A stretch of 64,000 bases of DNA from assembly GCA_002255985.1 (NCBI GenBank), contig NKIR01000009.1, forward strand, positions 1-64,000. The letters run 5' to 3'. Below the pieces are notes generated by a model that worked only from the letters and a program-made list of their open reading frames with translations, was not told the origin of the DNA and did not search any database. This DNA is from Sphingomonadaceae bacterium PASS1. GTDB lineage: Bacteria; Pseudomonadota; Alphaproteobacteria; Sphingomonadales; Sphingomonadaceae. Positions 1-64,000 of the stretch are shown here, one piece after another. Numbering within the stretch: position 1 is the stretch's first letter; each line of letters begins with the position of its first letter. A program made the position numbers and the translations under genes.

Positions 1-117
1 GACAGACTATCGAATATCGGCGCTTGCAACACCGCAAAATCGCCGCATAATATTAACCAACCGGATGAGCCCAAACACTCGCCTGTTTTAAACTGCCATA
101 TGTCTCAAATTATCTGA

Positions 118-1200
118 CGACGGACAGCGGAACAGATCCGTTACATTTTTAAGCGCTATCTTGAGCTAAACTCCCTCATCTCTCTCGCCAAAGATCTTGC
201 CCAAAACAACATCCGATCCAAACGATGGACAGCGCGAAGCGGCAAGGAACGAGGTGGATATCTTTATGACCCAAGCGGGCTTTCTTATCTACTGCGCAAT
301 CGTATCTACTTGGGCCAAATAACCCACAAGGATAAGTCTTATCCCGGCGAGCATGATGCCATCATTGAGGCTGACCTGTTCCAGCAAGTGCAAGAACGAC
401 TTACTGCAAACCACCACAAATTTGTGAATAGGCAAACGCGCTCTGCAGCCTGTCCGCTTCACAACAAAATCTTTGACGCCCAAGGGAAACCGATGCGACC
501 CAATTTTGGATATGGGCGGGGCAAAAAGATATATCGTTATTATGTAAGCGGCACATTGCTTCCGCTCGGTAGGCTCAAAGCTGGAAGTACAACTCCCCTT
601 GGCGATAGGCTGTCGGCGGAGCGCACTGAACGATTTTTGCAGGATAGGCTTAGTAGTCTTAAACCCGACTGCCCTGACTTCAAGATCTTCGAGGCCATTA
701 AGAATGTAATGTTCTCCTCCAACAAACTGAAAGTGACGTTCCGAATTGCAGCGTTGATTGACACTAATGCCTGCGAAGATACGCTGCTTGCCAAAGCACA
801 GCAGATCGACCCGACAGCTAAAATAGACAGTGACGATCTCGTATTGTCTCTTGATGCGCGGCCGTTACGACGCGGCAAGTCGGTACGGTCCACCGACTGC
901 TTCTTGGATGCCCCGGAACAAAGAAGAGTGTTGGCCGAACTGGTACGAACCTCGCACCGCAAGCTGACAGAGTTAAACGCCTCACCACTTCATCCCGAAA
1001 TGCACGAGCACATGTCCACGCCCATCAACGAATGGACACGCGAGCGCATTGCCATAGGATTATTGGCACCAGATATCCAGAGAGCCCTGCTTACTGGAAA
1101 GGCACCTTTAGGGCTCGATCCGGAGAAGCTGCTGTCTCGGGATATGCCTCTGGACTGGGAAGGTCAGAGGAAGTTTTTAGGCATCCGGCACGCCGCATAG
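118..1200 (+). pseudogene. Large serine recombinase remnant, N-terminal catalytic domain missing
   Basis: The frame is open from just after a stop at 115-117 to the stop at 1198-1200, about 360 residues. It matches the C-terminal part of large serine site-specific recombinases. There is a Recombinase-domain start (QIRYIFKRYLEL, residues 6-17), then NRIYLG (61-66) and YPGEHD (75-80), a degenerate zinc-ribbon segment with RYYVSGTLLPLG, and the usual closing PLDWEGQRKFLG. The N-terminal resolvase domain with the nucleophilic serine is absent. None of the three forward frames of bases 1-115 reads like it. An internal ATG at 310 could start a 296-residue product. I infer a dead remnant of an integrated element: the DNA-binding half survives without the catalytic half. 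The neighbouring tRNA-Cys is a typical integration site, but I found no att duplication. Confidence 0.8.
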
Positions 1201-1384
1201 AATACACCTACTATCATAAGTGTCACGGGCTATTGCGCGTAGAGACTGAGGGTCAAATCAAGGCGATTTGGCCCTCTTTTGGTCTCCGCAGAGACTTTAG
1301 AGCAGCGGCATTAAGCCCGGAGGGGCCCAGAAAGGCGCCATTTCTGGACTGAAGATGTCGTTGGGGTTTTATCTGTGTTGTGTA

Positions 1385-1458
1385 TGGAGGCCCGAGCCGG
1401 AATCGAACCGGCGTGCAAGGATTTGCAGTCCTCTGCGTCACCACTCCGCCATCGGGCC
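1385..1458 (-). tRNA. tRNA-Cys (GCA)
   Basis: Read on the minus strand this is a 74-base cloverleaf including an encoded CCA end. The acceptor arms are GGCCCGA and TCGGGCC with discriminator U. The T arm contains GGTTCGATTCC, and the anticodon loop CTGCAAA gives anticodon GCA. It decodes UGC/UGU. It stands alone, 184 bases beyond the end of the recombinase remnant. Confidence 0.95.
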
Positions 1459-1731
1459 CCTAAACAACAACCTGCCTAATCAGCAATGCCGCCATGTGGT
1501 GAAGGCGGGCACTTAGCGGCTTGAAGAATTCATTGCAACCGGCAATCTGGAATGCTGTGCCATGTGCGCCACAAGCCATGGAAAAAGTTGCTATTTGCAT
1601 CCTGAAATAGGCCGTTTGTCTGAATCCAGCTTGGCGGGAGAGGTTCCGGTAGCTAGAACCGGAATGAAAGGCTGTATTGTGTTTGCAATACAGTTGTGCC
1701 ACATGGCCAGCAGGTTAATGGAAATATCCCG

Positions 1732-2316
1732 ATGGAATCAGGTAAATTTGAAGATATGCGGCGTTCAATGGTGGACAGCCAGCTGCGTACAAGCGGTGTA
1801 ACTGAAAGTTGGGTCCTTGCCGCAATGGGCAGCATCGCGCGTGAAGATTATGTCCCCGGCTCGCACCAGACGACAGCCTATATGGACCGGTCGCTTGAGT
1901 TGGAAAGCGGTGAGATGCTAAATCCGCCGGTCTCAACAGCGTTGTTGTTGCAGGCCGCTGACGTACAGGCGGACGATAATGTCCTGCTCATTGGCCAATC
2001 CGATGGATATGTTGCAGCGGTATTGAAAACGCGTACCGCGCATTTGACCACGGCAGCCGCTGACAATCTCGGCGCTGCCCGCGGCGGCGCGCCTTATGCC
2101 TGCATCATCGTCGATGGCGCGGCTGAAGAACTGCCGGATGCGCTCTTCACGCTCGCGGCGGATGATGCACGTTTGGTTACTGGTATTGTTGAAGGCGCCG
2201 TTACGCGCCTCGCAACAGGATTCATACAGAACGGGAAAGTTGCTTTGAAACCAATCGCCGATAGCGAGATCGGGCATTTAGCCGCATTTGCCCGCAAACC
2301 GGAGTTTGTGTTTTGA
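1732..2316 (+). CDS. Protein-L-isoaspartate O-methyltransferase-family protein, degenerate
   Basis: The 194-residue protein has the PCMT-family N-terminus (MRRSMVDSQLRTSGV after a short lead) and a recognisable IIVDGAAEELPDAL segment, which corresponds to the IIVTAAAPEIP region of PIMTs. The SAM-binding motif I, normally ExGxGxGY, reads LLIGQSDGYVAA, and the stretch to the next motif is clearly shortened. Repair of isoaspartyl residues is therefore doubtful; a non-catalytic or altered role is possible. I chose the ATG at 1732 because the conserved MVDSQLR block follows closely; an ATG at 1756 is the alternative. The stop shares bases with the TTG start of the tolC-like gene, so the two are translationally coupled. 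Confidence 0.75.
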   Translation: MESGKFEDMRRSMVDSQLRTSGVTESWVLAAMGSIAREDYVPGSHQTTAYMDRSLELESGEMLNPPVSTALLLQAADVQADDNVLLIGQSDGYVAAVLKTRTAHLTTAAADNLGAARGGAPYACIIVDGAAEELPDALFTLAADDARLVTGIVEGAVTRLATGFIQNGKVALKPIADSEIGHLAAFARKPEFVF

Positions 2317-3779
2317 GCGCGCGTCATTTTATCACTGTCGCGCTGCTCGCGTCGGCAGCATGTTCGGCGCCGGCCAAGGCGGACACGCTCCGCGATGCGC
2401 TCGTCTCGGCCTATGAAACCAATCCGAACCTGACCGCAGCGCGCGAGGGACAGCGTGCGACAAATGAAGCTGTGCCGCTGGCCAAGGCCAATGGCCGCCC
2501 TGATGTCACGGTTCAGCCAACCTATGTCGAAAACGTGCTTCAGGACAACGGCGCATCGGTTGTGCAAGCGCGTGGCGTCAGCATCAACGGTACCATTTCC
2601 GCGCCTCTTTATGCAGGCGGTGGCATTAGAAACGCCGTGCGCGCTGCTGAAAATCGCGTCGAGGCAGGATTTGCCAATTTGCGTGGCACCGAAAGCGCAA
2701 TTTTCTCGGCTGTTGTCGGCGTATATATGGACGTCATTCGCGATGAATCGATTGTCGACCTGAACCGCGCTCAAGTTGGTGTACTCTCGGTCAATCTGGA
2801 TGCCACGCGCGACCGGTTTGAAATCGGTGATCTTACCCGAACCGATGTCGCCCAGTCCGAAGCACGTCTGGCATTGGCAACGAGCAATTTGGAAACGGCA
2901 CGCGCCAACCTCATTCGTTCAAAAGAAATTTACATCCAACTTGTCGGCCGCGAACCCGGGGAATTGCAGGCGCCGCCGCCTCTGCCCAATTTACCTGCCA
3001 CCCCCGACAGCGCGGTAACCGTTGCGTTGGAAAGCAACCCCGACCTTATTGCGGCACGCGAGTCGCGCGAAGCGGCGCGGTTTGACCGCCGTGCGGCCAA
3101 TGCATCGCGGCTTCCGACCGTAAGCGTGTTTACGTCGCAATCGTACAGCAATGCGCTTGGTTCTGTTTCGTCGAATATTCCAGGGTTTCGGGCGGACAAC
3201 AGTTCGTTGAATGCACAAGCCGGCGTTCGCGCAACTTTGCCATTATATCAAGGTGGCCAGCCTGCAGCGCAAATCCGTCAGGCGCAGGCGCGTCTCGGCC
3301 AGGCGCAGGAACTCGAAATTGCGGCTGAGCGCGAAGCAATTGCGCAGACACGGGCGTCTTATGCCAGTTGGAAGGCTGCGCTTGATGTCATCGCCGCTTC
3401 GGAACGTGCGGTGTCAGCAAACGAGTTGTCGTTAGAAGGCACGCGTGCCGAGAACAGCGTCGGCAACCGGACGATCCTCGACATCTTGAATGCTGAACAG
3501 GAATTGCTGAACAGCAAAGTTCAACTCGTTGCGGCACGCCGCAATGCATATGTCGCTGGCTTCAGTTTGCTTGCAGCTATGGGCAAGGCAGAGGCGCGTG
3601 ATTTGGGTCTCGAAGGCGGAATTTTGTATGATCCCGTCGCTGACTATCAGAAGGTTGAAGGCGCTTGGAGCGACTGGTCGTCGCAGCCTGATCCCGTCGC
3701 CAAATCGACCCGTACCGTTGACACGCAGGCGCAAAAGGCAGAAATAGAACCGATTCCTGCCGACGGCAGAACGCGCTAA
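2313..3779 (+). CDS. tolC: TolC family outer-membrane channel protein
   Basis: The 488-residue protein is an outer-membrane efflux/secretion duct of the TolC family (two OEP repeats). The N-terminus is a signal peptide ending near APAKA-D. The first repeat begins with TLRDALVSAYETNPNL, and the second contains VTVALESNPDLIAARE and LPLYQGG, the expected internal duplication. The TTG start at 2313 overlaps the upstream stop (TTGA) and is the only start that keeps the full signal peptide. TolC trimers span the outer membrane and dock to inner-membrane pumps or type I secretion systems. No dedicated pump gene is adjacent, so it is probably the general-purpose TolC. The C-terminal tail is charged and unconserved. 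Confidence 0.92.
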   Translation: MSARHFITVALLASAACSAPAKADTLRDALVSAYETNPNLTAAREGQRATNEAVPLAKANGRPDVTVQPTYVENVLQDNGASVVQARGVSINGTISAPLYAGGGIRNAVRAAENRVEAGFANLRGTESAIFSAVVGVYMDVIRDESIVDLNRAQVGVLSVNLDATRDRFEIGDLTRTDVAQSEARLALATSNLETARANLIRSKEIYIQLVGREPGELQAPPPLPNLPATPDSAVTVALESNPDLIAARESREAARFDRRAANASRLPTVSVFTSQSYSNALGSVSSNIPGFRADNSSLNAQAGVRATLPLYQGGQPAAQIRQAQARLGQAQELEIAAEREAIAQTRASYASWKAALDVIAASERAVSANELSLEGTRAENSVGNRTILDILNAEQELLNSKVQLVAARRNAYVAGFSLLAAMGKAEARDLGLEGGILYDPVADYQKVEGAWSDWSSQPDPVAKSTRTVDTQAQKAEIEPIPADGRTR

Positions 3780-3802
3780 TCCAACGCAGCGGGGCAATTT
3801 TT

Positions 3803-4195
3803 ATGGCAGACAATCGCAGCGAACCGTCAATGGACGAAATATTGTCGTCGATTAAGCGCATTATCGCCGCCGACGACAGCAGCCGTCCTGCGACCAAACG
3901 CGCCAAGTCTGTTACGCGCGGAGAGGAAGAAGTCCTCGAACTGACGTCAGCTGATGAAAATAGCTTGCTGGACGATAGCAAAGCGCAAAGCCTACGTCAT
4001 AGCTTTTCAGCTTTACAAACCCTCTCTGAACCCGGCGTAGCGCCGCAAATCGTTCGGTCAGGGGAAACCTCGCTTGAGGGTCTAACGCGCGAATTGCTGC
4101 GTCCCATGCTGAAGGATTGGCTCGACACGCACTTGCCGCCGATTGTTGAAGCTATGGTTGAGCGAGAAATCACCCGCATAACGAAAAAGGGTTGA
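3803..4195 (+). CDS. popZ: PopZ-like polar organizing protein (DUF2497)
   Basis: The 130-residue protein has the two conserved ends of DUF2497/PopZ proteins: an N-terminal helix (SMDEILSSIKRIIAADD, about residues 9-25) and a C-terminal block (LLRPMLKDWLDTHLPPIVEAMV and onward, about 99-127). A variable acidic linker separates them. In Caulobacter, PopZ forms a polar matrix that anchors the centromere and recruits cell-cycle proteins; the C-terminal helices oligomerise and the N-terminal helix binds partners. This copy is shorter than the Caulobacter protein (177 residues) because the linker is short. It lies 23 bases after tolC, and its stop overlaps the next ATG. The family call is firm; the polar role here is inferred. 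Confidence 0.85.
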   Translation: MADNRSEPSMDEILSSIKRIIAADDSSRPATKRAKSVTRGEEEVLELTSADENSLLDDSKAQSLRHSFSALQTLSEPGVAPQIVRSGETSLEGLTRELLRPMLKDWLDTHLPPIVEAMVEREITRITKKG

Positions 4196-5469
4196 TGCGC
4201 GCTGCGTTGATACTCGCAATGGCGCTGGCGCTTTCGCCAACGGCTTCCTTTGCGCAAAATTTCTATATTGAAGCAGGTAGGCTGTTGGACGTTCAGGCCG
4301 GCCAAGTCCTGACAGGGCAATGCATTAGCGTCGCTGCGGACAAGGTCACCGCGGTCGCCCCGTGCGGCCCGACGCCAGCGGGCAGCGAACGGCTTGATTG
4401 GTCGGCCTACACCGTGCTGCCGGGTTTAATCGATTTGCACACCCATCTGGCCGACGCGAGCCAAAGCGCAGATCTTGCGCTTCCGCTGAAAACGTCGCCT
4501 GCTGCAACCGCGTTGATTGGCGCCCATAATGCGCGGCTCACGCTTGAGGCCGGCTTTACCACCGTGCGTGATGTCGGCACCTATCGCGGGCTAACCGATG
4601 TTGCGTTGCGCGATGCCATCAATGCCGGCAGCGTTCCTGGTTCACGCATGTTTGTCGCTGGCGCCTATGTTACGATCCCAAAGGGCGGCGGTGAACTCAA
4701 CGGCGTCGTTCCTAACGAGCAGCTTCCGGCCGACATGCGTCTGGGTGTTGCGAGTACAGCCGACGAAGCCGCCGCGAAAACGACGTTCCTGATAGACCAA
4801 GGCGCAGATTTCATCAAAACCATCGCCACGGGCGCGGTGCTTGCGATTGGCACCGAACCCGGCGAACCGGAATTGACCGAAGATCAACTGCGCGCCGTGG
4901 TCACGACCGCCAAGGCACGCGGCAAATTTGTGACGGCACATGCCCACGGTGCGGTCGGGATTAAAAACGCCATTCGCGCTGGCGTGCGGTCCATCGAACA
5001 TGCCAGCCTGATCGATGACGAGGCGCTCAAAATGGCCAAAGCCAGCGGCACATGGCTGGTCATGGACATCTATAATGGTGATTATATTGACGACGTCGGC
5101 ACCCGCGAAAAATGGCCTGAAGAATATTTGCGCAAGAACCGCGAGACGACCGATATCCAGCGCGCTGGCTTTGCCAAAGCGGTGAAGATGGGCGTGAAGA
5201 TTGCTTATGGAACCGACAGCGGCGTGTATCCGCATGGCGATAATGCCAAGCAATTTGCGTATATGGTCCGCTATGGCATGACACCGATGCAGGCCATTCA
5301 AAGCGCGACCATCCGCGCTGCGGAACTGTTAGACAAAGAAGAAACGCTGGGAAGCGTGCAGCCAGGGCGCTTTGCCGATCTGGTGGCCGTTAAGGGCGAT
5401 CCGCTTCAGGATATCCGCGTGTTGGAAAATCCGACCCACGTCATGAAAGACGGCAAACTGGTCCGCTAA
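4195..5469 (+). CDS. Exported amidohydrolase (imidazolonepropionase/Xaa-Pro dipeptidase-like)
   Basis: This is a 424-residue metal-dependent hydrolase of the amidohydrolase superfamily with a signal peptide (cleavage near ASFA-QN, about residue 20). Metal-binding features are DLHTHL (His82, His84), the GADFIKTIATGA segment with a candidate bridging lysine, FVTAHAHG, GVRSIEHAS and AYGTDSG with the conserved Asp. The C-terminal GRFADLVAVKGDPL returns to the composite beta-sandwich. Related secreted proteins hydrolyse Xaa-Pro or other dipeptides, or cyclic amides; the exact substrate cannot be read here. The ATG at 4195 overlaps the popZ stop (TGATG). It is followed at 40 bases by a secreted S9 peptidase, which suggests a periplasmic peptide-degrading pair. 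Confidence 0.85.
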   Translation: MRAALILAMALALSPTASFAQNFYIEAGRLLDVQAGQVLTGQCISVAADKVTAVAPCGPTPAGSERLDWSAYTVLPGLIDLHTHLADASQSADLALPLKTSPAATALIGAHNARLTLEAGFTTVRDVGTYRGLTDVALRDAINAGSVPGSRMFVAGAYVTIPKGGGELNGVVPNEQLPADMRLGVASTADEAAAKTTFLIDQGADFIKTIATGAVLAIGTEPGEPELTEDQLRAVVTTAKARGKFVTAHAHGAVGIKNAIRAGVRSIEHASLIDDEALKMAKASGTWLVMDIYNGDYIDDVGTREKWPEEYLRKNRETTDIQRAGFAKAVKMGVKIAYGTDSGVYPHGDNAKQFAYMVRYGMTPMQAIQSATIRAAELLDKEETLGSVQPGRFADLVAVKGDPLQDIRVLENPTHVMKDGKLVR

Positions 5470-5509
5470 TTTTCTTGCCTGCCTGCCTTGCGCTGACTAG
5501 CGTGTGGCC

Positions 5510-7558
5510 ATGAGAAAAACCATCCTGCTTGCCGCAATCATCGGCACTTCCGCCCTTTCCTCCGCTGCGTTTGCGCGCCCGATGACGGAGACCGACCTCG
5601 CAACAATGAAGCGCCTTTCGGGTGCAACGGCATCGCCCGACGGGACAGTGATCGCCTTTCAGCTGCGCGAGACCGATTTGGCCGCGAACAAGGGCAAGAC
5701 CGACCTCTATATGCTCAAAATCGGTGCCAATCCGCAGCCAATGATGTTCGCATCAAAACCAGACAAGAATGAGCATGACCCCGCCTTTGCCCCCGACGGC
5801 AAAAGCATTTTTTACATCAGCAATGAAAGCGGATCGGACCAGATTTGGCGCTACGACATTGCGACAGCGACAACCACGCAAGCGAGCAATTTCAAGGCCG
5901 ATGTCAGCGGGTTCAAAATTTCCCCCGATGGGCAGAAATTTGCCGTCTGGGGTGATATTGCCCGTGATTGCATGGGATTTGGATGTGAAAAAGATGGTGA
6001 CACGTCAAAGCCTGGCCCCGGCACCGGTCGTGAATATGACCAGATCATGATCCGCCATTGGGACCAATGGGAAACACCCGGCAATTACAGCCGCGTGTTC
6101 ACGGTCATGCTGGGCGCAGATGGCAAGCTTGGCACATCGGGTACGGCGATGGACGGTGCCCTTGTCGGTGATGCCCCATCCAAGCCCTTTGGCAGCGGTG
6201 AAGAGATCAGTTGGAGCGCGGACAGCAGCGGCATTGCCTTCACCCTGCGGTTGGCCGACAAAAATGAAGCAAAGTCGACCAATCTCGATATCTACGGCGC
6301 GTCGCTAAAGTCGAAGGAGCCGGTCAACCTGACGGCCGACAATGCCGGGACGGATACGACACCCGCCATGTCGCCTGATGGCAAATGGATGGCATGGACG
6401 TCGATGCCGCGCGCGACCTACGAAGCCGACCAGCTGGTTGTAAAGCTGATGGATTTGAAGAGCGGCAAGGTTACCGCGCTGACCGAAAAGTGGGACCGTT
6501 CGGTGTCGTCGCTTGCATGGGCTTTGGATAGCCGAAGCTTGCTCGTAACGGCGCAGGATGTTTTGGAAACGCCGCTGTATCGCGTCGACCTGACAGGCAA
6601 AGTCACGCGGCTTACAGACCGCGGTAGCATCGCCGAGGCCGTGCCGCTGAAAAATGGCGGTGTCGTCTACGCCATTAACAGCATGTCTGGTCCATCCGAC
6701 CTTGTGTATATGGATGCCAAGGGCAAAACGACACGACTCACAAACGTAAATGCGGACGCGCTCGCAACGCTCGATCCCATCAATTATCAGAAATTCGATT
6801 TTGCCGGGGCCAACGGCGAACAGGTATTTGGCCAAATCGTGAAACCGCAAAATGCGACGGGCAAACTGCCGGTGCTGCTGCTGGTTCATGGTGGACCACA
6901 AGGCTCGTTTAACAACAGCTGGTCCTACCGGTGGAACCCTGCGGTCATGGCGTCACAAGGCTATGCCGTTGTCACCATCGATTTTCACGGGTCGACGGGC
7001 TATGGTCAGAAATTCACCGACAGCATCAACAAAAACTGGGGCGGATGGCCGCTTGAAGATTTGCAAAAGGGCATGGACGCCGTTGGCAAAATCGACACGC
7101 AGCTTGATACCGCCAACGCCTGCGCGCTTGGTGGATCCTATGGCGGTTATATGATGAACTGGATTTCTGGCAACTGGCCCGATCGTTTCAAATGCCTCGT
7201 CAATCATGCGGGCATTTTCGACCTTCGTGCGATGGCCTATGAAACCGAAGAATTATGGTTCGACCAATGGGATAATGGTGGGCCATGGACAACGCGGACC
7301 GATGGCGAAAAATGGAACCCTGTAAACCATGTCGCCAAATGGAAAACACCGACTTTAGTCATCCACGGCGAGAAGGATTATCGTATTCCTTATTCGCAAA
7401 GCTTGGCAGCCTTCACAGCATTGCAGCAGCAGGGTGTGGAATCGAAGCTGTTGGTATTCCCGGATGAAAACCATTGGGTGCTGAAACCAAAAAATTCGAT
7501 CCAGTGGCACCAGACTGTGTTCGCATGGCTGGCCAAGCATTTGAAAGCCGAGAAGTAA
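5510..7558 (+). CDS. S9 family peptidase (acylaminoacyl/dipeptidyl peptidase-like), exported
   Basis: The 682-residue protein has a signal peptide (to about AAFARP), an N-terminal beta-propeller built of PDG repeats (SPDGTVIAF, APDGKSIFY, SPDGQKFAVW, SPDGKWMAW) and a C-terminal alpha/beta-hydrolase domain. The likely triad is Ser543 in GGSYGGYMMN, Asp623 in HGEKDYRIPY and His655 in DENHWV. HGGPQG (460-465) supplies the oxyanion region. The ATG at 5510 is preferred over an in-frame GTG six bases upstream because it begins a clean MRKTILL signal sequence. Such enzymes release di- or acyl-aminoacids from peptides in the periplasm. It probably shares a transcript with the amidohydrolase upstream. 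Confidence 0.9.
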   Translation: MRKTILLAAIIGTSALSSAAFARPMTETDLATMKRLSGATASPDGTVIAFQLRETDLAANKGKTDLYMLKIGANPQPMMFASKPDKNEHDPAFAPDGKSIFYISNESGSDQIWRYDIATATTTQASNFKADVSGFKISPDGQKFAVWGDIARDCMGFGCEKDGDTSKPGPGTGREYDQIMIRHWDQWETPGNYSRVFTVMLGADGKLGTSGTAMDGALVGDAPSKPFGSGEEISWSADSSGIAFTLRLADKNEAKSTNLDIYGASLKSKEPVNLTADNAGTDTTPAMSPDGKWMAWTSMPRATYEADQLVVKLMDLKSGKVTALTEKWDRSVSSLAWALDSRSLLVTAQDVLETPLYRVDLTGKVTRLTDRGSIAEAVPLKNGGVVYAINSMSGPSDLVYMDAKGKTTRLTNVNADALATLDPINYQKFDFAGANGEQVFGQIVKPQNATGKLPVLLLVHGGPQGSFNNSWSYRWNPAVMASQGYAVVTIDFHGSTGYGQKFTDSINKNWGGWPLEDLQKGMDAVGKIDTQLDTANACALGGSYGGYMMNWISGNWPDRFKCLVNHAGIFDLRAMAYETEELWFDQWDNGGPWTTRTDGEKWNPVNHVAKWKTPTLVIHGEKDYRIPYSQSLAAFTALQQQGVESKLLVFPDENHWVLKPKNSIQWHQTVFAWLAKHLKAEK

Positions 7559-7592
7559 CGGGCGCAAGACCGGTCAGCAGGGAGTGATCGCC

Positions 7593-7682
7593 ATGCGCGG
7601 CGTCATTGCTGCTGTGCTTTTTATTGGCTGTTCACGCACATGTCGTGTGGTGAGGGTTTCCCTTTCCGGTAAGGCTCGTTAA
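7593..7682 (+). CDS. Possible short leader peptide or mini-lipoprotein ahead of valS
   Basis: This 29-codon frame has a strong ribosome site (AGGGAG at 7579-7584, 8 bases before its ATG) and ends 11 bases before the valS start. The product begins [17 protein letters not shown] and contains five valines, three of them in the short run RVVRV. Valine codons just ahead of valyl-tRNA synthetase suggest a translational sensor or leader. Alternatively, LFIGC resembles a poor lipobox and this may be a tiny lipoprotein. I saw no clear terminator hairpin between it and valS, so attenuation is not demonstrated. It is not similar to anything I can name. Confidence 0.35.
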
Positions 7683-7693
7683 GGCACGAACCT

Positions 7694-10360
7694 ATGACTA
7701 TCGACAAGACTTTCGACCCCGCCGCAATTGAAGCAAAATGGTACGCCCATTGGGAATCCACTGGCGCGTTCCGTCCCGCACGGCCAGATGCAGAGCCCTA
7801 TACAATCGTGAACCCACCGCCAAATGTGACGGGTTCGCTGCACATTGGCCACGCGCTCGACAATACGTTGCAGGATATCCTCATTCGCCATGCGCGTTTG
7901 CAGGGCAAGGATGCACTGTGGGTGGTCGGAACCGACCATGCGGGCATCGCCACGCAAATGGTGGTCGAACGGCAATTAAACGCGCGCCAGCAAAAGCGCA
8001 CCGATTTCACCCGCGACGAATTCATTGCCAAGGTGTGGGAATGGAAAGAGGAAAGCGGCGGCGAAATTACCGGCCAGCTGCGCCGGCTTGGTTGCTCAAT
8101 GGATTGGGAAAATGAACGCTTCACAATGGATGAGGGCTTTTCAAAAGCGGTCATCAAAGTGTTCGTCGACCTGTATAATCAAGGCTTGCTGTACCGCGAC
8201 AAGCGCCTCGTCAATTGGGACCCCGGCCTGAAAACCGCGATCTCCGACCTTGAGGTGGAAACCCGCGAAATCAACGGCAAGTTCTGGCACTTCAAATATC
8301 CGCTCGAAGATGGCAGCGGATTTATCTCGGTCGCGACCACGCGGCCCGAAACGATGCTCGCCGATATGGCGGTGGCGGTAAACCCGTCGGATGAACGTTA
8401 TGCGGATCTGGTGGGCAAAAATGTACGCCTGCCAATCACCGGCCGCTTGATACCGATTGTCGCCGACGAACATGCCGATCCAGAATTGGGCTCAGGCGCA
8501 GTCAAGGTGACGCCGGGGCATGATTTCAATGACTTTGAAGTGGGCAAGCGCGCCGGATTTAAAGCCAGTGAGATGTTCAACATGCTCGATGGCGAAGGCC
8601 GCGTTGTGCAAACGTCGGATGGCCTCATTCCGCAAGAATATATCGGCCAATATCGCTTCGGCATCGAAGGCGAGCCGACCAATGCGCGCAAGATGGTGGT
8701 CGAGGCGATGGACGCTTTGGGCTTCCTCGAAAAGGTCGAAGACCGTGTCATCCAAACACCCTTTGGCGACCGTTCGGGCCAAGTGATTGAACCATGGTTG
8801 ACCGACCAATGGTATGTCGACGCAGAAACATTGGCCAAGCCTGCAATCGAAGCGGTGCGTTCGGGCGCAATCGATATTGTCCCGAAATCTTGGGAAAAAA
8901 CATATTTCAACTGGATGGAAAATATCCAGCCATGGTGCGTGTCGCGCCAATTATGGTGGGGCCACCAGATACCCGCTTGGTTTGATGCGGATGGCAAATG
9001 CTATGTCGCAGAGACCGAAGAAGCTGCGCAAGCGCTTGCGGGCACAGACGTTGCATTAACGCGCGATCCGGACGTGCTCGACACATGGTTCTCGTCTGCG
9101 CTTTGGCCATTTGGCACATTGGGTTGGCCCGACCAAACGAGCGAACTCGACCGCCATTACCCCAATGACGTGCTCGTTTCCGGTTTCGACATATTGTTCT
9201 TCTGGGACGCGCGCATGGCGATGCAGGGCATTCACTTCATGAAAGAAGTGCCGTGGAAGACGTTATATCTGCACGGCCTCGTCCGCGCCGCCGACGGCAG
9301 CAAAATGTCGAAGTCCAAGGGCAATACCGTCGATCCGCTCGGCCTGATTGACCAATATGGTGCCGATGCTTTGCGCTTCTTCATGGCCGCCATGGAAAGC
9401 CAGGGCCGCGACATCAAGATGGATGAAAGCCGCGTGGCCGGTTATCGCAACTTCGCGACCAAGCTATGGAATGCGGCACGCTTTGCGCAGTCCAACGGCA
9501 TCAGCGGATCACACAGCATCAACGCCCCCAAAGCCGAGCTCGCGGTTAACCGCTGGATTATCGGCGAGGTGGTTAGTACCGTCGAAAAGCTGAACAAGGC
9601 CTTCGCCGAATTCCGCTTCGACGGCATGGCGGATGTGATTTATCACATGGTCTTTGACCAGTTCTGCGATTGGTATCTCGAACTTATCAAGCCCGCTTTT
9701 GTCGATGGTGAAAAGGGCGAAATGGATGCTGAATCCATGGTCGTCGCGGGCTGGGTGCTCGACCAAATTTTGGTCATGCTGCATCCATTCATGCCGTTCA
9801 TCACCGAAGAATTGTGGCACGCATTGGGTGATCGCCCTTACGACATCATCCATGCCAAATGGCCCGAGCCGAACGCAACCGTTGACGCAGACGCCGTTCG
9901 CGAAATCGACTGGGTGATTGACACGATCAGCAAGACGCGTTCGTTCAAAGCAGAGCTGAACATTCCGCCCGGCGCGCGGCTAACGGCGAATATTGCCGAC
10001 CCACAGCCATCCACGATCGCAATCATCGAACGGCAGGCCGCGGCATTGTCGCGATTGGGCCGCATTGACAGCTTTGCTTTTACGCCTGTCGAGACCAACA
10101 ATGTCGCGCAGATTGTGGTCGGTGGCGATACGGTCGTCTATGCGCTCGACGGCATCATCGATCTCGATGCAGAACGCAACCGCATCACCAAAGCGATCGA
10201 AGCTGCAGCCAAAGAACGTGATGCGCTTGCAGGGCGTCTGTCCAACGCGGCCTTTGTTGAAAAGGCAAAGCCAGAGGCAGTGGAAAAGGCCCGCGCCGAT
10301 CATGCGGAAAAGGCTGCCGAGGCCGAACGGCTGACGGCGGCATTGGCACGACTGGGGTGA
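7694..10360 (+). CDS. valS: Valyl-tRNA synthetase
   Basis: The 888-residue class Ia synthetase charges tRNA-Val in the cytoplasm. The HIGH motif (LHIGH, residues 49-53, within [13 protein letters not shown]) and the KMSKSKGNT motif (about residue 537) are intact. An editing domain lies between them, and a C-terminal coiled coil (from about residue 815, with [16 protein letters not shown]) is typical of bacterial ValRS. The ATG at 7694 has an AAGG sequence 9 bases upstream. In many alphaproteobacteria valS follows popZ directly; here about 3.4 kb with two peptidase-type genes intervenes. Its TGA overlaps the GTG start of the MATE gene (GTGA). Confidence 0.97.
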
Positions 10361-11769
10361 GCGGCGCACCCGCGCATCAACGCGACCTGACTGTGGGTCC
10401 GGTTGCCAAAACATTGTTTTTGTTTGCGCTGCCTTCGCTGGGCGTGAACATTCTCCAGTCGATCAACAATTCGGTCAATTCAGTTTGGATCGGAAAGTTT
10501 CTGGGCGAGGAGGCGCTGGCGGCGTCGGTGAACGCTGGGCTCATCATGTTCTTGATGTTCTCCACCCTGTTCGGTTTCACCATGGCGACAACCATATTGA
10601 TCGGCCAAAATATAGGCCGACGCGATATTGAATCGGTGCGCCGGATTATGGGAACCGCAATCAGCGTGTTTTTCGCCGCTGGCTTATTGTTCGCAGCGGC
10701 AGGCTGGATTTTCGCGCCGCACATGCTGCGGCTCATGTCGACGCCTGAGACGGTCTATCCGCTCGCGCTTGCCTATCTGCGCGTGATTTTTCTGACGATG
10801 CCCGCGTCATTTGTAATGGTTCTGATATCATCATCGCTGCGCGGCGTCGGTGATTCCGTCACGCCATTTTGGAATACGGTATTGAATGTCGTGCTCGACA
10901 TCATCCTCAATCCCGTCTTCATCATTGGTTTTGGTCCAATCCCCGCAATGGGTATCGCCGGGTCTGCTCTCGCGACAATCGTTGCGGGAATCATCAGCCT
11001 CGGCCTGCTGCTGCGCAAGGTCTATGCGTTTGACCTGACCATTCGCCTGCGCGGGGCTGAACTCAAATGGCTACGCCCTGACGCCCGCTTTCTGAAGCCG
11101 ATAGCGCGTATGGGTCTGCCCATGGGCTTGTCGATGATTATCATGTCGGGTTCTACAGTCGTGATTATTGGCCTCGTCAATGTTGAGGGCGTCGATACCA
11201 CTGCAGCATTTGGTGTGATGAACCAGCTGTGGAGCTATGTGCAAATGCCCGCGGTTGCTGTTGGTGGCGCGGTCAGCGCTATGGTCGCGCAAAATATCGG
11301 CGCGAACAAATGGGATCGCGTCGGTCGCATCGTCTGGTCAGGGATCGGCATCAACCTGCTCATGTCGGGCGTTCTGATTTTGCTGATAACGTTGTTTGCA
11401 ACGCCGTTGCTTCAGTTGTTCCTGCCCATCGGCAGTCCGGCGATCGATATCGCGATCCACATCAACCACATCATTGGCTGGAGCTTCATATTGATGGGTG
11501 TGTCGGTCGTTGTGACCTTCGCGGTGCGGGCAAATGGGGCCGTGGTCGCGCCATTGCTTATCCTGATATTCAGCGCCGTTATCGTCCGCTTCAGTATCGG
11601 ATTTACCCTTCATGACCGATTTGGCGCGGACGCCATTTGGGCTGCCTTCATCGCGACATCGATCGCCTCTTGTGTGTTGTCGATCGCTTATTATCTGAAC
11701 GGCAGCTGGAAAAAGGCGAAGGCGATGCCGACAATGGATGCGCCACCCTTGCAAACGGCACCGGAATAA
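10357..11769 (+). CDS. MATE family multidrug/toxin efflux transporter
   Basis: The 470-residue inner-membrane protein has about twelve hydrophobic segments in two homologous halves, the MATE layout. Family-like stretches include [18 protein letters not shown] at the start, [19 protein letters not shown] in the first half and [23 protein letters not shown] carriers export cationic compounds using Na+ or H+ gradients; neither substrate nor ion can be read from the sequence. The GTG start overlaps the valS stop, so expression is probably coupled. The gene ends one base before the ATG of the DsbD-like gene. Confidence 0.93.
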
Positions 11770-11770
11770 A

Positions 11771-13894
11771 ATGGCTGTTCTACACACGCAGAATATCGGC
11801 ACGTTGGCATTGGTCCAGCGACCGCTGCGTCTGCTGCTAACACTCAGCGCGTTTCTGCTGGCGTTAACGCTGTTGGTTGGTGGCGCATATGCGCAGACGC
11901 CCGCCAACGTATCGCCGCAAAATGTGCGCGCATCGATAGATATCGAAACCAATCGCCCCTCACCCGGCGATGTTGTGACGGTCGCCATTGTCATGGACCC
12001 CAAATCCGGCTGGCACGATTATTGGGTAAACCCCGGTGATGCGGGGACGCCGCTTGAGCTTGCATGGCAATTGCCAAATGGTGTGACTGCCGGAACGGTG
12101 CGTGCGCCGGTGCCCGAGACGCTGATCGTCAGCGGGTTTATGAATCATATCTACAAGACAAAGCATGCCTTTCTGGTGGATGTCAAAATACCCAAAGACG
12201 CGCAGCCGGGCCAAAGCCTGAACGTCAAAGTTGATGCCCGCTGGTCGGCCTGTTCGGACTTGGTTTGCGTTCCGGAGAATGCAACGCTTACCGTGCCAGT
12301 GACGGTCGGGTCGGGCACCATTACCAACGCTGACCGCGCGCGCTTTGACGAATGGCGCAGCGCCCTGCCCGTGCCGCTTGACCGTGCGGCGCTGTACCAG
12401 ATTGAAGGCAAGCGTATTGAAATCGCCATCCCTTATCCGCGCAGTGCCAAGGCCGAACGCATCTGGTTCTTCGCGCAGACCGACAAACTGTTTCGCTATG
12501 CATCACCGCAAAGCGCGCGCCGGGTCGGTGACTGGCTGGTGGTCAGCGGTGAGGTGAAAGCGGACTTTGACGGGCAAATTGATGGCCTTTTACGCTTCAA
12601 TGACGCGCAAGGGCTTGAGGTGCGCGCTATGCCGGGCGCGGTGCCATCGGGTGGTGATGCGGTGTCTGTTTTGGGCGAAGGTGCGCCTGCCGATCCAGAA
12701 CAACCACCGCTTGGCTTTGGGTGGATATTGGCATTCTCGGTGCTTGGGGGCTTGTTGCTGAACCTCATGCCCTGCGTCTTTCCCATATTGGGGCTGAAGG
12801 CGCTGAGCCTTGCCAAAATGGGCGGTGATGAAGGCGAAGCACGCCGCGATGCGGTGGCCTACACGGTCGGTATCATTGCCAGCTGCCTCATTCTCGGCGG
12901 CATCATGCTTGCCTTGCGCGCTGCCGGCGAAGAGGTGGGCTGGGCATTTCAGTTACAGGACCCTGCGGTCGTGTTGATCCTCTTGTTGCTTATGGTCGCG
13001 GTCACCGCAAATCTGGCCGGGCTATTTGAAGTCGGCGGCATTGGTGCGGGCGAAAAGCTGACGCGGCAGGGCGGCCTTTCTGGATCGTTCTGGACAGGCG
13101 TGCTGGCCGCAGTCGTCGCGACACCGTGCACTGGGCCGTTCATGGCCGCCGCAATGGGCGCCGCACTTTTGCTGCCAAACGGTTTGGCATTGCTGATTTT
13201 TGCGGGGCTTGGATTTGGTCTCGCCCTCCCCTTCCTCGCGATTGCGTTCATCCCCGCCTTACGGAAGCGGATGCCGCGGCCTGGGCCATGGATGGTGCGG
13301 TTCCGGCAGTGGATGGCCCTGCCCATGGCGCTGACATCATTGGCATTGCTGTGGCTGACATATCAACTGGCTGGGTTCAACGGTTTGATGATCGGCAGCG
13401 CTGCTGTGCTGATGATCCTCGTGGGGCTGTTTGCACTCGGCCGGAAACAGAAAGATGGTGCGCCCTATAAATGGGTCGTGATGGCCTTGTTCGGAATAGC
13501 TATCGCCGCCGCACTGGTAATCGGCAAAGTGACGATTGAGCCTACGGGTAAGGCGTCTAAGGCCGGCAGCATAAACTTTAACGAAGCCCGCCTGAACGCG
13601 CTGCGTGCCGAGGGCAAGCCGGTATTCCTCTATTTCACCGCTGACTGGTGTGTCACCTGCAAGGTAAATGAACAGGCCGCCATTGACCGGACGGAGACCA
13701 ATGACGCATTCCGCAAGGCGGGTATGAACGTGATGGTGGGGGACTATACGCGCAGGGACCCCGACATTACACGCTATCTCGCGAAATATGGACGCTCCGG
13801 CGTGCCATTATATCTGTACTTCCCGCCGAACGGAGAGGCGCAGATACTTCCGCAAATATTGACGGTCGATGACCTGACTGCGCTGACAAAATAG
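11771..13894 (+). CDS. DsbD/ScsB-like thiol:disulfide interchange protein
   Basis: The 707-residue protein has three parts: an N-terminal signal/anchor followed by a periplasmic DsbC/ScsB-type domain (to about residue 300, with WHDYWVNPGDAG and the pair ARWSACSDLVCVPE), a DsbD transmembrane domain with about eight helices carrying the redox cysteines (LMPCVFPILG near residue 334 and ATPCTGPFM near 452), and a C-terminal thioredoxin domain with the active site DWCVTC near 625. It should move electrons from cytoplasmic thioredoxin to periplasmic disulfide reductases or cytochrome maturation. The ScsB-like N-domain differs from E. coli DsbD. The ATG at 11771 directly follows the MATE stop; an earlier in-frame ATG at 11738 lies inside the MATE gene and is less likely. 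Confidence 0.9.
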   Translation: MAVLHTQNIGTLALVQRPLRLLLTLSAFLLALTLLVGGAYAQTPANVSPQNVRASIDIETNRPSPGDVVTVAIVMDPKSGWHDYWVNPGDAGTPLELAWQLPNGVTAGTVRAPVPETLIVSGFMNHIYKTKHAFLVDVKIPKDAQPGQSLNVKVDARWSACSDLVCVPENATLTVPVTVGSGTITNADRARFDEWRSALPVPLDRAALYQIEGKRIEIAIPYPRSAKAERIWFFAQTDKLFRYASPQSARRVGDWLVVSGEVKADFDGQIDGLLRFNDAQGLEVRAMPGAVPSGGDAVSVLGEGAPADPEQPPLGFGWILAFSVLGGLLLNLMPCVFPILGLKALSLAKMGGDEGEARRDAVAYTVGIIASCLILGGIMLALRAAGEEVGWAFQLQDPAVVLILLLLMVAVTANLAGLFEVGGIGAGEKLTRQGGLSGSFWTGVLAAVVATPCTGPFMAAAMGAALLLPNGLALLIFAGLGFGLALPFLAIAFIPALRKRMPRPGPWMVRFRQWMALPMALTSLALLWLTYQLAGFNGLMIGSAAVLMILVGLFALGRKQKDGAPYKWVVMALFGIAIAAALVIGKVTIEPTGKASKAGSINFNEARLNALRAEGKPVFLYFTADWCVTCKVNEQAAIDRTETNDAFRKAGMNVMVGDYTRRDPDITRYLAKYGRSGVPLYLYFPPNGEAQILPQILTVDDLTALTK

Positions 13895-14046
13895 ACCAGA
13901 TCAGGATCCTTTGGCCATTTGCTGAGCGGCGATGATAGGTATCGGGCCGTGTCTCGAGAGCCACTGTCGCTAACAAAAGCGGATAATCCGGCGCTAAGGC
14001 CTTTATCTGTCAGCGATTTGGCTGTAATGGCGCTGCAGATCATCAC

Positions 14047-14052
14047 AAGGAG
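14047..14052 (+). promoter_or_regulatory. Ribosome binding site selecting an AUC start for infC
   Basis: AAGGAG is followed by 8 bases and then ATC at 14061, in frame with infC. The first in-frame ATG (14088) has only CCGACCCGGCGCGCA ahead of it and no purine-rich site. The perfect site therefore points to initiation at AUC. Confidence 0.65.
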
Positions 14053-14060
14053 TATCGACT

Positions 14061-14606
14061 ATCGCCACCCCGCCGACCCGGCGCGCAATGACCCCACCTG
14101 TTAAAAGTGGTCCGCGCTACAATAATCTCATCACAGCTGAAAAAGTACGAGTCATTGATGATGACGGCGAAAATTTGGGTGTCCTGTACACCCGCGAGGC
14201 GATAGCGCAGGCCGCTGAAGTCGGTCTTGATCTGGTTGAGGTATCACCGAACGCTGATCCCCCAGTCTGCAAGTTTCTGGACATCGGCAAGTTCAAATAT
14301 GAGGCCCAGAAAAAGGCCAACCTTGCGCGTAAGAGTCAGAAAACGCAGGAAATTAAAGAAATTAAAATGCGTCCGAACATCGATGACCATGATTATATGG
14401 TCAAGATGAAGAAGGTTGCCGAATTCATCGAGGAAGGTGACAAGGTGAAAATCACCTTGCGTTTCCGTGGTCGTGAATTGGCCCACCAACAATTGGGTAT
14501 GCATCTGTTGCAACGCGTTCAGGCCGATACGACCGAGACCGCAAAGGTTGAGGCGCATCCCCGCATGGAAGGCCGTCAAATGCTTATGGTGCTGTCGCCC
14601 AAATAG
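14061..14606 (+). CDS. infC: Translation initiation factor IF-3, probable AUC start
   Basis: This is IF-3, which binds the 30S subunit, prevents premature 50S joining and proofreads start codons. The N-domain contains [14 protein letters not shown], and the linker and C-domain contain [16 protein letters not shown] and [12 protein letters not shown], both family signatures. The ATG at 14088 would give 172 residues, but the only good Shine-Dalgarno sits correctly for ATC at 14061, giving 181 residues with an N-terminal ATPPTRRA extension. Non-canonical starts (AUU in E. coli) are the known basis of IF-3 autoregulation, because IF-3 rejects its own start codon when abundant. The gene stands apart from rpmI-rplT, which lie about 48 kb downstream. 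Confidence 0.93.
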
Positions 14607-14613
14607 GGCGCAG

Positions 14614-15369
14614 TCACCAGATGGCTTGGCGAATCAACTCTACGCCAACGACCACCATCAACAGCTGTATGATGATATTGAATCGTTCGGGTGACACCCG
14701 CTTGACCAACCGCACGCCTGCCACTGTGCTGAGCACGGCCAATGGCAGGAAGATGGCGGTCAACGTCATGTTTTGCGTGTTGAATTGGCCCAGCGCCGCA
14801 TAAGCCGGCACTTTCATCCAATTGATGATCGCAAAGAATATCGTCGACGTTCCGACAAAGACGAGATGTGGGAAGTTGCGCGACAGGGCCCAAATCTGAA
14901 ATGGTGGGCCGCCCGCATGGGCAATTTGGCTGGTGAAGCCTGAAACCCCGCCCATGACGACCCCAACCCACTCGGGCGCGGGGCCAGCCAACTTAAGCTG
15001 CGCACCGAACAGCGGAAGCAACCGGTAGACGCCAAATGATAGCGCGATGACGCCGACGAACCCGCGAACGGCGTCTGCATTAATCGAGGTCGCCAAAAAC
15101 CATCCGAAAAAGATGCCGACGACTGCGCCCGGCAAGGTGATCAACAACGTCCGCCGATCAAAATTGCGCCGAAATGCCCAGACGCTCACAATATCCTGAA
15201 CCATCAAGATGGGTAGCAACATGCCCGCACCGGCGACTGGGTCCATGACCAAGGCGAGTATCGGCATGGCAGCAGCGCCGAGCCCTGCAAATCCGCCCTT
15301 GGCAAGCCCCACCAATATGACGGCGGCACTTGCGACGATGTAGAAATAGATATCGACGGGCAGACTCAA
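14614..15369 (-). CDS. Sulfite exporter TauE/SafE (TSUP) family permease
   Basis: The 251-residue inner-membrane protein has about eight hydrophobic segments and the TSUP signatures VGLAKGGFAGLGAAAMP near the N-terminus and SQIAHAGGPPFQIWAL near residue 155. The family moves small anions such as sulfite, sulfonates or organosulfur compounds. I chose a TTG start at 15369 because it overlaps the SURF1 stop (TTGA) and begins at the conserved part; an ATG at 15438 would run 23 codons into SURF1. It is the last gene of the cytochrome oxidase operon and converges on infC with only 7 bases between the stops. Confidence 0.85.
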   Translation of the reverse strand: MSLPVDIYFYIVASAAVILVGLAKGGFAGLGAAAMPILALVMDPVAGAGMLLPILMVQDIVSVWAFRRNFDRRTLLITLPGAVVGIFFGWFLATSINADAVRGFVGVIALSFGVYRLLPLFGAQLKLAGPAPEWVGVVMGGVSGFTSQIAHAGGPPFQIWALSRNFPHLVFVGTSTIFFAIINWMKVPAYAALGQFNTQNMTLTAIFLPLAVLSTVAGVRLVKRVSPERFNIIIQLLMVVVGVELIRQAIW

Positions 15370-15947
15370 GGCGTTTTCAAGCGCTTTCGCACCGCGAGGA
15401 TATAAATAATCGACGCCGCGGCCGCGAAAATGAACCACTGGATGGCATAGAGGAAATGGTTGTTTGGAATTTGCGCTGGCGATGGCAATGCAAGCTGTTG
15501 CAGGCCATCTGCGCGATCGGTCGACACCAACTTAATCAACTGCACCCCATCGGGCGCTATGATGCCACGGACCAGTCCGCCGTTCCAGCTGGGCGATTGC
15601 GGACGTTCGGACCAACCGATGGCAACTTTCGCGTTCACGCCGTCAGCGCCGCCTGTTTGGCACGAGGCAACATGGGCAAAGCCTGCGTCACCGGCACGAT
15701 TGCTGCCGGACACCGACTCGATTTTAGCCACCTTGACGCACATGACCGTTGAGCGCCGAAACAACGGCAATGCCTTGGGATCAGGAACGACCGGCCACGC
15801 TATCGCCGGTAGGCCATCAGCGGCGTTATAGCGCGCGAGCATCGCTTCCTTTTCGGCCTTTCGCTGAAGCTGCCAAACGCCGAGGCCAATCATGATACCG
15901 ACCGCGATGATCACAATGATCGTTGGAATAATCGGCCAGCGTTTCAT
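15366..15947 (-). CDS. SURF1-family cytochrome oxidase assembly protein
   Basis: The 193-residue protein has the SURF1 layout: an N-terminal membrane helix followed by LGVWQLQRKAEKEAML, a periplasmic domain with GWSERPQSP and GLVRGIIAP, and a second helix near the C-terminus (YAIQWFIFAAAASIIYIL). SURF1 proteins help insert haem a into subunit I of aa3-type oxidases. It sits directly after DUF983 (ATGA overlap) and before the TSUP gene (TTGA overlap), the position expected in alphaproteobacterial cox operons. Confidence 0.9.
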   Translation of the reverse strand: MKRWPIIPTIIVIIAVGIMIGLGVWQLQRKAEKEAMLARYNAADGLPAIAWPVVPDPKALPLFRRSTVMCVKVAKIESVSGSNRAGDAGFAHVASCQTGGADGVNAKVAIGWSERPQSPSWNGGLVRGIIAPDGVQLIKLVSTDRADGLQQLALPSPAQIPNNHFLYAIQWFIFAAAASIIYILAVRKRLKTP

Positions 15948-16330
15948 AGCAGATCGTCCTTCCCGGCTTCATGTGCTTTGTTGCGATACTCCGATGCCAG
16001 CAATGCGGCTTTCGCCATCCGCAGCGTGATCACGGTTAACGCGGCAGTCACCGGAACCCAGATAATGACGTGCACCCAAAAGGGCGGTCGGACAGCGGAA
16101 TCGAGCAGCAAAGCGAAGACAATGATCAGCGCACCAATAACCATCGTTAGTAATGCCGCAGGGCCATCGCCTACGTTAAACGCACCATAATCAAGTTTGC
16201 ATTGCGAACATGTGTCCGCAAACTGACCCAGCCCCGCAAACAAAGTTTTGCCGCCGCATTGGGGGCAGAGACCAAAAAGGGCAGCCCGCAATATGCTGGG
16301 CCGCCCTTCTGGTGATTGCTTTGCTGTCAT
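15944..16330 (-). CDS. DUF983 membrane protein of the cox operon
   Basis: The 128-residue protein has a zinc-ribbon-like pair of CxxC motifs (CPQCGGKTLF and CSQCKLDYGAF, within residues 22-50), then two hydrophobic segments (about 58-76 and 84-103). This matches DUF983, a family found almost always beside cytochrome c oxidase genes; its biochemical role is unknown. The ATG directly abuts the ctaE stop codon, and its own stop overlaps the SURF1 start (ATGA). A role in oxidase assembly or metal handling is plausible but inferred from position only. Confidence 0.88.
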   Translation of the reverse strand: MTAKQSPEGRPSILRAALFGLCPQCGGKTLFAGLGQFADTCSQCKLDYGAFNVGDGPAALLTMVIGALIIVFALLLDSAVRPPFWVHVIIWVPVTAALTVITLRMAKAALLASEYRNKAHEAGKDDLL

Positions 16331-17218
16331 TTAAGCGTGAACTGGTGCGCCCCAGCCACCCCAAATGTAGATGGCGATGAACAGGAACAGCCACACCACG
16401 TCGACAAAGTGCCAGTACCAAGCCGCAGCTTCAAAGCCGAAATGCTGCTTTGGTGTGAAATGGCCTTTGTTTGCACGCACAAGGCATACTGCCAAAAAGA
16501 TTGTGCCAACGATCACGTGGAAACCGTGGAAGCCAGTCGCCATGTAAAATGCGGTGCCATAGTTCAGGCCAGCGAATGGAAACGGTGCTTCCAGATACTC
16601 ATAAGCCTGAATCGAGCTGAACAGCAGGCCCAACAGGATCGTGGCCAACAGACCTTTTTTCAAACCTTCGCGGTCGCCATGGATCAGCGCATGGTGCGCC
16701 CAAGTGACGGTGGTGCCCGAGCACAACAGGATCAAGGTGTTGAGTAAAGGAAGCTTCATCGAATCGAGAACTTCGAGGCCCTTTGGCGGCCACTGCATCA
16801 ATGCGGCGGCGCCTTCCTGGCCGATCAGGTTGGTGACCGTAAATGCATGCGTTTCGGCATCCTTTACGATTTCCAGCGGCACAGGGAACAGCGAGAAGTC
16901 AAACCACGCCCAGAACCAGCCCACGAAGAACATGACTTCAGACGCGATGAACATGATCATGCCGTAACGCAGGTGAAGCTGAACCACAGGGGTATGATCG
17001 CCCGCATGCGCTTCGGTCACGACATCGGACCACCATGCGAAAAAGGTGTAAAGTACACCCAGAAGGCCAAGGCCAAAGACGAGGCTACCATAACCGAACT
17101 GCTCGGGATGCATCCACATCACCAGACCGAAGAACATCGTCAGAGCCGCGAACGAACCCAATATGGGCGTGATACTCGGCGGCAGAATATGATAATCGTG
17201 ATTTTTGGCACCCGCCAT
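16331..17218 (-). CDS. ctaE: Cytochrome c oxidase subunit III
   Basis: The 295-residue protein has seven membrane segments, typical of aa3 oxidase subunit III. Recognisable parts are MFIASEVMFFVGWFWAWF (about residues 94-111) with the conserved Glu, GTTVTWAHHALI, ATGFHGFHVIVGTIFL and the terminal EAAAWYWHFVDVVWLFLF. It supports proton uptake and stabilises the subunit I core in the inner membrane. The ATG at 17218 begins MAGAKNHDYHILPPS and has AGGGA a few bases upstream; an in-frame TTG two codons earlier is less likely. Confidence 0.97.
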   Translation of the reverse strand: MAGAKNHDYHILPPSITPILGSFAALTMFFGLVMWMHPEQFGYGSLVFGLGLLGVLYTFFAWWSDVVTEAHAGDHTPVVQLHLRYGMIMFIASEVMFFVGWFWAWFDFSLFPVPLEIVKDAETHAFTVTNLIGQEGAAALMQWPPKGLEVLDSMKLPLLNTLILLCSGTTVTWAHHALIHGDREGLKKGLLATILLGLLFSSIQAYEYLEAPFPFAGLNYGTAFYMATGFHGFHVIVGTIFLAVCLVRANKGHFTPKQHFGFEAAAWYWHFVDVVWLFLFIAIYIWGGWGAPVHA

Positions 17219-17255
17219 GGTCAATTCCCTGTAGTCTTAACGTTGTAAGTTTGCC

Positions 17256-17822
17256 TTAGCTTCCGTTCGCCTGCGGGTCCACCGTGTTTGGCTTTTCCAC
17301 TGGGTAGAATGTGTAGCTAAGTGTAATTTCTTCAATGTCTTTGGTTTCTGGATCGGTCATGATCTTTGGATCGACATAATATAGGACCGGCATTCTAATC
17401 TGTTCACCGGGCTTAAGTGTTTGTTCGGTGAAGCAGAAGCACTGTATTTTGTTGAAATATTTACCCGCGAGTTCGGGCGTAACGTTAAACGTTGCCGTCC
17501 CCGTCACAGCTTCGCCCGACAGATTTTTTGCCAGGAAGATCGACATGTCCTTCGCGCCGATGCTGACTGTGTCGGTCGGACGCTCGGGCTTAAATTCCCA
17601 CGGCAGGTCTCCGCGATGATTGGCGTCAAAGCGGATGACGATGGATTTGTCTGTAGCGGACACGGTAGCCGCCTGCGCAGCATCGACCCGCATCGTTGTT
17701 CCACCGAAACCCGTCACCTGACAAAACAGGCGATAAAGCGGAACGGCCGCAAAGCCGACGCCAACCATCGAAATAGCAAGCGCACCCGCCAACAATCCGG
17801 TTTTAGCGTTCGATATGGCCAT
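17256..17822 (-). CDS. ctaG: Cytochrome c oxidase assembly protein CtaG (Cox11)
   Basis: The 188-residue copper chaperone delivers Cu to the CuB site of subunit I. It has one N-terminal membrane anchor (TGLLAGALAISMVGVGFAAVPLYRLFCQ, containing the YRLFCQ family motif), a periplasmic Ig-like domain, and the copper-binding CFCF motif (NKIQCFCFTEQTL). The ATG at 17822 overlaps the stop of the small gene upstream (TGATG), which supports this start over one 17 codons earlier. It follows ctaB and the small membrane gene, the usual alphaproteobacterial order. Confidence 0.95.
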   Translation of the reverse strand: MAISNAKTGLLAGALAISMVGVGFAAVPLYRLFCQVTGFGGTTMRVDAAQAATVSATDKSIVIRFDANHRGDLPWEFKPERPTDTVSIGAKDMSIFLAKNLSGEAVTGTATFNVTPELAGKYFNKIQCFCFTEQTLKPGEQIRMPVLYYVDPKIMTDPETKDIEEITLSYTFYPVEKPNTVDPQANGS

Positions 17823-17977
17823 CAGCCCCAGACCCCAACTTTTACAATAGTGATCAGGAAGAACAATATGCACAGCCCAACGAGGGCGACGCCCATCAAG
17901 CGAGACCGCGCCGCCTGGCGTTTCCGGATAAGCGCGGTTTCTTCGACGGTATATGGCGATTGTTCAGGCTGGGTCAT
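17822..17977 (-). CDS. Small single-pass membrane protein of the cox operon (CoxF-like)
   Basis: A 51-codon gene fills the gap between ctaB and ctaG. Its ATG overlaps the ctaB stop (ATGA) and its TGA overlaps the ctaG ATG (TGATG). The product begins [17 protein letters not shown], has a basic stretch (RKRQAARSR) and then one hydrophobic helix (about residues 28-50). Short proteins with a charged N-terminus and one helix are commonly found at this place in alphaproteobacterial oxidase operons (called CoxF or hypothetical). The double overlap and conserved position make it very likely real; its role in oxidase assembly is inferred. Confidence 0.82.
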
Positions 17978-18879
17978 GCGATCACCATACGATCAATTGC
18001 GAATAGAGCGAACAAAAGAAACAGATACAGGATCGAGAAGGCAAAAAGCTGCTTCTCGGGCTTCATCGCCGCGGCATCGGTTGCTTCATTTTGCCACACA
18101 CGGAATGCGAGGATAAGGAATACCCCGCTCAACAACATCGAAGTCGCACCATATAGCCAGCCGCTATCGCCCAAGATGAAAGGCAATATCGCTGCACCGC
18201 CCATGGGGAAGCTGTAACCAAATATCTGATTACGAGTGACGCGCTGACCCTTAACATTTGGCAGCATCGGGATGCCCGCTGCGCCGTAGTCCGTCTTCAT
18301 GAACAGCGCCAGCGCCCAGAAATGCGGCGGGGTCCATAAGAAGATGATGGCAAAGAGCAGGAACGGCAGGAAAGTCACATCACCGGTGACGGCGGCCCAT
18401 CCAATGACCGGCGGAAATGCGCCTGCAGCACCGCCAATAACGATATTTTGCGGCGTATTGGGCTTAAGCCAGATTGTGTAGACGATGGAATAAAAGAATA
18501 TCGAGAAAGCCAGCAAGCCAGCCGACAGCCAGTTTACGGCGACACCCATGATACCGACGGAAAAGGCAGCAAGGCCGACGCCGAAGTGTAACGCCGCCTC
18601 ACGATCCATTCGGCCAGCGGGCAATGGCCGCTGTGCTGTCCGTGCCATTTTGGCGTCGACATCGGCTTCGTACCACTGGTTAAGCGAACCACATGCACCG
18701 GCGCCCAGTGCAATGCACAGGACTGCCGTAAACGCGATTATGGGGTGGATGTTGCCGGGCGCGGCCAGCAGACCACATAAAGCGGTGAATACGACAAGCG
18801 ACATAACTCTGGGCTTGGTTAAAGCCCAGAAGTCACGCCATTCGGCGGGCATTAATATGTCACGCGCTGCGGTTGTCAT
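17974..18879 (-). CDS. ctaB: Protoheme IX farnesyltransferase (haem O synthase)
   Basis: The 301-residue UbiA-family enzyme attaches farnesyl to haem B to make haem O, the precursor of haem A for the oxidase. It has about eight to nine membrane helices. The first Asp-rich prenyl-diphosphate motif is in [21 protein letters not shown]. The start of the domain reads [17 protein letters not shown]. The ATG at 18879 is chosen over an in-frame GTG 15 codons upstream, since MTTAARDI leads directly into the conserved region. It lies 48 bases after ctaD. Confidence 0.95.
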
Positions 18880-18927
18880 GTCCGTATCCAAACGCCTTAA
18901 AGCTTTGAAGCGGCGAACCGCCACCGG

Positions 18928-20595
18928 TTACTTGATAACCGGCAGCGTCTCGAACTGGTGATATGGTGGAGGGCTTGTCAACGTCCACTCAAGCGTTGTT
19001 GCGCCTTCACCCCAATAATTGTCTTCCGCGCGGCGACCGGCCAACAAAGACCAGATCACGTTGACGAAGAATATCAGGATACCGACAGCCATGATGGCAT
19101 AGCCAGTCGACGCAACGCCGTTCCAATAGGCAAATGCCTCTGGATAATCGGGGTAGCGGCGTGGCATGCCGGAGTTTCCGAGGAAGTGCATTGGGAAGAA
19201 CAATACGTTCACGCCAATGAAGAACACCCAGAAGTGCAGATGGCCCAAAAATTCGTTCAGGTGACGACCCGACATCTTGCCAAACCAGTAATAAAAGCCA
19301 GCGAAGAGCGAGAAGACCGCACCAAGCGACAACACATAATGGAAGTGGGCGACAACATAATATGTGTCGTGCAGATTGTCGTCGAGACCGCCATTGGCGA
19401 GCACCACACCCGTCACGCCACCAACGGTGAACATGAAGATGAAGCCCATTGCCCAAACCATTGGCGTTTTGAAGCTGACTGAACCGCCCCACATGGTGGC
19501 AATCCAGCTGAAGATCTTAATGCCGGTTGGCACCGCAATCACCATCGTTGCCGCGGTGAAGTACATCTTCATGTCAACGCTCATGCCCGTGGTGAACATG
19601 TGGTGCGCCCAAACGACGAAGCCAACGACACCGATTGCGACCATGGCATAAGCCATGCCGAGATAACCGAAGACAGGCTTGCGGCTGAACGTCGCAACGA
19701 TCTGGCTGATAATGCCAAAGCCTGGCAAAATCATGATGTACACTTCGGGATGTCCGAAGAACCAGAACAGATGCTGATACAATACAGGGTCACCGCCAGC
19801 AGCGGCATCAAAGAATGCGCCGCCAAAATTACGGTCAACCAAAAGCATCGTGATGGCAGCAGCCAATACGGGCAATGCGAGCAACAGAAGGAATGCGGTC
19901 ACAAGCACGGACCATACGAACAGCGGCATTTTATGCAGCGTCATGCCGGGGGCACGCATGTTAAAGATGGTCGTGATGAAGTTGATCGCACCAAGGATCG
20001 ATGCCGCACCTGCAAGGTGAAGCGAGAAGATCGCCATATCGCCCGCAGGTCCAACGGAGCCGGACGTCGAAAGCGGCGCGTACACTGTCCCGCCCGTACC
20101 GGCACCAAGTCCTGTACCACCGGGTACAAAGCTGGAACCCAGCAACATGATGAACGCAACAACCGTCAGCCAGAAGCTGACATTGTTCATACGTGGGAAC
20201 GCCATGTCTGGCGCACCAATCATGAGCGGCACGAACCAGTTGCCGAAACCACCGATGATGGCTGGCATGACCATGAAGAACACCATGATCAGGCCGTGGG
20301 CGGTGATCAGGACGTTCCACATGTGATAGGCTTCGTCCAAAGACGCTTCCTTGCCGGCCATCATGGATGCCCAGCCCTGAAGATACTGGATACCCGGCGC
20401 AGCAAGTTCAAGGCGCATAAGGCCCGAAATCGCGCCGCCTATGATCCCTGCGCAAATCGCAAAAATCAAATAGAGCGTGCCGATATCCTTGTGGTTGGTC
20501 GACATAAACCAGCGTGCGAAGAAGCCTGGCTTATGATCCGCGTCATGATGGTCATGCGCGTGGAGGTCTGTACCTGTTGCGGCAATCGTGGTCAT
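18928..20595 (-). CDS. ctaD: Cytochrome c oxidase subunit I (aa3 type)
   Basis: The 555-residue catalytic subunit has twelve membrane helices. Metal-site motifs are intact: [14 protein letters not shown] (CuB histidine and cross-linked tyrosine), [10 protein letters not shown] (CuB His-His) and [17 protein letters not shown] (haem a3 and a ligands). Start-of-core residues [14 protein letters not shown] are canonical. It reduces O2 to water and pumps protons in the inner membrane. A His/Asp-rich cytoplasmic N-terminus ([14 protein letters not shown]) precedes the core. It lies 13 bases after ctaC in the operon. Confidence 0.98.
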
Positions 20596-20608
20596 CAGTC
20601 TGGCCTTT

Positions 20609-21730
20609 TTACTTGGTTGGCGCTGCGGCAGGGGCAGCGGCTGTATCAGTGGTTGGTGCAGGTGCCGCAGCAGCTACAGGGGCAGCTACTGCTGGTGCTG
20701 CTGCTGGGGCAGGCTTTTCCGCGCCGGGCATCGTGCCGCCCTGCGCCTTAACCCATGCAGCAAACTTTTCTGGCGGCAGGGCTTCTACGACGATTGGCAT
20801 GAAAGCATGCCGTGCACCGCAAAGCTCCGAACATTGTCCGAAATATACGCCTGGCTTCGTGATCGTCAGCGACTTTTCGTTCAAGCGGCCGGGGACGGCA
20901 TCAAGCTTGAACCAAAGCGATGGTACGGCGAAGGCATGGATTACGTCTGCGGCCGTTGTCTGAATGCGAAGCGGAACGCCGGCTGGTACGACCATACGAT
21001 TGTCTGAGGCCATCAGCTTGGGACCGTCATTGTCGGAACGGAAGCGCTCGCCCTTGGCAACGTCGCCCTGCTCTTTGAGCATGTTGGACACGACTTCAAA
21101 GCCGCCATGGTCAGGGTATGTGAAACCCCAATACCACTGATACCCGGTTGCCTTAATGGTCACTGCGTCTGCCGGCGCTGGCTTGAACTGCTTGGCAAGC
21201 AAGTCGAGCGATGGGTAAGCAATGCCAAGAAGGATGAGGACTGGAACCAAAGTCCAAACAACCTCAATGAAGGTGTTGTGCGTCGTCTTTGAAGGGACGG
21301 GGTTTGCGCGGCGATTGAACCGGACGATTACCCAAAGCAGCAAACCAAGAACGAACAGCGAAATGATCGTGATGAGCGGCAACAAAATGGCGTTGTTAAT
21401 CCATTTCGCATATTGGCCGTTATCGCTGAACTGTTCCTGAAAATCGACTTCCTTCGCCTTTGGCATACCGACGCTGTTGGCGTAGTCAGGACGCATTGGC
21501 GTGTAGCCAGGAAGCGAGCCATCCATCGATTTCGGCGCAGCAGCAGCAGCAGCGGCTGGCGCTGGCGCTGCTTCAGCGGCAATAGGTGCTGCTGCGGCTG
21601 GCGTTGCTACAACCGGTGCAGCCACTTCTTTCGTGACCGGCGCAGGCGCGGGATTCGCAGGTTGCGCCAATGCCAATGACGGCATTGCCATGGCAGCCAC
21701 TACAACCAGAAATTTCTTCAACATAATCAT
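20609..21730 (-). CDS. ctaC: Cytochrome c oxidase subunit II with Ala/Pro-rich ends
   Basis: The 373-residue protein carries the CuA centre that accepts electrons from cytochrome c. There is a signal peptide (cleavage near LALAQ-P), two membrane helices, and a periplasmic cupredoxin domain with [13 protein letters not shown] and the CuA motif [15 protein letters not shown]. It is unusual that both ends carry Ala/Pro low-complexity segments: about 50 residues after the signal peptide and about 35 residues at the C-terminus. Most homologues end soon after the CuA domain. The ATG at 21730 was chosen; ATG at 21724 and TTG at 21733 are alternatives. It is the first gene of the operon, divergent from pyrE. 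Confidence 0.95.
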
Positions 21731-21958
21731 CAATTTAGCCCCGTATTCTTGGTGCGACGCAGAAATATTGCGTAGGCCTGACCCCCCGCTGGAGGGCCGG
21801 ACTCGCGCGACCTATAGGCGCGCTTATCTGAACCCTCAAGCGGTCGATTCATGATTTTTAGCATTTAATTGCTCCACTTTTCTACCTATTTGCGTTGCAA
21901 TCCGCTAAACGGAAGATGCAAATCACAACATTCGCCAGCTAGGAAAAATCTCCCCATC

Positions 21959-22540
21959 ATGACCGAAGATGAAATATTATCAGAATTCCGTAGCGTCGAC
22001 GCACTGCTCGAAGGACATTTCCTGCTGTCGTCCGGCCGCCATAGCGCTTATTATCTTCAGTGCGCGCGCCTGCTGATGAACCCCGAGCGTGCGGGGCGCA
22101 TTGCCTTGGCACTAACACAAAAAATGCCGCGCGAGCTGCGAAACGAGATCCAAGCTGTCATTTCCCCGGCCATGGGTGGCCTGATCATCGGCCATGAAAT
22201 GGGTCGCGCGCTTGGCGTGGATGCGATGTTCGTGGAACGTCCCGATGGCGTTTTTGGTCTGCGCCGCGGCTTTACGATCGCACCCGGCACCAAAATCCTT
22301 ATGATGGAAGATGTCGTAACGACCGGCCTTTCATCGCGTGAGGCTATTGCGGCGATCGAAGCGGCAGGCGGTCATGTCATCGCAGCTGGCGCAGTGGTTG
22401 ACCGTTCAGCAGGCACGGTCGACCTCGGCGTGCCCTTCTTCCCGCTGATCCAGTTGAACTTTCCAACCTATGCACCTGATGAATTGCCGCCGGAATTGGC
22501 TGCGACCGAGGCGATTAAGCCCGGTAGCCGTAAGCTGTGA
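21959..22540 (+). CDS. pyrE: Orotate phosphoribosyltransferase
   Basis: The 193-residue enzyme makes orotidine 5'-phosphate from orotate and PRPP in UMP synthesis. The PRPP-binding loop is [14 protein letters not shown] (about residues 116-129). [17 protein letters not shown] is the family start region. The ATG at 21959 has AGGAAAA upstream; earlier in-frame codons are outside the conserved protein. The TGA overlaps the GTG start of pdxJ (GTGA), beginning a run pyrE-pdxJ-acpS-lepB of coupled genes. Confidence 0.96.
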
Positions 22541-23277
22541 ACACAGAGCAGTCGTCCCGCCTGCGCCTTGGCGTGAATATCGACCATGTTGCAACGATCC
22601 GAAATGCGCGTGGTGGGATGCATCCCGACCCGATGCGCGCCGCCCATATGGTGGAGGCAGCGGGCGGCGATGGCATCACCGTCCATTTGCGCGAAGACCG
22701 CCGGCACATTCGCGATGCTGACCTCGACACGATTATGCGGGAAATTCGCTTGCCAATTAACTTGGAGATGGCGGCAACCGACGAAATGCTCGAAATCGCG
22801 CTTCGGCATAAGCCGCACGCCGCCTGCATCGTCCCCGAACGGCGCCAAGAACGCACGACCGAAGGTGGGCTGGATGCCGCCGGGCAGCACAACCATCTCG
22901 CGCCCATCGTGACGCGGCTGGCGGACGCGGGCATCCGCGTGAGCTTGTTCATTGAACCCGACGCGCGGCAGATTGAAGCAGCCATCCGCCTGAAAGCGCC
23001 CATCGTTGAATTTCATACCGGTAAATATGCACATGCCGAAGGCGAAGAACGCGAAATAGAGCTTCGTCGCATTGCAGACGCTGCCGCGCTTGCCGCTAAA
23101 AATGGCATCGAACCGCATGCTGGCCATGGCCTGACATTTGAAAATGTCCAACCGATCGCCGCCATTCCCCAGTTCGCGGAGCTGAACATCGGGCACTATC
23201 TGATTGGTGAGGCGATCTTCATCGGCTTGGAGGAAAGCGTCCGGAAGATGCGGACTTTAATGGACCTTGCGCGGTGA
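22537..23277 (+). CDS. pdxJ: Pyridoxine 5'-phosphate synthase
   Basis: The 246-residue TIM-barrel enzyme condenses 1-deoxyxylulose 5-phosphate with 3-amino-2-oxopropyl phosphate to form PNP, the vitamin B6 precursor. Signatures are [17 protein letters not shown] near the N-terminus, [21 protein letters not shown] with LREDRRHI, and [12 protein letters not shown] near the C-terminus. The GTG start overlaps the pyrE stop and the TGA overlaps the acpS GTG. pdxJ-acpS-lepB is a well-known bacterial order. Confidence 0.97.
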
Positions 23278-23684
23278 TAATCGGACTTGGCTCTGACCTA
23301 TGTAATATCGAACGCATCGCACATTCGCTTGAGCGCTTTGGCGAACGATTTGAAAAGCGCGTCTTTACTGACATCGAACGTGCCAAAGCTGGCAAGCGCC
23401 CATTCACCAAGTCCGGCACATATGCCAAACGCTTTGCGGCCAAAGAAGCTTTTTCAAAAGCCGTTGGAACCGGATTCAAGCATGGCGTGTTCATGAAGGA
23501 TATTGGCGTGGTCAACGCACCGTCGGGCGCGCCAACGCTGTCGCTGACGGGCGGCGCAAAAGCGCGGCTCGACGCAATGATTCCTTCGGGCTATGAAGCA
23601 CATATTCATCTGACACTTACTGATGACCACCCATGGGCGCAGGCATTTGTCATTATCGAAGCGTTACCATCGCAAAAGGCATGA
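23274..23684 (+). CDS. acpS: Holo-[acyl-carrier-protein] synthase
   Basis: The 136-residue enzyme transfers the 4'-phosphopantetheine arm of CoA onto apo-ACP. The magnesium-binding residues are Asp8 (GLGSDL) and Glu58 ([11 protein letters not shown]). The GTG start overlaps pdxJ. The ATGA at its end is shared with the lepB start. Length and motifs are normal for the AcpS group. Confidence 0.95.
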
Positions 23685-24616
23685 CCAGTTTGACCACCGA
23701 CAATATCGAACCCAATGTCCCGTCCACTCCAGCCCCTGAAAAACGCGGCTGGGCGTCTGCTGCATGGGCGGAAATCAAAGGGATGTTCTGGCTGTTGATG
23801 GCCGTTCTTGCGTTTCACAGTTTCATTGCAAAGCCGTTTTATATCCCGTCGATATCGATGATGCCGACCTTGCTGGTGGGTGACCGGTTGTTCGTGAGCA
23901 AATATCCTTATGGCTGGAGCCATGTGTCGCCCACCATTCCCAATCCGGTCGCGATATTTCGCTGGTTGGTGCTGCGCGAAGAAGTGGAGGCGCTGGCCGT
24001 CCCGCTTCCGGCAAGCCAGACGCGGGTCTGGGGCAAATTGCCTGCCCGTGGCGATATTGTCATTTTGACGCCGAAGGGCAAATATCAGGACTGGATCAAA
24101 CGCGTTATTGGCCTGCCCGGTGACACGATTTCGCTACGCGAAGGTCAGATTTTCCTCAACGGCAAGCCCGTTAGACAAGACACCCAGCCCAATCTGATAT
24201 TGCCTGTCGATGCCAACAATCCATGCAATGATTATGATTTCCCGGGCGCTCTGACGCGCGGTGATGACGGGGTCATGACATGTCATTTGCCGATCATTCG
24301 CGAAACGCTGCCTAATGGCGTGCAATATGACACGATCGATGCCCGCAGACGCGAGACCGATGATATGGAGCCCGTAAAAATACCTGCGGGCCATGTGTTC
24401 TTGATGGGCGACAACCGGGACAATAGCTCGGACAGCCGCGTACCCGAAGCACTGGGTGGCCTTGGCGGCCCCGTATCGTGGGATCGCCTCGGTGGTCGCG
24501 CGGAAATCATTACCTTCTCTGTCGATGGCAGCACTGGTTTGAACCCGGCAACGTGGATTTCATCGCTTCGTGGTGACCGCGCAGGTACCAGTCTGCGTCC
24601 CAAAAAGGTCCGCTAA
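23681..24616 (+). CDS. lepB: Signal peptidase I
   Basis: The 311-residue inner-membrane serine peptidase removes signal peptides of exported proteins. It has one N-terminal membrane helix (about residues 34-50), the nucleophile Ser59 in PSISMMPTL, the general base Lys140 in [14 protein letters not shown], and the C-terminal box [11 protein letters not shown]. The ATG at 23681 overlaps the acpS stop (ATGA). Many proteins in this window carry signal peptides that it would process. Confidence 0.96.
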
Positions 24617-24617
24617 A

Positions 24618-25754
24618 GTGAGTGATGTCGCGAAAGAACCAACTGCCGCAAAACCCGCCAAGGCGCGGCGCGCCCGCAGAAACCCGTTACTGCAGGAAGA
24701 AGTATTTCGCGAAGAGGTAGGCCCGACTGAACTTTACGACCCCATAATCCGCACCGAGATCAAACGGGCGGCGGTCTGGATTGGCATGACCGCACTTGTT
24801 GTCGGACTTGTCTGGCTGGCCCAGCCACTGCTGCTCATCATGGGCGGTCTTGTCCTTGCGGCGATGTTTGATGGCGGCGCACGTTTGCTTGGCCGGGTGT
24901 TGCCCATCCCGCGCGGTATCCGCCTGACCATCATTGTCCTTGCGGTATTTGGTTTCATGTACTGGACATTTGTGTTCACAGGATCCGAGCTTGCAGCGCA
25001 GGCCGCCAGCCTTCAGGCAATTGTCGAAACGCAGATTGAATCCATCGGCAACCGCATCGCTGCGGCCGGGTTCAACATATCGGCTGAAGATGTCAAAAGC
25101 TTCGGCACGCAGATTTTGAATTCAGTCGGCCGGGTAACTGCCGCCGTCTCTTCCGTGGTTGGCACCGTGACCAACATGGCGATGATGCTCGTGCTCGCAA
25201 TATTCATCGCCGCCGAACCGCGTATGTATGAACGCGGCGTCGCGTGGATGTTGCCGCTGGCGGAGCGCGAGCATTTCTATGTCACCGCCGCCAAAATGGG
25301 CAGCGTGTTGCGCCGCCTGATGGCGGGCCGGTTGCTCGGTATGGCCGTGGAAGGGTTTGGCACATGGATATTGCTCAGCCTTGGCGGCGTACCCATGGCG
25401 GCGCTTTTGGGCGTGCTGACGGGGCTGTTGGCGTTTTTGCCCAACATCGGCGCTATCGTATCGGGCGCACTCATCATCCTCGTCGGATTTTCGGCGGGTG
25501 TTGATGTTGGCCTCTATGCCATCTTCGTATATTTCGTCGTTCAGATGGTCGACGGCTATCTGATTGTGCCCATGGTCGCAAAACGGGCGGTGGATCTGGC
25601 GCCCGCGCTTGTGCTTGGCGCGCAGATCCTTTTCGGCGCTTTGTTTGGCATATTGGGGCTTGCACTGGCGGACCCCATCATCGCGATGATCAAGGTCGCG
25701 CTTGAGCGGCAATCGGAACGCAATGAAGCCCGCGCCATCCGCGAAGGACCATAA
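24618..25754 (+). CDS. AI-2E family transporter / PerM-like permease
   Basis: The 378-residue protein has about seven to eight hydrophobic segments. It matches the AI-2E transporter (PerM/YdiK) family, with the C-terminal half typical (LLGVLTGLLAFLPNIGAIVSGALI, then DGYLIVPMVAKRAVDLAPALVLGAQILFG). Members have been linked to autoinducer-2 export or Na+/H+ antiport; the substrate here is unknown. The GTG at 24618 starts one base after the lepB stop and is preferred to starts inside lepB. An N-terminal basic tail (KPAKARRARRNP) precedes the first helix. Confidence 0.88.
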   Translation: MSDVAKEPTAAKPAKARRARRNPLLQEEVFREEVGPTELYDPIIRTEIKRAAVWIGMTALVVGLVWLAQPLLLIMGGLVLAAMFDGGARLLGRVLPIPRGIRLTIIVLAVFGFMYWTFVFTGSELAAQAASLQAIVETQIESIGNRIAAAGFNISAEDVKSFGTQILNSVGRVTAAVSSVVGTVTNMAMMLVLAIFIAAEPRMYERGVAWMLPLAEREHFYVTAAKMGSVLRRLMAGRLLGMAVEGFGTWILLSLGGVPMAALLGVLTGLLAFLPNIGAIVSGALIILVGFSAGVDVGLYAIFVYFVVQMVDGYLIVPMVAKRAVDLAPALVLGAQILFGALFGILGLALADPIIAMIKVALERQSERNEARAIREGP

Positions 25755-25763
25755 AGCAACGTT

Positions 25764-26033
25764 ATGCTGCTAACTTTCTGCTTCTTTATGGGCATTGCCA
25801 ATTTTGCCATGCACAAGGCAGTTTCAGAATCCGGACATCCCTTCGTTGAAGAAACCAAGCTTTATTTCAGCCCGCATTTCAGTCCCTATGGCAGTTACGC
25901 CATCGAACTGGCGTTGCTGATGGGCGCGCTGTGGTTCGCAAATGACGGGTCGTTGGCGGTTTCGCTGACCTATTGGGTATATACGGGCATTAATGCGGTC
26001 GCGACATGGTTGCTGCTTTCGGGTCGCACATGA
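25764..26033 (+). CDS. Small membrane protein of unknown function
   Basis: The 89-residue protein starts 9 bases after the AI-2E transporter gene. It shows an N-terminal hydrophobic stretch (LLTFCFFMGIANFAM), a short soluble loop rich in aromatics (KLYFSPHFSPYG), and two further hydrophobic segments (AIELALLMGALWFA; VAVSLTYW-like to WLLLSG). No family is recognised. Its position directly downstream of the permease suggests co-transcription. Confidence 0.6.
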   Translation: MLLTFCFFMGIANFAMHKAVSESGHPFVEETKLYFSPHFSPYGSYAIELALLMGALWFANDGSLAVSLTYWVYTGINAVATWLLLSGRT

Positions 26034-26074
26034 AGGACGTTTGCGCTTTCGCTTAATCTAATTATACGGCCCCT

Positions 26075-27886
26075 GTGCCACCATTAGCTCCCACTTCAGA
26101 TGCCAAGCCCGATTTCGCCGTGATGCGTCGGTTCTTGCCATATTTATGGCCAAAGGGTGAGGCCGGCCTGCGCGCACGTATTGTATTTGCGCTTTTGCTG
26201 GTGGTGGTGTCCAAGCTTATTCAGTTGAGCATGGCGTGGGTCTATGGCCAGGCCATCGACCGCATGGTTCCCGGCATGGAAGACAGTGTCGCGATCGCGA
26301 TTGCGCTCGTGGCCGCTTATGCTGGCGCGCGTTTTGGCGGCGTCTTGTTCGACAATCTGCGCAACGTTGTCTTTGAACGCGTTGGACAGGAAGCCACCCG
26401 CCGCTTGGCCGAAAATGTCTTCAGCCATTTGCACAATCTGTCGATGCGCTTTCATATGAACCGCCGAACAGGCGCGGTTACGAAGGTTATCGAACGCGGG
26501 ACCAAGAGCATCGATATCATGCTCTATTTCCTGCTGTTCAACATCGCGCCGACGTTGCTTGAGCTTGTTCTCGTCTCCGCATATTTCAAGATTGAATTTG
26601 GTTGGGGCATGGTTGCGGCGACGCTTATCATGGTGGTCAGCTACATCGCCTACACCACCGTCATCACCAACTGGCGCAACAAATTGCGCGAGGAAATGAA
26701 CGAGCTGGATACGCAGACCGTCGCAAAGTCGGTCGACAGTCTGCTCAATTATGAAACGGTCAAATATTTCAACGCCGAAAAGCGCGAAACGCGGCGCTAT
26801 GCTGAGGTGGTCCATCATTATGCGAACGCAGCCGTCAAATCGGAAAACTCGCTTGCTGCGCTGAATATCGGGCAGTCGCTGATCACCAATTTGATGATGG
26901 CGGGTGCCATGGGCTATGTTGTGTGGGGCTGGTCGCGCGGGCAGTTTACAACCGGCGACGTTGTCACCGTTAACACCTTGCTGGCGCAGCTTTTCCGGCC
27001 GCTGGATATGCTGGGGATGGTGTATCGCACCATTCGCCAAGGCCTGACAGATATGGCCGCGATGTTCGACCTGATCGATACGCCCGCCGAAATCACGGAT
27101 AAGCCCGGTGCGCCTGCCTTGGCCGTGTCGGGCGGCGCGGTGGCGTTTGAAGATGTGCGCTTTGCCTATGACCCCGACCGGCAAATCCTGAATGGCGTCA
27201 GCTTCAAAATTGAACCCGGTCATACGCTTGCGGTGGTGGGGCCGTCGGGCGCTGGCAAATCGACCATCGCTCGGCTTCTGTACCGATTTTACGACATCAC
27301 CGGCGGCCGCATTACCATCGACGGGCAGGATCTACGCGATGTGACGCAATCAAGCCTGCGCAGCGTCATCGGCATTGTGCCGCAGGACACCGTGCTGTTC
27401 AACGACAGCATCGGCTATAATATCGGCTATGGCCGTGAGGGATCGAGTCAGATCGAAATCGAAGAAGCCGCGCGCGGCGCATCGATTCACGGCTTTATCG
27501 CGTCATTGCCGGAGCAATATGCCGCGAAGGTCGGCGAACGCGGTTTGAAACTGTCCGGCGGCGAAAAGCAGCGCGTCGCCATTGCCCGCACCTTGCTGAA
27601 AAATCCGCCGATCCTGATCCTTGATGAAGCGACCAGCGCGCTGGATAGCCGCACCGAGTCCGAAATTCAGGCGACGCTTGAGCGCATTTCGGAACGGCGC
27701 ACGACAATCATCATCGCCCACCGGCTGTCGACCATCGTCGATGCCGACCAGATCATGGTTTTGGATGCCGGACGCGTTGCCGAACAAGGGACGCATAACG
27801 AACTGCTGCGCAAAGGCGGCCTCTATGCCGAAATGTGGGCACGGCAGCAAAGCGAAGCCGAAGAAGAAGCCGTCCCAGCAGCATAA
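26075..27886 (+). CDS. Atm1-like ABC exporter, fused permease and ATPase
   Basis: The 603-residue half-transporter has six N-terminal membrane helices followed by an ATPase domain. The Walker A is GPSGAGKST (about residues 388-396), the signature is LSGGEKQR and the Walker B is ILILDEATSALDS. Segments such as FHMNRRTGAVTKVIERGTKSI and TVAKSVDSLLNYETVKYFNAE are typical of the Atm1/HMT1 subgroup (ABCB7-type). That subgroup exports glutathione-linked sulfur or metal compounds for Fe-S protein assembly or heavy-metal tolerance. It works as a homodimer. The GTG at 26075 gives the full conserved protein. Confidence 0.92.
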   Translation: MPPLAPTSDAKPDFAVMRRFLPYLWPKGEAGLRARIVFALLLVVVSKLIQLSMAWVYGQAIDRMVPGMEDSVAIAIALVAAYAGARFGGVLFDNLRNVVFERVGQEATRRLAENVFSHLHNLSMRFHMNRRTGAVTKVIERGTKSIDIMLYFLLFNIAPTLLELVLVSAYFKIEFGWGMVAATLIMVVSYIAYTTVITNWRNKLREEMNELDTQTVAKSVDSLLNYETVKYFNAEKRETRRYAEVVHHYANAAVKSENSLAALNIGQSLITNLMMAGAMGYVVWGWSRGQFTTGDVVTVNTLLAQLFRPLDMLGMVYRTIRQGLTDMAAMFDLIDTPAEITDKPGAPALAVSGGAVAFEDVRFAYDPDRQILNGVSFKIEPGHTLAVVGPSGAGKSTIARLLYRFYDITGGRITIDGQDLRDVTQSSLRSVIGIVPQDTVLFNDSIGYNIGYGREGSSQIEIEEAARGASIHGFIASLPEQYAAKVGERGLKLSGGEKQRVAIARTLLKNPPILILDEATSALDSRTESEIQATLERISERRTTIIIAHRLSTIVDADQIMVLDAGRVAEQGTHNELLRKGGLYAEMWARQQSEAEEEAVPAA

Positions 27887-27967
27887 TCGCGCGCGCTATC
27901 CACAAGCGACTTGGTTTGAAGACAACTGCACTCTGTCACTGGCACTTTAGTCACGCTAGGGCGTGGC

Positions 27968-29734
27968 ATGGCCTCCGTCGCTCCGTCTCCCACCCCATCT
28001 GATGTGTTGCACCGCATTTTCGGTTTTCCCGAATTTCGCGGGCAGCAGGAACAGGTGGTGTCGCGGGTGCTTGCCGGTCAACGCACCTTGGCCATCATGC
28101 CAACGGGTGCCGGCAAGTCATTATGTTACCAATTGCCCGCAGTCATCATGGACGGCACGTGCATTGTCATTTCGCCGCTCATCGCGCTGATGCATGACCA
28201 GATGCGCGCGGCTGACGCCGTTGGCATTCGCGCAGCAACATTGACATCGGCGGATGACAACCGCGCAGAAACGATCAGCCGGTTTGGTGCTGGCGACCTC
28301 GACCTGTTATATGTCGCGCCGGAACGGGCATCGGGGCAAGAGTTTCGCACCCTGTTGCGTGAGACCAAAATCGCGCTGTTTGCCATTGATGAAGCGCATT
28401 GCGTTTCGGAATGGGGGCATGATTTCCGCCCGGACTATCGCTTGCTGCGTCCATTGCTCGACGACTTCGCCGATGTCCCGCGTCTCGCGCTGACCGCAAC
28501 GGCAGACACCCACACGCGCGACGATATTGCGGAGCAACTAGGTATTCCGCACGATGGCGTCATGGTGGCAGGTTTTGACCGGCCCAACATACGTTATGCC
28601 GCCGAGGCTGCGCCGAACAGCGGCATCGCTGCACTGGTGAAAAGCCTGCAGGGTGCTGGCATAGTCTACGCGCAGACCCGCGACCGCACCGAAAAGATTG
28701 CGGCCCAAATCGCGGAGACCGGCCGTAAGGCGCTTTACTATCACGCCGGTATGGAACCGCAGACACGCGCGCGGGCGCAGGCGGAGTTTGTGTCGTCCGA
28801 AGACATGGTGATGGTAGCGACGGTGGCGTTTGGCATGGGTATCGATAAGCCCGATGTACGCTTTGTCGTGCATGCTGGCCTGCCGAAATCTATTGAATCC
28901 TATTATCAGGAAAGCGGCCGCGCCGGACGCGACGGCGACCCGGCGGTTGCACATATGCTGTGGTCCGCCGGCGACTTCACCCGCGCCCGCATGCGCCTGA
29001 GCGAGCTTGCCCCCGAACGGCGCGAGGCGGAGTTGGCGCGTGTTGCTGCTTTGTCATATCTTGTGGAAACAGCCGGGTGCAGGCGCGCGGTGCTGCTGCG
29101 TCACTTTGGGGAAAGCCCGCCCGAATCGTGCGGCAATTGCGACAATTGCCTGAATGCCCCCGATGTTCATGACGCCACCGAACTGTCACGCAAGCTCTTG
29201 TCCGCCGCCTATCGCACTGGGCAAATGTTCGGCATGGGCCATTTGGAAAAGGTCCTGACGGGCAGTAAAGATGACCGCATCTCCCAATTGGGGCATGACC
29301 AGCTTTCGGTGTTCGGAATTGTAAGCAAGGCAGAAGCAGCGATGCTTAAGCCCTTGTCTCGTGCCTTGCAGGCACGCGGGGCAATGGTGGCAAACGAACA
29401 TGGCGGTTTGAAATTGGCGGGTGATGCCCGCGCCATCATGCGCGGCGACCAAAATATACAAATTGCGATCGTAAAGCCGGACACCAAACGCCGCGCTGGT
29501 CGACCGGACAATCCCATTGGCAATCCGTTGTTTGAGGCGCTGCGTGCCAAACGTCGCGCGCTGGCCGAAGATGTGGGCGTGCCGCCTTATGTCATTTTTC
29601 ACGACGCGACTTTGCGCGAAATGGCATTAACCAAGCCAGCCGACATCCAAGCCTTAGGCCGGATTAGCGGTGTCGGCGCCCGCAAGTTGGAAGCCTATGG
29701 CGAAGATTTCCTATCGGTCATCGCGCAGTTTTAG
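27968..29734 (+). CDS. recQ: ATP-dependent DNA helicase RecQ
   Basis: The 588-residue superfamily 2 helicase has Walker A MPTGAGKSLCYQ (about residues 43-54), the DEAHC box (FAIDEAHCVSEWGHDFRPDY), motif VI YYQESGRAGRDG, a zinc-binding region with CRRAVLLRHFGE and CGNCDNC, a winged-helix region, and a C-terminal HRDC domain (PPYVIFHDATLREMAL to the end). It unwinds DNA in RecF-type repair and at stalled forks. The ATG at 27968 follows an 80-base gap after the ABC exporter. Confidence 0.96.
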   Translation: MASVAPSPTPSDVLHRIFGFPEFRGQQEQVVSRVLAGQRTLAIMPTGAGKSLCYQLPAVIMDGTCIVISPLIALMHDQMRAADAVGIRAATLTSADDNRAETISRFGAGDLDLLYVAPERASGQEFRTLLRETKIALFAIDEAHCVSEWGHDFRPDYRLLRPLLDDFADVPRLALTATADTHTRDDIAEQLGIPHDGVMVAGFDRPNIRYAAEAAPNSGIAALVKSLQGAGIVYAQTRDRTEKIAAQIAETGRKALYYHAGMEPQTRARAQAEFVSSEDMVMVATVAFGMGIDKPDVRFVVHAGLPKSIESYYQESGRAGRDGDPAVAHMLWSAGDFTRARMRLSELAPERREAELARVAALSYLVETAGCRRAVLLRHFGESPPESCGNCDNCLNAPDVHDATELSRKLLSAAYRTGQMFGMGHLEKVLTGSKDDRISQLGHDQLSVFGIVSKAEAAMLKPLSRALQARGAMVANEHGGLKLAGDARAIMRGDQNIQIAIVKPDTKRRAGRPDNPIGNPLFEALRAKRRALAEDVGVPPYVIFHDATLREMALTKPADIQALGRISGVGARKLEAYGEDFLSVIAQF

Positions 29735-29839
29735 CGGGCGTTTCGGGCCAATGCGCGGTCCATTCTTGTTATCGATTGCAGATTAAAATAAGGCGAAGGA
29801 CAGATGACCGCGTTGTGCGGCAAATAACAGGATTTGCTG

Positions 29840-30271
29840 ATGTTCCGTAAGTTGACAGACACGTTTTTCGCCGCGCCGCAAATCAGCCATTCAGACGTGG
29901 AAGACGCGAAAGCCGCGGGCATTTCGTTGATCATCAACAACCGTCCGGAAGATGAATCCGCCGATCAGACATCAGGCGCTGAAATCGCCGCCGCGGCGCA
30001 AGCGGCCGGTATCGCTTATGTCGCCATTCCTGTGACACATGCGGGCTTTGCCGAATGGCAGGTCACGGCAATGGCCGATGCCATTGAACAGGCCGACGGC
30101 AAGATATTGGCCTATTGCCGGTCGGGAACCCGATCGACTTTGTTATGGGCATTGGCCCGCGCGGCGAAGGGCGACCATCCAGCCGTCCTTTCGGAACAGG
30201 CCGCTGACGCAGGCTATGATCTGTCGTCCGTTGCGGCGATGATGGACATGTTGCGCGGACGGGCTTCTTGA
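29840..30271 (+). CDS. TIGR01244/DUF442 family phosphatase or sulfurtransferase-like protein
   Basis: The 143-residue protein has the DUF442 fold. FRKLTDTFFAAPQIS opens it, ISLIINNRPEDE is the expected early motif, and the active-site-like loop is AYCRSGTRSTLLWALA, with the Cys-X5-Arg pattern of tyrosine-phosphatase-like enzymes. Family members are described as beta-lactamase-hydrolase-like or linked to sulfide metabolism; the substrate is open. ATG 29840 has CAGGA upstream. Its stop shares a base with the next ATG (TGATG). Confidence 0.82.
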   Translation: MFRKLTDTFFAAPQISHSDVEDAKAAGISLIINNRPEDESADQTSGAEIAAAAQAAGIAYVAIPVTHAGFAEWQVTAMADAIEQADGKILAYCRSGTRSTLLWALARAAKGDHPAVLSEQAADAGYDLSSVAAMMDMLRGRAS

Positions 30272-30699
30272 TGGCAGAATTGCTGCAACTTGCCGGGTCG
30301 ATTGTGTCGATCTTGTTTATCGCATGGCTCGCACGGTTTTGGCGCTTGGGCGGCGACGTCCGCATCCACAGCGAAGCGCAGGCGCGTGACATTGCCGAAG
30401 AGACGCTCTGTGGGTTCAATCCCTTAGATATCGCAATCGACAAAGCGGGTATCGCGGCATTGCTGCGCGACGATCAGGGACGGCACCTGCTGATCCGTCG
30501 TCACGGTGTGCAATGGGCAGGACGTTTGCTCGACAGGCACAGCGAATCCCGTTTGGACCAGAATTTTCTCACCATCGGAACAGGCGAGAAAACATTTGGT
30601 ACCATAACGCTCAATTTGGGTGAACAAGCACCGTCATGGGCATCTGGCCTTCGGCATTTGAACAACGGTCCGCATAACATGGGAAATACGCATGCCTGA
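30271..30699 (+). CDS. Conserved-type protein of unknown function with N-terminal membrane helix
   Basis: The 142-residue protein starts with one hydrophobic helix (LLQLAGSIVSILFIAWLARF, residues 4-23) and continues as a soluble domain containing EETLCGFNPLDIAIDKAG, LLRDDQGRHLLIRRHG and TLNLGEQAPSWA. I do not recognise the family. It is coupled to the phosphatase-like gene upstream (TGATG) and overlaps the sterol-desaturase gene by 8 bases, so the three are probably one operon. The soluble part should face the cytoplasm if the helix enters N-out; this cannot be decided. Confidence 0.7.
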   Translation: MAELLQLAGSIVSILFIAWLARFWRLGGDVRIHSEAQARDIAEETLCGFNPLDIAIDKAGIAALLRDDQGRHLLIRRHGVQWAGRLLDRHSESRLDQNFLTIGTGEKTFGTITLNLGEQAPSWASGLRHLNNGPHNMGNTHA

Positions 30700-31588
30700 A
30701 CTTTTCAGCCCAGTGGATTATGCCATTCCGGCGTTCATCATCCTCATCATCGCAGAAATGCTGTGGGCACGCAGCCGTGCGCCAGAGAAATATGAACCGC
30801 GCGATACTTTGACGTCACTCGCGCTCGGCACCGGCAGCACCGTTGCAGGCGCGCTCACCGGCGCGTTGGTGTTCAGCCTGGCGATGTGGATGTACGAGAA
30901 CCGGTTGTTCGAGATTGGCTGGGTGTGGTGGGCGTGGCCCTTATGCTTTGTCTTGGACGATCTGGCTTATTATTGGGCGCATCGCACCGGACACCGCGTC
31001 CGCTGGTTTTGGGCCAGCCATGTAAACCACCACTCAAGCCAGCATTATAATCTCTCCACGGCGCTGCGTCAGACATGGACCGGTTTCATTGCCCTTGGCT
31101 TTATCTTCCGCATTCCGTTGGCACTCATCGGATTTCACCCGGCCCTGCTGCTTTTCGTGGGCGCATTTAACCTCATTTATCAATTCTGGATCCATACCGA
31201 AGCCATCGGCAAATTCCCGCGCTGGTTCGAATATGTGATGAATACCCCAAGCCATCATCGTGTGCATCACGCGACCAATCCCCGCTATCTCGACCGCAAT
31301 TATGCGGGCGTTTTCATCATCTGGGATCGCATGTTCGGGACCTTTACCGAAGAAGTAGATAGCGAGAAAATCCGCTACGGGATTGTCCGGCAACTCGGAA
31401 CCTTCAACCTGTTGTGGAGTGTGTTTCACGAATGGGTCGGGATATTCCAAGACCTCTGGTCGGCACCATGGCGTCACAAATTGTCTTACCTTGTGCGCGA
31501 ACCGGGATGGAGCCACGATGGCAGCCGTGAAACATCGGACACGATCCGTGCACGCTGGCTTGAAGCGCAAGAGGCAAAGGCCGAATAG
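30692..31588 (+). CDS. Sterol desaturase/fatty acid hydroxylase family protein
   Basis: The 298-residue integral-membrane di-iron enzyme has all the histidine boxes of the fatty acid hydroxylase family: HRTGH (about residue 97), HVNHHSSQHYN (about 110) and HHRVHHATNPRYLDRN (about 190). Four or more hydrophobic segments surround them. Family members hydroxylate or desaturate lipids, carotenoids or sterol-like compounds using O2; the substrate cannot be read. It overlaps the unknown gene upstream, and a GMC oxidoreductase follows at 66 bases. An alcohol product could be passed to the oxidoreductase, but this is inference. Confidence 0.9.
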   Translation: MPELFSPVDYAIPAFIILIIAEMLWARSRAPEKYEPRDTLTSLALGTGSTVAGALTGALVFSLAMWMYENRLFEIGWVWWAWPLCFVLDDLAYYWAHRTGHRVRWFWASHVNHHSSQHYNLSTALRQTWTGFIALGFIFRIPLALIGFHPALLLFVGAFNLIYQFWIHTEAIGKFPRWFEYVMNTPSHHRVHHATNPRYLDRNYAGVFIIWDRMFGTFTEEVDSEKIRYGIVRQLGTFNLLWSVFHEWVGIFQDLWSAPWRHKLSYLVREPGWSHDGSRETSDTIRARWLEAQEAKAE

Positions 31589-31654
31589 CGCTATTTACAC
31601 TCTTGCCAGTATTTAATCGTCTGCTTAAACCTTCGCATCAGAGGAGCAGGCAAT

Positions 31655-33241
31655 ATGGACGAATTTGATATCATCGTGATTGGTGGTGGGTCAGCGGGGA
31701 GCGCTGCAGCTGGTCGTCTTTCCGAAGGTGGCAAATATAAGGTCTGCCTGATCGAAGCTGGCGGCACCAACAACAATATGTTGATCAAAACGCCTGGTTT
31801 CATGCCGTTCATTCGTAACGGGTCGAACTATAAATATGAAACCGTTCCGCAAAAGGGCCTGAATGGGCGCACCGGATATCAACCGCGCGGCAAAGGCCTT
31901 GGCGGGTCGAGCGCGATTAACGCGATGGTCTACATCCGTGGCCACAAATATGATTATGATAATTGGGCCGCGTTGGGTTCCGATGGCTGGTCCTATGACG
32001 ACGTGTTGCCATATTTCAAACGCTGCGAAGACAATGAACGCGGTTCTGATGCCTTTCACGGATCAGGCGGACCGCTTTCGGTTTCTGACCAACGCTGGCC
32101 ACAGGCCGGCAGCCTTGCCTTCATCGAAGCGGCAGCGGAACTGCAGTTGCCGGTCAATAACGACTTCAACGGCGCGACACAGGACGGCTTTGGCCTGTAT
32201 CAAGTCACGCAAAAGGGTGGTGAACGCTGGACCGCCGCGCGCGCCTATGTCGAACCGGCACGCGACCGGATGGAAGTCATTACCGGCGCACTGACCGAAA
32301 AGATCATTGTCGAAAACGGACGCGCCACAGGCGTTGTCATTCGCCAAGGTCGCAGCAAAAAGCGCACGATTAAGGCACGCGGCGCTGTCATTTTGTCTGC
32401 AGGCGCATTTGGATCGCCGCAAATATTGATGCTGTCGGGCATTGGCCCGGCCGACCATCTGCGCAGCGTTGGCGTGGATGTCGTCCACGACAAACAATCC
32501 GTCGGCGCCGACCTGCAAGACCATATCGATTATGTCTCCAGCTTTGAAACCCAGTCAAAGGACGACTTTTTCGGGGATTCGCTGGCCGGCACCGCAAAGA
32601 TGGTAAAGGCGATTATCGAACATCGCCGCAAGCGCACAGGCGTCATGACCACCTGCTTTGCCGAAGCGGGCGGATTTTGGCGTTCGGACGCAAGCTTGCC
32701 GGCACCCGACATTCAATATCATTTCGTCCCCGCAATGTTGGAAGACCATGGCCGTTCCAAAGTGAAAGGTCATGGGTTCAGCTGCCATGCCTGTGTCTTG
32801 CGTCCGGAAAGCCGTGGCACGGTTCGCCTCGCATCGACAGATGCAAGCACGGCCCCGCTGATTGACCCGGCATTTCTGAGTGATGATCGCGACATGGTAA
32901 CACTGCGCAGCGGCGTGCGTGCGATGCACCGGATTTTCGAAGCACCCGCACTTGCCGGATACGGCGGAAAGAATCGCCATCCTGTCGATCTGAATGACGA
33001 TGCCGCATTGGATTATCTGATCCGCAGTCGCGCAGATACCGTATACCATCCCGTTGGCACGTGCCGCATGGGGCCCAATGCGGACGATGTTGTCGACTCG
33101 CGCTTGAAATATCGTGGCATCGAAGGCCTGTATGTCGCGGATGCCAGCATCATGCCGCGCCTTGTTTCCGGTAACACAAATGCGCCAAGCATCATGATTG
33201 GTGAAAGATGTGCCGAATTTGTCCAGGCTGATTTGCAATAA
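31655..33241 (+). CDS. GMC family FAD oxidoreductase (choline/alcohol dehydrogenase-like)
   Basis: The 528-residue flavoprotein has the N-terminal dinucleotide fold [20 protein letters not shown] (residues 5-24), the GMC signature [18 protein letters not shown] (about 78-95), the second GMC motif [16 protein letters not shown], and the C-terminal active-site region [10 protein letters not shown] with the catalytic histidine. It oxidises an alcohol to an aldehyde or acid. No soluble electron acceptor gene is adjacent. It lies downstream of the sterol desaturase-like gene. Confidence 0.9.
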
Positions 33242-33282
33242 TCTTGCCTAAATGCAGCGTCGCGGGTAACCGCGTGCGCGCT

Positions 33283-34689
33283 ATGACGATTAACGGAACA
33301 GATTATATCAGCACCCGCGGGAACGCGGACGCGCTGGATTTTGCAGGTGTCACACTGACGGGTCTGGCCCGCGATGGTGGGCTATATGTCCCGCGCCACT
33401 GGCCGCAATTTTCGACAGAAGACATGAAAGCGATGCGCGGCCTGTCTTATGTCGAGTTGGCTGCACGCGTTATGGCGCCGTTTACAGCGGGTGTATTGAG
33501 CGAGGCGGAACTCAAGGGCCTGTGTTCGACGGCTTATGGCTCATTTGCCCATTCGGCGATCACGCCGCTGGTGCAACTTGATGGTCAGCACTGGCTGCTT
33601 GAGCTGTTTCACGGGCCAACCTTGGCGTTCAAGGACGTTGCGCTCCAATTGCTTGGGCAATTGTTTGAACGCTTCCTTTCGGGCACGGATAAAAAACTGA
33701 CCATTGTCGGCGCGACATCCGGAGACACGGGATCAGCGGCAATCGACGCCGTTGCCGGACGCGCACAAATCGAAATCTTCATGCTGCACCCGCATAACCG
33801 CGTCTCGGACGTCCAGCGGCGGCAGATGACAACCATCCTTGCGCCCAATGTCCACAATATCGCGATTGAAGGCAGCTTCGACGACGCGCAAGCGATGGTA
33901 AAGCGGATGTTCAGTGACAAGGATGTCAATGGCCCACTCACTTTATCCGCCGTAAACTCGATCAACTGGGCGCGCCTCATGGCGCAGGTGGTTTATTATT
34001 TCTACGCCGCGCTTCGATTGGGTGGACCTGAGCGCAAAGTTGCGTTTTCTGTCCCGACCGGAAACTTTGGCGATGTGTTTGCCGGCTATGTTGCCGCGCA
34101 AATGGGCTTGCCGATTGAACAGCTGATCGTCGCCACCAACATCAACGACATTTTGCATCGCGCGTTGTCAAAGGGTGACTATTCGGTGTTGGGCGTAACG
34201 CCGACCGCAGCGCCATCGATGGATATTCAGGTGTCGAGTAATTTTGAGCGGCTGTTGTTTGACCTTGAAGGTCGCGATGGATCGACAACCGCAGCGCGGA
34301 TGAAATGGTTCGAACAAATGGGCAAAATGGTTCTGTCGCCCGACATGCGGAAAAAATCTGCTTTGTTGTCGAGCGCGCGCGCCGATGCGGACCAGATGTC
34401 AGCCGCCATGCGCTGGGCCTATGGCGCGGCGGACCAGATTATCGATCCCCATACCGCAATCGCACTGCACGCGGCGCGGGCCTCGGGCATCAAACCGGAA
34501 ACGCCGGTCGTCACATTGGCAACCGCGCACCCCGCCAAGTTCCCGGACGCAGTAGAAAACGCAACCGGCGTTCGCCCCGCTTTGCCTGCGCGTGTCTCGC
34601 ATCTGTTCGACCGTGAAGAACGCTTTGATGTCTTGCCCGGCACATATGACGCCGTGCGTGACTATGTGCTTGCGCGCGCCGTTCGCTAA
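33283..34689 (+). CDS. thrC: Threonine synthase
   Basis: The 468-residue PLP enzyme converts O-phosphohomoserine to threonine. The PLP lysine is Lys117 in GPTLAFKDVALQLLGQ. The phosphate-binding loop is in GATSGDTGSAAIDA. The N-terminal DYISTRG and GLARDGGLYVP blocks are characteristic. The ATG at 33283 is used because the 13 codons before it are outside the conserved protein. It is followed 3 bases later by an RNA-methyltransferase-like gene. Confidence 0.95.
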   Translation: MTINGTDYISTRGNADALDFAGVTLTGLARDGGLYVPRHWPQFSTEDMKAMRGLSYVELAARVMAPFTAGVLSEAELKGLCSTAYGSFAHSAITPLVQLDGQHWLLELFHGPTLAFKDVALQLLGQLFERFLSGTDKKLTIVGATSGDTGSAAIDAVAGRAQIEIFMLHPHNRVSDVQRRQMTTILAPNVHNIAIEGSFDDAQAMVKRMFSDKDVNGPLTLSAVNSINWARLMAQVVYYFYAALRLGGPERKVAFSVPTGNFGDVFAGYVAAQMGLPIEQLIVATNINDILHRALSKGDYSVLGVTPTAAPSMDIQVSSNFERLLFDLEGRDGSTTAARMKWFEQMGKMVLSPDMRKKSALLSSARADADQMSAAMRWAYGAADQIIDPHTAIALHAARASGIKPETPVVTLATAHPAKFPDAVENATGVRPALPARVSHLFDREERFDVLPGTYDAVRDYVLARAVR

Positions 34690-34692
34690 AAT

Positions 34693-35571
34693 ATGGAACA
34701 GAATTTCGTCACCCTGATCAGCGAGCCGCGCAGCGATTACACGCTGATCGATTCAGGCAATGGGCGGAAATATGAATCCTACGGTGACCGCCGCTTCATC
34801 CGGCCAGAACCGCAAGCGATGTGGGCGCCTGCGCTCGACGAATGGCCTGCAGATGCCGAATTCGTTCCCGGATCCGACGATGATGGCGGCGGACGTTGGT
34901 ATAACAACAAACCTGTTCCCATGGATGGTTGGCCGCTCGCATGGAATGACGAGGTGCACTTTACCGCATCCTGCACACCTTTCCGTCACCTCGGCTTTTT
35001 CCCGGATATGGACCCTGTGTGGCGGTGGATGCGCGGACAGTTGGCAAGGGTAACCGATCCCGTCGCCATGAACCTGTTTGGCTATACCGGCGTTGGCACC
35101 CTCGCACTGTCGGCAGCGGGCGCGCAGATGGTGCATGTCGATGCGTCCAAGAAATCGGTTGCGCAGGCACGGTCCAATGCTGAAATGTCGGGTATGTCCG
35201 AACGTCCCATTCGCTGGATCGTCGACGACGCCGCCAAATTCGTGGCACGCGAAGTGCGCCGCGAAAAACGTTATGATGGCATATTGCTCGATCCACCCAA
35301 ATATGGTCGCGGTCCCGACGGCGAAGTCTGGCGGCTTGAGGAAGACTTGCCCGAACTGATCGCCAATTGCCGCAGGTTGCTCGATGCGGAATCAAAGTTT
35401 CTGTTTCTGACCGTCTACGCGGTGCGCATGTCTGCGCTGGCGTTGGGCGGGTTGCTGGAATCCCATTTTGCCGACCTTGGCGGCAAAGTTGAATTTGGTG
35501 AACTCGCGGTGCGCGAACAAGGCCGGGGCATGCTTTTGCCTACGGCCATTTTCGCCCGCTGGTCACGTTAA
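34693..35571 (+). CDS. Class I SAM-dependent methyltransferase, RlmI/RlmK-like
   Basis: The 292-residue protein has a Rossmann methyltransferase core: motif I NLFGYTGVGTLALSAAGA (about residues 117-134), an acidic residue after the second strand (VHVDASKKSV), and motif IV DPPKYGRG (about 198-205). The last is characteristic of 23S rRNA m5C or m2G enzymes (RlmI, RlmK). The N-terminal PUA domain of RlmI is absent; instead there is a beta-rich segment opening LISEPRSDYTLIDSGNGRK. It most likely methylates RNA, but the site is unknown. It starts 3 bases after the thrC stop and precedes folB by 8 bases. Confidence 0.82.
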   Translation: MEQNFVTLISEPRSDYTLIDSGNGRKYESYGDRRFIRPEPQAMWAPALDEWPADAEFVPGSDDDGGGRWYNNKPVPMDGWPLAWNDEVHFTASCTPFRHLGFFPDMDPVWRWMRGQLARVTDPVAMNLFGYTGVGTLALSAAGAQMVHVDASKKSVAQARSNAEMSGMSERPIRWIVDDAAKFVAREVRREKRYDGILLDPPKYGRGPDGEVWRLEEDLPELIANCRRLLDAESKFLFLTVYAVRMSALALGGLLESHFADLGGKVEFGELAVREQGRGMLLPTAIFARWSR

Positions 35572-35579
35572 GGAGTGAT

Positions 35580-35948
35580 ATGACCGATAGCCTCATTCTC
35601 GAAGTACATGACCTTGTCGTCAATGTGCTGACAGGCATTTACAGTCAGGAAACGCACCTGCCCCAGCCGCTGCGTATTTCGATTAGCGCAACGCTGGATA
35701 TGGCTCCGCATTATGCGCCAGACACGCCGTTGTCGGCGTCGAAAAATTATATGACGTTGAAAGAGGCCGCGACGCTTTTGCCCAACGATGTGCACTTCAC
35801 GCTGATCGAAGCGGTCGCCGATCATATCATGGATAATTTGTTTGCTGACGACCCACGCATCAGCCACCTCGTCGTCAAAATCGTGAAACTTGCCATCGCC
35901 GAAGATAATGAATCGATTGGCATTACAATGTCGCGGAGCCGCAAGTGA
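35580..35948 (+). CDS. folB: Dihydroneopterin aldolase
   Basis: The 122-residue protein is a FolB-type tunnel-fold enzyme that converts dihydroneopterin to 6-hydroxymethyldihydropterin in folate synthesis. It has the family start (ILEVHDLVVNVLTGIY), YMTLKEAATLLPN where the family has Y..L...., and the C-terminal VVKIVKLAIAEDNESIGI. AAGGAG lies just before the ATG at 35580. The TGA overlaps the GTG start of the pteridine-reductase-like SDR gene. Confidence 0.85.
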   Translation: MTDSLILEVHDLVVNVLTGIYSQETHLPQPLRISISATLDMAPHYAPDTPLSASKNYMTLKEAATLLPNDVHFTLIEAVADHIMDNLFADDPRISHLVVKIVKLAIAEDNESIGITMSRSRK

Positions 35949-36700
35949 CAACGGCGCCGCTTGCAATTGTTACAGGCGGCAAGCGTCGGCTAGGTGCCGA
36001 AATCGCGTCAAAACTTGCGGACGCGGGTTACGCGTTGGCACTGGTTAGCCATCTCGATTCACAGCCCGAAGAAAAGCTTCTGGCGACACTGCAAGAAAAT
36101 GATAGCGAATGGCATCGTTTTACCTTTGATTTGAGTACCGGCAACCCGGCGCATCTTATTGACACCATAAAAACGCACTTTGGCCGCGTACCTCAGCTGC
36201 TGGTGAATAACGCCGCGATGTTTGGGCAGGATGATTGGGAGTCGATGTCGTTCGAAACGCTGGAGGCGCATTTCCGGCTGAACCTGTTTGCGCCGCTCCT
36301 GCTTGCCAAATCCGTTGTCGATGCGGCGGGCGCGGACGTGCGGCCATCAATCGTCAACATCCTAGACCAGCGCGTCGTCAATCCGCACCGCGACCAGATC
36401 AGCTACACGCTCTCCAAGCAAGCGCTCGCGGCGTCGGTACGGTCCATGGCTGCGTCATTTGCAGGGCGCGCACGCTATAATGGCGTCGCACCCGGGCTCG
36501 TCATATCAACCGATGACTATACCGAAGAACAAGAGGTCCGATTGGCAGGCATGATGCCACTGGGCGCGCTTCCATCGCCATCCGCTGTTGCAGATGCCGT
36601 GGTCTATTTGGCAAAAGCGCAAGACGTCACCGGGCAAATCATCTTCGTTGATGGCGGAGCGCATCTCAAAAGTTTCGACCGGGATTTCATGCACCTTTAA
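35945..36700 (+). CDS. SDR oxidoreductase resembling pteridine/dihydromonapterin reductase (FolM/PTR1-like)
   Basis: The 251-residue short-chain dehydrogenase has the cofactor motif TGGKRRLG (10-17), whose Arg pair favours NADPH and resembles TGAAKRLG of trypanosomatid PTR1. It also has NNAA (88-91) and a catalytic set in which Asp141 replaces the usual serine, with Tyr154 and Lys158. Spacings of 13 and 4 residues match the Asp-Tyr-Lys set of PTR1/FolM. The GTG start overlaps folB, supporting a pterin substrate. It probably reduces a dihydropterin to the tetrahydro form. An ordinary SDR with an altered active site cannot be excluded. Confidence 0.82.
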   Translation: MTTAPLAIVTGGKRRLGAEIASKLADAGYALALVSHLDSQPEEKLLATLQENDSEWHRFTFDLSTGNPAHLIDTIKTHFGRVPQLLVNNAAMFGQDDWESMSFETLEAHFRLNLFAPLLLAKSVVDAAGADVRPSIVNILDQRVVNPHRDQISYTLSKQALAASVRSMAASFAGRARYNGVAPGLVISTDDYTEEQEVRLAGMMPLGALPSPSAVADAVVYLAKAQDVTGQIIFVDGGAHLKSFDRDFMHL

Positions 36701-37164
36701 CGTACGCGTCAGACCATGATCCCCTTGCCTTTTGTGGGCAGCGGCTCAAGATCCGCCTCACCAGAGCAGAGTGCAAGATGATTAACGCTCTGCGGAACCT
36801 GTGAACGAAATGCCCTCATAGTTGTTTAAGGGCGCGTTCTGGACGGTCATTCTCGGCGTCGTCGTCGCGACTGATTATTGCGCAAAAGCACAAATAACTT
36901 GCGTTTGGTGCTACATTAAGACAATAGGCGGCCAAGCGCATGAGGCGAGCGGACGATACCGCCGCAGTATTGGCAGCGTGAGGGCCGCAACAAGTGGCCT
37001 CGCCAATCGAACAAGATGCGTAAGCTTAGAGGCTTCCCATATCACGCAGGGTTGTTTCCAACGGGTCAGCATAAGCTGCTCCCGAACACCTGCTGTTGCG
37101 CCCGTGCGGTCCTGTTTCAAGGATCTGCATCATGGGGCTGCGACGACTATTTGAAAGTATGTAT
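36701..37164. other. 464-base non-coding gap, likely long 5' leader of the helicase gene
   Basis: No convincing gene was found on either strand; short open frames here have no start signals or familiar sequence. A weak hairpin at 36766-36793 (GCAGAGTG pairing with CGCTCTGC including one G-T) could end the folB-SDR transcript. A second short pairing is GCCCT/AGGGC at 36812-36833. The remainder may be an untranslated leader of the RNA helicase, as DEAD-box helicase genes often have long regulated leaders. Confidence 0.4.
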
Positions 37165-38706
37165 ATGTCTTTTTTCCAAGACCTGGGCCTTGCCCAACCT
37201 ATCCTTAAGGCGCTTGAAGCGGCAGGATATGATACCCCGACGCCAATCCAACAACAGTCGATCCCGCCATTGCTGCAAGGCCGCGACCTGTGCGGTATCG
37301 CACAGACCGGAACCGGCAAGACCGCGGCATTCGCCTTGCCATCGCTGCACCATTTCGCAACGAAACCAAAAGCGCGCCAGCAATATAGCTGCCGTATGCT
37401 TGTGCTTTCGCCAACCCGCGAACTTGCGGCACAGATCGCCGACAGCTTCCGCACCTATGGCAAATTCCTTGGCCTGAAGGTTGATTGCGTCTTTGGCGGC
37501 ATGCCAATTTTCAGCCAGAAAAAACGTCTCGCTGGCGGCGTTGATATTCTGGTCGCGACACCGGGCCGTCTCATCGATTTGATCGAGCAACGCGCGGTAA
37601 CACTCAAGGACGTCGAAATCTTCGTCCTCGATGAAGCTGACCAGATGATGGACCTTGGTTTCATCCACGCATTGAAGCGTATTGACCAGTTGCTGCCAAA
37701 GCAGCGTCAGACATTGTTCTTCTCGGCAACCATGCCAAAGGCGATTGCTGAATTGGGCAACCGCTTCCTCAACAACCCTGTTCGTGTGTCGGTCGCACCT
37801 GCGGCGACCACTGCAGAGCGCGTTGAGCAATTCGTGACCTTTGTCGAACAGCGCGAAAAGCAGACTTTGCTGACGCTCAAGTTGCAAAGCGAAGAGATTG
37901 ATCGAGCACTTGTGTTCACGCGCACCAAGCATGGCGCCGACCGCGTTGTGCGTGGGCTTGCTGGCGCCGGCATCCAATCCGCCGCCATTCACGGCAACAA
38001 AAGCCAGGGCCAGCGTACCGCTGCGCTGCAGGCATTTCGTGACGGCAAGATCAAAATCCTCGTCGCGACCGATATTGCCGCGCGCGGCATTGACGTTCCC
38101 GGCGTAAGCCATGTGTTCAACTTCGAACTGCCAAATGTGCCTGAGCAATATGTGCACCGCATCGGCCGTACCGCACGTGCGGGCCGTGAAGGCATTGCGA
38201 TGAGCTTCGTCGCGGGTGACGAGCGTGGCTATATGAAGGATATTGAGCGCCTGACGGGTGTACGCGCCATGACGCTTGGCTTGCCTGAAGGTTTCCGTGC
38301 GGCTGTTGCCGCACTGCCACCCCCGGTTGCCGACAAGAAACCGCAACAGGCCCGTGGCGGTCGCGGTGGGGGTCAACCCGGCGGCGGTCGTACCAACTAT
38401 GCTGGCAAGAAATTGGGCGGCAACAATGGCGGCACTGGTTTGAACGGCGAAACGCGCAACCGGACGCATGCACCGCAAGGTGGATGGCAGCCAGCCATCG
38501 GGCCACGTGACGGCAGCCGGGAAGGTAGCCGCGATGCGCGTCCACGTAACGATAATGTCGCAAGCGGTGAACGTCGTCCTACAGCCGACCGTGCATTTGC
38601 CGCGCGCAGCGAAAACCGTCGTGATCCGGGCGCACCGGCGCGGAACTACGGTCCTAAAAAGGGCGGTAACGGAAACTACAAAGGTTCAGCAAAACGCGCT
38701 GGGTAA
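37165..38706 (+). CDS. rhlE: DEAD-box RNA helicase, RhlE type
   Basis: The 513-residue ATP-dependent RNA helicase has all core motifs: Q motif TPIQQQSIPPLL, Walker A AQTGTGKTAAF (about residues 46-56), PTRELAAQI, DEADQMMDLGF, SATMP, and HRIGRTARAG. The C-terminal 130 residues are Gly/Arg/Asn-rich and disordered (GGRGGGQPGGGRTN and similar), an RNA-binding tail found in RhlE proteins. It remodels structured RNA during ribosome assembly, mRNA decay or cold growth. The ATG at 37165 begins MSFFQDLGL, the conserved start; earlier codons are less likely. Confidence 0.92.
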   Translation: MSFFQDLGLAQPILKALEAAGYDTPTPIQQQSIPPLLQGRDLCGIAQTGTGKTAAFALPSLHHFATKPKARQQYSCRMLVLSPTRELAAQIADSFRTYGKFLGLKVDCVFGGMPIFSQKKRLAGGVDILVATPGRLIDLIEQRAVTLKDVEIFVLDEADQMMDLGFIHALKRIDQLLPKQRQTLFFSATMPKAIAELGNRFLNNPVRVSVAPAATTAERVEQFVTFVEQREKQTLLTLKLQSEEIDRALVFTRTKHGADRVVRGLAGAGIQSAAIHGNKSQGQRTAALQAFRDGKIKILVATDIAARGIDVPGVSHVFNFELPNVPEQYVHRIGRTARAGREGIAMSFVAGDERGYMKDIERLTGVRAMTLGLPEGFRAAVAALPPPVADKKPQQARGGRGGGQPGGGRTNYAGKKLGGNNGGTGLNGETRNRTHAPQGGWQPAIGPRDGSREGSRDARPRNDNVASGERRPTADRAFAARSENRRDPGAPARNYGPKKGGNGNYKGSAKRAG

Positions 38707-38726
38707 ACCGCCGCAACAACGACTAA

Positions 38727-38757
38727 CCGTCACCCTGAAACCGGTTCAGGGTGACGG
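38727..38757. terminator. Perfect hairpin between convergent rhlE and purH
   Basis: A 13-base perfect stem CCGTCACCCTGAA / TTCAGGGTGACGG encloses the loop ACCGG. It lies 21 bases after the rhlE stop and 9 bases beyond the purH stop, so it could terminate from both sides. The arm GTCACCCTGAA also begins the palindromic repeat at 48995, so this may be a half-size copy of the same repeat family. No long T tract follows. Confidence 0.65.
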
Positions 38758-38765
38758 CTTAGTTA

Positions 38766-40355
38766 TCAATGCCGGAAGTGGCGCATGCCGGTGAAGACCA
38801 TGGCCAGACCAGCCGCATCAGCAGCGGCAATCACTTCGTCGTCACGCATCGATCCGCCCGGTTGAATGACCGCCGTTGCACCCGCTTCAGCGGCAGCAAG
38901 CAAGCCATCGGCAAAAGGGAAAAACGCATCTGAGGCGACTGCGGATCCAACTGTACGCGGCGTTGCCCAACCATAAGTCTCGGCGGCTTCTTTTGCCTTA
39001 ATTGCCGCGATCCGCGCACTGTCGCGTCGGTTCATTTGGCCTGCGCCAATACCCGCGGTTGCGCCATCCTTGGCATAAACAATCGCGTTCGACTTTACAT
39101 GCTTGGCCACGGTCCAGGCAAAGCGGCAATCGGCCAGTTCCTGCACCGATGGTGCACGCCTTGTCACCACTTTGAAATCGCTGTCGGCAACATGGCCGTT
39201 ATCGCGCGACTGCACCAGTAGCCCGCCCGTGATCGGCTTAATCGACAGGCCGCCGCGCTTTGGATCGGGCAAATCGCCCGTCAACAAAAGCCGCAGATTC
39301 TTTTTCTTTGCGAACACCGCCTTTGCGGCATCATCCGCCGATGGCGCGGCAACGACTTCCGTAAAAATTTCGGTCATGGCCTCCGCAGTTGCACCATCCA
39401 GCGGGCGGTTAACGGCAACAATGCCGCCAAATGCCGACACGCTGTCGCACTCGAGCGCCGCGCGGTACGCATCAATCAAGGTTTCGCCGGTTGCTACACC
39501 GCAGGGGTTGGCATGCTTGACGATGACGACGGTAGGCGGTCCGTCGCGAAACTCGCTGACCAGTTCGAGCGCCGCATCAGCGTCATTATAATTGTTATAG
39601 GACAGCTCTTTGCCCTGCACCTGTTCGGCTTGGGCAATCCCTGATCCATGCGGCCCGACGGGCAAATACAGTGCCGCGCGCTGATGCGGGTTTTCGCCAT
39701 AGCGCAATTCGGTTTCGCGATTTCCGTTCACGGCAAGCATATCCGGGAACAGCTGCTGCTGATCCGCAAAAGCGAACCATTGGCTGATCATGCTGTCATA
39801 TGCCGCTGTCGCCGAATAGGCTTTGGCCGCACATTTACGGCGGAAGTCATAGCTTGTTTTGCCGCCGCTTTCTTCCAACTCCGCGATCAGATTGTCGTAA
39901 TCGGATGGGTCGGTAAGGATCGTCACATACGCGTGGTTCTTCGCGGCGCTGCGCACCATCGACGGTCCACCAATGTCGATATTCTCGATAATTTCGTCGC
40001 GTGAGGCGCCTTTGGCCACGGTTTGCGCAAAAGGATAAAGGTTCACCACGACAAGATCGATTGCGCCAATGTCATGTTCTTTCATCGACGCTGCGTGTTC
40101 GGCATTGTCGCGTACAGCAAGCAATCCGCCATGCACTTTTGGATGCAGCGTTTTGACGCGGCCGTCCATCATTTCGGGAAAGCCTGTAAGCTCGCTAATG
40201 TCCTTCACCTGAAGCCCTGCATCACGCAGCGTCTTGGCGGTACCGCCGGTGGAGACCAGTTCGACATGGCGCGCGGCCAAAGCATGACCAAGTTCAACCA
40301 ATCCCGCCTTGTCCGAAACGGACAGAAGGGCACGCTTAATGACGACGTCTTGCAT
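38766..40355 (-). CDS. purH: Bifunctional AICAR transformylase/IMP cyclohydrolase
   Basis: The 529-residue enzyme performs the last two steps of IMP synthesis. The N-terminal cyclohydrolase domain begins with [21 protein letters not shown] and has [14 protein letters not shown] and [13 protein letters not shown]. The C-terminal transformylase carries [14 protein letters not shown] (about residue 259) with the catalytic Lys-His. Length is normal. It is 4 bases downstream of the heparinase-like gene and ends at the hairpin shared with rhlE. Confidence 0.97.
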
Positions 40356-40359
40356 AAAT

Positions 40360-42078
40360 TTATCCTAAATGGCGGAGCTGCCAGCCGATGGTGACGCCGC
40401 CTTTACCAGTGTCCGTGGCAATCACAAGTTGGCGGGTGGGGTGAGGACGACCATTTTGGTCAACCCATAGACTGTCATCCACAGATAATTGACCGCCAGA
40501 TGCCATAAATGCCCAATTGCTGCCTTCGGCCATCCGCAAAAACACCGCTTGTGGACTGTCGGAAGCGACGATTTCGATTTCTGGACCAAGGTGAAAACGG
40601 ATATGCACCGGCACGCCTTCTTTTGGATTGCCCTGAGGGAGCAAAGTGTCTTCTCCGCGCAGATCCATGCCGTCGGAACGCAGGATCAACAATCGCGCGT
40701 GACTATAGCCAAAGGTGCGGACGTAACCGTCATGGCTTGCCTCAATACGGGTCGCCTGATCAATATCGCGGCGCTCAAGCCCCACTTCGACAACACCTTT
40801 GCCCAGCTGGCCGCCGGGCAGGATGGCCGTCGAGTTGGTGTCATTCACGCATAATGTCGAATGCGCCGCCGTGGTCCGAAGCCCGCGCGCCAACGCAGCC
40901 GGTATCGTTGCACCGACAAGCGCCGCACCACCGCAGTTAACAATCACGCGCTGCCCACCGTGCGACAATTCAAACGCAAGCGTTGAGGCGCAGCCTGACG
41001 CGGACTGACGCGCCAGTGGCGGGGGACCTGCATCCAGCAGCAGCACGGACTTACCTGCCGAAACGCGCTGATAACCCCAATCGAGCGCCTGCCGATGTGG
41101 TCGCGCGCGCACTTCGCTGGCGGCCACCAGCGCATCGATATGCTCCGCACCAATATGCGCTGACCCCTGCCAAGCCCCAAGGCCGCCATCGGCATGGGTA
41201 AGGCCAAGCAACGCTGGCACGGCCCGTCCGAGCGCTTCGAGCAGGAATACCGGTACCATCTCGCTGCGCGCCGCATAGCATTGCTTGAGCAGGCTTAGCA
41301 GGCCGATCAATTCCATAAGCTGGACAGGCGAACGCGAGACGACGCCGCCGTCTGGGAAAATGGTTGCCCGCAGCGATTCAGCCAAGCCGTTCTCGCCAAC
41401 GGCGCGGCGCACCTTGCCCTCTGGCAACAAAAGCGATGCCGCCACGACGCCTGCCCAGCCCACAGTCTTGCCGAAATGGCTTTGTGCACGCGGGGCTGTT
41501 TGATCGAGATGGCGCGCAACCCGGGCAAAATGATTAATGACGCGCGAACGGTAAATGGGGTCCGCACTGCTGAGCAGAAACGGCGAACCCGCTGCCATAT
41601 TTAACAAGCGCCACGCGCAATTGTCGACGCGCCATGCCGGCTCGCGCGTCTTCATGCCATTGGCCAGCAACCATGCATCGGCTATATGTGCTGCGACGGG
41701 TGCACCTTCGCCGCGATTGGTCGCCGCGGACAAATCACGCAGCCAATCAAATCGGTGAATATAGTCGGTCAGCGATGGCTGAAGCGCGAGCTTGTCATAA
41801 TCCAACCCGTCGAACGCCTGTTCAAAACCCTGATAATGGAATTTGCCCATGCGCAGCGCCTGCCCGCGCGCGGCATCTCCCTGCAGGGGATCGCTCGGCA
41901 CCGCAAGCAAGCGCATGGGAACCTTGCCCATGAGCCTGCCGCTATGCAGCGGCGTGCGCCATGTTAACTTGTAAAATTCGAGAGAAAGCCGCTCGAGAAG
42001 ATTTTGGCCCGCGCCTTGGGGCCTGACGATCAACGCCGTTTGCCGTTGCCCATTGTCGCCTTCATCGTCGCCGGTCAT
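40360..42078 (-). CDS. Heparinase II/III family protein
   Basis: The 572-residue protein has an alpha-helical toroid N-terminal half (for example [27 protein letters not shown] with helical repeats to about residue 330) and a beta-sandwich C-terminal half of the heparinase II/III type ([15 protein letters not shown]-like and [16 protein letters not shown]). No signal peptide is evident. Polysaccharide lyases of this fold cleave uronic-acid polymers; in alphaproteobacteria a copy is often linked to purH and rsmB, with unknown substrate. The ATG overlaps the rpe stop (ATGA). Confidence 0.82.
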
Positions 42079-42737
42079 TCACCCCTCAGCGCCAGAATGT
42101 TGGCCGCATATTGGCCTGCGCCACCCTTGAAGGTAGCGGTTCCAGCAACCAACGTGTCGGCCCCTGCCGAAATCGCCAGGGGCGCCGTTTCGGTTGTGAT
42201 GCCGCCGTCAACTTCCAACCGAATATCGCGGCCTGTTTTGTCGATCATCTTGCGAATGGCTTCAATTTTGCGCAGCTGGCTTGAAATGAAGCTTTGGCCA
42301 CCAAAACCGGGGTTGACGCTCATCACCAGCACAAGGTCGATTTCGTCGATAAGATAATCCAGCATTTTGGCCGGCGTGTGCGGATTGAGCACGATACCCG
42401 CCATTTTACCCAGCGACTTGATCAACTGAACGGTGCGATGCGGGTGCGGGCCTGCTTCGGGATGGAATGAAATAATATCCGCGCCAGCCTCTGCAAAATC
42501 CTGCACATACTGGTCGACAGGCGAAATCATCAAATGCACATCAAACGGCTTTGCGCTGTGTGGGCGAAGCGCCTTTACGACAGCAGGGCCAATGGTGATG
42601 TTGGGGACAAAATGTCCATCCATGACATCGACATGAATCCAGTCACATCCGGCGGCATCAATGGCCCGCACTTCTTCTCCCAATCGGGCAAAGTCAGCGG
42701 ACAAAATCGATGGCGCAATGCGTACTGGGCTGGTCAT
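42075..42737 (-). CDS. rpe: Ribulose-phosphate 3-epimerase
   Basis: The 220-residue TIM-barrel enzyme interconverts ribulose 5-phosphate and xylulose 5-phosphate in the pentose phosphate pathway. Motifs are [30 protein letters not shown] (metal ligands), [20 protein letters not shown] and LEVDGGI. The ATGA overlap couples it to the heparinase-like gene. Confidence 0.97.
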
Positions 42738-42797
42738 ATATTTCGTTTAGACGTTGGACTGCGCATGGGCAAGCGAGCGGACGGCGTTATGCACAGC

Positions 42798-43328
42798 TTA
42801 TCGCACGCTTTGGCGCGGCTCACGGCGGTAAACAAACAGGTCACCGATGACATCATGTGACTCCGCAAATTTGGTGAAGCCAAGCTTCGCTGCGACATTA
42901 TGGGAAGCTGCGTTACCGCGGTCAATGATGCAGCGGATTTCGCCCAAGTTCGTTGCGTCTGCCCAGCCAAATATAGCGGTCATCGCCTCGGTCGCATAAC
43001 CCTTTCCCCAAGCATCGGGCGTAAACGCCCAGCCAGCTTCGGGAAAGCCTTCGAGATCGCTGATGCCGCGTTCAAATTGCGCCAGCCCGCCATTGCCCAC
43101 AAAGCGTCCACTCTCGCGTTCGACAAAGGCCCAATAGCCATAACCGAACAGCGACCACATTCCGATGCCCTGAAGCATTTTCATCCAGCTTGTATTGCGG
43201 CTGCGCGGCTCGCCACCAATAAACGCGGTCATGCGCGGGTCAGCCCAAGCCGTCGCATAATCTTCCCAATGCGCACGCGTCATGGGTTCGATGGAGAGGC
43301 GTTCGGTTACAAGCGTCGGGACTGTCAT
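42798..43328 (-). CDS. GNAT family N-acetyltransferase (RimJ/RimL-like)
   Basis: The 176-residue acetyl-CoA-dependent acetyltransferase contains VTERLSIEPMTRAHWEDYATAW at the start, then the acetyl-CoA region EAGWAFTPDAWGKGYATEAM (about residues 96-115), with the GKGYATE turn typical of the Acetyltransf_3 group. The substrate (ribosomal protein, peptide or small molecule) is unknown. It lies between the RsmB-like gene and rpe, 9 bases after the former. Confidence 0.88.
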   Translation of the reverse strand: MTVPTLVTERLSIEPMTRAHWEDYATAWADPRMTAFIGGEPRSRNTSWMKMLQGIGMWSLFGYGYWAFVERESGRFVGNGGLAQFERGISDLEGFPEAGWAFTPDAWGKGYATEAMTAIFGWADATNLGEIRCIIDRGNAASHNVAAKLGFTKFAESHDVIGDLFVYRREPRQSVR

Positions 43329-43337
43329 CGGGTAAAC

Positions 43338-44606
43338 CTATGCTGAACGTGTGAACCGCGCCACGAAAAATCCGTCGAGGCCACCCTGATCGGCAAGCAT
43401 TGGGGGCATCGTGCGGACATGGCCATGTGCATTGGCAACGACGCCCACTGGCAATTCTTCCGCGGTCGCCGCCAAGGTTGTATATTCCGGCTGCCGCGCA
43501 AGAAACGCCTCTGCCTGCGCCTCGCCCTCATGCGGTTCAAGTGAACACGTCGCGAAGACCAAGGTGCCACCGGGCTTCAGCCATTGCGCCGCACGGTCAA
43601 GCATGGCGCTTTGAATCGCCGCCAGATTGTTGATGGCTTTCAAATCAATGCGCTGCAGCACATCGGGATGGCGCCGCATCGTGCCCGTCGCACTGCATGG
43701 CGCATCCAGCAGAATGGCATCGAACAGTTGTGCCGGCTTCCAATCCATGACGTCCGCATTGACCCGCTCTGCATTCAATTGTGTGCGTTCCAGATTGGCC
43801 ATCAGCCGGTCCATGCGCCGGGCGCTGTTATCAAGCGCGGTCACGGTAAAGCCCGCAGCCGAAAGCTGCATCGTCTTGCCGCCGGGGGCAGCACATAAAT
43901 CGAGCGCCCTTTTGCCCTGCCCGTTGCCCAGCAAGCGCGCCGGAAGGCTGGCGGCGAGATCCTGAACCCACCACGCGCCTTCGTCATAGCCATCCAATTC
44001 TTCAATGGCGGTTCCGCGCGGCAAGCGGACATGACCGGGCATCAGGCTGACGCCGCCCAGTCGCTCTGCCCAGGCCTGCGTGGCTGACGCATCCCGCAAG
44101 GCGAGGTCAAGCGGCGGCGGTTCTGACAATGCGGCCTGTGCGCCTGCAATCATCTCGTCGTCCCATGTGGGATGCCAGCGCATCATCACTGCCTCTGGCA
44201 GCGACGGCAGATCGGGCAGCGTGGCTTCGGCGCGCAAGAGCGACCCCAACACGCCATGCACCAGCCGCCGTGGTCCGCCATCAACCAGCGGCAGCGCGGT
44301 CGCAATCGCGGCATGGGCGGGTGTGCCCAGCCGCAATATTTGCGCCAGCGCCAGCCGCAATACCATGCGTGCTTTGGCATCATCAGGCAGTGCCTGCTTG
44401 GTTTTGCTGTCAATCAATTGGTCCAGATCAACCGACCAACGCAGCGTTTCTTGCGCAATCGCGATGGCGAGCGCGCGGTCCGGCGGCGACAGCCCTTTGG
44501 TCGCATTTGCCGTCGCCTGATCCATCGGTGTGCCCATGCGCATGACGGTATCAAGCAGCCGCAATGCGGCTCGGCGGGTCGGAAGTCCGGAAATTTCTTC
44601 AGTCAT
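43338..44606 (-). CDS. RsmB/NOP-family RNA (cytosine-5) methyltransferase
   Basis: The 422-residue enzyme has an N-terminal NusB-like helical domain (RRAALRLLDTVMRMGTPMDQA and following) and a C-terminal SAM methyltransferase. SAM binding is at ALDLCAAPGGKTMQLSAAG. The two catalytic cysteines are present: Cys304 in DAPCSATGTMRRHPD and Cys354 in ATCSLEPHEGE. This matches RsmB, which makes m5C967 in 16S rRNA, though other rRNA or tRNA targets are possible. The ATG at 44606 begins MTEEISGLPTRRAA; codons upstream are not conserved-looking. Confidence 0.9.
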   Translation of the reverse strand: MTEEISGLPTRRAALRLLDTVMRMGTPMDQATANATKGLSPPDRALAIAIAQETLRWSVDLDQLIDSKTKQALPDDAKARMVLRLALAQILRLGTPAHAAIATALPLVDGGPRRLVHGVLGSLLRAEATLPDLPSLPEAVMMRWHPTWDDEMIAGAQAALSEPPPLDLALRDASATQAWAERLGGVSLMPGHVRLPRGTAIEELDGYDEGAWWVQDLAASLPARLLGNGQGKRALDLCAAPGGKTMQLSAAGFTVTALDNSARRMDRLMANLERTQLNAERVNADVMDWKPAQLFDAILLDAPCSATGTMRRHPDVLQRIDLKAINNLAAIQSAMLDRAAQWLKPGGTLVFATCSLEPHEGEAQAEAFLARQPEYTTLAATAEELPVGVVANAHGHVRTMPPMLADQGGLDGFFVARFTRSA

Positions 44607-44743
44607 GCAAAGCGCACTAGGCGTCTGCGCCAAACAAGGGAAGAGCGGTTCGATGCCACGCCATTGCCAAGCTTCACCTTGCAAACCGGCCTATCTGCAC
44701 CGATGTAGGGAATAACCGAACGCGCTTTCGAAGGAGAAGCTTC

Positions 44744-44908
44744 ATGGGCACGCGCCCTTCACATGTCAAAGCACCCGATTATTTGTCGAAAAGCCCGCCT
44801 GTGCCGGCACCGAAAGCGGTCGATCGCGAACCTGAGCCAGATGCGGAAAGACTAGACCCTGTGCGCTATGGCGATTGGGAATTGAAGGGCGTGGCGGTCG
44901 ATTTTTAA
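44744..44908 (+). CDS. Succinate dehydrogenase assembly factor 4 family protein (DUF1674)
   Basis: This 54-codon gene has a perfect ribosome site (AAGGAG at 44731-44736, 7 bases before the ATG). The product ends in the DUF1674/SdhAF4 signature LDPVRYGDWELKGVAVDF (residues 37-54). The N-terminal half is Pro-rich and unstructured (KSPPVPAPKAVDREPEP). SdhAF4 binds flavinylated SdhA and promotes assembly of succinate dehydrogenase. No sdh genes lie in this window. Divergent from the RsmB-like gene, it is a standalone unit. Confidence 0.85.
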   Translation: MGTRPSHVKAPDYLSKSPPVPAPKAVDREPEPDAERLDPVRYGDWELKGVAVDF

Positions 44909-44930
44909 CGCACTTGCTGGCCAAAATTTG

Positions 44931-44967
44931 TGCAGTTGCGAAGTAACTTGTTTTCTGCATTTTTTTT
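44931..44967 (+). terminator. Possible intrinsic terminator after the SdhAF4 gene
   Basis: A short stem TGCAG (44931-44935) / CTGCA (44955-44959), with an inner AGTT/AACT pairing, is followed at once by eight T residues (44960-44967). The stem is weak, but the T tract is unusual for this DNA. Confidence 0.35.
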
Positions 44968-44984
44968 AGGCAGATACTGAAGCA

Positions 44985-46415
44985 ATGGCATCAAAACCGC
45001 CCTGCTTCGACGAAATGCTGAAAGAGGATGGTTCGCCACGCGCCGCGTACGCAGCCTATCATAAATGGTTTGCCGAGCAGGACAGCACCCATCTGAAACA
45101 AAAGGCGCGCGATGCGGAAGAGTTCTTTCGCCGCACCGGTATTACCTTTGCCGTCTATGGCGAGGATGAAGCCGAAGAACGCCTGATACCCTTTGATATC
45201 ATCCCGCGTATCGTCACCTCACGCGAATGGACAAAATTATCGCGCGGCATTGAACAACGCGTGCGCGCGATCAACGCATTCCTTCAAGATATTTACCACC
45301 GCCAAGAAATCGTACGCGCTGGCCGCTTGCCTGTTGAGCTTCTGGAAAAGAATGACGCCTTTGTAAGCCAGATGATTGGCTTCACGCCGCCTGGCGGTGT
45401 CTACACGCATATTGTCGGCATTGATCTTGTCCGCACCGGGCCTGATGATTTTGTCGTGCTTGAGGATAATGCACGCACGCCGTCGGGCGTTTCATACATG
45501 CTCGAAAATCGCGAAACGATGATGAACATGTTCCCCGAACTGTTCAGCAATATTCGCGTCCGCAACGTTAGCGATTACCCCAAAAACTTGCGTGCATCGT
45601 TAAGCCGCGTGGCACCACCGGCGTGCAAGGGCGATCCCGTGGTCGCAGTCCTAACGCCCGGCATCCACAATAGCGCCTATTTCGAGCATGCATTTCTTGC
45701 GGACCAAATGGGCGCGGAACTTGTCGAAGGGCATGACATACGGATTGTCGACGGCAGGGTCGCGATGCGCACCACGCAGGGCTATCAGCCCATTGACGTC
45801 CTCTACCGCCGCCTCGACGATGATTATCTAGACCCGCTGATTTTCCGGTCCGATTCCGTGCTCGGCATTCCCGGCATCTTCGACCTGTATCGCGCAGGGC
45901 GGATCACGATCGCGAACGCACCGGGCACAGGCATTGCCGACGACAAGGCCATTTACAGCTACATGCCCGACATCGTCGAATTCTATACGGGCGAAAAGCC
46001 GATCCTCAAGAACGTTGATACGTGGCGCTGTTCGGAAAAAGACTCGTTGGCCTATGTCCTCGACCATTTACCGGAACTCGTCGTCAAGGAAGTGCATGGT
46101 TCAGGCGGCTACGGAATGCTGGTCGGTCCAGCCGCGAGCAAGCGCGAACTGGCGGACTTCCGCGCCAAGCTTATCGCCAAACCGGCAAACTACATCGCAC
46201 AGCCTACGTTGGCGTTATCCACCATCCCCGTCTTCGCCAACAGCGGCCTTGCCCCGCGCCATGTTGACTTGCGCCCTTTCGTGCTCGTTTCACCTGACAA
46301 GATCGACATCACCCCAGGCGGCCTTACGCGGGTTGCATTGCGCAAGGGATCGCTGGTCGTCAATTCAAGCCAAGGTGGCGGCACCAAAGACAGCTGGGTC
46401 ATTGATGATGATTGA
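44985..46415 (+). CDS. Circularly permuted ATP-grasp type 2 ligase
   Basis: The 476-residue protein belongs to the circularly permuted ATP-grasp family, predicted to join a carboxylate to an amine with ATP. Motifs are FVVLEDNARTPSGVSYMLENR-type block (156-176, metal and nucleotide residues Glu160, Asn162, Arg164), DVLYRRLDDDYLDPL (271-285), the glycine-rich loop VKEVHGSGGYGMLVG (367-381), RHVDLRPF (425-432) and SQGGGTKDSWV (462-472). It is the first of four genes with an alpha-E protein, a transglutaminase and an Anbu peptidase. This set was predicted by comparative genomics to synthesise or attach peptides; the substrate is unknown. Confidence 0.9.
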   Translation: MASKPPCFDEMLKEDGSPRAAYAAYHKWFAEQDSTHLKQKARDAEEFFRRTGITFAVYGEDEAEERLIPFDIIPRIVTSREWTKLSRGIEQRVRAINAFLQDIYHRQEIVRAGRLPVELLEKNDAFVSQMIGFTPPGGVYTHIVGIDLVRTGPDDFVVLEDNARTPSGVSYMLENRETMMNMFPELFSNIRVRNVSDYPKNLRASLSRVAPPACKGDPVVAVLTPGIHNSAYFEHAFLADQMGAELVEGHDIRIVDGRVAMRTTQGYQPIDVLYRRLDDDYLDPLIFRSDSVLGIPGIFDLYRAGRITIANAPGTGIADDKAIYSYMPDIVEFYTGEKPILKNVDTWRCSEKDSLAYVLDHLPELVVKEVHGSGGYGMLVGPAASKRELADFRAKLIAKPANYIAQPTLALSTIPVFANSGLAPRHVDLRPFVLVSPDKIDITPGGLTRVALRKGSLVVNSSQGGGTKDSWVIDDD

Positions 46416-46418
46416 TCC

Positions 46419-47360
46419 ATGCTAGGCAAAACCGCATCCGGCATATTCTGGCTTTTCCGCTACCTTGAGCGTGCGGAGAATATTGCACGGCTGATTGAAA
46501 CCGGCCACCGCTTTACGCTGACCCGCAACAGCGGGCGTCAGGACGAATGGCGCTCCATACTCGCCGCGCTTGGCATGGACGCTGCTTACCGCGCCACGCA
46601 TCAGGATTATAACGCGGCGCAGGTTGTGGACTATCTGCTCCGCGACAAGCGGAACGCGGGTAATTTACGCAACCTGATTGATAACGCGCGGCAAAATGCG
46701 CGAACAACGCGGACCGCCATTACCCGCGAATTGTGGGAGGCGGTCAATGAATGCTGGATCTGCGTCAATGATGCGCTGAAACGCCAAGTGCGCGAGGCGG
46801 ATTTGCCGGCGACAATCGACCTGATTGAACGGCAAACCGCGATGGTGCGTGGCGCGCTTGAAAACACAATGCTGCGCAATGACGGGTATAATTTCAGCCG
46901 CGTCGGCAATTTCATTGAACGCGCGGACAGCATGGCGCGGCTGCTTGACGTCAAATATTATGTGTTGCTGCCGTCGGTGTCTTTTGTTGGATCGTCGCTC
47001 GACAATATCCAGTGGGAAACAATCCTGCGCTCAACCTCAGCCTATAGTGCCTATCGCTGGCTGTACCCGGGACGGGCGAGTGCGCTGGGGATTGCAGAGT
47101 TTTTGATTTTGGACCGCCGGTTCCCGCGCAGCCTTGCCTTTTGTTATGGCAAATTGACTGACAATTTGCGGCACTTGGCGATGTCCTACGGCGCACAATC
47201 CGAAAGCCTTGCGGAGGCCGAACGTATTTACGCGAGCTTTGCGTCGCGAACTGCGGCGTCCATTCTGGAAGACGGGCTGCACGAATTCCTCATCGAGTTC
47301 CTTAGCCAGAACCGGAACCTCGCAAGCTTGGTCGAGCAAGAATATAGGTTCAACAGCTGA
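46419..47360 (+). CDS. Alpha-E domain protein
   Basis: The 313-residue, largely alpha-helical protein begins MLGKTASGIFWLFRYLERAENIARLIE, the signature of the alpha-E family, and includes a conserved NFIERADSMARLLDVKYY segment at about 166-183. The family accompanies circularly permuted ATP-grasp enzymes, and sometimes is fused to them, so a structural or substrate-holding role is inferred; no catalytic residues can be assigned. It starts 3 bases after the ATP-grasp stop, and its stop overlaps the transglutaminase ATG (TGATG), which points to fixed stoichiometry. Confidence 0.9.
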   Translation: MLGKTASGIFWLFRYLERAENIARLIETGHRFTLTRNSGRQDEWRSILAALGMDAAYRATHQDYNAAQVVDYLLRDKRNAGNLRNLIDNARQNARTTRTAITRELWEAVNECWICVNDALKRQVREADLPATIDLIERQTAMVRGALENTMLRNDGYNFSRVGNFIERADSMARLLDVKYYVLLPSVSFVGSSLDNIQWETILRSTSAYSAYRWLYPGRASALGIAEFLILDRRFPRSLAFCYGKLTDNLRHLAMSYGAQSESLAEAERIYASFASRTAASILEDGLHEFLIEFLSQNRNLASLVEQEYRFNS

Positions 47361-48160
47361 TGCTTCTGTCGATCCATCACACCACCGAATATCAATTCGA
47401 CCAACCCGTCCGCTACGCGTTGCAACGCCTCATGCTGCGTCCCAAGAGCGGTGCGGGACAAACAATTCTCGATTGGCAACTGCACGTGGACGGCGGCACG
47501 ATTGAGGCCGAGCATGATGATCCGCACAATAACCACATCACGCTGATTTCGGTTGAAGAAGGCCGAACCGCGATTACGATCAGCTGTCATGGTCAGGTCG
47601 AAACCGCCGACAATCACGGCATATTGGGCCGGCATCGCAGCCATGTTCCTTTATGGGCGTACAGCCGCCCCACCCGCTTAACCACATCGGGTCGCGGGGT
47701 TCAGAAATTGTTGGCGGGAATTGACCGGTCCGCGCCTGACAAAATTGCGATGCTGCATGAACTGTCGGCACATATTCTGTCGACCGTCGAATATCGCACA
47801 GGTGCAACGGGCGTTGATACCAATGCCGAGCAAGCCATTACAGCAGGTGCAGGGGTATGTCAGGACCATGCCCATATCTTCATCGCTGCATGCCGTTCGA
47901 TCGGCATTCCGGCGCGCTATGTCTCGGGCTATTTAATGATGGATGGCCATATAGAACAGACCGCCAGCCATGCCTGGGCAGAAGCCCATCTGGATGGCCT
48001 TGCCTGGGTTGGTTTTGATATCTCCAACGGGATCAGCCCCGATGGCCGTTATGTTCGGGTCGCTACCGGCTTTGATTATCGGGACGCCGCCCCCATTTCC
48101 GGCATGTCATTCGGCGCACGCGACAAGAGTATGGTTGTATCCTTGCGTGTCGAACAGTAG
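47360..48160 (+). CDS. Transglutaminase-like cysteine peptidase family protein
   Basis: The 266-residue protein has an N-terminal beta domain (LSIHHTTEYQFDQPVRYALQRLMLRP) and a papain-like transglutaminase core. The catalytic triad is Cys167 (GAGVCQDHAH), His204 (ASHAWAEAHL) and Asp220 (WVGFDISNG). Bacterial members may act as peptidases or amide transferases. No signal peptide is present, so it acts in the cytoplasm. It is coupled to the alpha-E gene and is followed after 36 bases by the Anbu gene. Confidence 0.92.
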   Translation: MLLSIHHTTEYQFDQPVRYALQRLMLRPKSGAGQTILDWQLHVDGGTIEAEHDDPHNNHITLISVEEGRTAITISCHGQVETADNHGILGRHRSHVPLWAYSRPTRLTTSGRGVQKLLAGIDRSAPDKIAMLHELSAHILSTVEYRTGATGVDTNAEQAITAGAGVCQDHAHIFIAACRSIGIPARYVSGYLMMDGHIEQTASHAWAEAHLDGLAWVGFDISNGISPDGRYVRVATGFDYRDAAPISGMSFGARDKSMVVSLRVEQ

Positions 48161-48196
48161 GAATCTCGAAACAAGGCGGGGGCCAGCGGTACAAGA

Positions 48197-48943
48197 ATGA
48201 CATATTGCGTGGGAATGTTACTCGACAAGGGCATGGCGTTCATGTCCGATACGCGCACAAATTCCGGCGTCGACAATATCTCGACGTTCCGCAAAATGTT
48301 TAGCTGGTCGGTTCCCGGTGAGCGGCACATCACCATGATGACGGCGGGCAACTTGGCCACGACGCAGGCGTTGATCAGCCAACTCGAAGAACGCACCAAA
48401 GCCCCAAATGACCGCAAGCCATCCATCTTGGCTGCACCCACAATGTTTCAGGTGGCGAACATCGTCGGCGCGACATTGCGTGACACGATATCGGCGCGGG
48501 CGCTGACTGGCCCCTCTGCCGCCAGCCCCGTCCCCAATTTCAACGCAAGCGTCATTTTGGGTGGGCAGATCAAGGGCATGGAGCCACGGCTTTACCTAAT
48601 CTATCCCGAAGGCAATTTCATTGAGGCCAGCCCCGAAACGCCGTTTTTCCAGATTGGCGAAACCAAATATGGTCGGCCGATTTTGGTGCGCGGTTTTGAA
48701 TCGCATATGTCCTTTGCCGACATCACCAAATTGCTAATGGTGTCGTTCGATTCTACGCTGAAGGCCAATCTGTCGGTCGGCATGCCGTTGGATTTGATGC
48801 TTTACAAGAATGACGAATTTCAGGCATTCCACGAACGCCGCATCACATCAGATGACCCCTATTTCGAGAATATATCCGACAGCTGGAGCACAGCTCTACG
48901 CAATGCGTTCCATTCGCTGCCGGATTATGAATTGGGCGAATAA
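48197..48943 (+). CDS. Anbu-type proteasome-like peptidase
   Basis: The 248-residue Ntn-hydrolase is of the Anbu (bacterial proteasome-like, HslV-related) family. The second residue is the candidate nucleophilic Thr, exposed when Met is removed (MTYCVG), with no propeptide. With the Thr counted as residue 1, Asp17 (FMSDTRTNSG) and Lys32 (STFRKMF) sit at or next to the places of the proteasome Asp17 and Lys33. GRPILVRGF and LGGQIKG match the core fold. Known Anbu structures form open helical or ring assemblies without a dedicated unfoldase; no ATPase is near. It completes the ATP-grasp/alpha-E/transglutaminase set. Confidence 0.9.
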   Translation: MTYCVGMLLDKGMAFMSDTRTNSGVDNISTFRKMFSWSVPGERHITMMTAGNLATTQALISQLEERTKAPNDRKPSILAAPTMFQVANIVGATLRDTISARALTGPSAASPVPNFNASVILGGQIKGMEPRLYLIYPEGNFIEASPETPFFQIGETKYGRPILVRGFESHMSFADITKLLMVSFDSTLKANLSVGMPLDLMLYKNDEFQAFHERRITSDDPYFENISDSWSTALRNAFHSLPDYELGE

Positions 48944-48994
48944 ACCGTTTTCGGTTCGACCGAAGGCGCGAGGCTAGGACAGTACACGCCCAAA

Positions 48995-49077
48995 CCGTCA
49001 CCCTGAACTTGTTTCAGGGTCTTACTTAATCGGGGTTCAAAGTAAGATGCTGAAACAAGTTCAGCATGACAAGACGG
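48995..49077. repeat. Nested palindromic repeat (REP-like, sphingomonad type)
   Basis: The 83-base element has outer arms CCGTC/GACGG, an inner perfect 15-base inverted pair CTGAACTTGTTTCAG / CTGAAACAAGTTCAG, a middle pair CTTACTT/AAGTAAG, and each half is itself a small hairpin (ACCCTGAA/TTCAGGGT and ATGCTGAA/TTCAGCAT). Palindromes of the CTGAACTTGTTTCAG type are, to my knowledge, scattered through many sphingomonad genomes. It lies between the Anbu gene and the convergent thioesterase gene and can also stop transcription. Confidence 0.75.
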
Positions 49078-49101
49078 TGGCGCTTTCGGCGATCGCTTTT
49101 A

Positions 49102-49494
49102 TCACCCCATAAACGGCGCCGACACCTCGGGCCGCACGCGTACCAATCGCCCGGTCGCTTTATCGATCATCGCCCAAGTCGTATTTGCCCGCACAATGAC
49201 CTTGCCCGCGGCATCAACAAAATCCACCCGCCGGTCAAATTGCGCACCCTTTGGTTCGCTTTCAATCCAAGTATTGGCGGTAACGCTTTCGCCTGCAGCA
49301 ATATTCCCGCGGTAGTCAATTTCGTGCCGGGTCACGACCCAGAAATAGGCCGCGATATGTTCAGGCGCGGCAACCGCCTGCCAGTGCGATGTCGCCATGT
49401 CCTGAATCCACCGCACCCAGACGGCGTTGTTAACGTGGCCGAGCTCGTCAATGTCATCTGGTTGCGCGGTAAATGTGCGCGTAAATGGGGTCAC
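49102..49494 (-). CDS. Acyl-CoA thioesterase (4-hydroxybenzoyl-CoA thioesterase/YbgC-like)
   Basis: The 130-residue hotdog-fold protein has the family motif DIDELGHVNNAVWVRWIQD (about residues 14-32), with the catalytic Asp region, and later YRGNIAAGESVTANTWI. It hydrolyses acyl-CoA or aromatic-CoA thioesters; the substrate is undetermined. Its ATG overlaps the stop of the oligopeptidase B gene, so the two share a transcript. Confidence 0.88.
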   Translation of the reverse strand: MTPFTRTFTAQPDDIDELGHVNNAVWVRWIQDMATSHWQAVAAPEHIAAYFWVVTRHEIDYRGNIAAGESVTANTWIESEPKGAQFDRRVDFVDAAGKVIVRANTTWAMIDKATGRLVRVRPEVSAPFMG

Positions 49495-51599
49495 TTCTGC
49501 GATGATGCCATCCCCATTTGCCAGATGATAAACGCTGCCTCCTCGGCATTTTCGCGCAACCTTTCAAACCGCCCCGACTTGCCGCCATGGCCAGCACCCA
49601 TATTGGTTTTGAGCAAAAGCAAATTGTCGTCGGTCTTCATATCGCGCAACTTGGCGACCATCTTTGCGGGTTCCCAATAAGTTACGCGTGGGTCGTTCAA
49701 CCCAGCGGTCCACAACATGGGCGGATAGGCCTTCGCCTCGACATTGTCATAGGGGCTACATTCTGGCCATTCGCCCGGCGTCAGTGGTAGATCCTTGTCG
49801 AGCATCGTGTTGAGCACATCGACAAAGGCCACATGGCTGACAACGGCGCCAAATAATTCAGGTGCCTGATTGACCACTGCGCCCATCAATTCACCGCCAG
49901 CCGAACCGCCGCTTGCGGTCACCTTGCCTTTGCCGGTGAAGCCCAAATCGATCAGGCCTTTCGCCGCATCGACAAAGTCGTTGAACGTGTTGGTCCGCTT
50001 GGTCAGCTTGCCATCCAGATACCATTGATAGCCAAGGTCGTCGCCGCCGCGAATATGCGCGATGGCATAGGCAAAGCCGCGGTCGACCATCGACAGCCGG
50101 TTGGCGCTAAAGCCCGGCGGCATCGCGTAACCATAGGCGCCATAAGCATAGAGATGCAGCGGCTGGCTGCCGTCTTTTTTAAAACCCTTTTTGGTCAGAA
50201 TGGACACCGGCACCTTGGCACCATCGCGCGCCGTGATCATCACGCGTTCGGTCACATATTGCGCAGGATCATATCCGCTGGGGATTTCCTGAACCTTCAA
50301 TGTTTCCAAGCGGCCATCGGCCAGATGATAATCAAACACCGTGTCGGGCGTGACCATCGATTCATAACCCAGCCGAAGCTTCGTCACATCATATTCGGGA
50401 TTATCGCCAAGGCCCGCATCATAGCTGGATTCGGGAAATTTAATTGGCTGCACCTTGCTGGCATCCGCATAATCGCGGATTTCAACTTGATCAAGGCCAT
50501 CAATCCGGCCTTCGGTGACATAGAAATTTTTGAACAGGGACAGCCCCGTCAAATAATGGCGGTCAGACCCGGCGATGAGCGTTTTCCAATCGCCCGGTGC
50601 CTTCATGCTGGCAGTCGCGACGCGGAAATTGACGTGATCGTCATTGGTCAAAACATACAGCGTACCATCGCGGACATCGACGCTATATTGGCGTCCCGTT
50701 TTGCGTGGAGACACCATGATCGGCGTTGCAGTCGGGTCGCTTGCTGGGACCAGCCGCACTTCGCTTGTCACATTGTCGCCCGTACCAATGACGATCCAAT
50801 CCTCTTGGGCGGTCAGGCCGACACCAACGCCGAAGCCGATGTCCTGTTCTTTATAAAGCAACTTCGCTTTGGTCAGCTCGTCGCCAATACGGTGGTACCA
50901 TGCATTGTCGGTGCGCCAGTTTTCATTGGCAAGGCCATAGACAACGCCTTTGCTGTCCGATGACCAGACGATGCTCGACAATGTGCCCGGGATGATGTCG
51001 CGCAATTTTTCGCCGGTTGCCAGATTGCGGAAATGCAGGTCAAACCGTTCCGACCCGTTATCGTCGTACGCATATGCCAATATTTTGCCATCAGGGCTGA
51101 TCTCTGCGGCACCAAGGCGGAAATAGGCTTTGCCCTTGGCGAGTTCATTTTCGTCGAGGATAAGCTGATCGGCAGCGCCGGCAACTGCCTTGCGATAATG
51201 CTTGCGATATTGCGCGCCTTCTTCGAATTTTGACCAATAGATATAGTCGCCATCCTTTTGCGGGACAGAGCTATCGTCTTCTTTGACGCGGCCTTTCATT
51301 TCCTGAAAGGTCGTTTCGGTCAGCTGCGCTTGTGGCGCCATCTGCGCTTCGAAATAGGCGTTCTCGGCATTCAAATGCGCGAGTATCTCTTTGTCATCAA
51401 TCGTCGGATAACCCGAATCGCGCAGCCAATGATAATCATCGGTAATCGTAACCCCGTGCCAAGTGGAACTGTGCGGGCGCTTTTCAGCAACTGGGGGCTT
51501 AATTTCACCGGTGGTTTTTTCAGTCATAATGTCTTTCTGGGCAGATGCAGGCGAGGATATTGCAGCAATCGCAACAATGAGTGGGAGCAGTGCTTTCAT
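49491..51599 (-). CDS. Oligopeptidase B-like S9 family peptidase, exported
   Basis: The 702-residue prolyl-oligopeptidase-family enzyme has a signal peptide (MKALLPLIVAIAAISSPASAQ), a seven-bladed propeller domain and a hydrolase domain. The nucleophile is in TASGGSAGGELMGAVVNQ, the Asp in GLNDPRVTYWEPA and the His in NMGAGHGGKSGRF. Oligopeptidase B cleaves small peptides after Lys/Arg. An ATG at 51599 with GAGGAAG upstream is chosen; an earlier in-frame start lacks the clean signal sequence. It is divergent from the aminopeptidase P gene. Confidence 0.9.
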   Translation of the reverse strand: MKALLPLIVAIAAISSPASAQKDIMTEKTTGEIKPPVAEKRPHSSTWHGVTITDDYHWLRDSGYPTIDDKEILAHLNAENAYFEAQMAPQAQLTETTFQEMKGRVKEDDSSVPQKDGDYIYWSKFEEGAQYRKHYRKAVAGAADQLILDENELAKGKAYFRLGAAEISPDGKILAYAYDDNGSERFDLHFRNLATGEKLRDIIPGTLSSIVWSSDSKGVVYGLANENWRTDNAWYHRIGDELTKAKLLYKEQDIGFGVGVGLTAQEDWIVIGTGDNVTSEVRLVPASDPTATPIMVSPRKTGRQYSVDVRDGTLYVLTNDDHVNFRVATASMKAPGDWKTLIAGSDRHYLTGLSLFKNFYVTEGRIDGLDQVEIRDYADASKVQPIKFPESSYDAGLGDNPEYDVTKLRLGYESMVTPDTVFDYHLADGRLETLKVQEIPSGYDPAQYVTERVMITARDGAKVPVSILTKKGFKKDGSQPLHLYAYGAYGYAMPPGFSANRLSMVDRGFAYAIAHIRGGDDLGYQWYLDGKLTKRTNTFNDFVDAAKGLIDLGFTGKGKVTASGGSAGGELMGAVVNQAPELFGAVVSHVAFVDVLNTMLDKDLPLTPGEWPECSPYDNVEAKAYPPMLWTAGLNDPRVTYWEPAKMVAKLRDMKTDDNLLLLKTNMGAGHGGKSGRFERLRENAEEAAFIIWQMGMASSQK

Positions 51600-51653
51600 G
51601 AGAAGACTTCCTCGCTTATATGGTCTGCACAACCATATGAACGGAAGTCAAAG

Positions 51654-53456
51654 ATGTCCACCTACGAAGCCCGCCTTACCGCCTTGCGCGTCCAACTGAA
51701 AAAAGATCAGCTCGACGGATTCGTCGTTCCGATTTGCGACGAACATATGTCCGAATATGTAGGGGACTATGCGCAACGTCTTGGCTGGCTTACGGGCTTT
51801 GGCGGGTCTGCAGGTTCTGCTGTGGTTCTGTCGGAAGAAGCGGCCATCTTCACCGACGGACGATACACGCTTCAGGTACGCGAACAGGTGGATGGCAACA
51901 ATTGGCAATATGTCGGCGTGCCGCAAACGAGCATTTCTGATTGGTTGAAAGAACACACCCCCGCAGGCGCGCGGATCGGTTATGACGCATGGGTGCATAC
52001 CAAGGGTTGGGTCGAAAGCGCGACCGTGGCGTTAAAAGCCAAAGGCGCGGAATTGGTCGCGGTTAAAAGCAACCCGATTGATGCCGTATGGGCGGACCAG
52101 CCGGGCAAAAGCGACGCCAAGCTCATGGTCCATGACGACCGTTTTGCCGGACAAAGCAGCGCCGAAAAACGCGCAGCGGTTGCCGAATGGCTGACGGCCA
52201 ATGGTTTGGACAGCACCGTGATTTCGACTCTCGATTCAGTGGCATGGCTCCTGAATGTCCGTGGCTCCGATGTGGCGAATACGCCCGTCGCGCTCAGCTT
52301 TGTGCTGGCCCATGCCGATGGCACGGCGGACCTGTTTGTTGCCCCGGAAAAGGTCGGAGATGACGTCCGCGCGCATTTGGGTAATGCCGTGCGCTTGCGC
52401 ACCCCAGAGGAGTTTGTTCCTGCATTGAAAGCCATGAACGGCCAGCGCATCGCCGTGGATCCGGATCGTGCCGTTGCGGGGATATTCGGCGCACTGAAGG
52501 ATGGCGGCGCAACGATCGTCGAAGCGCGCGACCCGACAATTTTGCCAAAGGCCGTTAAAAACCATGTCGAGCAAGCCGGTCATCGCGCGGCGCAGGCGCG
52601 TGACGGCGCAGCGCTTAGCCGCTTCCTGCACTGGATGGCCGAAACGGCGCATCAAGGTGGACTGGACGAATTGTCGGCGGCAGCGCGGTTGAAATCCTTC
52701 CGCCAAGATACCGGCATGCTGCACGATCTGTCGTTCGACACAATTTCGGCGACTGGTCCCAATGGCGCGCATTGCCATTACAAAGTTGACGAAACAAGCA
52801 ACCGCGCGATTGAACCCAACAGCATCTATCTGGTCGATAGCGGCGGGCAGTATTTGGACGGCACCACTGACGTAACCCGCACGATCTGGGTAGGGCCCGG
52901 ACAGCCAACAGCGGAAATGAAGGACCGTTTCACCCGAGTGCTTAAGGGCCACATCGCGCTTGCACTGGCGGTATTCCCGGAAGGCACCCGCGGCGCGCAA
53001 CTCGACACCATGGCGCGGGCCTCGCTCTGGCAAGCTGGCCTTGATTACGCCCACGGCACGGGCCACGGCGTCGGCAGCTTCCTTGCTGTGCATGAAGGGC
53101 CGCAACGTATTGGGAAATTCTCTGGCGGACAGGCTGGCACAGACGAACCTTTGCAAGCGGGCATGTTCCTCTCCAACGAACCCGGCTATTACAAAACCGG
53201 CGAATATGGCATCCGCATCGAAAATCTGGTGCTGGTCGAGGAACGCGAAATCGCCGGCGCGGAAGGCCGCTATTTCGGTTTCGAAACGCTCACCTTCGCA
53301 CCAATTGATAAGACCTTGGTGGATGTCAGCTTGCTAAACGGCGAGGAACTGCGCTGGTGGAATGATTACCATGCCAAGGTGCTATCGATTATCGCGCCAC
53401 AACTGGACGGCGACGCGCTGGCTTGGGCACATGAGGCTTGCGCGCCCTTATCATAA
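51654..53456 (+). CDS. Xaa-Pro aminopeptidase (aminopeptidase P, M24)
   Basis: The 600-residue cytosolic metallopeptidase releases N-terminal residues that precede proline. It has the long form with two N-terminal creatinase-like domains. Dinuclear metal ligands lie in YLVDSGGQYLDGTTDVTRT (two Asp), GTGHGVGSFLAVHEGP (His), LSNEPGYY (Glu) and GIRIENLVLV (Glu). The ATG at 51654 begins MSTYEARLTALR; the open frame extends far upstream over the divergent gene but that part is not real. It shares a promoter region with the oligopeptidase B gene. Confidence 0.93.
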   Translation: MSTYEARLTALRVQLKKDQLDGFVVPICDEHMSEYVGDYAQRLGWLTGFGGSAGSAVVLSEEAAIFTDGRYTLQVREQVDGNNWQYVGVPQTSISDWLKEHTPAGARIGYDAWVHTKGWVESATVALKAKGAELVAVKSNPIDAVWADQPGKSDAKLMVHDDRFAGQSSAEKRAAVAEWLTANGLDSTVISTLDSVAWLLNVRGSDVANTPVALSFVLAHADGTADLFVAPEKVGDDVRAHLGNAVRLRTPEEFVPALKAMNGQRIAVDPDRAVAGIFGALKDGGATIVEARDPTILPKAVKNHVEQAGHRAAQARDGAALSRFLHWMAETAHQGGLDELSAAARLKSFRQDTGMLHDLSFDTISATGPNGAHCHYKVDETSNRAIEPNSIYLVDSGGQYLDGTTDVTRTIWVGPGQPTAEMKDRFTRVLKGHIALALAVFPEGTRGAQLDTMARASLWQAGLDYAHGTGHGVGSFLAVHEGPQRIGKFSGGQAGTDEPLQAGMFLSNEPGYYKTGEYGIRIENLVLVEEREIAGAEGRYFGFETLTFAPIDKTLVDVSLLNGEELRWWNDYHAKVLSIIAPQLDGDALAWAHEACAPLS

Positions 53457-53508
53457 ACCCCGCCTATCAACCGACACCCTATGATTTCACCTAAGGAATA
53501 CCACATCC

Positions 53509-54390
53509 ATGACCCAGACTTTTTCCGATTACACGCCAGCTAAGGTCTGGGAATGGAATACCGAAAACGGCGGCCAGTTTGCGAATATCAACCGGCCCAT
53601 CGCCGGCGCGACGCATGACAAAGAACGCCCCGTCGGCGAGCATCCGATGCAATTATATTCACTTGCCACGCCCAATGGCGTGAAGGTGACTGTCATGCTC
53701 GAGGAGTTGCTCGCGCTTGGCCATACAGGCGCAGAATATGACGCGTGGCTTGTCAATATCCGCGACGGCAACCAGTTTTCGAGCGGTTTTGTCGAAGCCA
53801 ATCCCAACTCCAAAATTCCGGCATTGTTCGACCATTCGACGCCGGAACCTACGCGCGTCTTTGAGTCGGGTGCGATCCTTTTATATCTTGCCGAAAAGTT
53901 CGGCGCGTTCCTGCCGACCGAACATCACGCGCGCACGGAAACGATCAACTGGCTCATGTGGCAAATGGGCAGCGCGCCCTATTTGGGCGGAGGTTTTGGC
54001 CATTTTTATGCATATGCGCCGTTCAAATTTGAATATGCCATCGACCGATTCGCGATGGAAGTGAAGCGACAGTTGGACGTGCTGGACCGCAACCTTGCCG
54101 ACCGCACCTATATGGCTGGCGACGCATACACGATTGCCGATATGGCGATTTGGCCATGGTATGGCGCGCTCGTCAAAGGGCTGATTTACGACGCCGGCGC
54201 GTTTCTGTCTGCCCATGAATATAAGAACGTTATCCGCTGGACTGACCTGATTGCCGAGCGGCCAGCTGTGAAGCGTGGACGCATGGTCAATCGCGTCATG
54301 GGTGATCCCGCTAGCCAGCTGCACGAGCGGCATGATGCGAGCGACTTCGACACCAATACGCAGGATAAGGTTGCCGCTGCAAAAGCGTGA
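53509..54390 (+). CDS. YghU-like glutathione S-transferase / disulfide-bond oxidoreductase
   Basis: The 293-residue Nu-class GST-family protein is of the YghU type. It has the long N-terminal extension (ENGGQFANINRPIAGATHDK), the thioredoxin-like GSH domain (LYSLATPNGVKVTVMLEEL, then NPNSKIPAL and ESGAILLYLAEKFG), and the helical C-domain ending in GDAYTIADMAIWPW. It likely reduces disulfide bonds or peroxides with glutathione. The start at 53509 is preceded by AAGGAA. A strong hairpin follows 62 bases after its stop. Confidence 0.93.
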   Translation: MTQTFSDYTPAKVWEWNTENGGQFANINRPIAGATHDKERPVGEHPMQLYSLATPNGVKVTVMLEELLALGHTGAEYDAWLVNIRDGNQFSSGFVEANPNSKIPALFDHSTPEPTRVFESGAILLYLAEKFGAFLPTEHHARTETINWLMWQMGSAPYLGGGFGHFYAYAPFKFEYAIDRFAMEVKRQLDVLDRNLADRTYMAGDAYTIADMAIWPWYGALVKGLIYDAGAFLSAHEYKNVIRWTDLIAERPAVKRGRMVNRVMGDPASQLHERHDASDFDTNTQDKVAAAKA

Positions 54391-54452
54391 CCTGCGTCAC
54401 ACGCGAAGGAAAAATGAAGCCTATACGGGTCCTGCGACCCGAGGGCTTCTCA

Positions 54453-54479
54453 CTTTAGGAGAGGTGCCCTCTCCTAAAG
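54453..54479. terminator. Perfect 12-base-stem hairpin between convergent genes
   Basis: CTTTAGGAGAGG and CCTCTCCTAAAG form a perfect stem around the loop TGC, between the YghU-like gene (+) and the unknown gene at 54522 (-). A T run follows only loosely. A bidirectional terminator is the simplest reading. Confidence 0.7.
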
Positions 54480-54521
54480 CGCTTGGTCGAATGCACTCTC
54501 GGCCAAGCTCCATTTTTCAAA

Positions 54522-55787
54522 TCAACGCTTGCTGATGTTTACCGCGCGGAGCGTGAATTCTGCGCCAAGCTGGTTGCTACCGCCTGCGGCTTGCAGCACG
54601 AGCAATTGGTTGCGGCAATCATTGCCGAGGCTGAAATCCTGCGATTGTGTGAAATTGCCTTGGCGGACGGGACTTGAAACAAACCATTTACTGACGTTCC
54701 CGGCCGGTGCAAAACATTGCAAGTCCCACCGGACTTCGGCGTCGGAAACACCTTCCTGAGCCGAATACAGCGCTTGGAAACGGTAATTCCCGGGCGGAAG
54801 GATTAGAATTTTCCGCATCACTTCGCCGCGCTCGCCCGAACCGGCAAATGCTGAAAGGCTAAAGCGCCCCTTGCTATCAGGCTGAGAGAACGCGCCGCCA
54901 ATTGCGGGGTTTTCAACGACCTGCCATCCAGCGGACGTATAAGGCAAATTGACCGTATCTTTCGTCAGCGAAGCGGACTGAAATGTCGCGGCACGGGCGC
55001 CTTTCAACGTCAGATAATATTGCCGGAATGCCGGAAACTTATTCTTGGCGGCAAGCTGCGCCAACAAAGCATTTGATAGATTCCGGTAGCTTTCATCATC
55101 AGGTAGTCCGCCAGCCTTGACCAAAACTTCCGCAATATTGGCTGGGTTTTCCGCCGTGTTTATGGCGTCGCCCAGATATGCAGGCAACCAGACCGGCGCC
55201 TGCCGAACGATTGGCGCCAGCGCAACGCGGACCTCTGGATCGCTTAACGCGCCTGTGAGTGTGGGGAACAATATCGGAAAGCTGCTGGGCGTGGTCCGCA
55301 TCGCGATGTCATAATGATACAGCGCCTGTTTCTTGTCGTCGCGTCGCACGGCATCTTCAATAAGCCACAGCTGTGTTCCAAAATCACGCCGTGACACCTT
55401 GTGCGAAAGCTGCATCAGTTCGCGGGCTTTTTTAATGTCGCCGCGGGCATCCGCAACATAACCCAACAGCCGAATAGCAACGGGGTTAAGCGCACCGCCA
55501 CGAAGCGACTGCTTGGCCATCGCCTCGACCTTTGCGAGCGTGGCCGGGTCCTGTTTTGCGGCAAATAATTCATCCGCCTTGCGGGACAGGGCCAACGGAT
55601 GGTCAGGTACGTAATAAAGCGCAGTGTCGGGATTTTGGTCCCAAGTGATGTTTGCGACCGCATGGATGAAGGACAACCATGCCAGCCACAATGTCACTGT
55701 TATTATCAGGCCATTTTTGATCCAAAAAAACGGAGGCTTTGCCTTCAGTGTCGCAAATCGCGAAGGACCTTTTCGTTTTTTCGACAT
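54522..55787 (-). CDS. Membrane-anchored helical-repeat protein of unknown function
   Basis: The 421-residue protein has a basic N-terminus (KKRKGPSRFATLKAK), one membrane helix (residues about 24-44), a TPR-like helical-repeat region (ALSRKADELFAAKQDPATLAKVEAMAK and LGYVADARGDIKKARELM) to about residue 270, and a C-terminal beta-rich domain (from about TVNLPYTSAGWQVVENPAIGG, with MRKILILPPGNYRFQALY and LQCFAPAGN). I do not recognise the family. The layout suggests a periplasmic or exopolysaccharide-associated assembly protein, but no such genes are near. It stands alone beside tRNA-Ser. Confidence 0.75.
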   Translation of the reverse strand: MSKKRKGPSRFATLKAKPPFFWIKNGLIITVTLWLAWLSFIHAVANITWDQNPDTALYYVPDHPLALSRKADELFAAKQDPATLAKVEAMAKQSLRGGALNPVAIRLLGYVADARGDIKKARELMQLSHKVSRRDFGTQLWLIEDAVRRDDKKQALYHYDIAMRTTPSSFPILFPTLTGALSDPEVRVALAPIVRQAPVWLPAYLGDAINTAENPANIAEVLVKAGGLPDDESYRNLSNALLAQLAAKNKFPAFRQYYLTLKGARAATFQSASLTKDTVNLPYTSAGWQVVENPAIGGAFSQPDSKGRFSLSAFAGSGERGEVMRKILILPPGNYRFQALYSAQEGVSDAEVRWDLQCFAPAGNVSKWFVSSPVRQGNFTQSQDFSLGNDCRNQLLVLQAAGGSNQLGAEFTLRAVNISKR

Positions 55788-55820
55788 AGGTTCGCGTGTT
55801 TCACCTGAAATAGGCCATAT

Positions 55821-55913
55821 TGGCGGAGACGGAGGGATTCGAACCCTCGGTACCGGATTTACCAGTACGACGGTTTAGCAAACCGTTGGTTTCAGCCACT
55901 CACCCACGTCTCC
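55821..55913 (-). tRNA. tRNA-Ser (GCU)
   Basis: The 93-base class II tRNA on the minus strand has acceptor arms GGAGACG / CGTCTCC, an encoded CCA end, and a long variable arm. The anticodon loop TTTGCTAAA gives anticodon GCU, decoding AGC/AGU. It is 33 bases upstream of the unknown gene at 54522-55787, on the same strand. Confidence 0.94.
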
Positions 55914-55968
55914 TGCGCGTTTGGCATGGCTGGCCTATAGCGTCGCCTGCATTTGGCTGCAATGGTTA

Positions 55969-55997
55969 TTGACACACGCATGCTATAAGAAGAAAAT
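55969..55997 (+). promoter_or_regulatory. Possible sigma-70-like promoter upstream of eipA
   Basis: TTGACA at 55969-55974 is followed by 17 bases and GAAAAT (4 of 6 against TATAAT), 113 bases before the EipA start. The -35 is perfect and the -10 weak. Confidence 0.35.
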
Positions 55998-56110
55998 TAA
56001 CGAAATAGGGTCGCTCTGGCGCGCACTGAACGCAGATTTTAGGCTGTTCATCATAGGCTCATCCAGAGGATTCATACAGTGGCGCTTGATTTTAAGAGGG
56101 TGGGATACGC

Positions 56111-56863
56111 ATGCTATCAGTCAACCGGGGCCTGAAACGGTCAATACATCATTTTCTGATGCTGCTCGCAGCCGGAGCACTTGTCGCTTCGCCAGCGATG
56201 GCGCAGATTAATGCCGTCGATCCCAATGACGTCATCGATTCAGATCTTGGCACACCTACGGCAGCCCCGACCACCGCCTCGGCGGCGGATGCCGCGTCCC
56301 CTGTTCAAGATGGCGTTCCGACTGAAGCCCCTGCAGCATTGCCGCAAAAGTCCTCCGCGTCGCCTGCCATCCCGACGGATGACACCTATCAGCAAGATGA
56401 TTTGATTGGCGCAGCTGAAGGCGTCTTTGGCAAGAGTGCCGAAGGACTGGGCAAGCTGATTGAAGACATTCTGAAAAAGCAGGGTCGGCCAAATGGTTAT
56501 ATCGTTGGCCGCGAAGGTGGTGGCGCGTTTATCGTTGGCCTACGTTACGGCTCGGGCACGCTGAATCATAAGGTTGAAGGCCAAAAGCCCGTCTATTGGA
56601 CTGGTCCGTCGATTGGACCCGATGCTGGCGCAAATGCCGGCAGCACCTTTGTGCTTGTCTATAATCTTTACGACACTGAGGACATCTACAAACGCTATCC
56701 CGCCGGTGAGGGCATCGCGTATCTCGGTGGTGGTTTCAATGCGAGTTATCTGCGCCGTGGCGATGTCGTGCTCATTCCCATCAGGGTAGGCGCCGGAATT
56801 CGGTTGGGCGCCAATGTCGGATATATGCGCTTTTCCAAAAAGCAGCGCTGGCTGCCGTTTTAA
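56111..56863 (+). CDS. EipA family envelope protein (DUF1134)
   Basis: The 250-residue exported protein has a signal peptide (MLLAAGALVASPAMA-QI), a Pro/Ala-rich linker (about residues 35-100), and the DUF1134 domain with GRPNGYIVGREGGGAFIVGLRYGSG-type core (about 126-150) and GGGFNASYLRRGDVVLIPIRVGAG near the end. In Brucella, EipA is a periplasmic envelope-integrity protein that is conditionally important with cell-envelope genes. The domain call is firm; the role here is inferred. Its stop overlaps the stop of ribE on the opposite strand. Confidence 0.88.
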   Translation: MLSVNRGLKRSIHHFLMLLAAGALVASPAMAQINAVDPNDVIDSDLGTPTAAPTTASAADAASPVQDGVPTEAPAALPQKSSASPAIPTDDTYQQDDLIGAAEGVFGKSAEGLGKLIEDILKKQGRPNGYIVGREGGGAFIVGLRYGSGTLNHKVEGQKPVYWTGPSIGPDAGANAGSTFVLVYNLYDTEDIYKRYPAGEGIAYLGGGFNASYLRRGDVVLIPIRVGAGIRLGANVGYMRFSKKQRWLPF

Positions 56864-57468
56864 CGGGCGCGCATATCTTCCATGCGTTTCAGGTAACGGG
56901 CGAGCACGTCGATCTCCAAATTGACCTGCCGCCCCGCGCGCAGCGTCCCTAATGTCGTCATCTGCGCAGTGTGCGGAATGATGTTCAGCATGAAATGCGC
57001 CGAACCATCGGCCTGATCGGAAATGTCATTGACGGTCAGCGACACGCCATCAACGGTTATAGATCCTTTCGACGCGATATAAGGCGCAAGGCTGCCCGGT
57101 GCGGCGACGGTGACTTTCCAACTGTCACCGACGGTTTCGCTGCCAACAATATGTCCGACGCCGTCGACATGGCCCGTCACAATATGCCCGCCCAATTCAT
57201 CGCCAACCTTCAGCGCGCGTTCGAGGTTCAGTTTGGTTCCGGCTTCCCACATGCCCGTAGGGGTGCGTGAAACGGTTTCTGCCGACGCATCGATTGCGAA
57301 CCAGCCTTCGCCCTTGTCGACAACGGTCAGGCACACGCCAGAACAGGCGATAGACGCGCCGATGGCGACCGTGTCCATGTTATACCCGCAGTCAATAACC
57401 AGGCGCAAATCGCCGCGCTGTTCGGATGAACGAATATTGCCAACGTCCGTGATGATACCTGTGAACAT
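56860..57468 (-). CDS. ribE: Riboflavin synthase, alpha chain
   Basis: The 202-residue enzyme dismutates two 6,7-dimethyl-8-ribityllumazines to riboflavin. It has two lumazine-binding repeats: MFTGIITDVGNIRS with SIACSGVCLTVVD, and GHIVTGHVDGVG with ITVDGVSLTVND. It lies 15 bases downstream of ribD in a two-gene unit. No FMN riboswitch is seen upstream. It converges on EipA, with the two stop codons sharing the palindrome TTAA. Confidence 0.96.
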   Translation of the reverse strand: MFTGIITDVGNIRSSEQRGDLRLVIDCGYNMDTVAIGASIACSGVCLTVVDKGEGWFAIDASAETVSRTPTGMWEAGTKLNLERALKVGDELGGHIVTGHVDGVGHIVGSETVGDSWKVTVAAPGSLAPYIASKGSITVDGVSLTVNDISDQADGSAHFMLNIIPHTAQMTTLGTLRAGRQVNLEIDVLARYLKRMEDMRAR

Positions 57469-57483
57469 ATATATCTTGCCTCT

Positions 57484-58428
57484 TTAATTGGCGCGTTCGT
57501 AGACTTCGAGACAGTCTTTGCCAAGACTGCGGGAATCGCTCAGCTCCCAAAGTCCATGCGCATCCGAAAGCTGCCCAAGCCCAATGTCGCCAAGGCACGC
57601 TTTGCCTGCCCCGATGAAAATGGGTGCGCGGTACAATAACAGCCGGTCCACCAGACCAGCTTTCAAAAAAGCCGTGGCTGTTGCAGCGCCGCCTTCAACC
57701 ATCACATTATTACAATCCAGTTTTGCGATATCCGCCGGCGCAGAAATAACTTCCCACCCGTCGGGGGCATCACCGCTGCCCAACATGACCTTGCGTGGTT
57801 GCCGTTGCGCGAGCCCTGCAAGCCGCACATTTAATTGCGGCGCATCTGCCTTTACGGTGCCGGATCCGACTAAAATAGCATCCGTCCGCGCGCGTTCAAT
57901 GTGGCTATGCGCGCGCGCGATATCACCCGTAATCCATCGGCTGCTGCCATCGGCCATGGCGATTTGACCATCAAGCGATGTCGCGATTTTTAACGTTACA
58001 AATGGCCGCCGCAACTGCATGCGGCTCAGAAATCCGGAGAGACTTTTGCGCGCCTCGGACGCCATGACGCCAGTTTCGACAGCGATGCCCGATGCCATGA
58101 GCGCCTTGATGCCTTTGCCCGCAGTCCGTGGATCGGGATCCTCCAGCGCAACGACAACGCGTGCTGGCCGGGCGTCCATCAGCAATACGGCGCACGCCGG
58201 TCCACGGTCGGATTGATGCGCGCAAGGCTCAAGCGTGACGTACATAACGCTGCCTTGCGCTGCAGAACCAGCCTGTGCCAGCGCCATGGCTTCTGCGTGG
58301 GGACGACCCCCCTTTTGGGTCCAGCCGCGTCCAACGACGATGCCGTCCTTAACGATGATACAGCCGACCGACGGGTTCAGCCCCGTCTGGCCAACGCCAC
58401 GTTCAGCCAGTGCCAAAGCTACGGCCAT
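57484..58428 (-). CDS. ribD: Bifunctional riboflavin deaminase/reductase
   Basis: The 314-residue protein has an N-terminal zinc deaminase (GRPHAEAMAL and EPCAHQSDRGPAC) and a C-terminal NADPH reductase (ITGDIARAHSHIERARTDAILVGSGTVKADAP, then NVMVEGGAATATAFL). It converts the GTP cyclohydrolase product to 5-amino-6-ribitylamino-uracil phosphate. The spacing inside the second zinc motif (10 residues between Cys) is one longer than in E. coli. The start at 58428 reads MAVALALAERG; an earlier start was not seen. Confidence 0.95.
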   Translation of the reverse strand: MAVALALAERGVGQTGLNPSVGCIIVKDGIVVGRGWTQKGGRPHAEAMALAQAGSAAQGSVMYVTLEPCAHQSDRGPACAVLLMDARPARVVVALEDPDPRTAGKGIKALMASGIAVETGVMASEARKSLSGFLSRMQLRRPFVTLKIATSLDGQIAMADGSSRWITGDIARAHSHIERARTDAILVGSGTVKADAPQLNVRLAGLAQRQPRKVMLGSGDAPDGWEVISAPADIAKLDCNNVMVEGGAATATAFLKAGLVDRLLLYRAPIFIGAGKACLGDIGLGQLSDAHGLWELSDSRSLGKDCLEVYERAN

Positions 58429-58448
58429 GAAGCGGTGATCAGCGGTGG

Positions 58449-58856
58449 CTATGGTTTTGCTCCCGCAGCAGTGTCTTTGGCTTGTGCATCTTTTTGCGCA
58501 CGCTCAAGCTGGGCCTCGCGCTCAATCTTTTCCACGTCCATCCCAACCGCACGACCAAATGCTTTATATGCCTCTTTCTCGCGGGCGCGCATTTCGTCTT
58601 TTCGCTTTTGATATGCAGCAATCGCCGCTTTCGATTCCTCGATTGTGCGTGTCGCGGGCCAGCTTTCGAAATAGGTCACTGTGGGTGGCGGCGGCTTCGC
58701 CTTTTCAAGCGTGTCGATATAAAATGTATAGATGATAATCGCCGTCGGCACGCAGGCAGCGAGAAAAAGCCACGGACTATGCGTGCCCGTTGTGCGGAAA
58801 AAGCTGATCAGATCTGTGCCCGCACTGCGCAGCGAGACATCTTTAAAAAACGACAT
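58449..58856 (-). CDS. Unknown single-pass membrane protein
   Basis: The 135-residue protein has one membrane helix (SPWLFLAACVPTAIIIYTFYI, about residues 27-47), then a short Pro-rich region (KAKPPPPTVTYFESWPA) and a charged helical tail (about 74-125) likely to be a coiled coil. No family is recognised. It ends 20 bases before the start of ribD on the same strand, so it may be co-transcribed. Confidence 0.65.
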   Translation of the reverse strand: MSFFKDVSLRSAGTDLISFFRTTGTHSPWLFLAACVPTAIIIYTFYIDTLEKAKPPPPTVTYFESWPATRTIEESKAAIAAYQKRKDEMRAREKEAYKAFGRAVGMDVEKIEREAQLERAQKDAQAKDTAAGAKP

Positions 58857-58915
58857 GACTATCCAATAAGACGGACATCGCGCGATTTCCAGTGCCCGAT
58901 GTAAAGAGGCGCGGC

Positions 58916-60574
58916 TTATCGCCCACTTCGGAACGCGTTTGTAATGGGGTAGCGGCGATCCCGCCCGAAGTTTCGTGTGCCAAGCTTTACCCCCGGGGGC
59001 GCCTGCCGCCGTTTATACTCCGCAAGATAGAGCAGCCTTTCAATCCGCACGACTATGTCGCGATCAAAGCCTTGCGCAACAACCTCATCGACAGAGCGCT
59101 CTTCCTCCACCAAGGCATGCAACATTTTATCAAGGACAGGATAATCCGGAAGCGAATCGCTGTCCTTTTGGTCCGGCCGCAACTCCGCACTGGGGGGCTT
59201 GGTAATGATATTGTCGGGTATCACTGGGCCATCCCGGCCGAGACCAATGCGGGGCTTGTGCGCATTGCGCCATTCGGAAATGGCAAAAACGGTCATTTTA
59301 TAGGCATCTTTTATCGGGTTATAGCCACCGGCCATATCGCCATAAATCGTAGCGTAGCCGACGCTCATCTCGCTTTTGTTGCCAGTCGTCAAAAGCATAT
59401 GTCCAAATTTGTTGGACAGAGCCATCAACGTGACCCCGCGGATACGCGACTGAATATTCTCTTCGGTAATGTCGACATCGCGGTCGGCAAAGCTGCCCGA
59501 GAGCATCTTATCGAACGCCATTACGGCGGGTGCAATCGGGATCGTGTCAATCCGGCAGCCAATCATTTCAGCGCATTGCGCAGCATCGTCCAGACTGGAT
59601 TGGCTGGTATATCGACTGGGCAACATGACGCACCAAACGCGGTCCGGTCCAAGCGCATCAGCGGCAATTGCGGCGCATATCGCACTATCGATTCCGCCCG
59701 ACATGCCCAACACAACGCCGGGAAAGCCGTTGGTGTTGACGTAATCGCGCAGGCCCGTGACCATAGCGCTATAGATATCCGCGGGATGGTCTTCCCAAAG
59801 CGCCTTTGGCCCATCCGCACATTGCCAGCCATCGTCACCGCGCGTCCAATGCGTCATGCGCAGATGCTCTTCCCAGTCGGGCAAACGGTGTGCCGCCGCT
59901 CCATCCGCGTTCAGGACAAAAGAACTGCCGTCGAACACCAACTCGTCCTGACCACCGACACGATTTAGAAACATCAGCGGCAAACCGGTTTCGCGCACAC
60001 GTGCCGCAAAAACCTCTTCCAAACGCCGGTCATCCTTATCGATTTCATACGGGCTGCCGTTGGTCGAAATAAGCAACTCAGCGCCGCGTTCCTTCAAATG
60101 GATGCTAACCGGGGCGAGCCAGCCATCTTCGCAAATCGGAACGCCAATGCGCACGCCTTTAAACAGCACGGGTTCCGGCATGGGGCCAGATGCAAAAATC
60201 CGCTTTTCATCAAAGGTTCCGTAATTGGGCAGCTCATGCTTGTAACGCACGGCAGCAATCTGACCGCCATCGAGCAATGCAATTCCGTTGTACAACGCGC
60301 CATCGTCGAGGAATATCGAACCCACAAGCATGGCAGGCCCGCCATCGGCTGTCGCCTCTGCAAGCTTCGCAAGCTCCACCGCAGCGCGCGCTGCAAAGGC
60401 TGGCTTCAGCACCAGATCCTCGGCCGGATACCCAATCAATTGCTGTTCGGGAAACACGATCAGGTCGGCGTCTGTCGCTTTTGCACGCCATTCAAGCATC
60501 TTGCCGGCGTTACCTGCCAGGTCACCCACGCGCTGGTTAAGCTGCGCCATTGCAATATTGAGCCGATTTGTCAT
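58916..60574 (-). CDS. nadE: Glutamine-dependent NAD+ synthetase
   Basis: The 552-residue enzyme makes NAD+ from nicotinate adenine dinucleotide, using ammonia from glutamine. The N-terminal nitrilase-fold glutaminase has the triad Glu43 (FPEQQL), Lys112 (YKHELPNYG) and Cys148 (VPICEDGWL). The C-terminal synthetase has the ATP loop GMSGGIDSAICAA and LLTTGNKSEMSVGY, AGGYNPIKD. The ATG at 60574 begins MTNRLNIAMAQLN, the usual start. Confidence 0.97.
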   Translation of the reverse strand: MTNRLNIAMAQLNQRVGDLAGNAGKMLEWRAKATDADLIVFPEQQLIGYPAEDLVLKPAFAARAAVELAKLAEATADGGPAMLVGSIFLDDGALYNGIALLDGGQIAAVRYKHELPNYGTFDEKRIFASGPMPEPVLFKGVRIGVPICEDGWLAPVSIHLKERGAELLISTNGSPYEIDKDDRRLEEVFAARVRETGLPLMFLNRVGGQDELVFDGSSFVLNADGAAAHRLPDWEEHLRMTHWTRGDDGWQCADGPKALWEDHPADIYSAMVTGLRDYVNTNGFPGVVLGMSGGIDSAICAAIAADALGPDRVWCVMLPSRYTSQSSLDDAAQCAEMIGCRIDTIPIAPAVMAFDKMLSGSFADRDVDITEENIQSRIRGVTLMALSNKFGHMLLTTGNKSEMSVGYATIYGDMAGGYNPIKDAYKMTVFAISEWRNAHKPRIGLGRDGPVIPDNIITKPPSAELRPDQKDSDSLPDYPVLDKMLHALVEEERSVDEVVAQGFDRDIVVRIERLLYLAEYKRRQAPPGVKLGTRNFGRDRRYPITNAFRSGR

Positions 60575-60697
60575 TTCACCACCCTATTGTCCACAATGTA
60601 GCGGGGCAAGCCGATTGTCAGGCCAGTTGCGCGTCGCTAAGGCGATTGGCGAAACTTTGGCGCACAATTCGAAGCTCAGGGGTCCGGGGACACGCAC

Positions 60698-61633
60698 ATG
60701 AAATTGATGACAGGCAACAGCAACCTTCCTTTGGCGAAGGGCATTGCAGATTATATGAACTTGCCGCTGACCGACGCCAGCGTGCGCCGTTTCGCCGACA
60801 ATGAGATTTTCGTCGAGATCCATGAAAATGTCCGCGGCGAGGATATGTTCGTTATCCAGTCCACCAGCCACCCTGCCAATGACAATTTGATGGAATTGCT
60901 GATCATGATTGATGCGTTGCGCCGTGCATCGGCAAAGCGCATCACCGCGGTTCTTCCTTATTTCGGCTATGCGCGGCAGGATCGGAAACCAGGGCCACGC
61001 ACGCCAATTTCGGCGAAGCTTGTGGCCAATCTGATTACCCAGGCTGGCGCTGACCGCGTGTTGACCGTGGATTTGCATGCAGGCCAGATTCAGGGCTTTT
61101 TCGATATTCCAACCGACAATCTTTACGGCGCGCCTGTCATGAGCGCCGATATCTTGGAGCGCCACGGCGACAAGAATATCACCGTCGTATCGCCGGATGT
61201 TGGCGGCGTTGTCCGCGCGCGCGCACTTGCAAAGCGTCTTGATGATGCGCCACTGGCGATCGTCGATAAACGCCGTGAAAAAGCCGGTGTTTCAGAGGTG
61301 ATGAATATCATTGGCGACGTTAAAGACCGTTTCTGCATATTGATTGACGACATCGCAGACAGCGCTGGCACGCTGTGCAACGCAGCCGACGCGTTAAAAG
61401 CCGCTGGCGCGTCAGACGTCGTCGCTTATATTACGCATGGTGTATTGTCGGGCGAAGCTGTGAACCGGGTCAACGCGTCCTCACTGCGCAAACTGGTTAT
61501 CACCGACTCCATCATGGCGTCCGACGTTGCCAATGCCAGCCCCAAAATACGCCAGCTGCCCATCGCGCCATTGTTGGGCGAAGCGATTAAGCGCATTGCC
61601 GACGAAAGCTCTGTCAGTTCTTTGTTCGATTGA
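60698..61633 (+). CDS. prs: Ribose-phosphate pyrophosphokinase
   Basis: The 311-residue enzyme makes PRPP from ribose 5-phosphate and ATP, used by pyrE and purine, histidine and NAD synthesis. Conserved parts are [15 protein letters not shown] at the start, [20 protein letters not shown] (about residues 128-147), and the PRPP loop [15 protein letters not shown] (about 215-229). It is divergent from nadE. Its TGA overlaps the ATG of the phosphatase gene (TGATG). Confidence 0.97.
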
Positions 61634-62412
61634 TGACACCGGCGGATATCCTTCTGGCCAACCGTTTGGCCGAGGCAGCGGGCCACGCTATCCGGCCCTT
61701 TTTCCGATCAGCCTATAGTCATGAGGCAAAGGCCGATGCGTCCCCGGTGACAGAAGCCGACCGCGCCGCCGAAAGCGCCATCCGCCGCATTCTTGATGCC
61801 GAATGCCCCCGCGACACGATCATCGGCGAGGAATATGGCGAAAAAACCGGCAGTTCGGGCCGAAGCTGGATTATAGACCCGATCGACGGAACTGTAAGTT
61901 TCATGGCTGGGCGCCCGATATTCGGAACATTGATTGCGCTGCTCGAAGACGGCTGGCCTGTCCTTGGTGTCATCGACCAATGCATCAATGGCGAGCGCTG
62001 GGTCGGCGCTGCCGGGTATCCGACGACGCTGAACGGAAATCCCGTCACGACAAGAGCATGCGCCGCGTTAAATCAGGCCACGCTGGCAACGTCAGGGCCA
62101 CAATATTTTACCCAGCATGACGGCGATCATTTTATGGAGCTCGCAGCGCAAACGGCACATAAAAAAATGCTGTTTGGCGGCGATTGTTACAACTACGCCC
62201 TGCTCGCCAGCGGGCATATCGACATCGTCGTCGAAGCCGGCTTAAAGCTGCATGATTTCGCTGCCTTAATCCCCGTCATAACAGGCGCGGGGGGGATGAT
62301 GAGCGATTGGTCGGGGGATCCACTGCACGGTGTTTCCGACGGCCATATCATTGCGGTGGGCGACCCAGCCCGGCTCGATGACGTGCTCGAAGCACTGGCG
62401 TGCCAACACTAA
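61633..62412 (+). CDS. Inositol monophosphatase-family phosphatase, HisN-like
   Basis: The 259-residue Mg-dependent phosphatase has GEEYGEKTGS (metal Glu), the motif WIIDPIDGTVSFMAGRPIFGTLI (about residues 77-98), and later LKLHDFAALIPVITGAGG-type closing motif. Close relatives are histidinol-phosphatases (HisN), and this is the likely function; inositol or other sugar phosphate activity cannot be excluded. It is coupled to prs, whose product feeds histidine synthesis. Confidence 0.85.
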   Translation: MTPADILLANRLAEAAGHAIRPFFRSAYSHEAKADASPVTEADRAAESAIRRILDAECPRDTIIGEEYGEKTGSSGRSWIIDPIDGTVSFMAGRPIFGTLIALLEDGWPVLGVIDQCINGERWVGAAGYPTTLNGNPVTTRACAALNQATLATSGPQYFTQHDGDHFMELAAQTAHKKMLFGGDCYNYALLASGHIDIVVEAGLKLHDFAALIPVITGAGGMMSDWSGDPLHGVSDGHIIAVGDPARLDDVLEALACQH

Positions 62413-62651
62413 AACGCAGCAGTCCTGTCAGTTTCATTTTAGTTTCCCGACGCGTGATGCCCAATATTTCGACCAAGCACATGCCCGCGATCTTGGTTAT
62501 TTGCTGCAAACTCTTAAGGGTCTGGGCCGAATTACCGGCAATAAGCTTGCAATCCAGCGCGAATCCGGCTAGGCGCGCCGCTTCCGAATAAGCAGGCTGG
62601 CCAATAGGGCTGCCATGTCGGCTTGATACGGACTCAACAAAGGAGACCAAA

Positions 62652-62852
62652 ATGCCCAAGCTCAAGACCAAGAGCGGTGTGAAGAAACGCTTCAAAATCA
62701 CCGCAACAGGCAAGATCAAGCATGGCGTCGTTGGAAAACGGCACCGTTTGAGCAGCCATAATGCCAAATATATCCGCCAAAACCGTGGCACCAGCGTGAT
62801 CTCTGATCCCGATGCCAAGACAATCAAGAAATGGGCGCCATACGGTCTTTAA
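62652..62852 (+). CDS. rpmI: 50S ribosomal protein L35
   Basis: The 66-residue basic protein has the L35 signature [21 protein letters not shown] and KHRL-type segments ([19 protein letters not shown]). It binds 23S rRNA. AAAGGAG lies just before the ATG at 62652. It is followed by rplT after 36 bases. A 239-base gap upstream holds no clear gene and probably its promoter. Confidence 0.97.
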
Positions 62853-62888
62853 GACTGCGCGTACGTTTTAACGAAAAGGATATAGATT

Positions 62889-63254
62889 ATGGCACGTGTC
62901 AAACGTGGTGTGACCACCAAAGCCAAACATAAAAGAATTTTAGAGCAGGCGAAGGGCTATTATGGCCGTCGTAAAAATACCATCCGCGTCGCACGTCAGG
63001 CCGTCGAAAAGGCCGGTCAGTACGCATATCGCGACCGTAAGGTAAACAAGCGGAACTTCCGCGCATTGTGGATCCAGCGTATCAACGCCGCAGTCCGCGC
63101 CGAAGGCATGACCTATGGCGTGTTCATGCATGGGCTGAAGCTTGCTGGCGTCGAATTGGACCGCAAGGTCCTTGCCGACCTCGCGATGAACGAAGGCGCA
63201 ATGTTTAGCACAATCATTGCGCAGTCGAAGGCAGCGCTCGCGAAAGCGGCATAA
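62889..63254 (+). CDS. rplT: 50S ribosomal protein L20
   Basis: The 121-residue protein opens [20 protein letters not shown] with the L20 signature [31 protein letters not shown]-type basic helix, and ends in the globular domain. It is an early 23S rRNA-binding assembly protein and can repress its own operon in other bacteria. It is in the operon rpmI-rplT ahead of pheS. Confidence 0.97.
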
Positions 63255-63276
63255 GCTCCTAAAACTTCGATATTGC

Positions 63277-63318
63277 GCAAAAGGGCGTGGGCGGCACTTG
63301 CCGTTCGCGCCCTTTTGC
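63277..63318 (+). terminator. Hairpin between rplT and pheS
   Basis: GCAAAAGGGCG and CGCCCTTTTGC form an 11-base perfect stem, with an imperfect inner stem GGCGGC / GCCGTT. Two T follow. It ends 15 bases before pheS, so it could stop most ribosomal-protein transcription or act as an attenuator of pheS. Confidence 0.6.
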
Positions 63319-63333
63319 TTATTCAGGCGAACC

Positions 63334-64000
63334 ATGATGACAGATATTGCGACACTCCAAACCGAACTGATGGCAGCGATTGATTCCGCGGATACGCTGG
63401 ATGCGCTGGAGGCTGTTCGGATATCCGCCCTTGGTAAGCAAGGCAGCGTTTCGGCGTTGCTCAAGACGATGGGCGCCATGTCGCCCGATGAACGTCAGAC
63501 GCAAGGCCCCATTATCAACGGTCTGCGCGAAAGCGTTACCGCGGCGCTGGCCGCGAAAAAAGCAGCCTTGGAAACAGCCGAGTTGAACCGGCGTCTCGCA
63601 AGCGAATGTGTCGACATGACATTGCCTGCGCCCGAAATGCCGCGCGGAACAGTGCATCCGGTTAGCCAAGTCATGGACGAGCTTGCCGAAATCTTTGCCG
63701 ACATGGGCTTCGCCGTTGCCGAAGGGCGTGAGATCGAAGACGATTGGCACAATTTCACCGCGCTCAACATTCCCGAAACGCATCCTGCCCGCGCGATGCA
63801 TGATACATTCTATTTCCCGGATGAAATGGCGCGCGCGGGCAGCAAAATGCTGCTGCGCACGCACACATCGCCTGTGCAAATCCGCACCATGACGTCACAG
63901 GAACCACCGATCCGCATTATCGCACCTGGCCGCGTCTACCGCAGCGACAGCGATGCGACGCACACGCCGATGTTCCACCAGATCGAAGGCCTTGTCATCG
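63334..64000 (+). CDS. pheS: Phenylalanyl-tRNA synthetase alpha subunit (partial, cut by window end)
   Basis: The first 222 codons are present; the frame is open to the window end. The N-terminal coiled-coil tRNA-binding arm is followed by the class II catalytic start ([39 protein letters not shown]), motif 2 region [14 protein letters not shown] and [22 protein letters not shown]. It charges tRNA-Phe as an alpha2-beta2 enzyme; pheT is expected just beyond. The ATG at 63334 is followed by a second ATG at 63337. Confidence 0.95.

Follow-up and report, generated by a model that had tools for sequence, protein, structure and literature searches.

The comparative data presented here suggest that an ATP-grasp ligase and an Alpha-E protein would form the constant core of the widespread Anbu operon, and that its transglutaminase (TGase) would not be an obligate local step. 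They also show, in the class sample, an association of lost local TGase activity with a second, fused gene cluster; lifestyle, genome size, or another common cause could underlie it. The locus found in the window (the whole 64,000-nucleotide stretch of DNA analyzed) is, judging from its sequence, almost certainly a complete Anbu operon (ATP-grasp, Alpha-E, TGase, and Anbu, a bacterial relative of the proteasome), which adds another copy to an already published operon and is not a new kind of system. Its host is apparently a Sphingopyxis.

The four genes lie on the forward strand and encode a circularly permuted type-2 ATP-grasp ligase of 476 residues (44985..46415), an Alpha-E protein of 313 residues (46419..47360), a TGase-like protein of 266 residues (47360..48160), and Anbu, a proteasome-like N-terminal Thr hydrolase of 248 residues (48197..48943). 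The initial annotation had described four consecutive same-strand genes, two of whose junctions are gaps (3 and 36 bases) and one an overlap, and the ORF coordinates match exactly, with a 3-base gap between ATP-grasp and Alpha-E, a 1-base overlap between Alpha-E and TGase, and a 36-base gap between TGase and Anbu. The gene identities given there are also right, being supported by Pfam and solved relatives for the ligase, the TGase, and Anbu, and by Pfam for Alpha-E (PF04168, E 2e-83, profile positions 1-293 of 294). The ligase matches CP_ATPgrasp_2 (PF14403) over its full length (E 2e-161, profile positions 1-374 of 374), and its closest solved relative in a sequence search is PDB 3n6x (E 1e-184), whose description as a putative glutathionylspermidine synthase is an annotation and not a test. 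The TGase carries a Bact_transglu_N domain (PF08379, E 3e-21) and a Transglut_core domain (PF01841, E 5e-24) with the Cys-His-Asp triad that is the hallmark of the transglutaminase-like superfamily, and the solved relative 3isr covers part of the protein (E 2e-17). Anbu matches the Proteasome domain (PF00227, E 4e-8) and, at E values between 2e-87 and 9e-62, five distinct sequences of solved Anbu chains, and the protein begins with MT, which places the catalytic Thr right after Met. Moreover, the active residues are intact, as first proposed: the ligase loop K368-Y376 (window plus 67 relatives), Cys167, His204, and Asp220 of the TGase (window plus 74 relatives), and Thr1, Asp17, and Lys32 of Anbu (T2, D18, and K33 counting Met; window plus 80 relatives) are all among columns at least 98.5% identical. 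The catalytic set of Anbu is named as Thr1, Asp17, and Lys32(33) in the available text of PMC6376114, and an open split-ring or lock-washer assembly is reported for homologues.

The same four genes in the same order are present in 73 of the 80 named relatives, whose loci were found by Anbu, and the set is thus more than a chance arrangement; of the other seven, four are cut by contig ends and three (L118, L122, and L126) are without part of the set. Of 147 genomes of the order, 57 have ATP-grasp and exactly these 57 have Alpha-E; the TGase N domain is also present in 56 of them. Anbu accompanies the ATP-grasp/Alpha-E/TGase trio in 45 of the 147, the ligase and Alpha-E occur without Anbu in 12, and an Anbu-like match without the trio is found in six. 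An obligate four-step chain finds no support across relatives, some of which keep the ligase and Alpha-E with a TGase that has lost its Cys, without a TGase in cis, or without Anbu.

The most extensive loss of the TGase active site is observed in one sphingomonad genus (g2), where the catalytic Cys is replaced in 106 of 108 readable Anbu-less genomes and in one of the seven Anbu-bearing genomes read, the motif GVCQDH having changed mostly to A-T-x-R-D-L/M. According to dN/dS from pairs of 70-98.5% identity and dS of 0.1-1.2, the Cys-less gene is still under purifying selection. In the Cys-less clade, constraint on Alpha-E is weaker too (dN/dS about 0.25 vs 0.10), so the relaxation extends beyond the TGase.

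The second cluster, for which we use the working name type-2, consists of a fused ATP-grasp/Alpha-E gene accompanied by small and large TGases. In the copies surveyed, the ligase and Alpha-E share one open frame, an extra large TGase is present, and there is no adjoining Anbu; these three features set the cluster apart from the window operon, although both use the same ligase, Alpha-E, and TGase families and the Cys motif of the type-2 TGase is kept where it was read. The B. cenocepacia genes I35_5080-5083 (DUF404/407, DUF403, TGase, and large TGase; PMC5491218) resemble this cluster. In genus g2 (110 genomes), second Alpha-E matches were listed for 33, and every one of these lies in an open frame of 826-1107 residues. 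The window genes do not belong to this type, which is recognized by ATP-grasp and Alpha-E in one frame with a DUF2126 or large-TGase partner: the two are separate ORFs, and a search of the window genome (96% complete) for a type-2 cluster found none, with one Alpha-E and zero DUF2126 matches.

In the class sample, 17 of the 64 Anbu-type loci read have a TGase without Cys or no TGase in cis, two further loci (G349 and G534) being unreadable and dropped from the count. With the presence of type-2 coded from a hand-typed list and G471 counted twice, once with Cys at its second locus, the cluster is present in the genome for 16 of these 17 loci, versus seven of the 47 with Cys (Fisher p 7e-9). An independent-pairs comparison, made on a 90-row Alpha-E tree, gave 10 pairs, of which 7.5 go the same way, 0.1 the opposite way, and 2.5 show no difference; the resulting significance is modest (median p 0.016, range 0.008-0.070) and includes a judgement, since L172 and L311 still have a Cys in the corresponding alignment column, although the motif around it is altered, and L172 was coded inactive. 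TGases were read in 12 of these 16 genomes (all except G005, G378, G398, and G588): the one beside the fused gene keeps the Cys motif in nine of nine, and other Cys-bearing TGases were read in three more (G471, G507, and G583). Also, G396 has neither a cis TGase nor a type-2 cluster, and a large Cys-bearing TGase gene is divergent from its operon. Against a supply in trans, the cis Cys persists at seven class loci whose genomes have type-2, as it does in G105, G110, G146, and G123 in the order sample, which indicates that redundancy would permit the loss and not force it.

Taken as a whole, these data are consistent with a mechanism to which we would give slightly less than an even chance, in which the ligase and Alpha-E make an amide product, the TGase is exchangeable, Anbu cleaves, and nitrogen limitation provides the setting. 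From its family, the ATP-grasp enzyme would activate a carboxylate as acyl phosphate and join it to an amine, yielding an amide or peptide, whereas Alpha-E, as the constant partner of the ligase, may present the acceptor or shield the intermediate. The TGase would transfer or hydrolyze amide groups on the ligase product, an activity that would be exchangeable, since the paralogous type-2 cluster could supply it in trans through its own TGase, and Anbu would cleave the product or a tagged protein. Somewhat more tentatively, ATP-grasp and Alpha-E may be the real core, the TGase being suppliable in trans by the fused cluster and the Cys-less TGase of genus g2 being a maintained pseudo-enzyme whose new motif is conserved, perhaps a scaffold for the ligase. 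The window genome, with a single Alpha-E, no DUF2126, and an intact TGase Cys, fits such a supply in trans. If this is true, both operons would act on one common product, and the natural Cys-less and TGase-less variants would offer a ready genetic dissection of the system. Moreover, interchangeable TGases would mean a shared product, a narrower substrate search, and a guide to comparing mutants, and, where a genome has both systems, mutating one TGase may give no phenotype. The search of the window genome gave no second Alpha-E, which would make this copy a clean background for deletion.

By analogy with published transcription in other bacteria, the likeliest setting would be nitrogen scavenging. 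Expression of the P. putida homologues increases under nitrogen limitation, and in B. cenocepacia NtrC is required for an ATP-grasp/Alpha-E/TGase cluster; the NtrC or nitrogen control reported in P. putida may not be general. An Anbu operon is present in P. putida KT2440 (PP_2685-2688). Weighing against this setting are the lack of sigma-54 enrichment upstream and PMC5666114, which, in its available part, also refers to expression that stayed the same under various conditions. Because the transcription published elsewhere points to nitrogen limitation, under that condition the system may store, recycle, or release nitrogen via amide-linked peptides.

The nitrogen-linked expression in other bacteria would also suit a small-molecule pathway, in which no protein is tagged and the operon synthesizes and later edits a free metabolite with a gamma- or isopeptide bond, for instance a conjugate of polyamine or glutathione-like type, that serves as a nitrogen store, as would the annotation of the closest solved ligase as a putative glutathionylspermidine synthase. 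However, in the accessible part of PMC6376114, Gln and Glu gave no stimulation of the homologous ligase, and among the neighbor clusters listed there is no conserved adjoining transporter or amino-acid gene outside sphingomonads, leaving this reading doubtful. Conserved outside neighbors were also rejected as a clue to the substrate: in a survey of the 80 named loci and the window, whose ORF clusters include spurious frames, not one of the 28 widest neighbor clusters printed extends to the 24 loci marked by hand as non-sphingomonad.

The initial annotation referred to the amidoligase literature, and this link is sound: in the portions available, PMC5666114 and PMC6376114 present the four-gene operon and a tagging or peptide-synthesis hypothesis as a proposal, citing Valas and Bourne 2008 and Iyer et al. 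2009. An undescribed pathway, as that annotation put it, therefore stands for the chemistry and not for the operon or the hypothesis. On that proposal, the ligase, Alpha-E, and TGase would tag proteins with a peptide or amino acid, and Anbu would degrade or untag these proteins, a simple analogue of ubiquitin and the proteasome. The intact catalytic set of this proteasome homologue and the co-occurrence of the four genes at 73 of 80 loci speak for it. Nonetheless, the same portions of both papers give no unfoldase partner and report that Anbu lacked peptidase activity on three proteasome substrates, and in the order an Anbu-like match occurs without the trio in six of 147 genomes and the ligase and Alpha-E without Anbu in 12, so we regard it as improbable. 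The text of PMC6376114 also reports that no stable complex was found and that the homologous ligase frees orthophosphate from ATP, with no stimulation by Anbu, Gln, or Glu. The loci that keep Anbu without a cis TGase say little about this proposal, since eight of nine such class loci have other TGases in the genome. Finally, that the TGase only serves Anbu and loses its Cys when Anbu goes is very improbable in spite of the contrast within genus g2 (106/108 vs 1/7), because the independent pairs give p 0.25, Anbu is retained at 11 of the 17 loci where the cis TGase is Cys-less or missing and stands beside a Cys-less TGase in G344, G398, and G258, and six Anbu-less class genomes keep the Cys (G314, G447, G465, G545, G573, and G591).

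Among known systems, the Anbu operon of Pseudomonas, Yersinia, and others (PMC5666114 and PMC6376114, in part) shares with the window the four families, their order, and the Anbu catalytic residues, and differs in host and sequence only, no sigma-54 signature being seen upstream of the alphaproteobacterial copies scanned. In the sections of PMC12239564 at hand, the rlo operon of P. aeruginosa also combines a ligase, a TGase-like protein, and a peptidase (the ATP-grasp RloC, the inactive TGase RloB, and the retropepsin-like protease RloA), and RloB is a non-catalytic TGase-like protein that matters, comparable to the Cys-less TGases described here. However, its peptidase is unrelated and secreted, its TGase domain is membrane-bound, and no Alpha-E is named. 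In the same sections, the glutamylation of RpsF by RimK/RimB likewise pairs an ATP-grasp ligase with a product-removing peptidase, although from other families and with no TGase or Alpha-E named.

The Alpha-E protein consists of a helical unit, marked by an ER motif, that has been duplicated internally. The model of the protein is all-helical (pLDDT 88.6), residues 1-150 align with 151-313 with an hhalign score of 97.1 (column shuffles at most 20.4), and the conserved motif is present in both halves (E17-R18 and E167-R168). A cyclic-shift control scored 46.8-97.2 and is uninformative, as local alignment leaves long stretches contiguous. A Foldseek comparison of the model with the PDB gave 216 matches with E up to 10 and none at 0.001, which is no proof of a new fold because helical bundles are hard for Foldseek, and a sequence search against solved structures gave nothing credible (best E 0.43).

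Mobile carriage of the operon was considered and rejected: 23 stretches of viral contigs fit the search pattern and none encodes a relative, and matches are present in 105 of 72,556 plasmid records, 63 of them from Sinorhizobium. One unannotated phage record has a match at 31% identity. Upstream of the operon lies a DUF1674 ORF (44744-44908; E 5e-8), separated from the ligase by 76 bases (44909..44984, forward strand) without a convincing promoter, consensus scans being no richer than shuffles. A sigma-54/NtrC promoter was dropped because its pattern is not enriched over 71 upstream regions (21 vs 23.6 expected at a score of at least 16, and 1 vs 0.6 at 19). Also rejected as a shared motif was TGCG-N5-CGCA, the best gapped palindrome (16/71), which by eye is coding sequence of the upstream gene. 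Separately, TTGGCAA/TTGCCAA occurs in 15 of the 71 regions, mostly near -50 and mostly at sphingomonad loci.

The ATP-grasp ligase, Alpha-E, transglutaminase (TGase) and Anbu genes occupy positions 44985-48943 of the forward strand, their successive junctions being a 3-base gap, a 1-base overlap and a 36-base gap, and the ORF coordinates confirm the same-strand run described in the initial annotation. Pfam assigns their products to a circularly permuted type-2 ATP-grasp protein, an Alpha-E protein, a TGase including the bacterial N-terminal domain, and the proteasome-like Thr peptidase Anbu. By sequence, the PDB matches are consistent with these assignments: 3n6x for the ligase, five Anbu chain sequences for Anbu and 3isr for part of the TGase only, Alpha-E having no credible match. 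Also, alignment with relatives bears out the active residues proposed as intact: the ligase loop K368-Y376, Cys167, His204 and Asp220 of the TGase, and Thr1, Asp17 and Lys32 of Anbu. Upstream of the ligase gene, a DUF1674 ORF is followed by 76 bases, and promoter and terminator consensus scans of 44600-49200 gave matches no more numerous than in shuffles. Just 3' of Anbu (49003-49064), CTGAACTTGTTTCAG occurs as an inverted pair with no other copies in the window, and this pair could belong to a terminator or represent a repeat element. Among the 80 top-ranked of at least 581 named loci, the closest Anbu (92% identity) comes from a Sphingopyxis MAG, so the host appears to be Sphingopyxis.

This set is an already known operon. 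The available passages of PMC5666114 and PMC6376114 contain the same four genes, with reference to Valas and Bourne (2008) and to Iyer et al. (2009), and already state the tagging and peptide-synthesis hypotheses. According to passages of PMC6376114, a homologous Anbu was active on none of three proteasome substrates, the operon proteins formed no stable complex among them, and a homologous ligase released phosphate from ATP. Moreover, excerpts of PMC8050072, PMC7801951 and PMC3325844 report that transcription of the P. putida homologues PP_2685-PP_2688 rises under nitrogen limitation, the Anbu gene showing the smallest rise in one data set, and an excerpt of PMC5491218 that transcription of a B. 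cenocepacia cluster of DUF404/407, DUF403 and TGase genes is reduced by log2 6.0 to 9.4 in an ntrC mutant. Unchanged expression under various environmental conditions is cited in part of PMC5666114.

Anbu found at least 581 named loci, and of the top 80, 73 have all four genes in the same order, contig ends cut 4 more, and L118, L122 and L126 are without part of the set. In the order sample (147 genomes), Alpha-E and the ligase co-occur in an identical 57 genomes, all but one of which (56) also have the TGase N domain; Anbu accompanies this trio in 45 genomes, and 6 have an Anbu-like match without it (4 divergent, 1 partial). Within the window's genus, the system is accessory because Alpha-E is present in 15/45 genomes and these are larger (median 3.1 Mb versus 2.4 Mb, p 4e-5, for the 35 genomes with completeness of 95% or more). 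The size difference suggests that streamlined species have lost it. In eight loci of the class sample (L263-L270), ligase, Alpha-E and Anbu are present, the TGase being missing between the last two.

Judged from sequence, some relatives can dispense with the enzymatic role of the TGase. This was read in a second sphingomonad genus of the same family, using 117 genomes (111 of the 117 Alpha-E-positive ones of the genus draw plus 6 from the order draw). A TGase was readable in 108 of the Anbu-less genomes; in 106 of these the catalytic Cys is replaced by Pro (41), Ser (33), Ala (23), Gly (5), Val (2), Arg (1) or Thr (1), and in the other 2 a Cys lies within an altered motif. Anbu-bearing genomes keep it in 6 of 7 read, G258 having Pro; one remaining genome has no TGase match at the locus, and another is truncated where its contig stops. 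His204 and Asp220 remain conserved, and position 168 is Arg in 97/109 rows. The dN/dS is about 0.24 among TGases of the Anbu-less set (325 pairs, 100 sequences), showing that purifying selection maintains the gene; among Cys-bearing TGases it is 0.17 (10 pairs, five sequences). In the Alpha-E tree, G258 falls within the Cys-less clade, and the sister of that clade is G202, which keeps Anbu and Cys. The Anbu proteins of G258 and G202 group together (91/79, not starred) within a 100/99 clade. This fits vertical inheritance, with Cys lost before Anbu in that lineage.

Absence of Anbu does not predict loss of TGase activity (2.6/10 independent pairs, p 0.25, in the relatedness-aware test below). 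In the second genus, seven genomes have one Alpha-E match and coincide with the Anbu-bearing set minus G258; the other 110 have at least two each. In the class sample (289 genomes, 64 readable Anbu-type loci), the TGase is Cys-less at 5 loci and absent in cis at 12. A paralogous type-2 cluster, with ATP-grasp and Alpha-E fused in one frame next to small and large TGases, is found in the genomes of 16/17 of these loci versus 7/47 of those with Cys (Fisher p 7e-9, relatedness uncorrected). A relatedness-aware test on 90 rows (64 class loci, 17 from the second genus, 9 from the order) yielded 10 independent pairs differing in TGase activity, where the type-2 cluster changed in the same direction in 7.5 on average and oppositely in 0.1 (median p 0.016, range 0.008-0.070). 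Across the 16 type-2 genomes, the TGase adjoining the fused gene keeps its Cys motif in 9/9 read, 3 more have other Cys-bearing TGases and 4 are unread. The exception, G396, lacks type-2 and carries, divergently from its operon, a large TGase gene with Cys. Read most simply, the second cluster can supply TGase activity in trans, and it may do so through the same reaction on the same substrate.

The make-and-trim pathway initially proposed does not hold across relatives as an obligate four-step chain, and as a pathway could still operate. On the trans-supply reading, the ligase and Alpha-E would form the core, whose product the TGase and Anbu would process. Searches of the window genome gave a single match for Alpha-E and none for DUF2126, so its operon should rely on the TGase it encodes, which retains an intact triad. 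The setting would most likely be nitrogen scavenging, by analogy with other bacteria only.

An AlphaFold2 model of Alpha-E (47 sequences) is all-helical (pLDDT 88.6, pTM 0.88), and Foldseek found no PDB match at E 0.001. Profile alignment shows homology between its two halves: residues 1-150 against 151-313 scored 97.1, versus at most 20.4 in 200 column shuffles and 15.2 reversed. Both halves contain an ER motif, E17-R18 in the first and E167-R168 in the second, as well as a conserved Trp (W44 and W199, respectively). In a literature search of limited scope, nothing pointed to an earlier description of the duplication or of Anbu operons with Cys-less TGases.

A divergent Anbu-like class (about 105-153 bits versus at least 225 for the main class) occurs in 16 class-sample genomes, for example G340, G345, G356, G452, G479 and G574, and is linked to Alpha-E in none of them. 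In two genera of one other family (L052:4170-5491, L053:4150-5438), an orphan divergent Anbu-like gene with an MTYC start (27% and 25% identity to the window Anbu) adjoins a 97-aa Gln-rich ORF without Pfam match; ligase, Alpha-E and TGase were not found in the fetched stretches. In G135 (L050:4002-5589), a gene for an arginyl/leucyl-tRNA-protein transferase (ATE_N/ATE_C) is close to an Anbu that lacks the trio, and such a gene is also close to the Anbu-less trio in 7/8 loci of the second genus (L038-L041, L043-L045). This neighbourhood is probably shared ancestral synteny, though an N-degron link is possible. Finally, an unannotated faecal "Bacteriophage sp." record carries an Alpha-E relative with 31% identity (MT835738.1:16860-17687).
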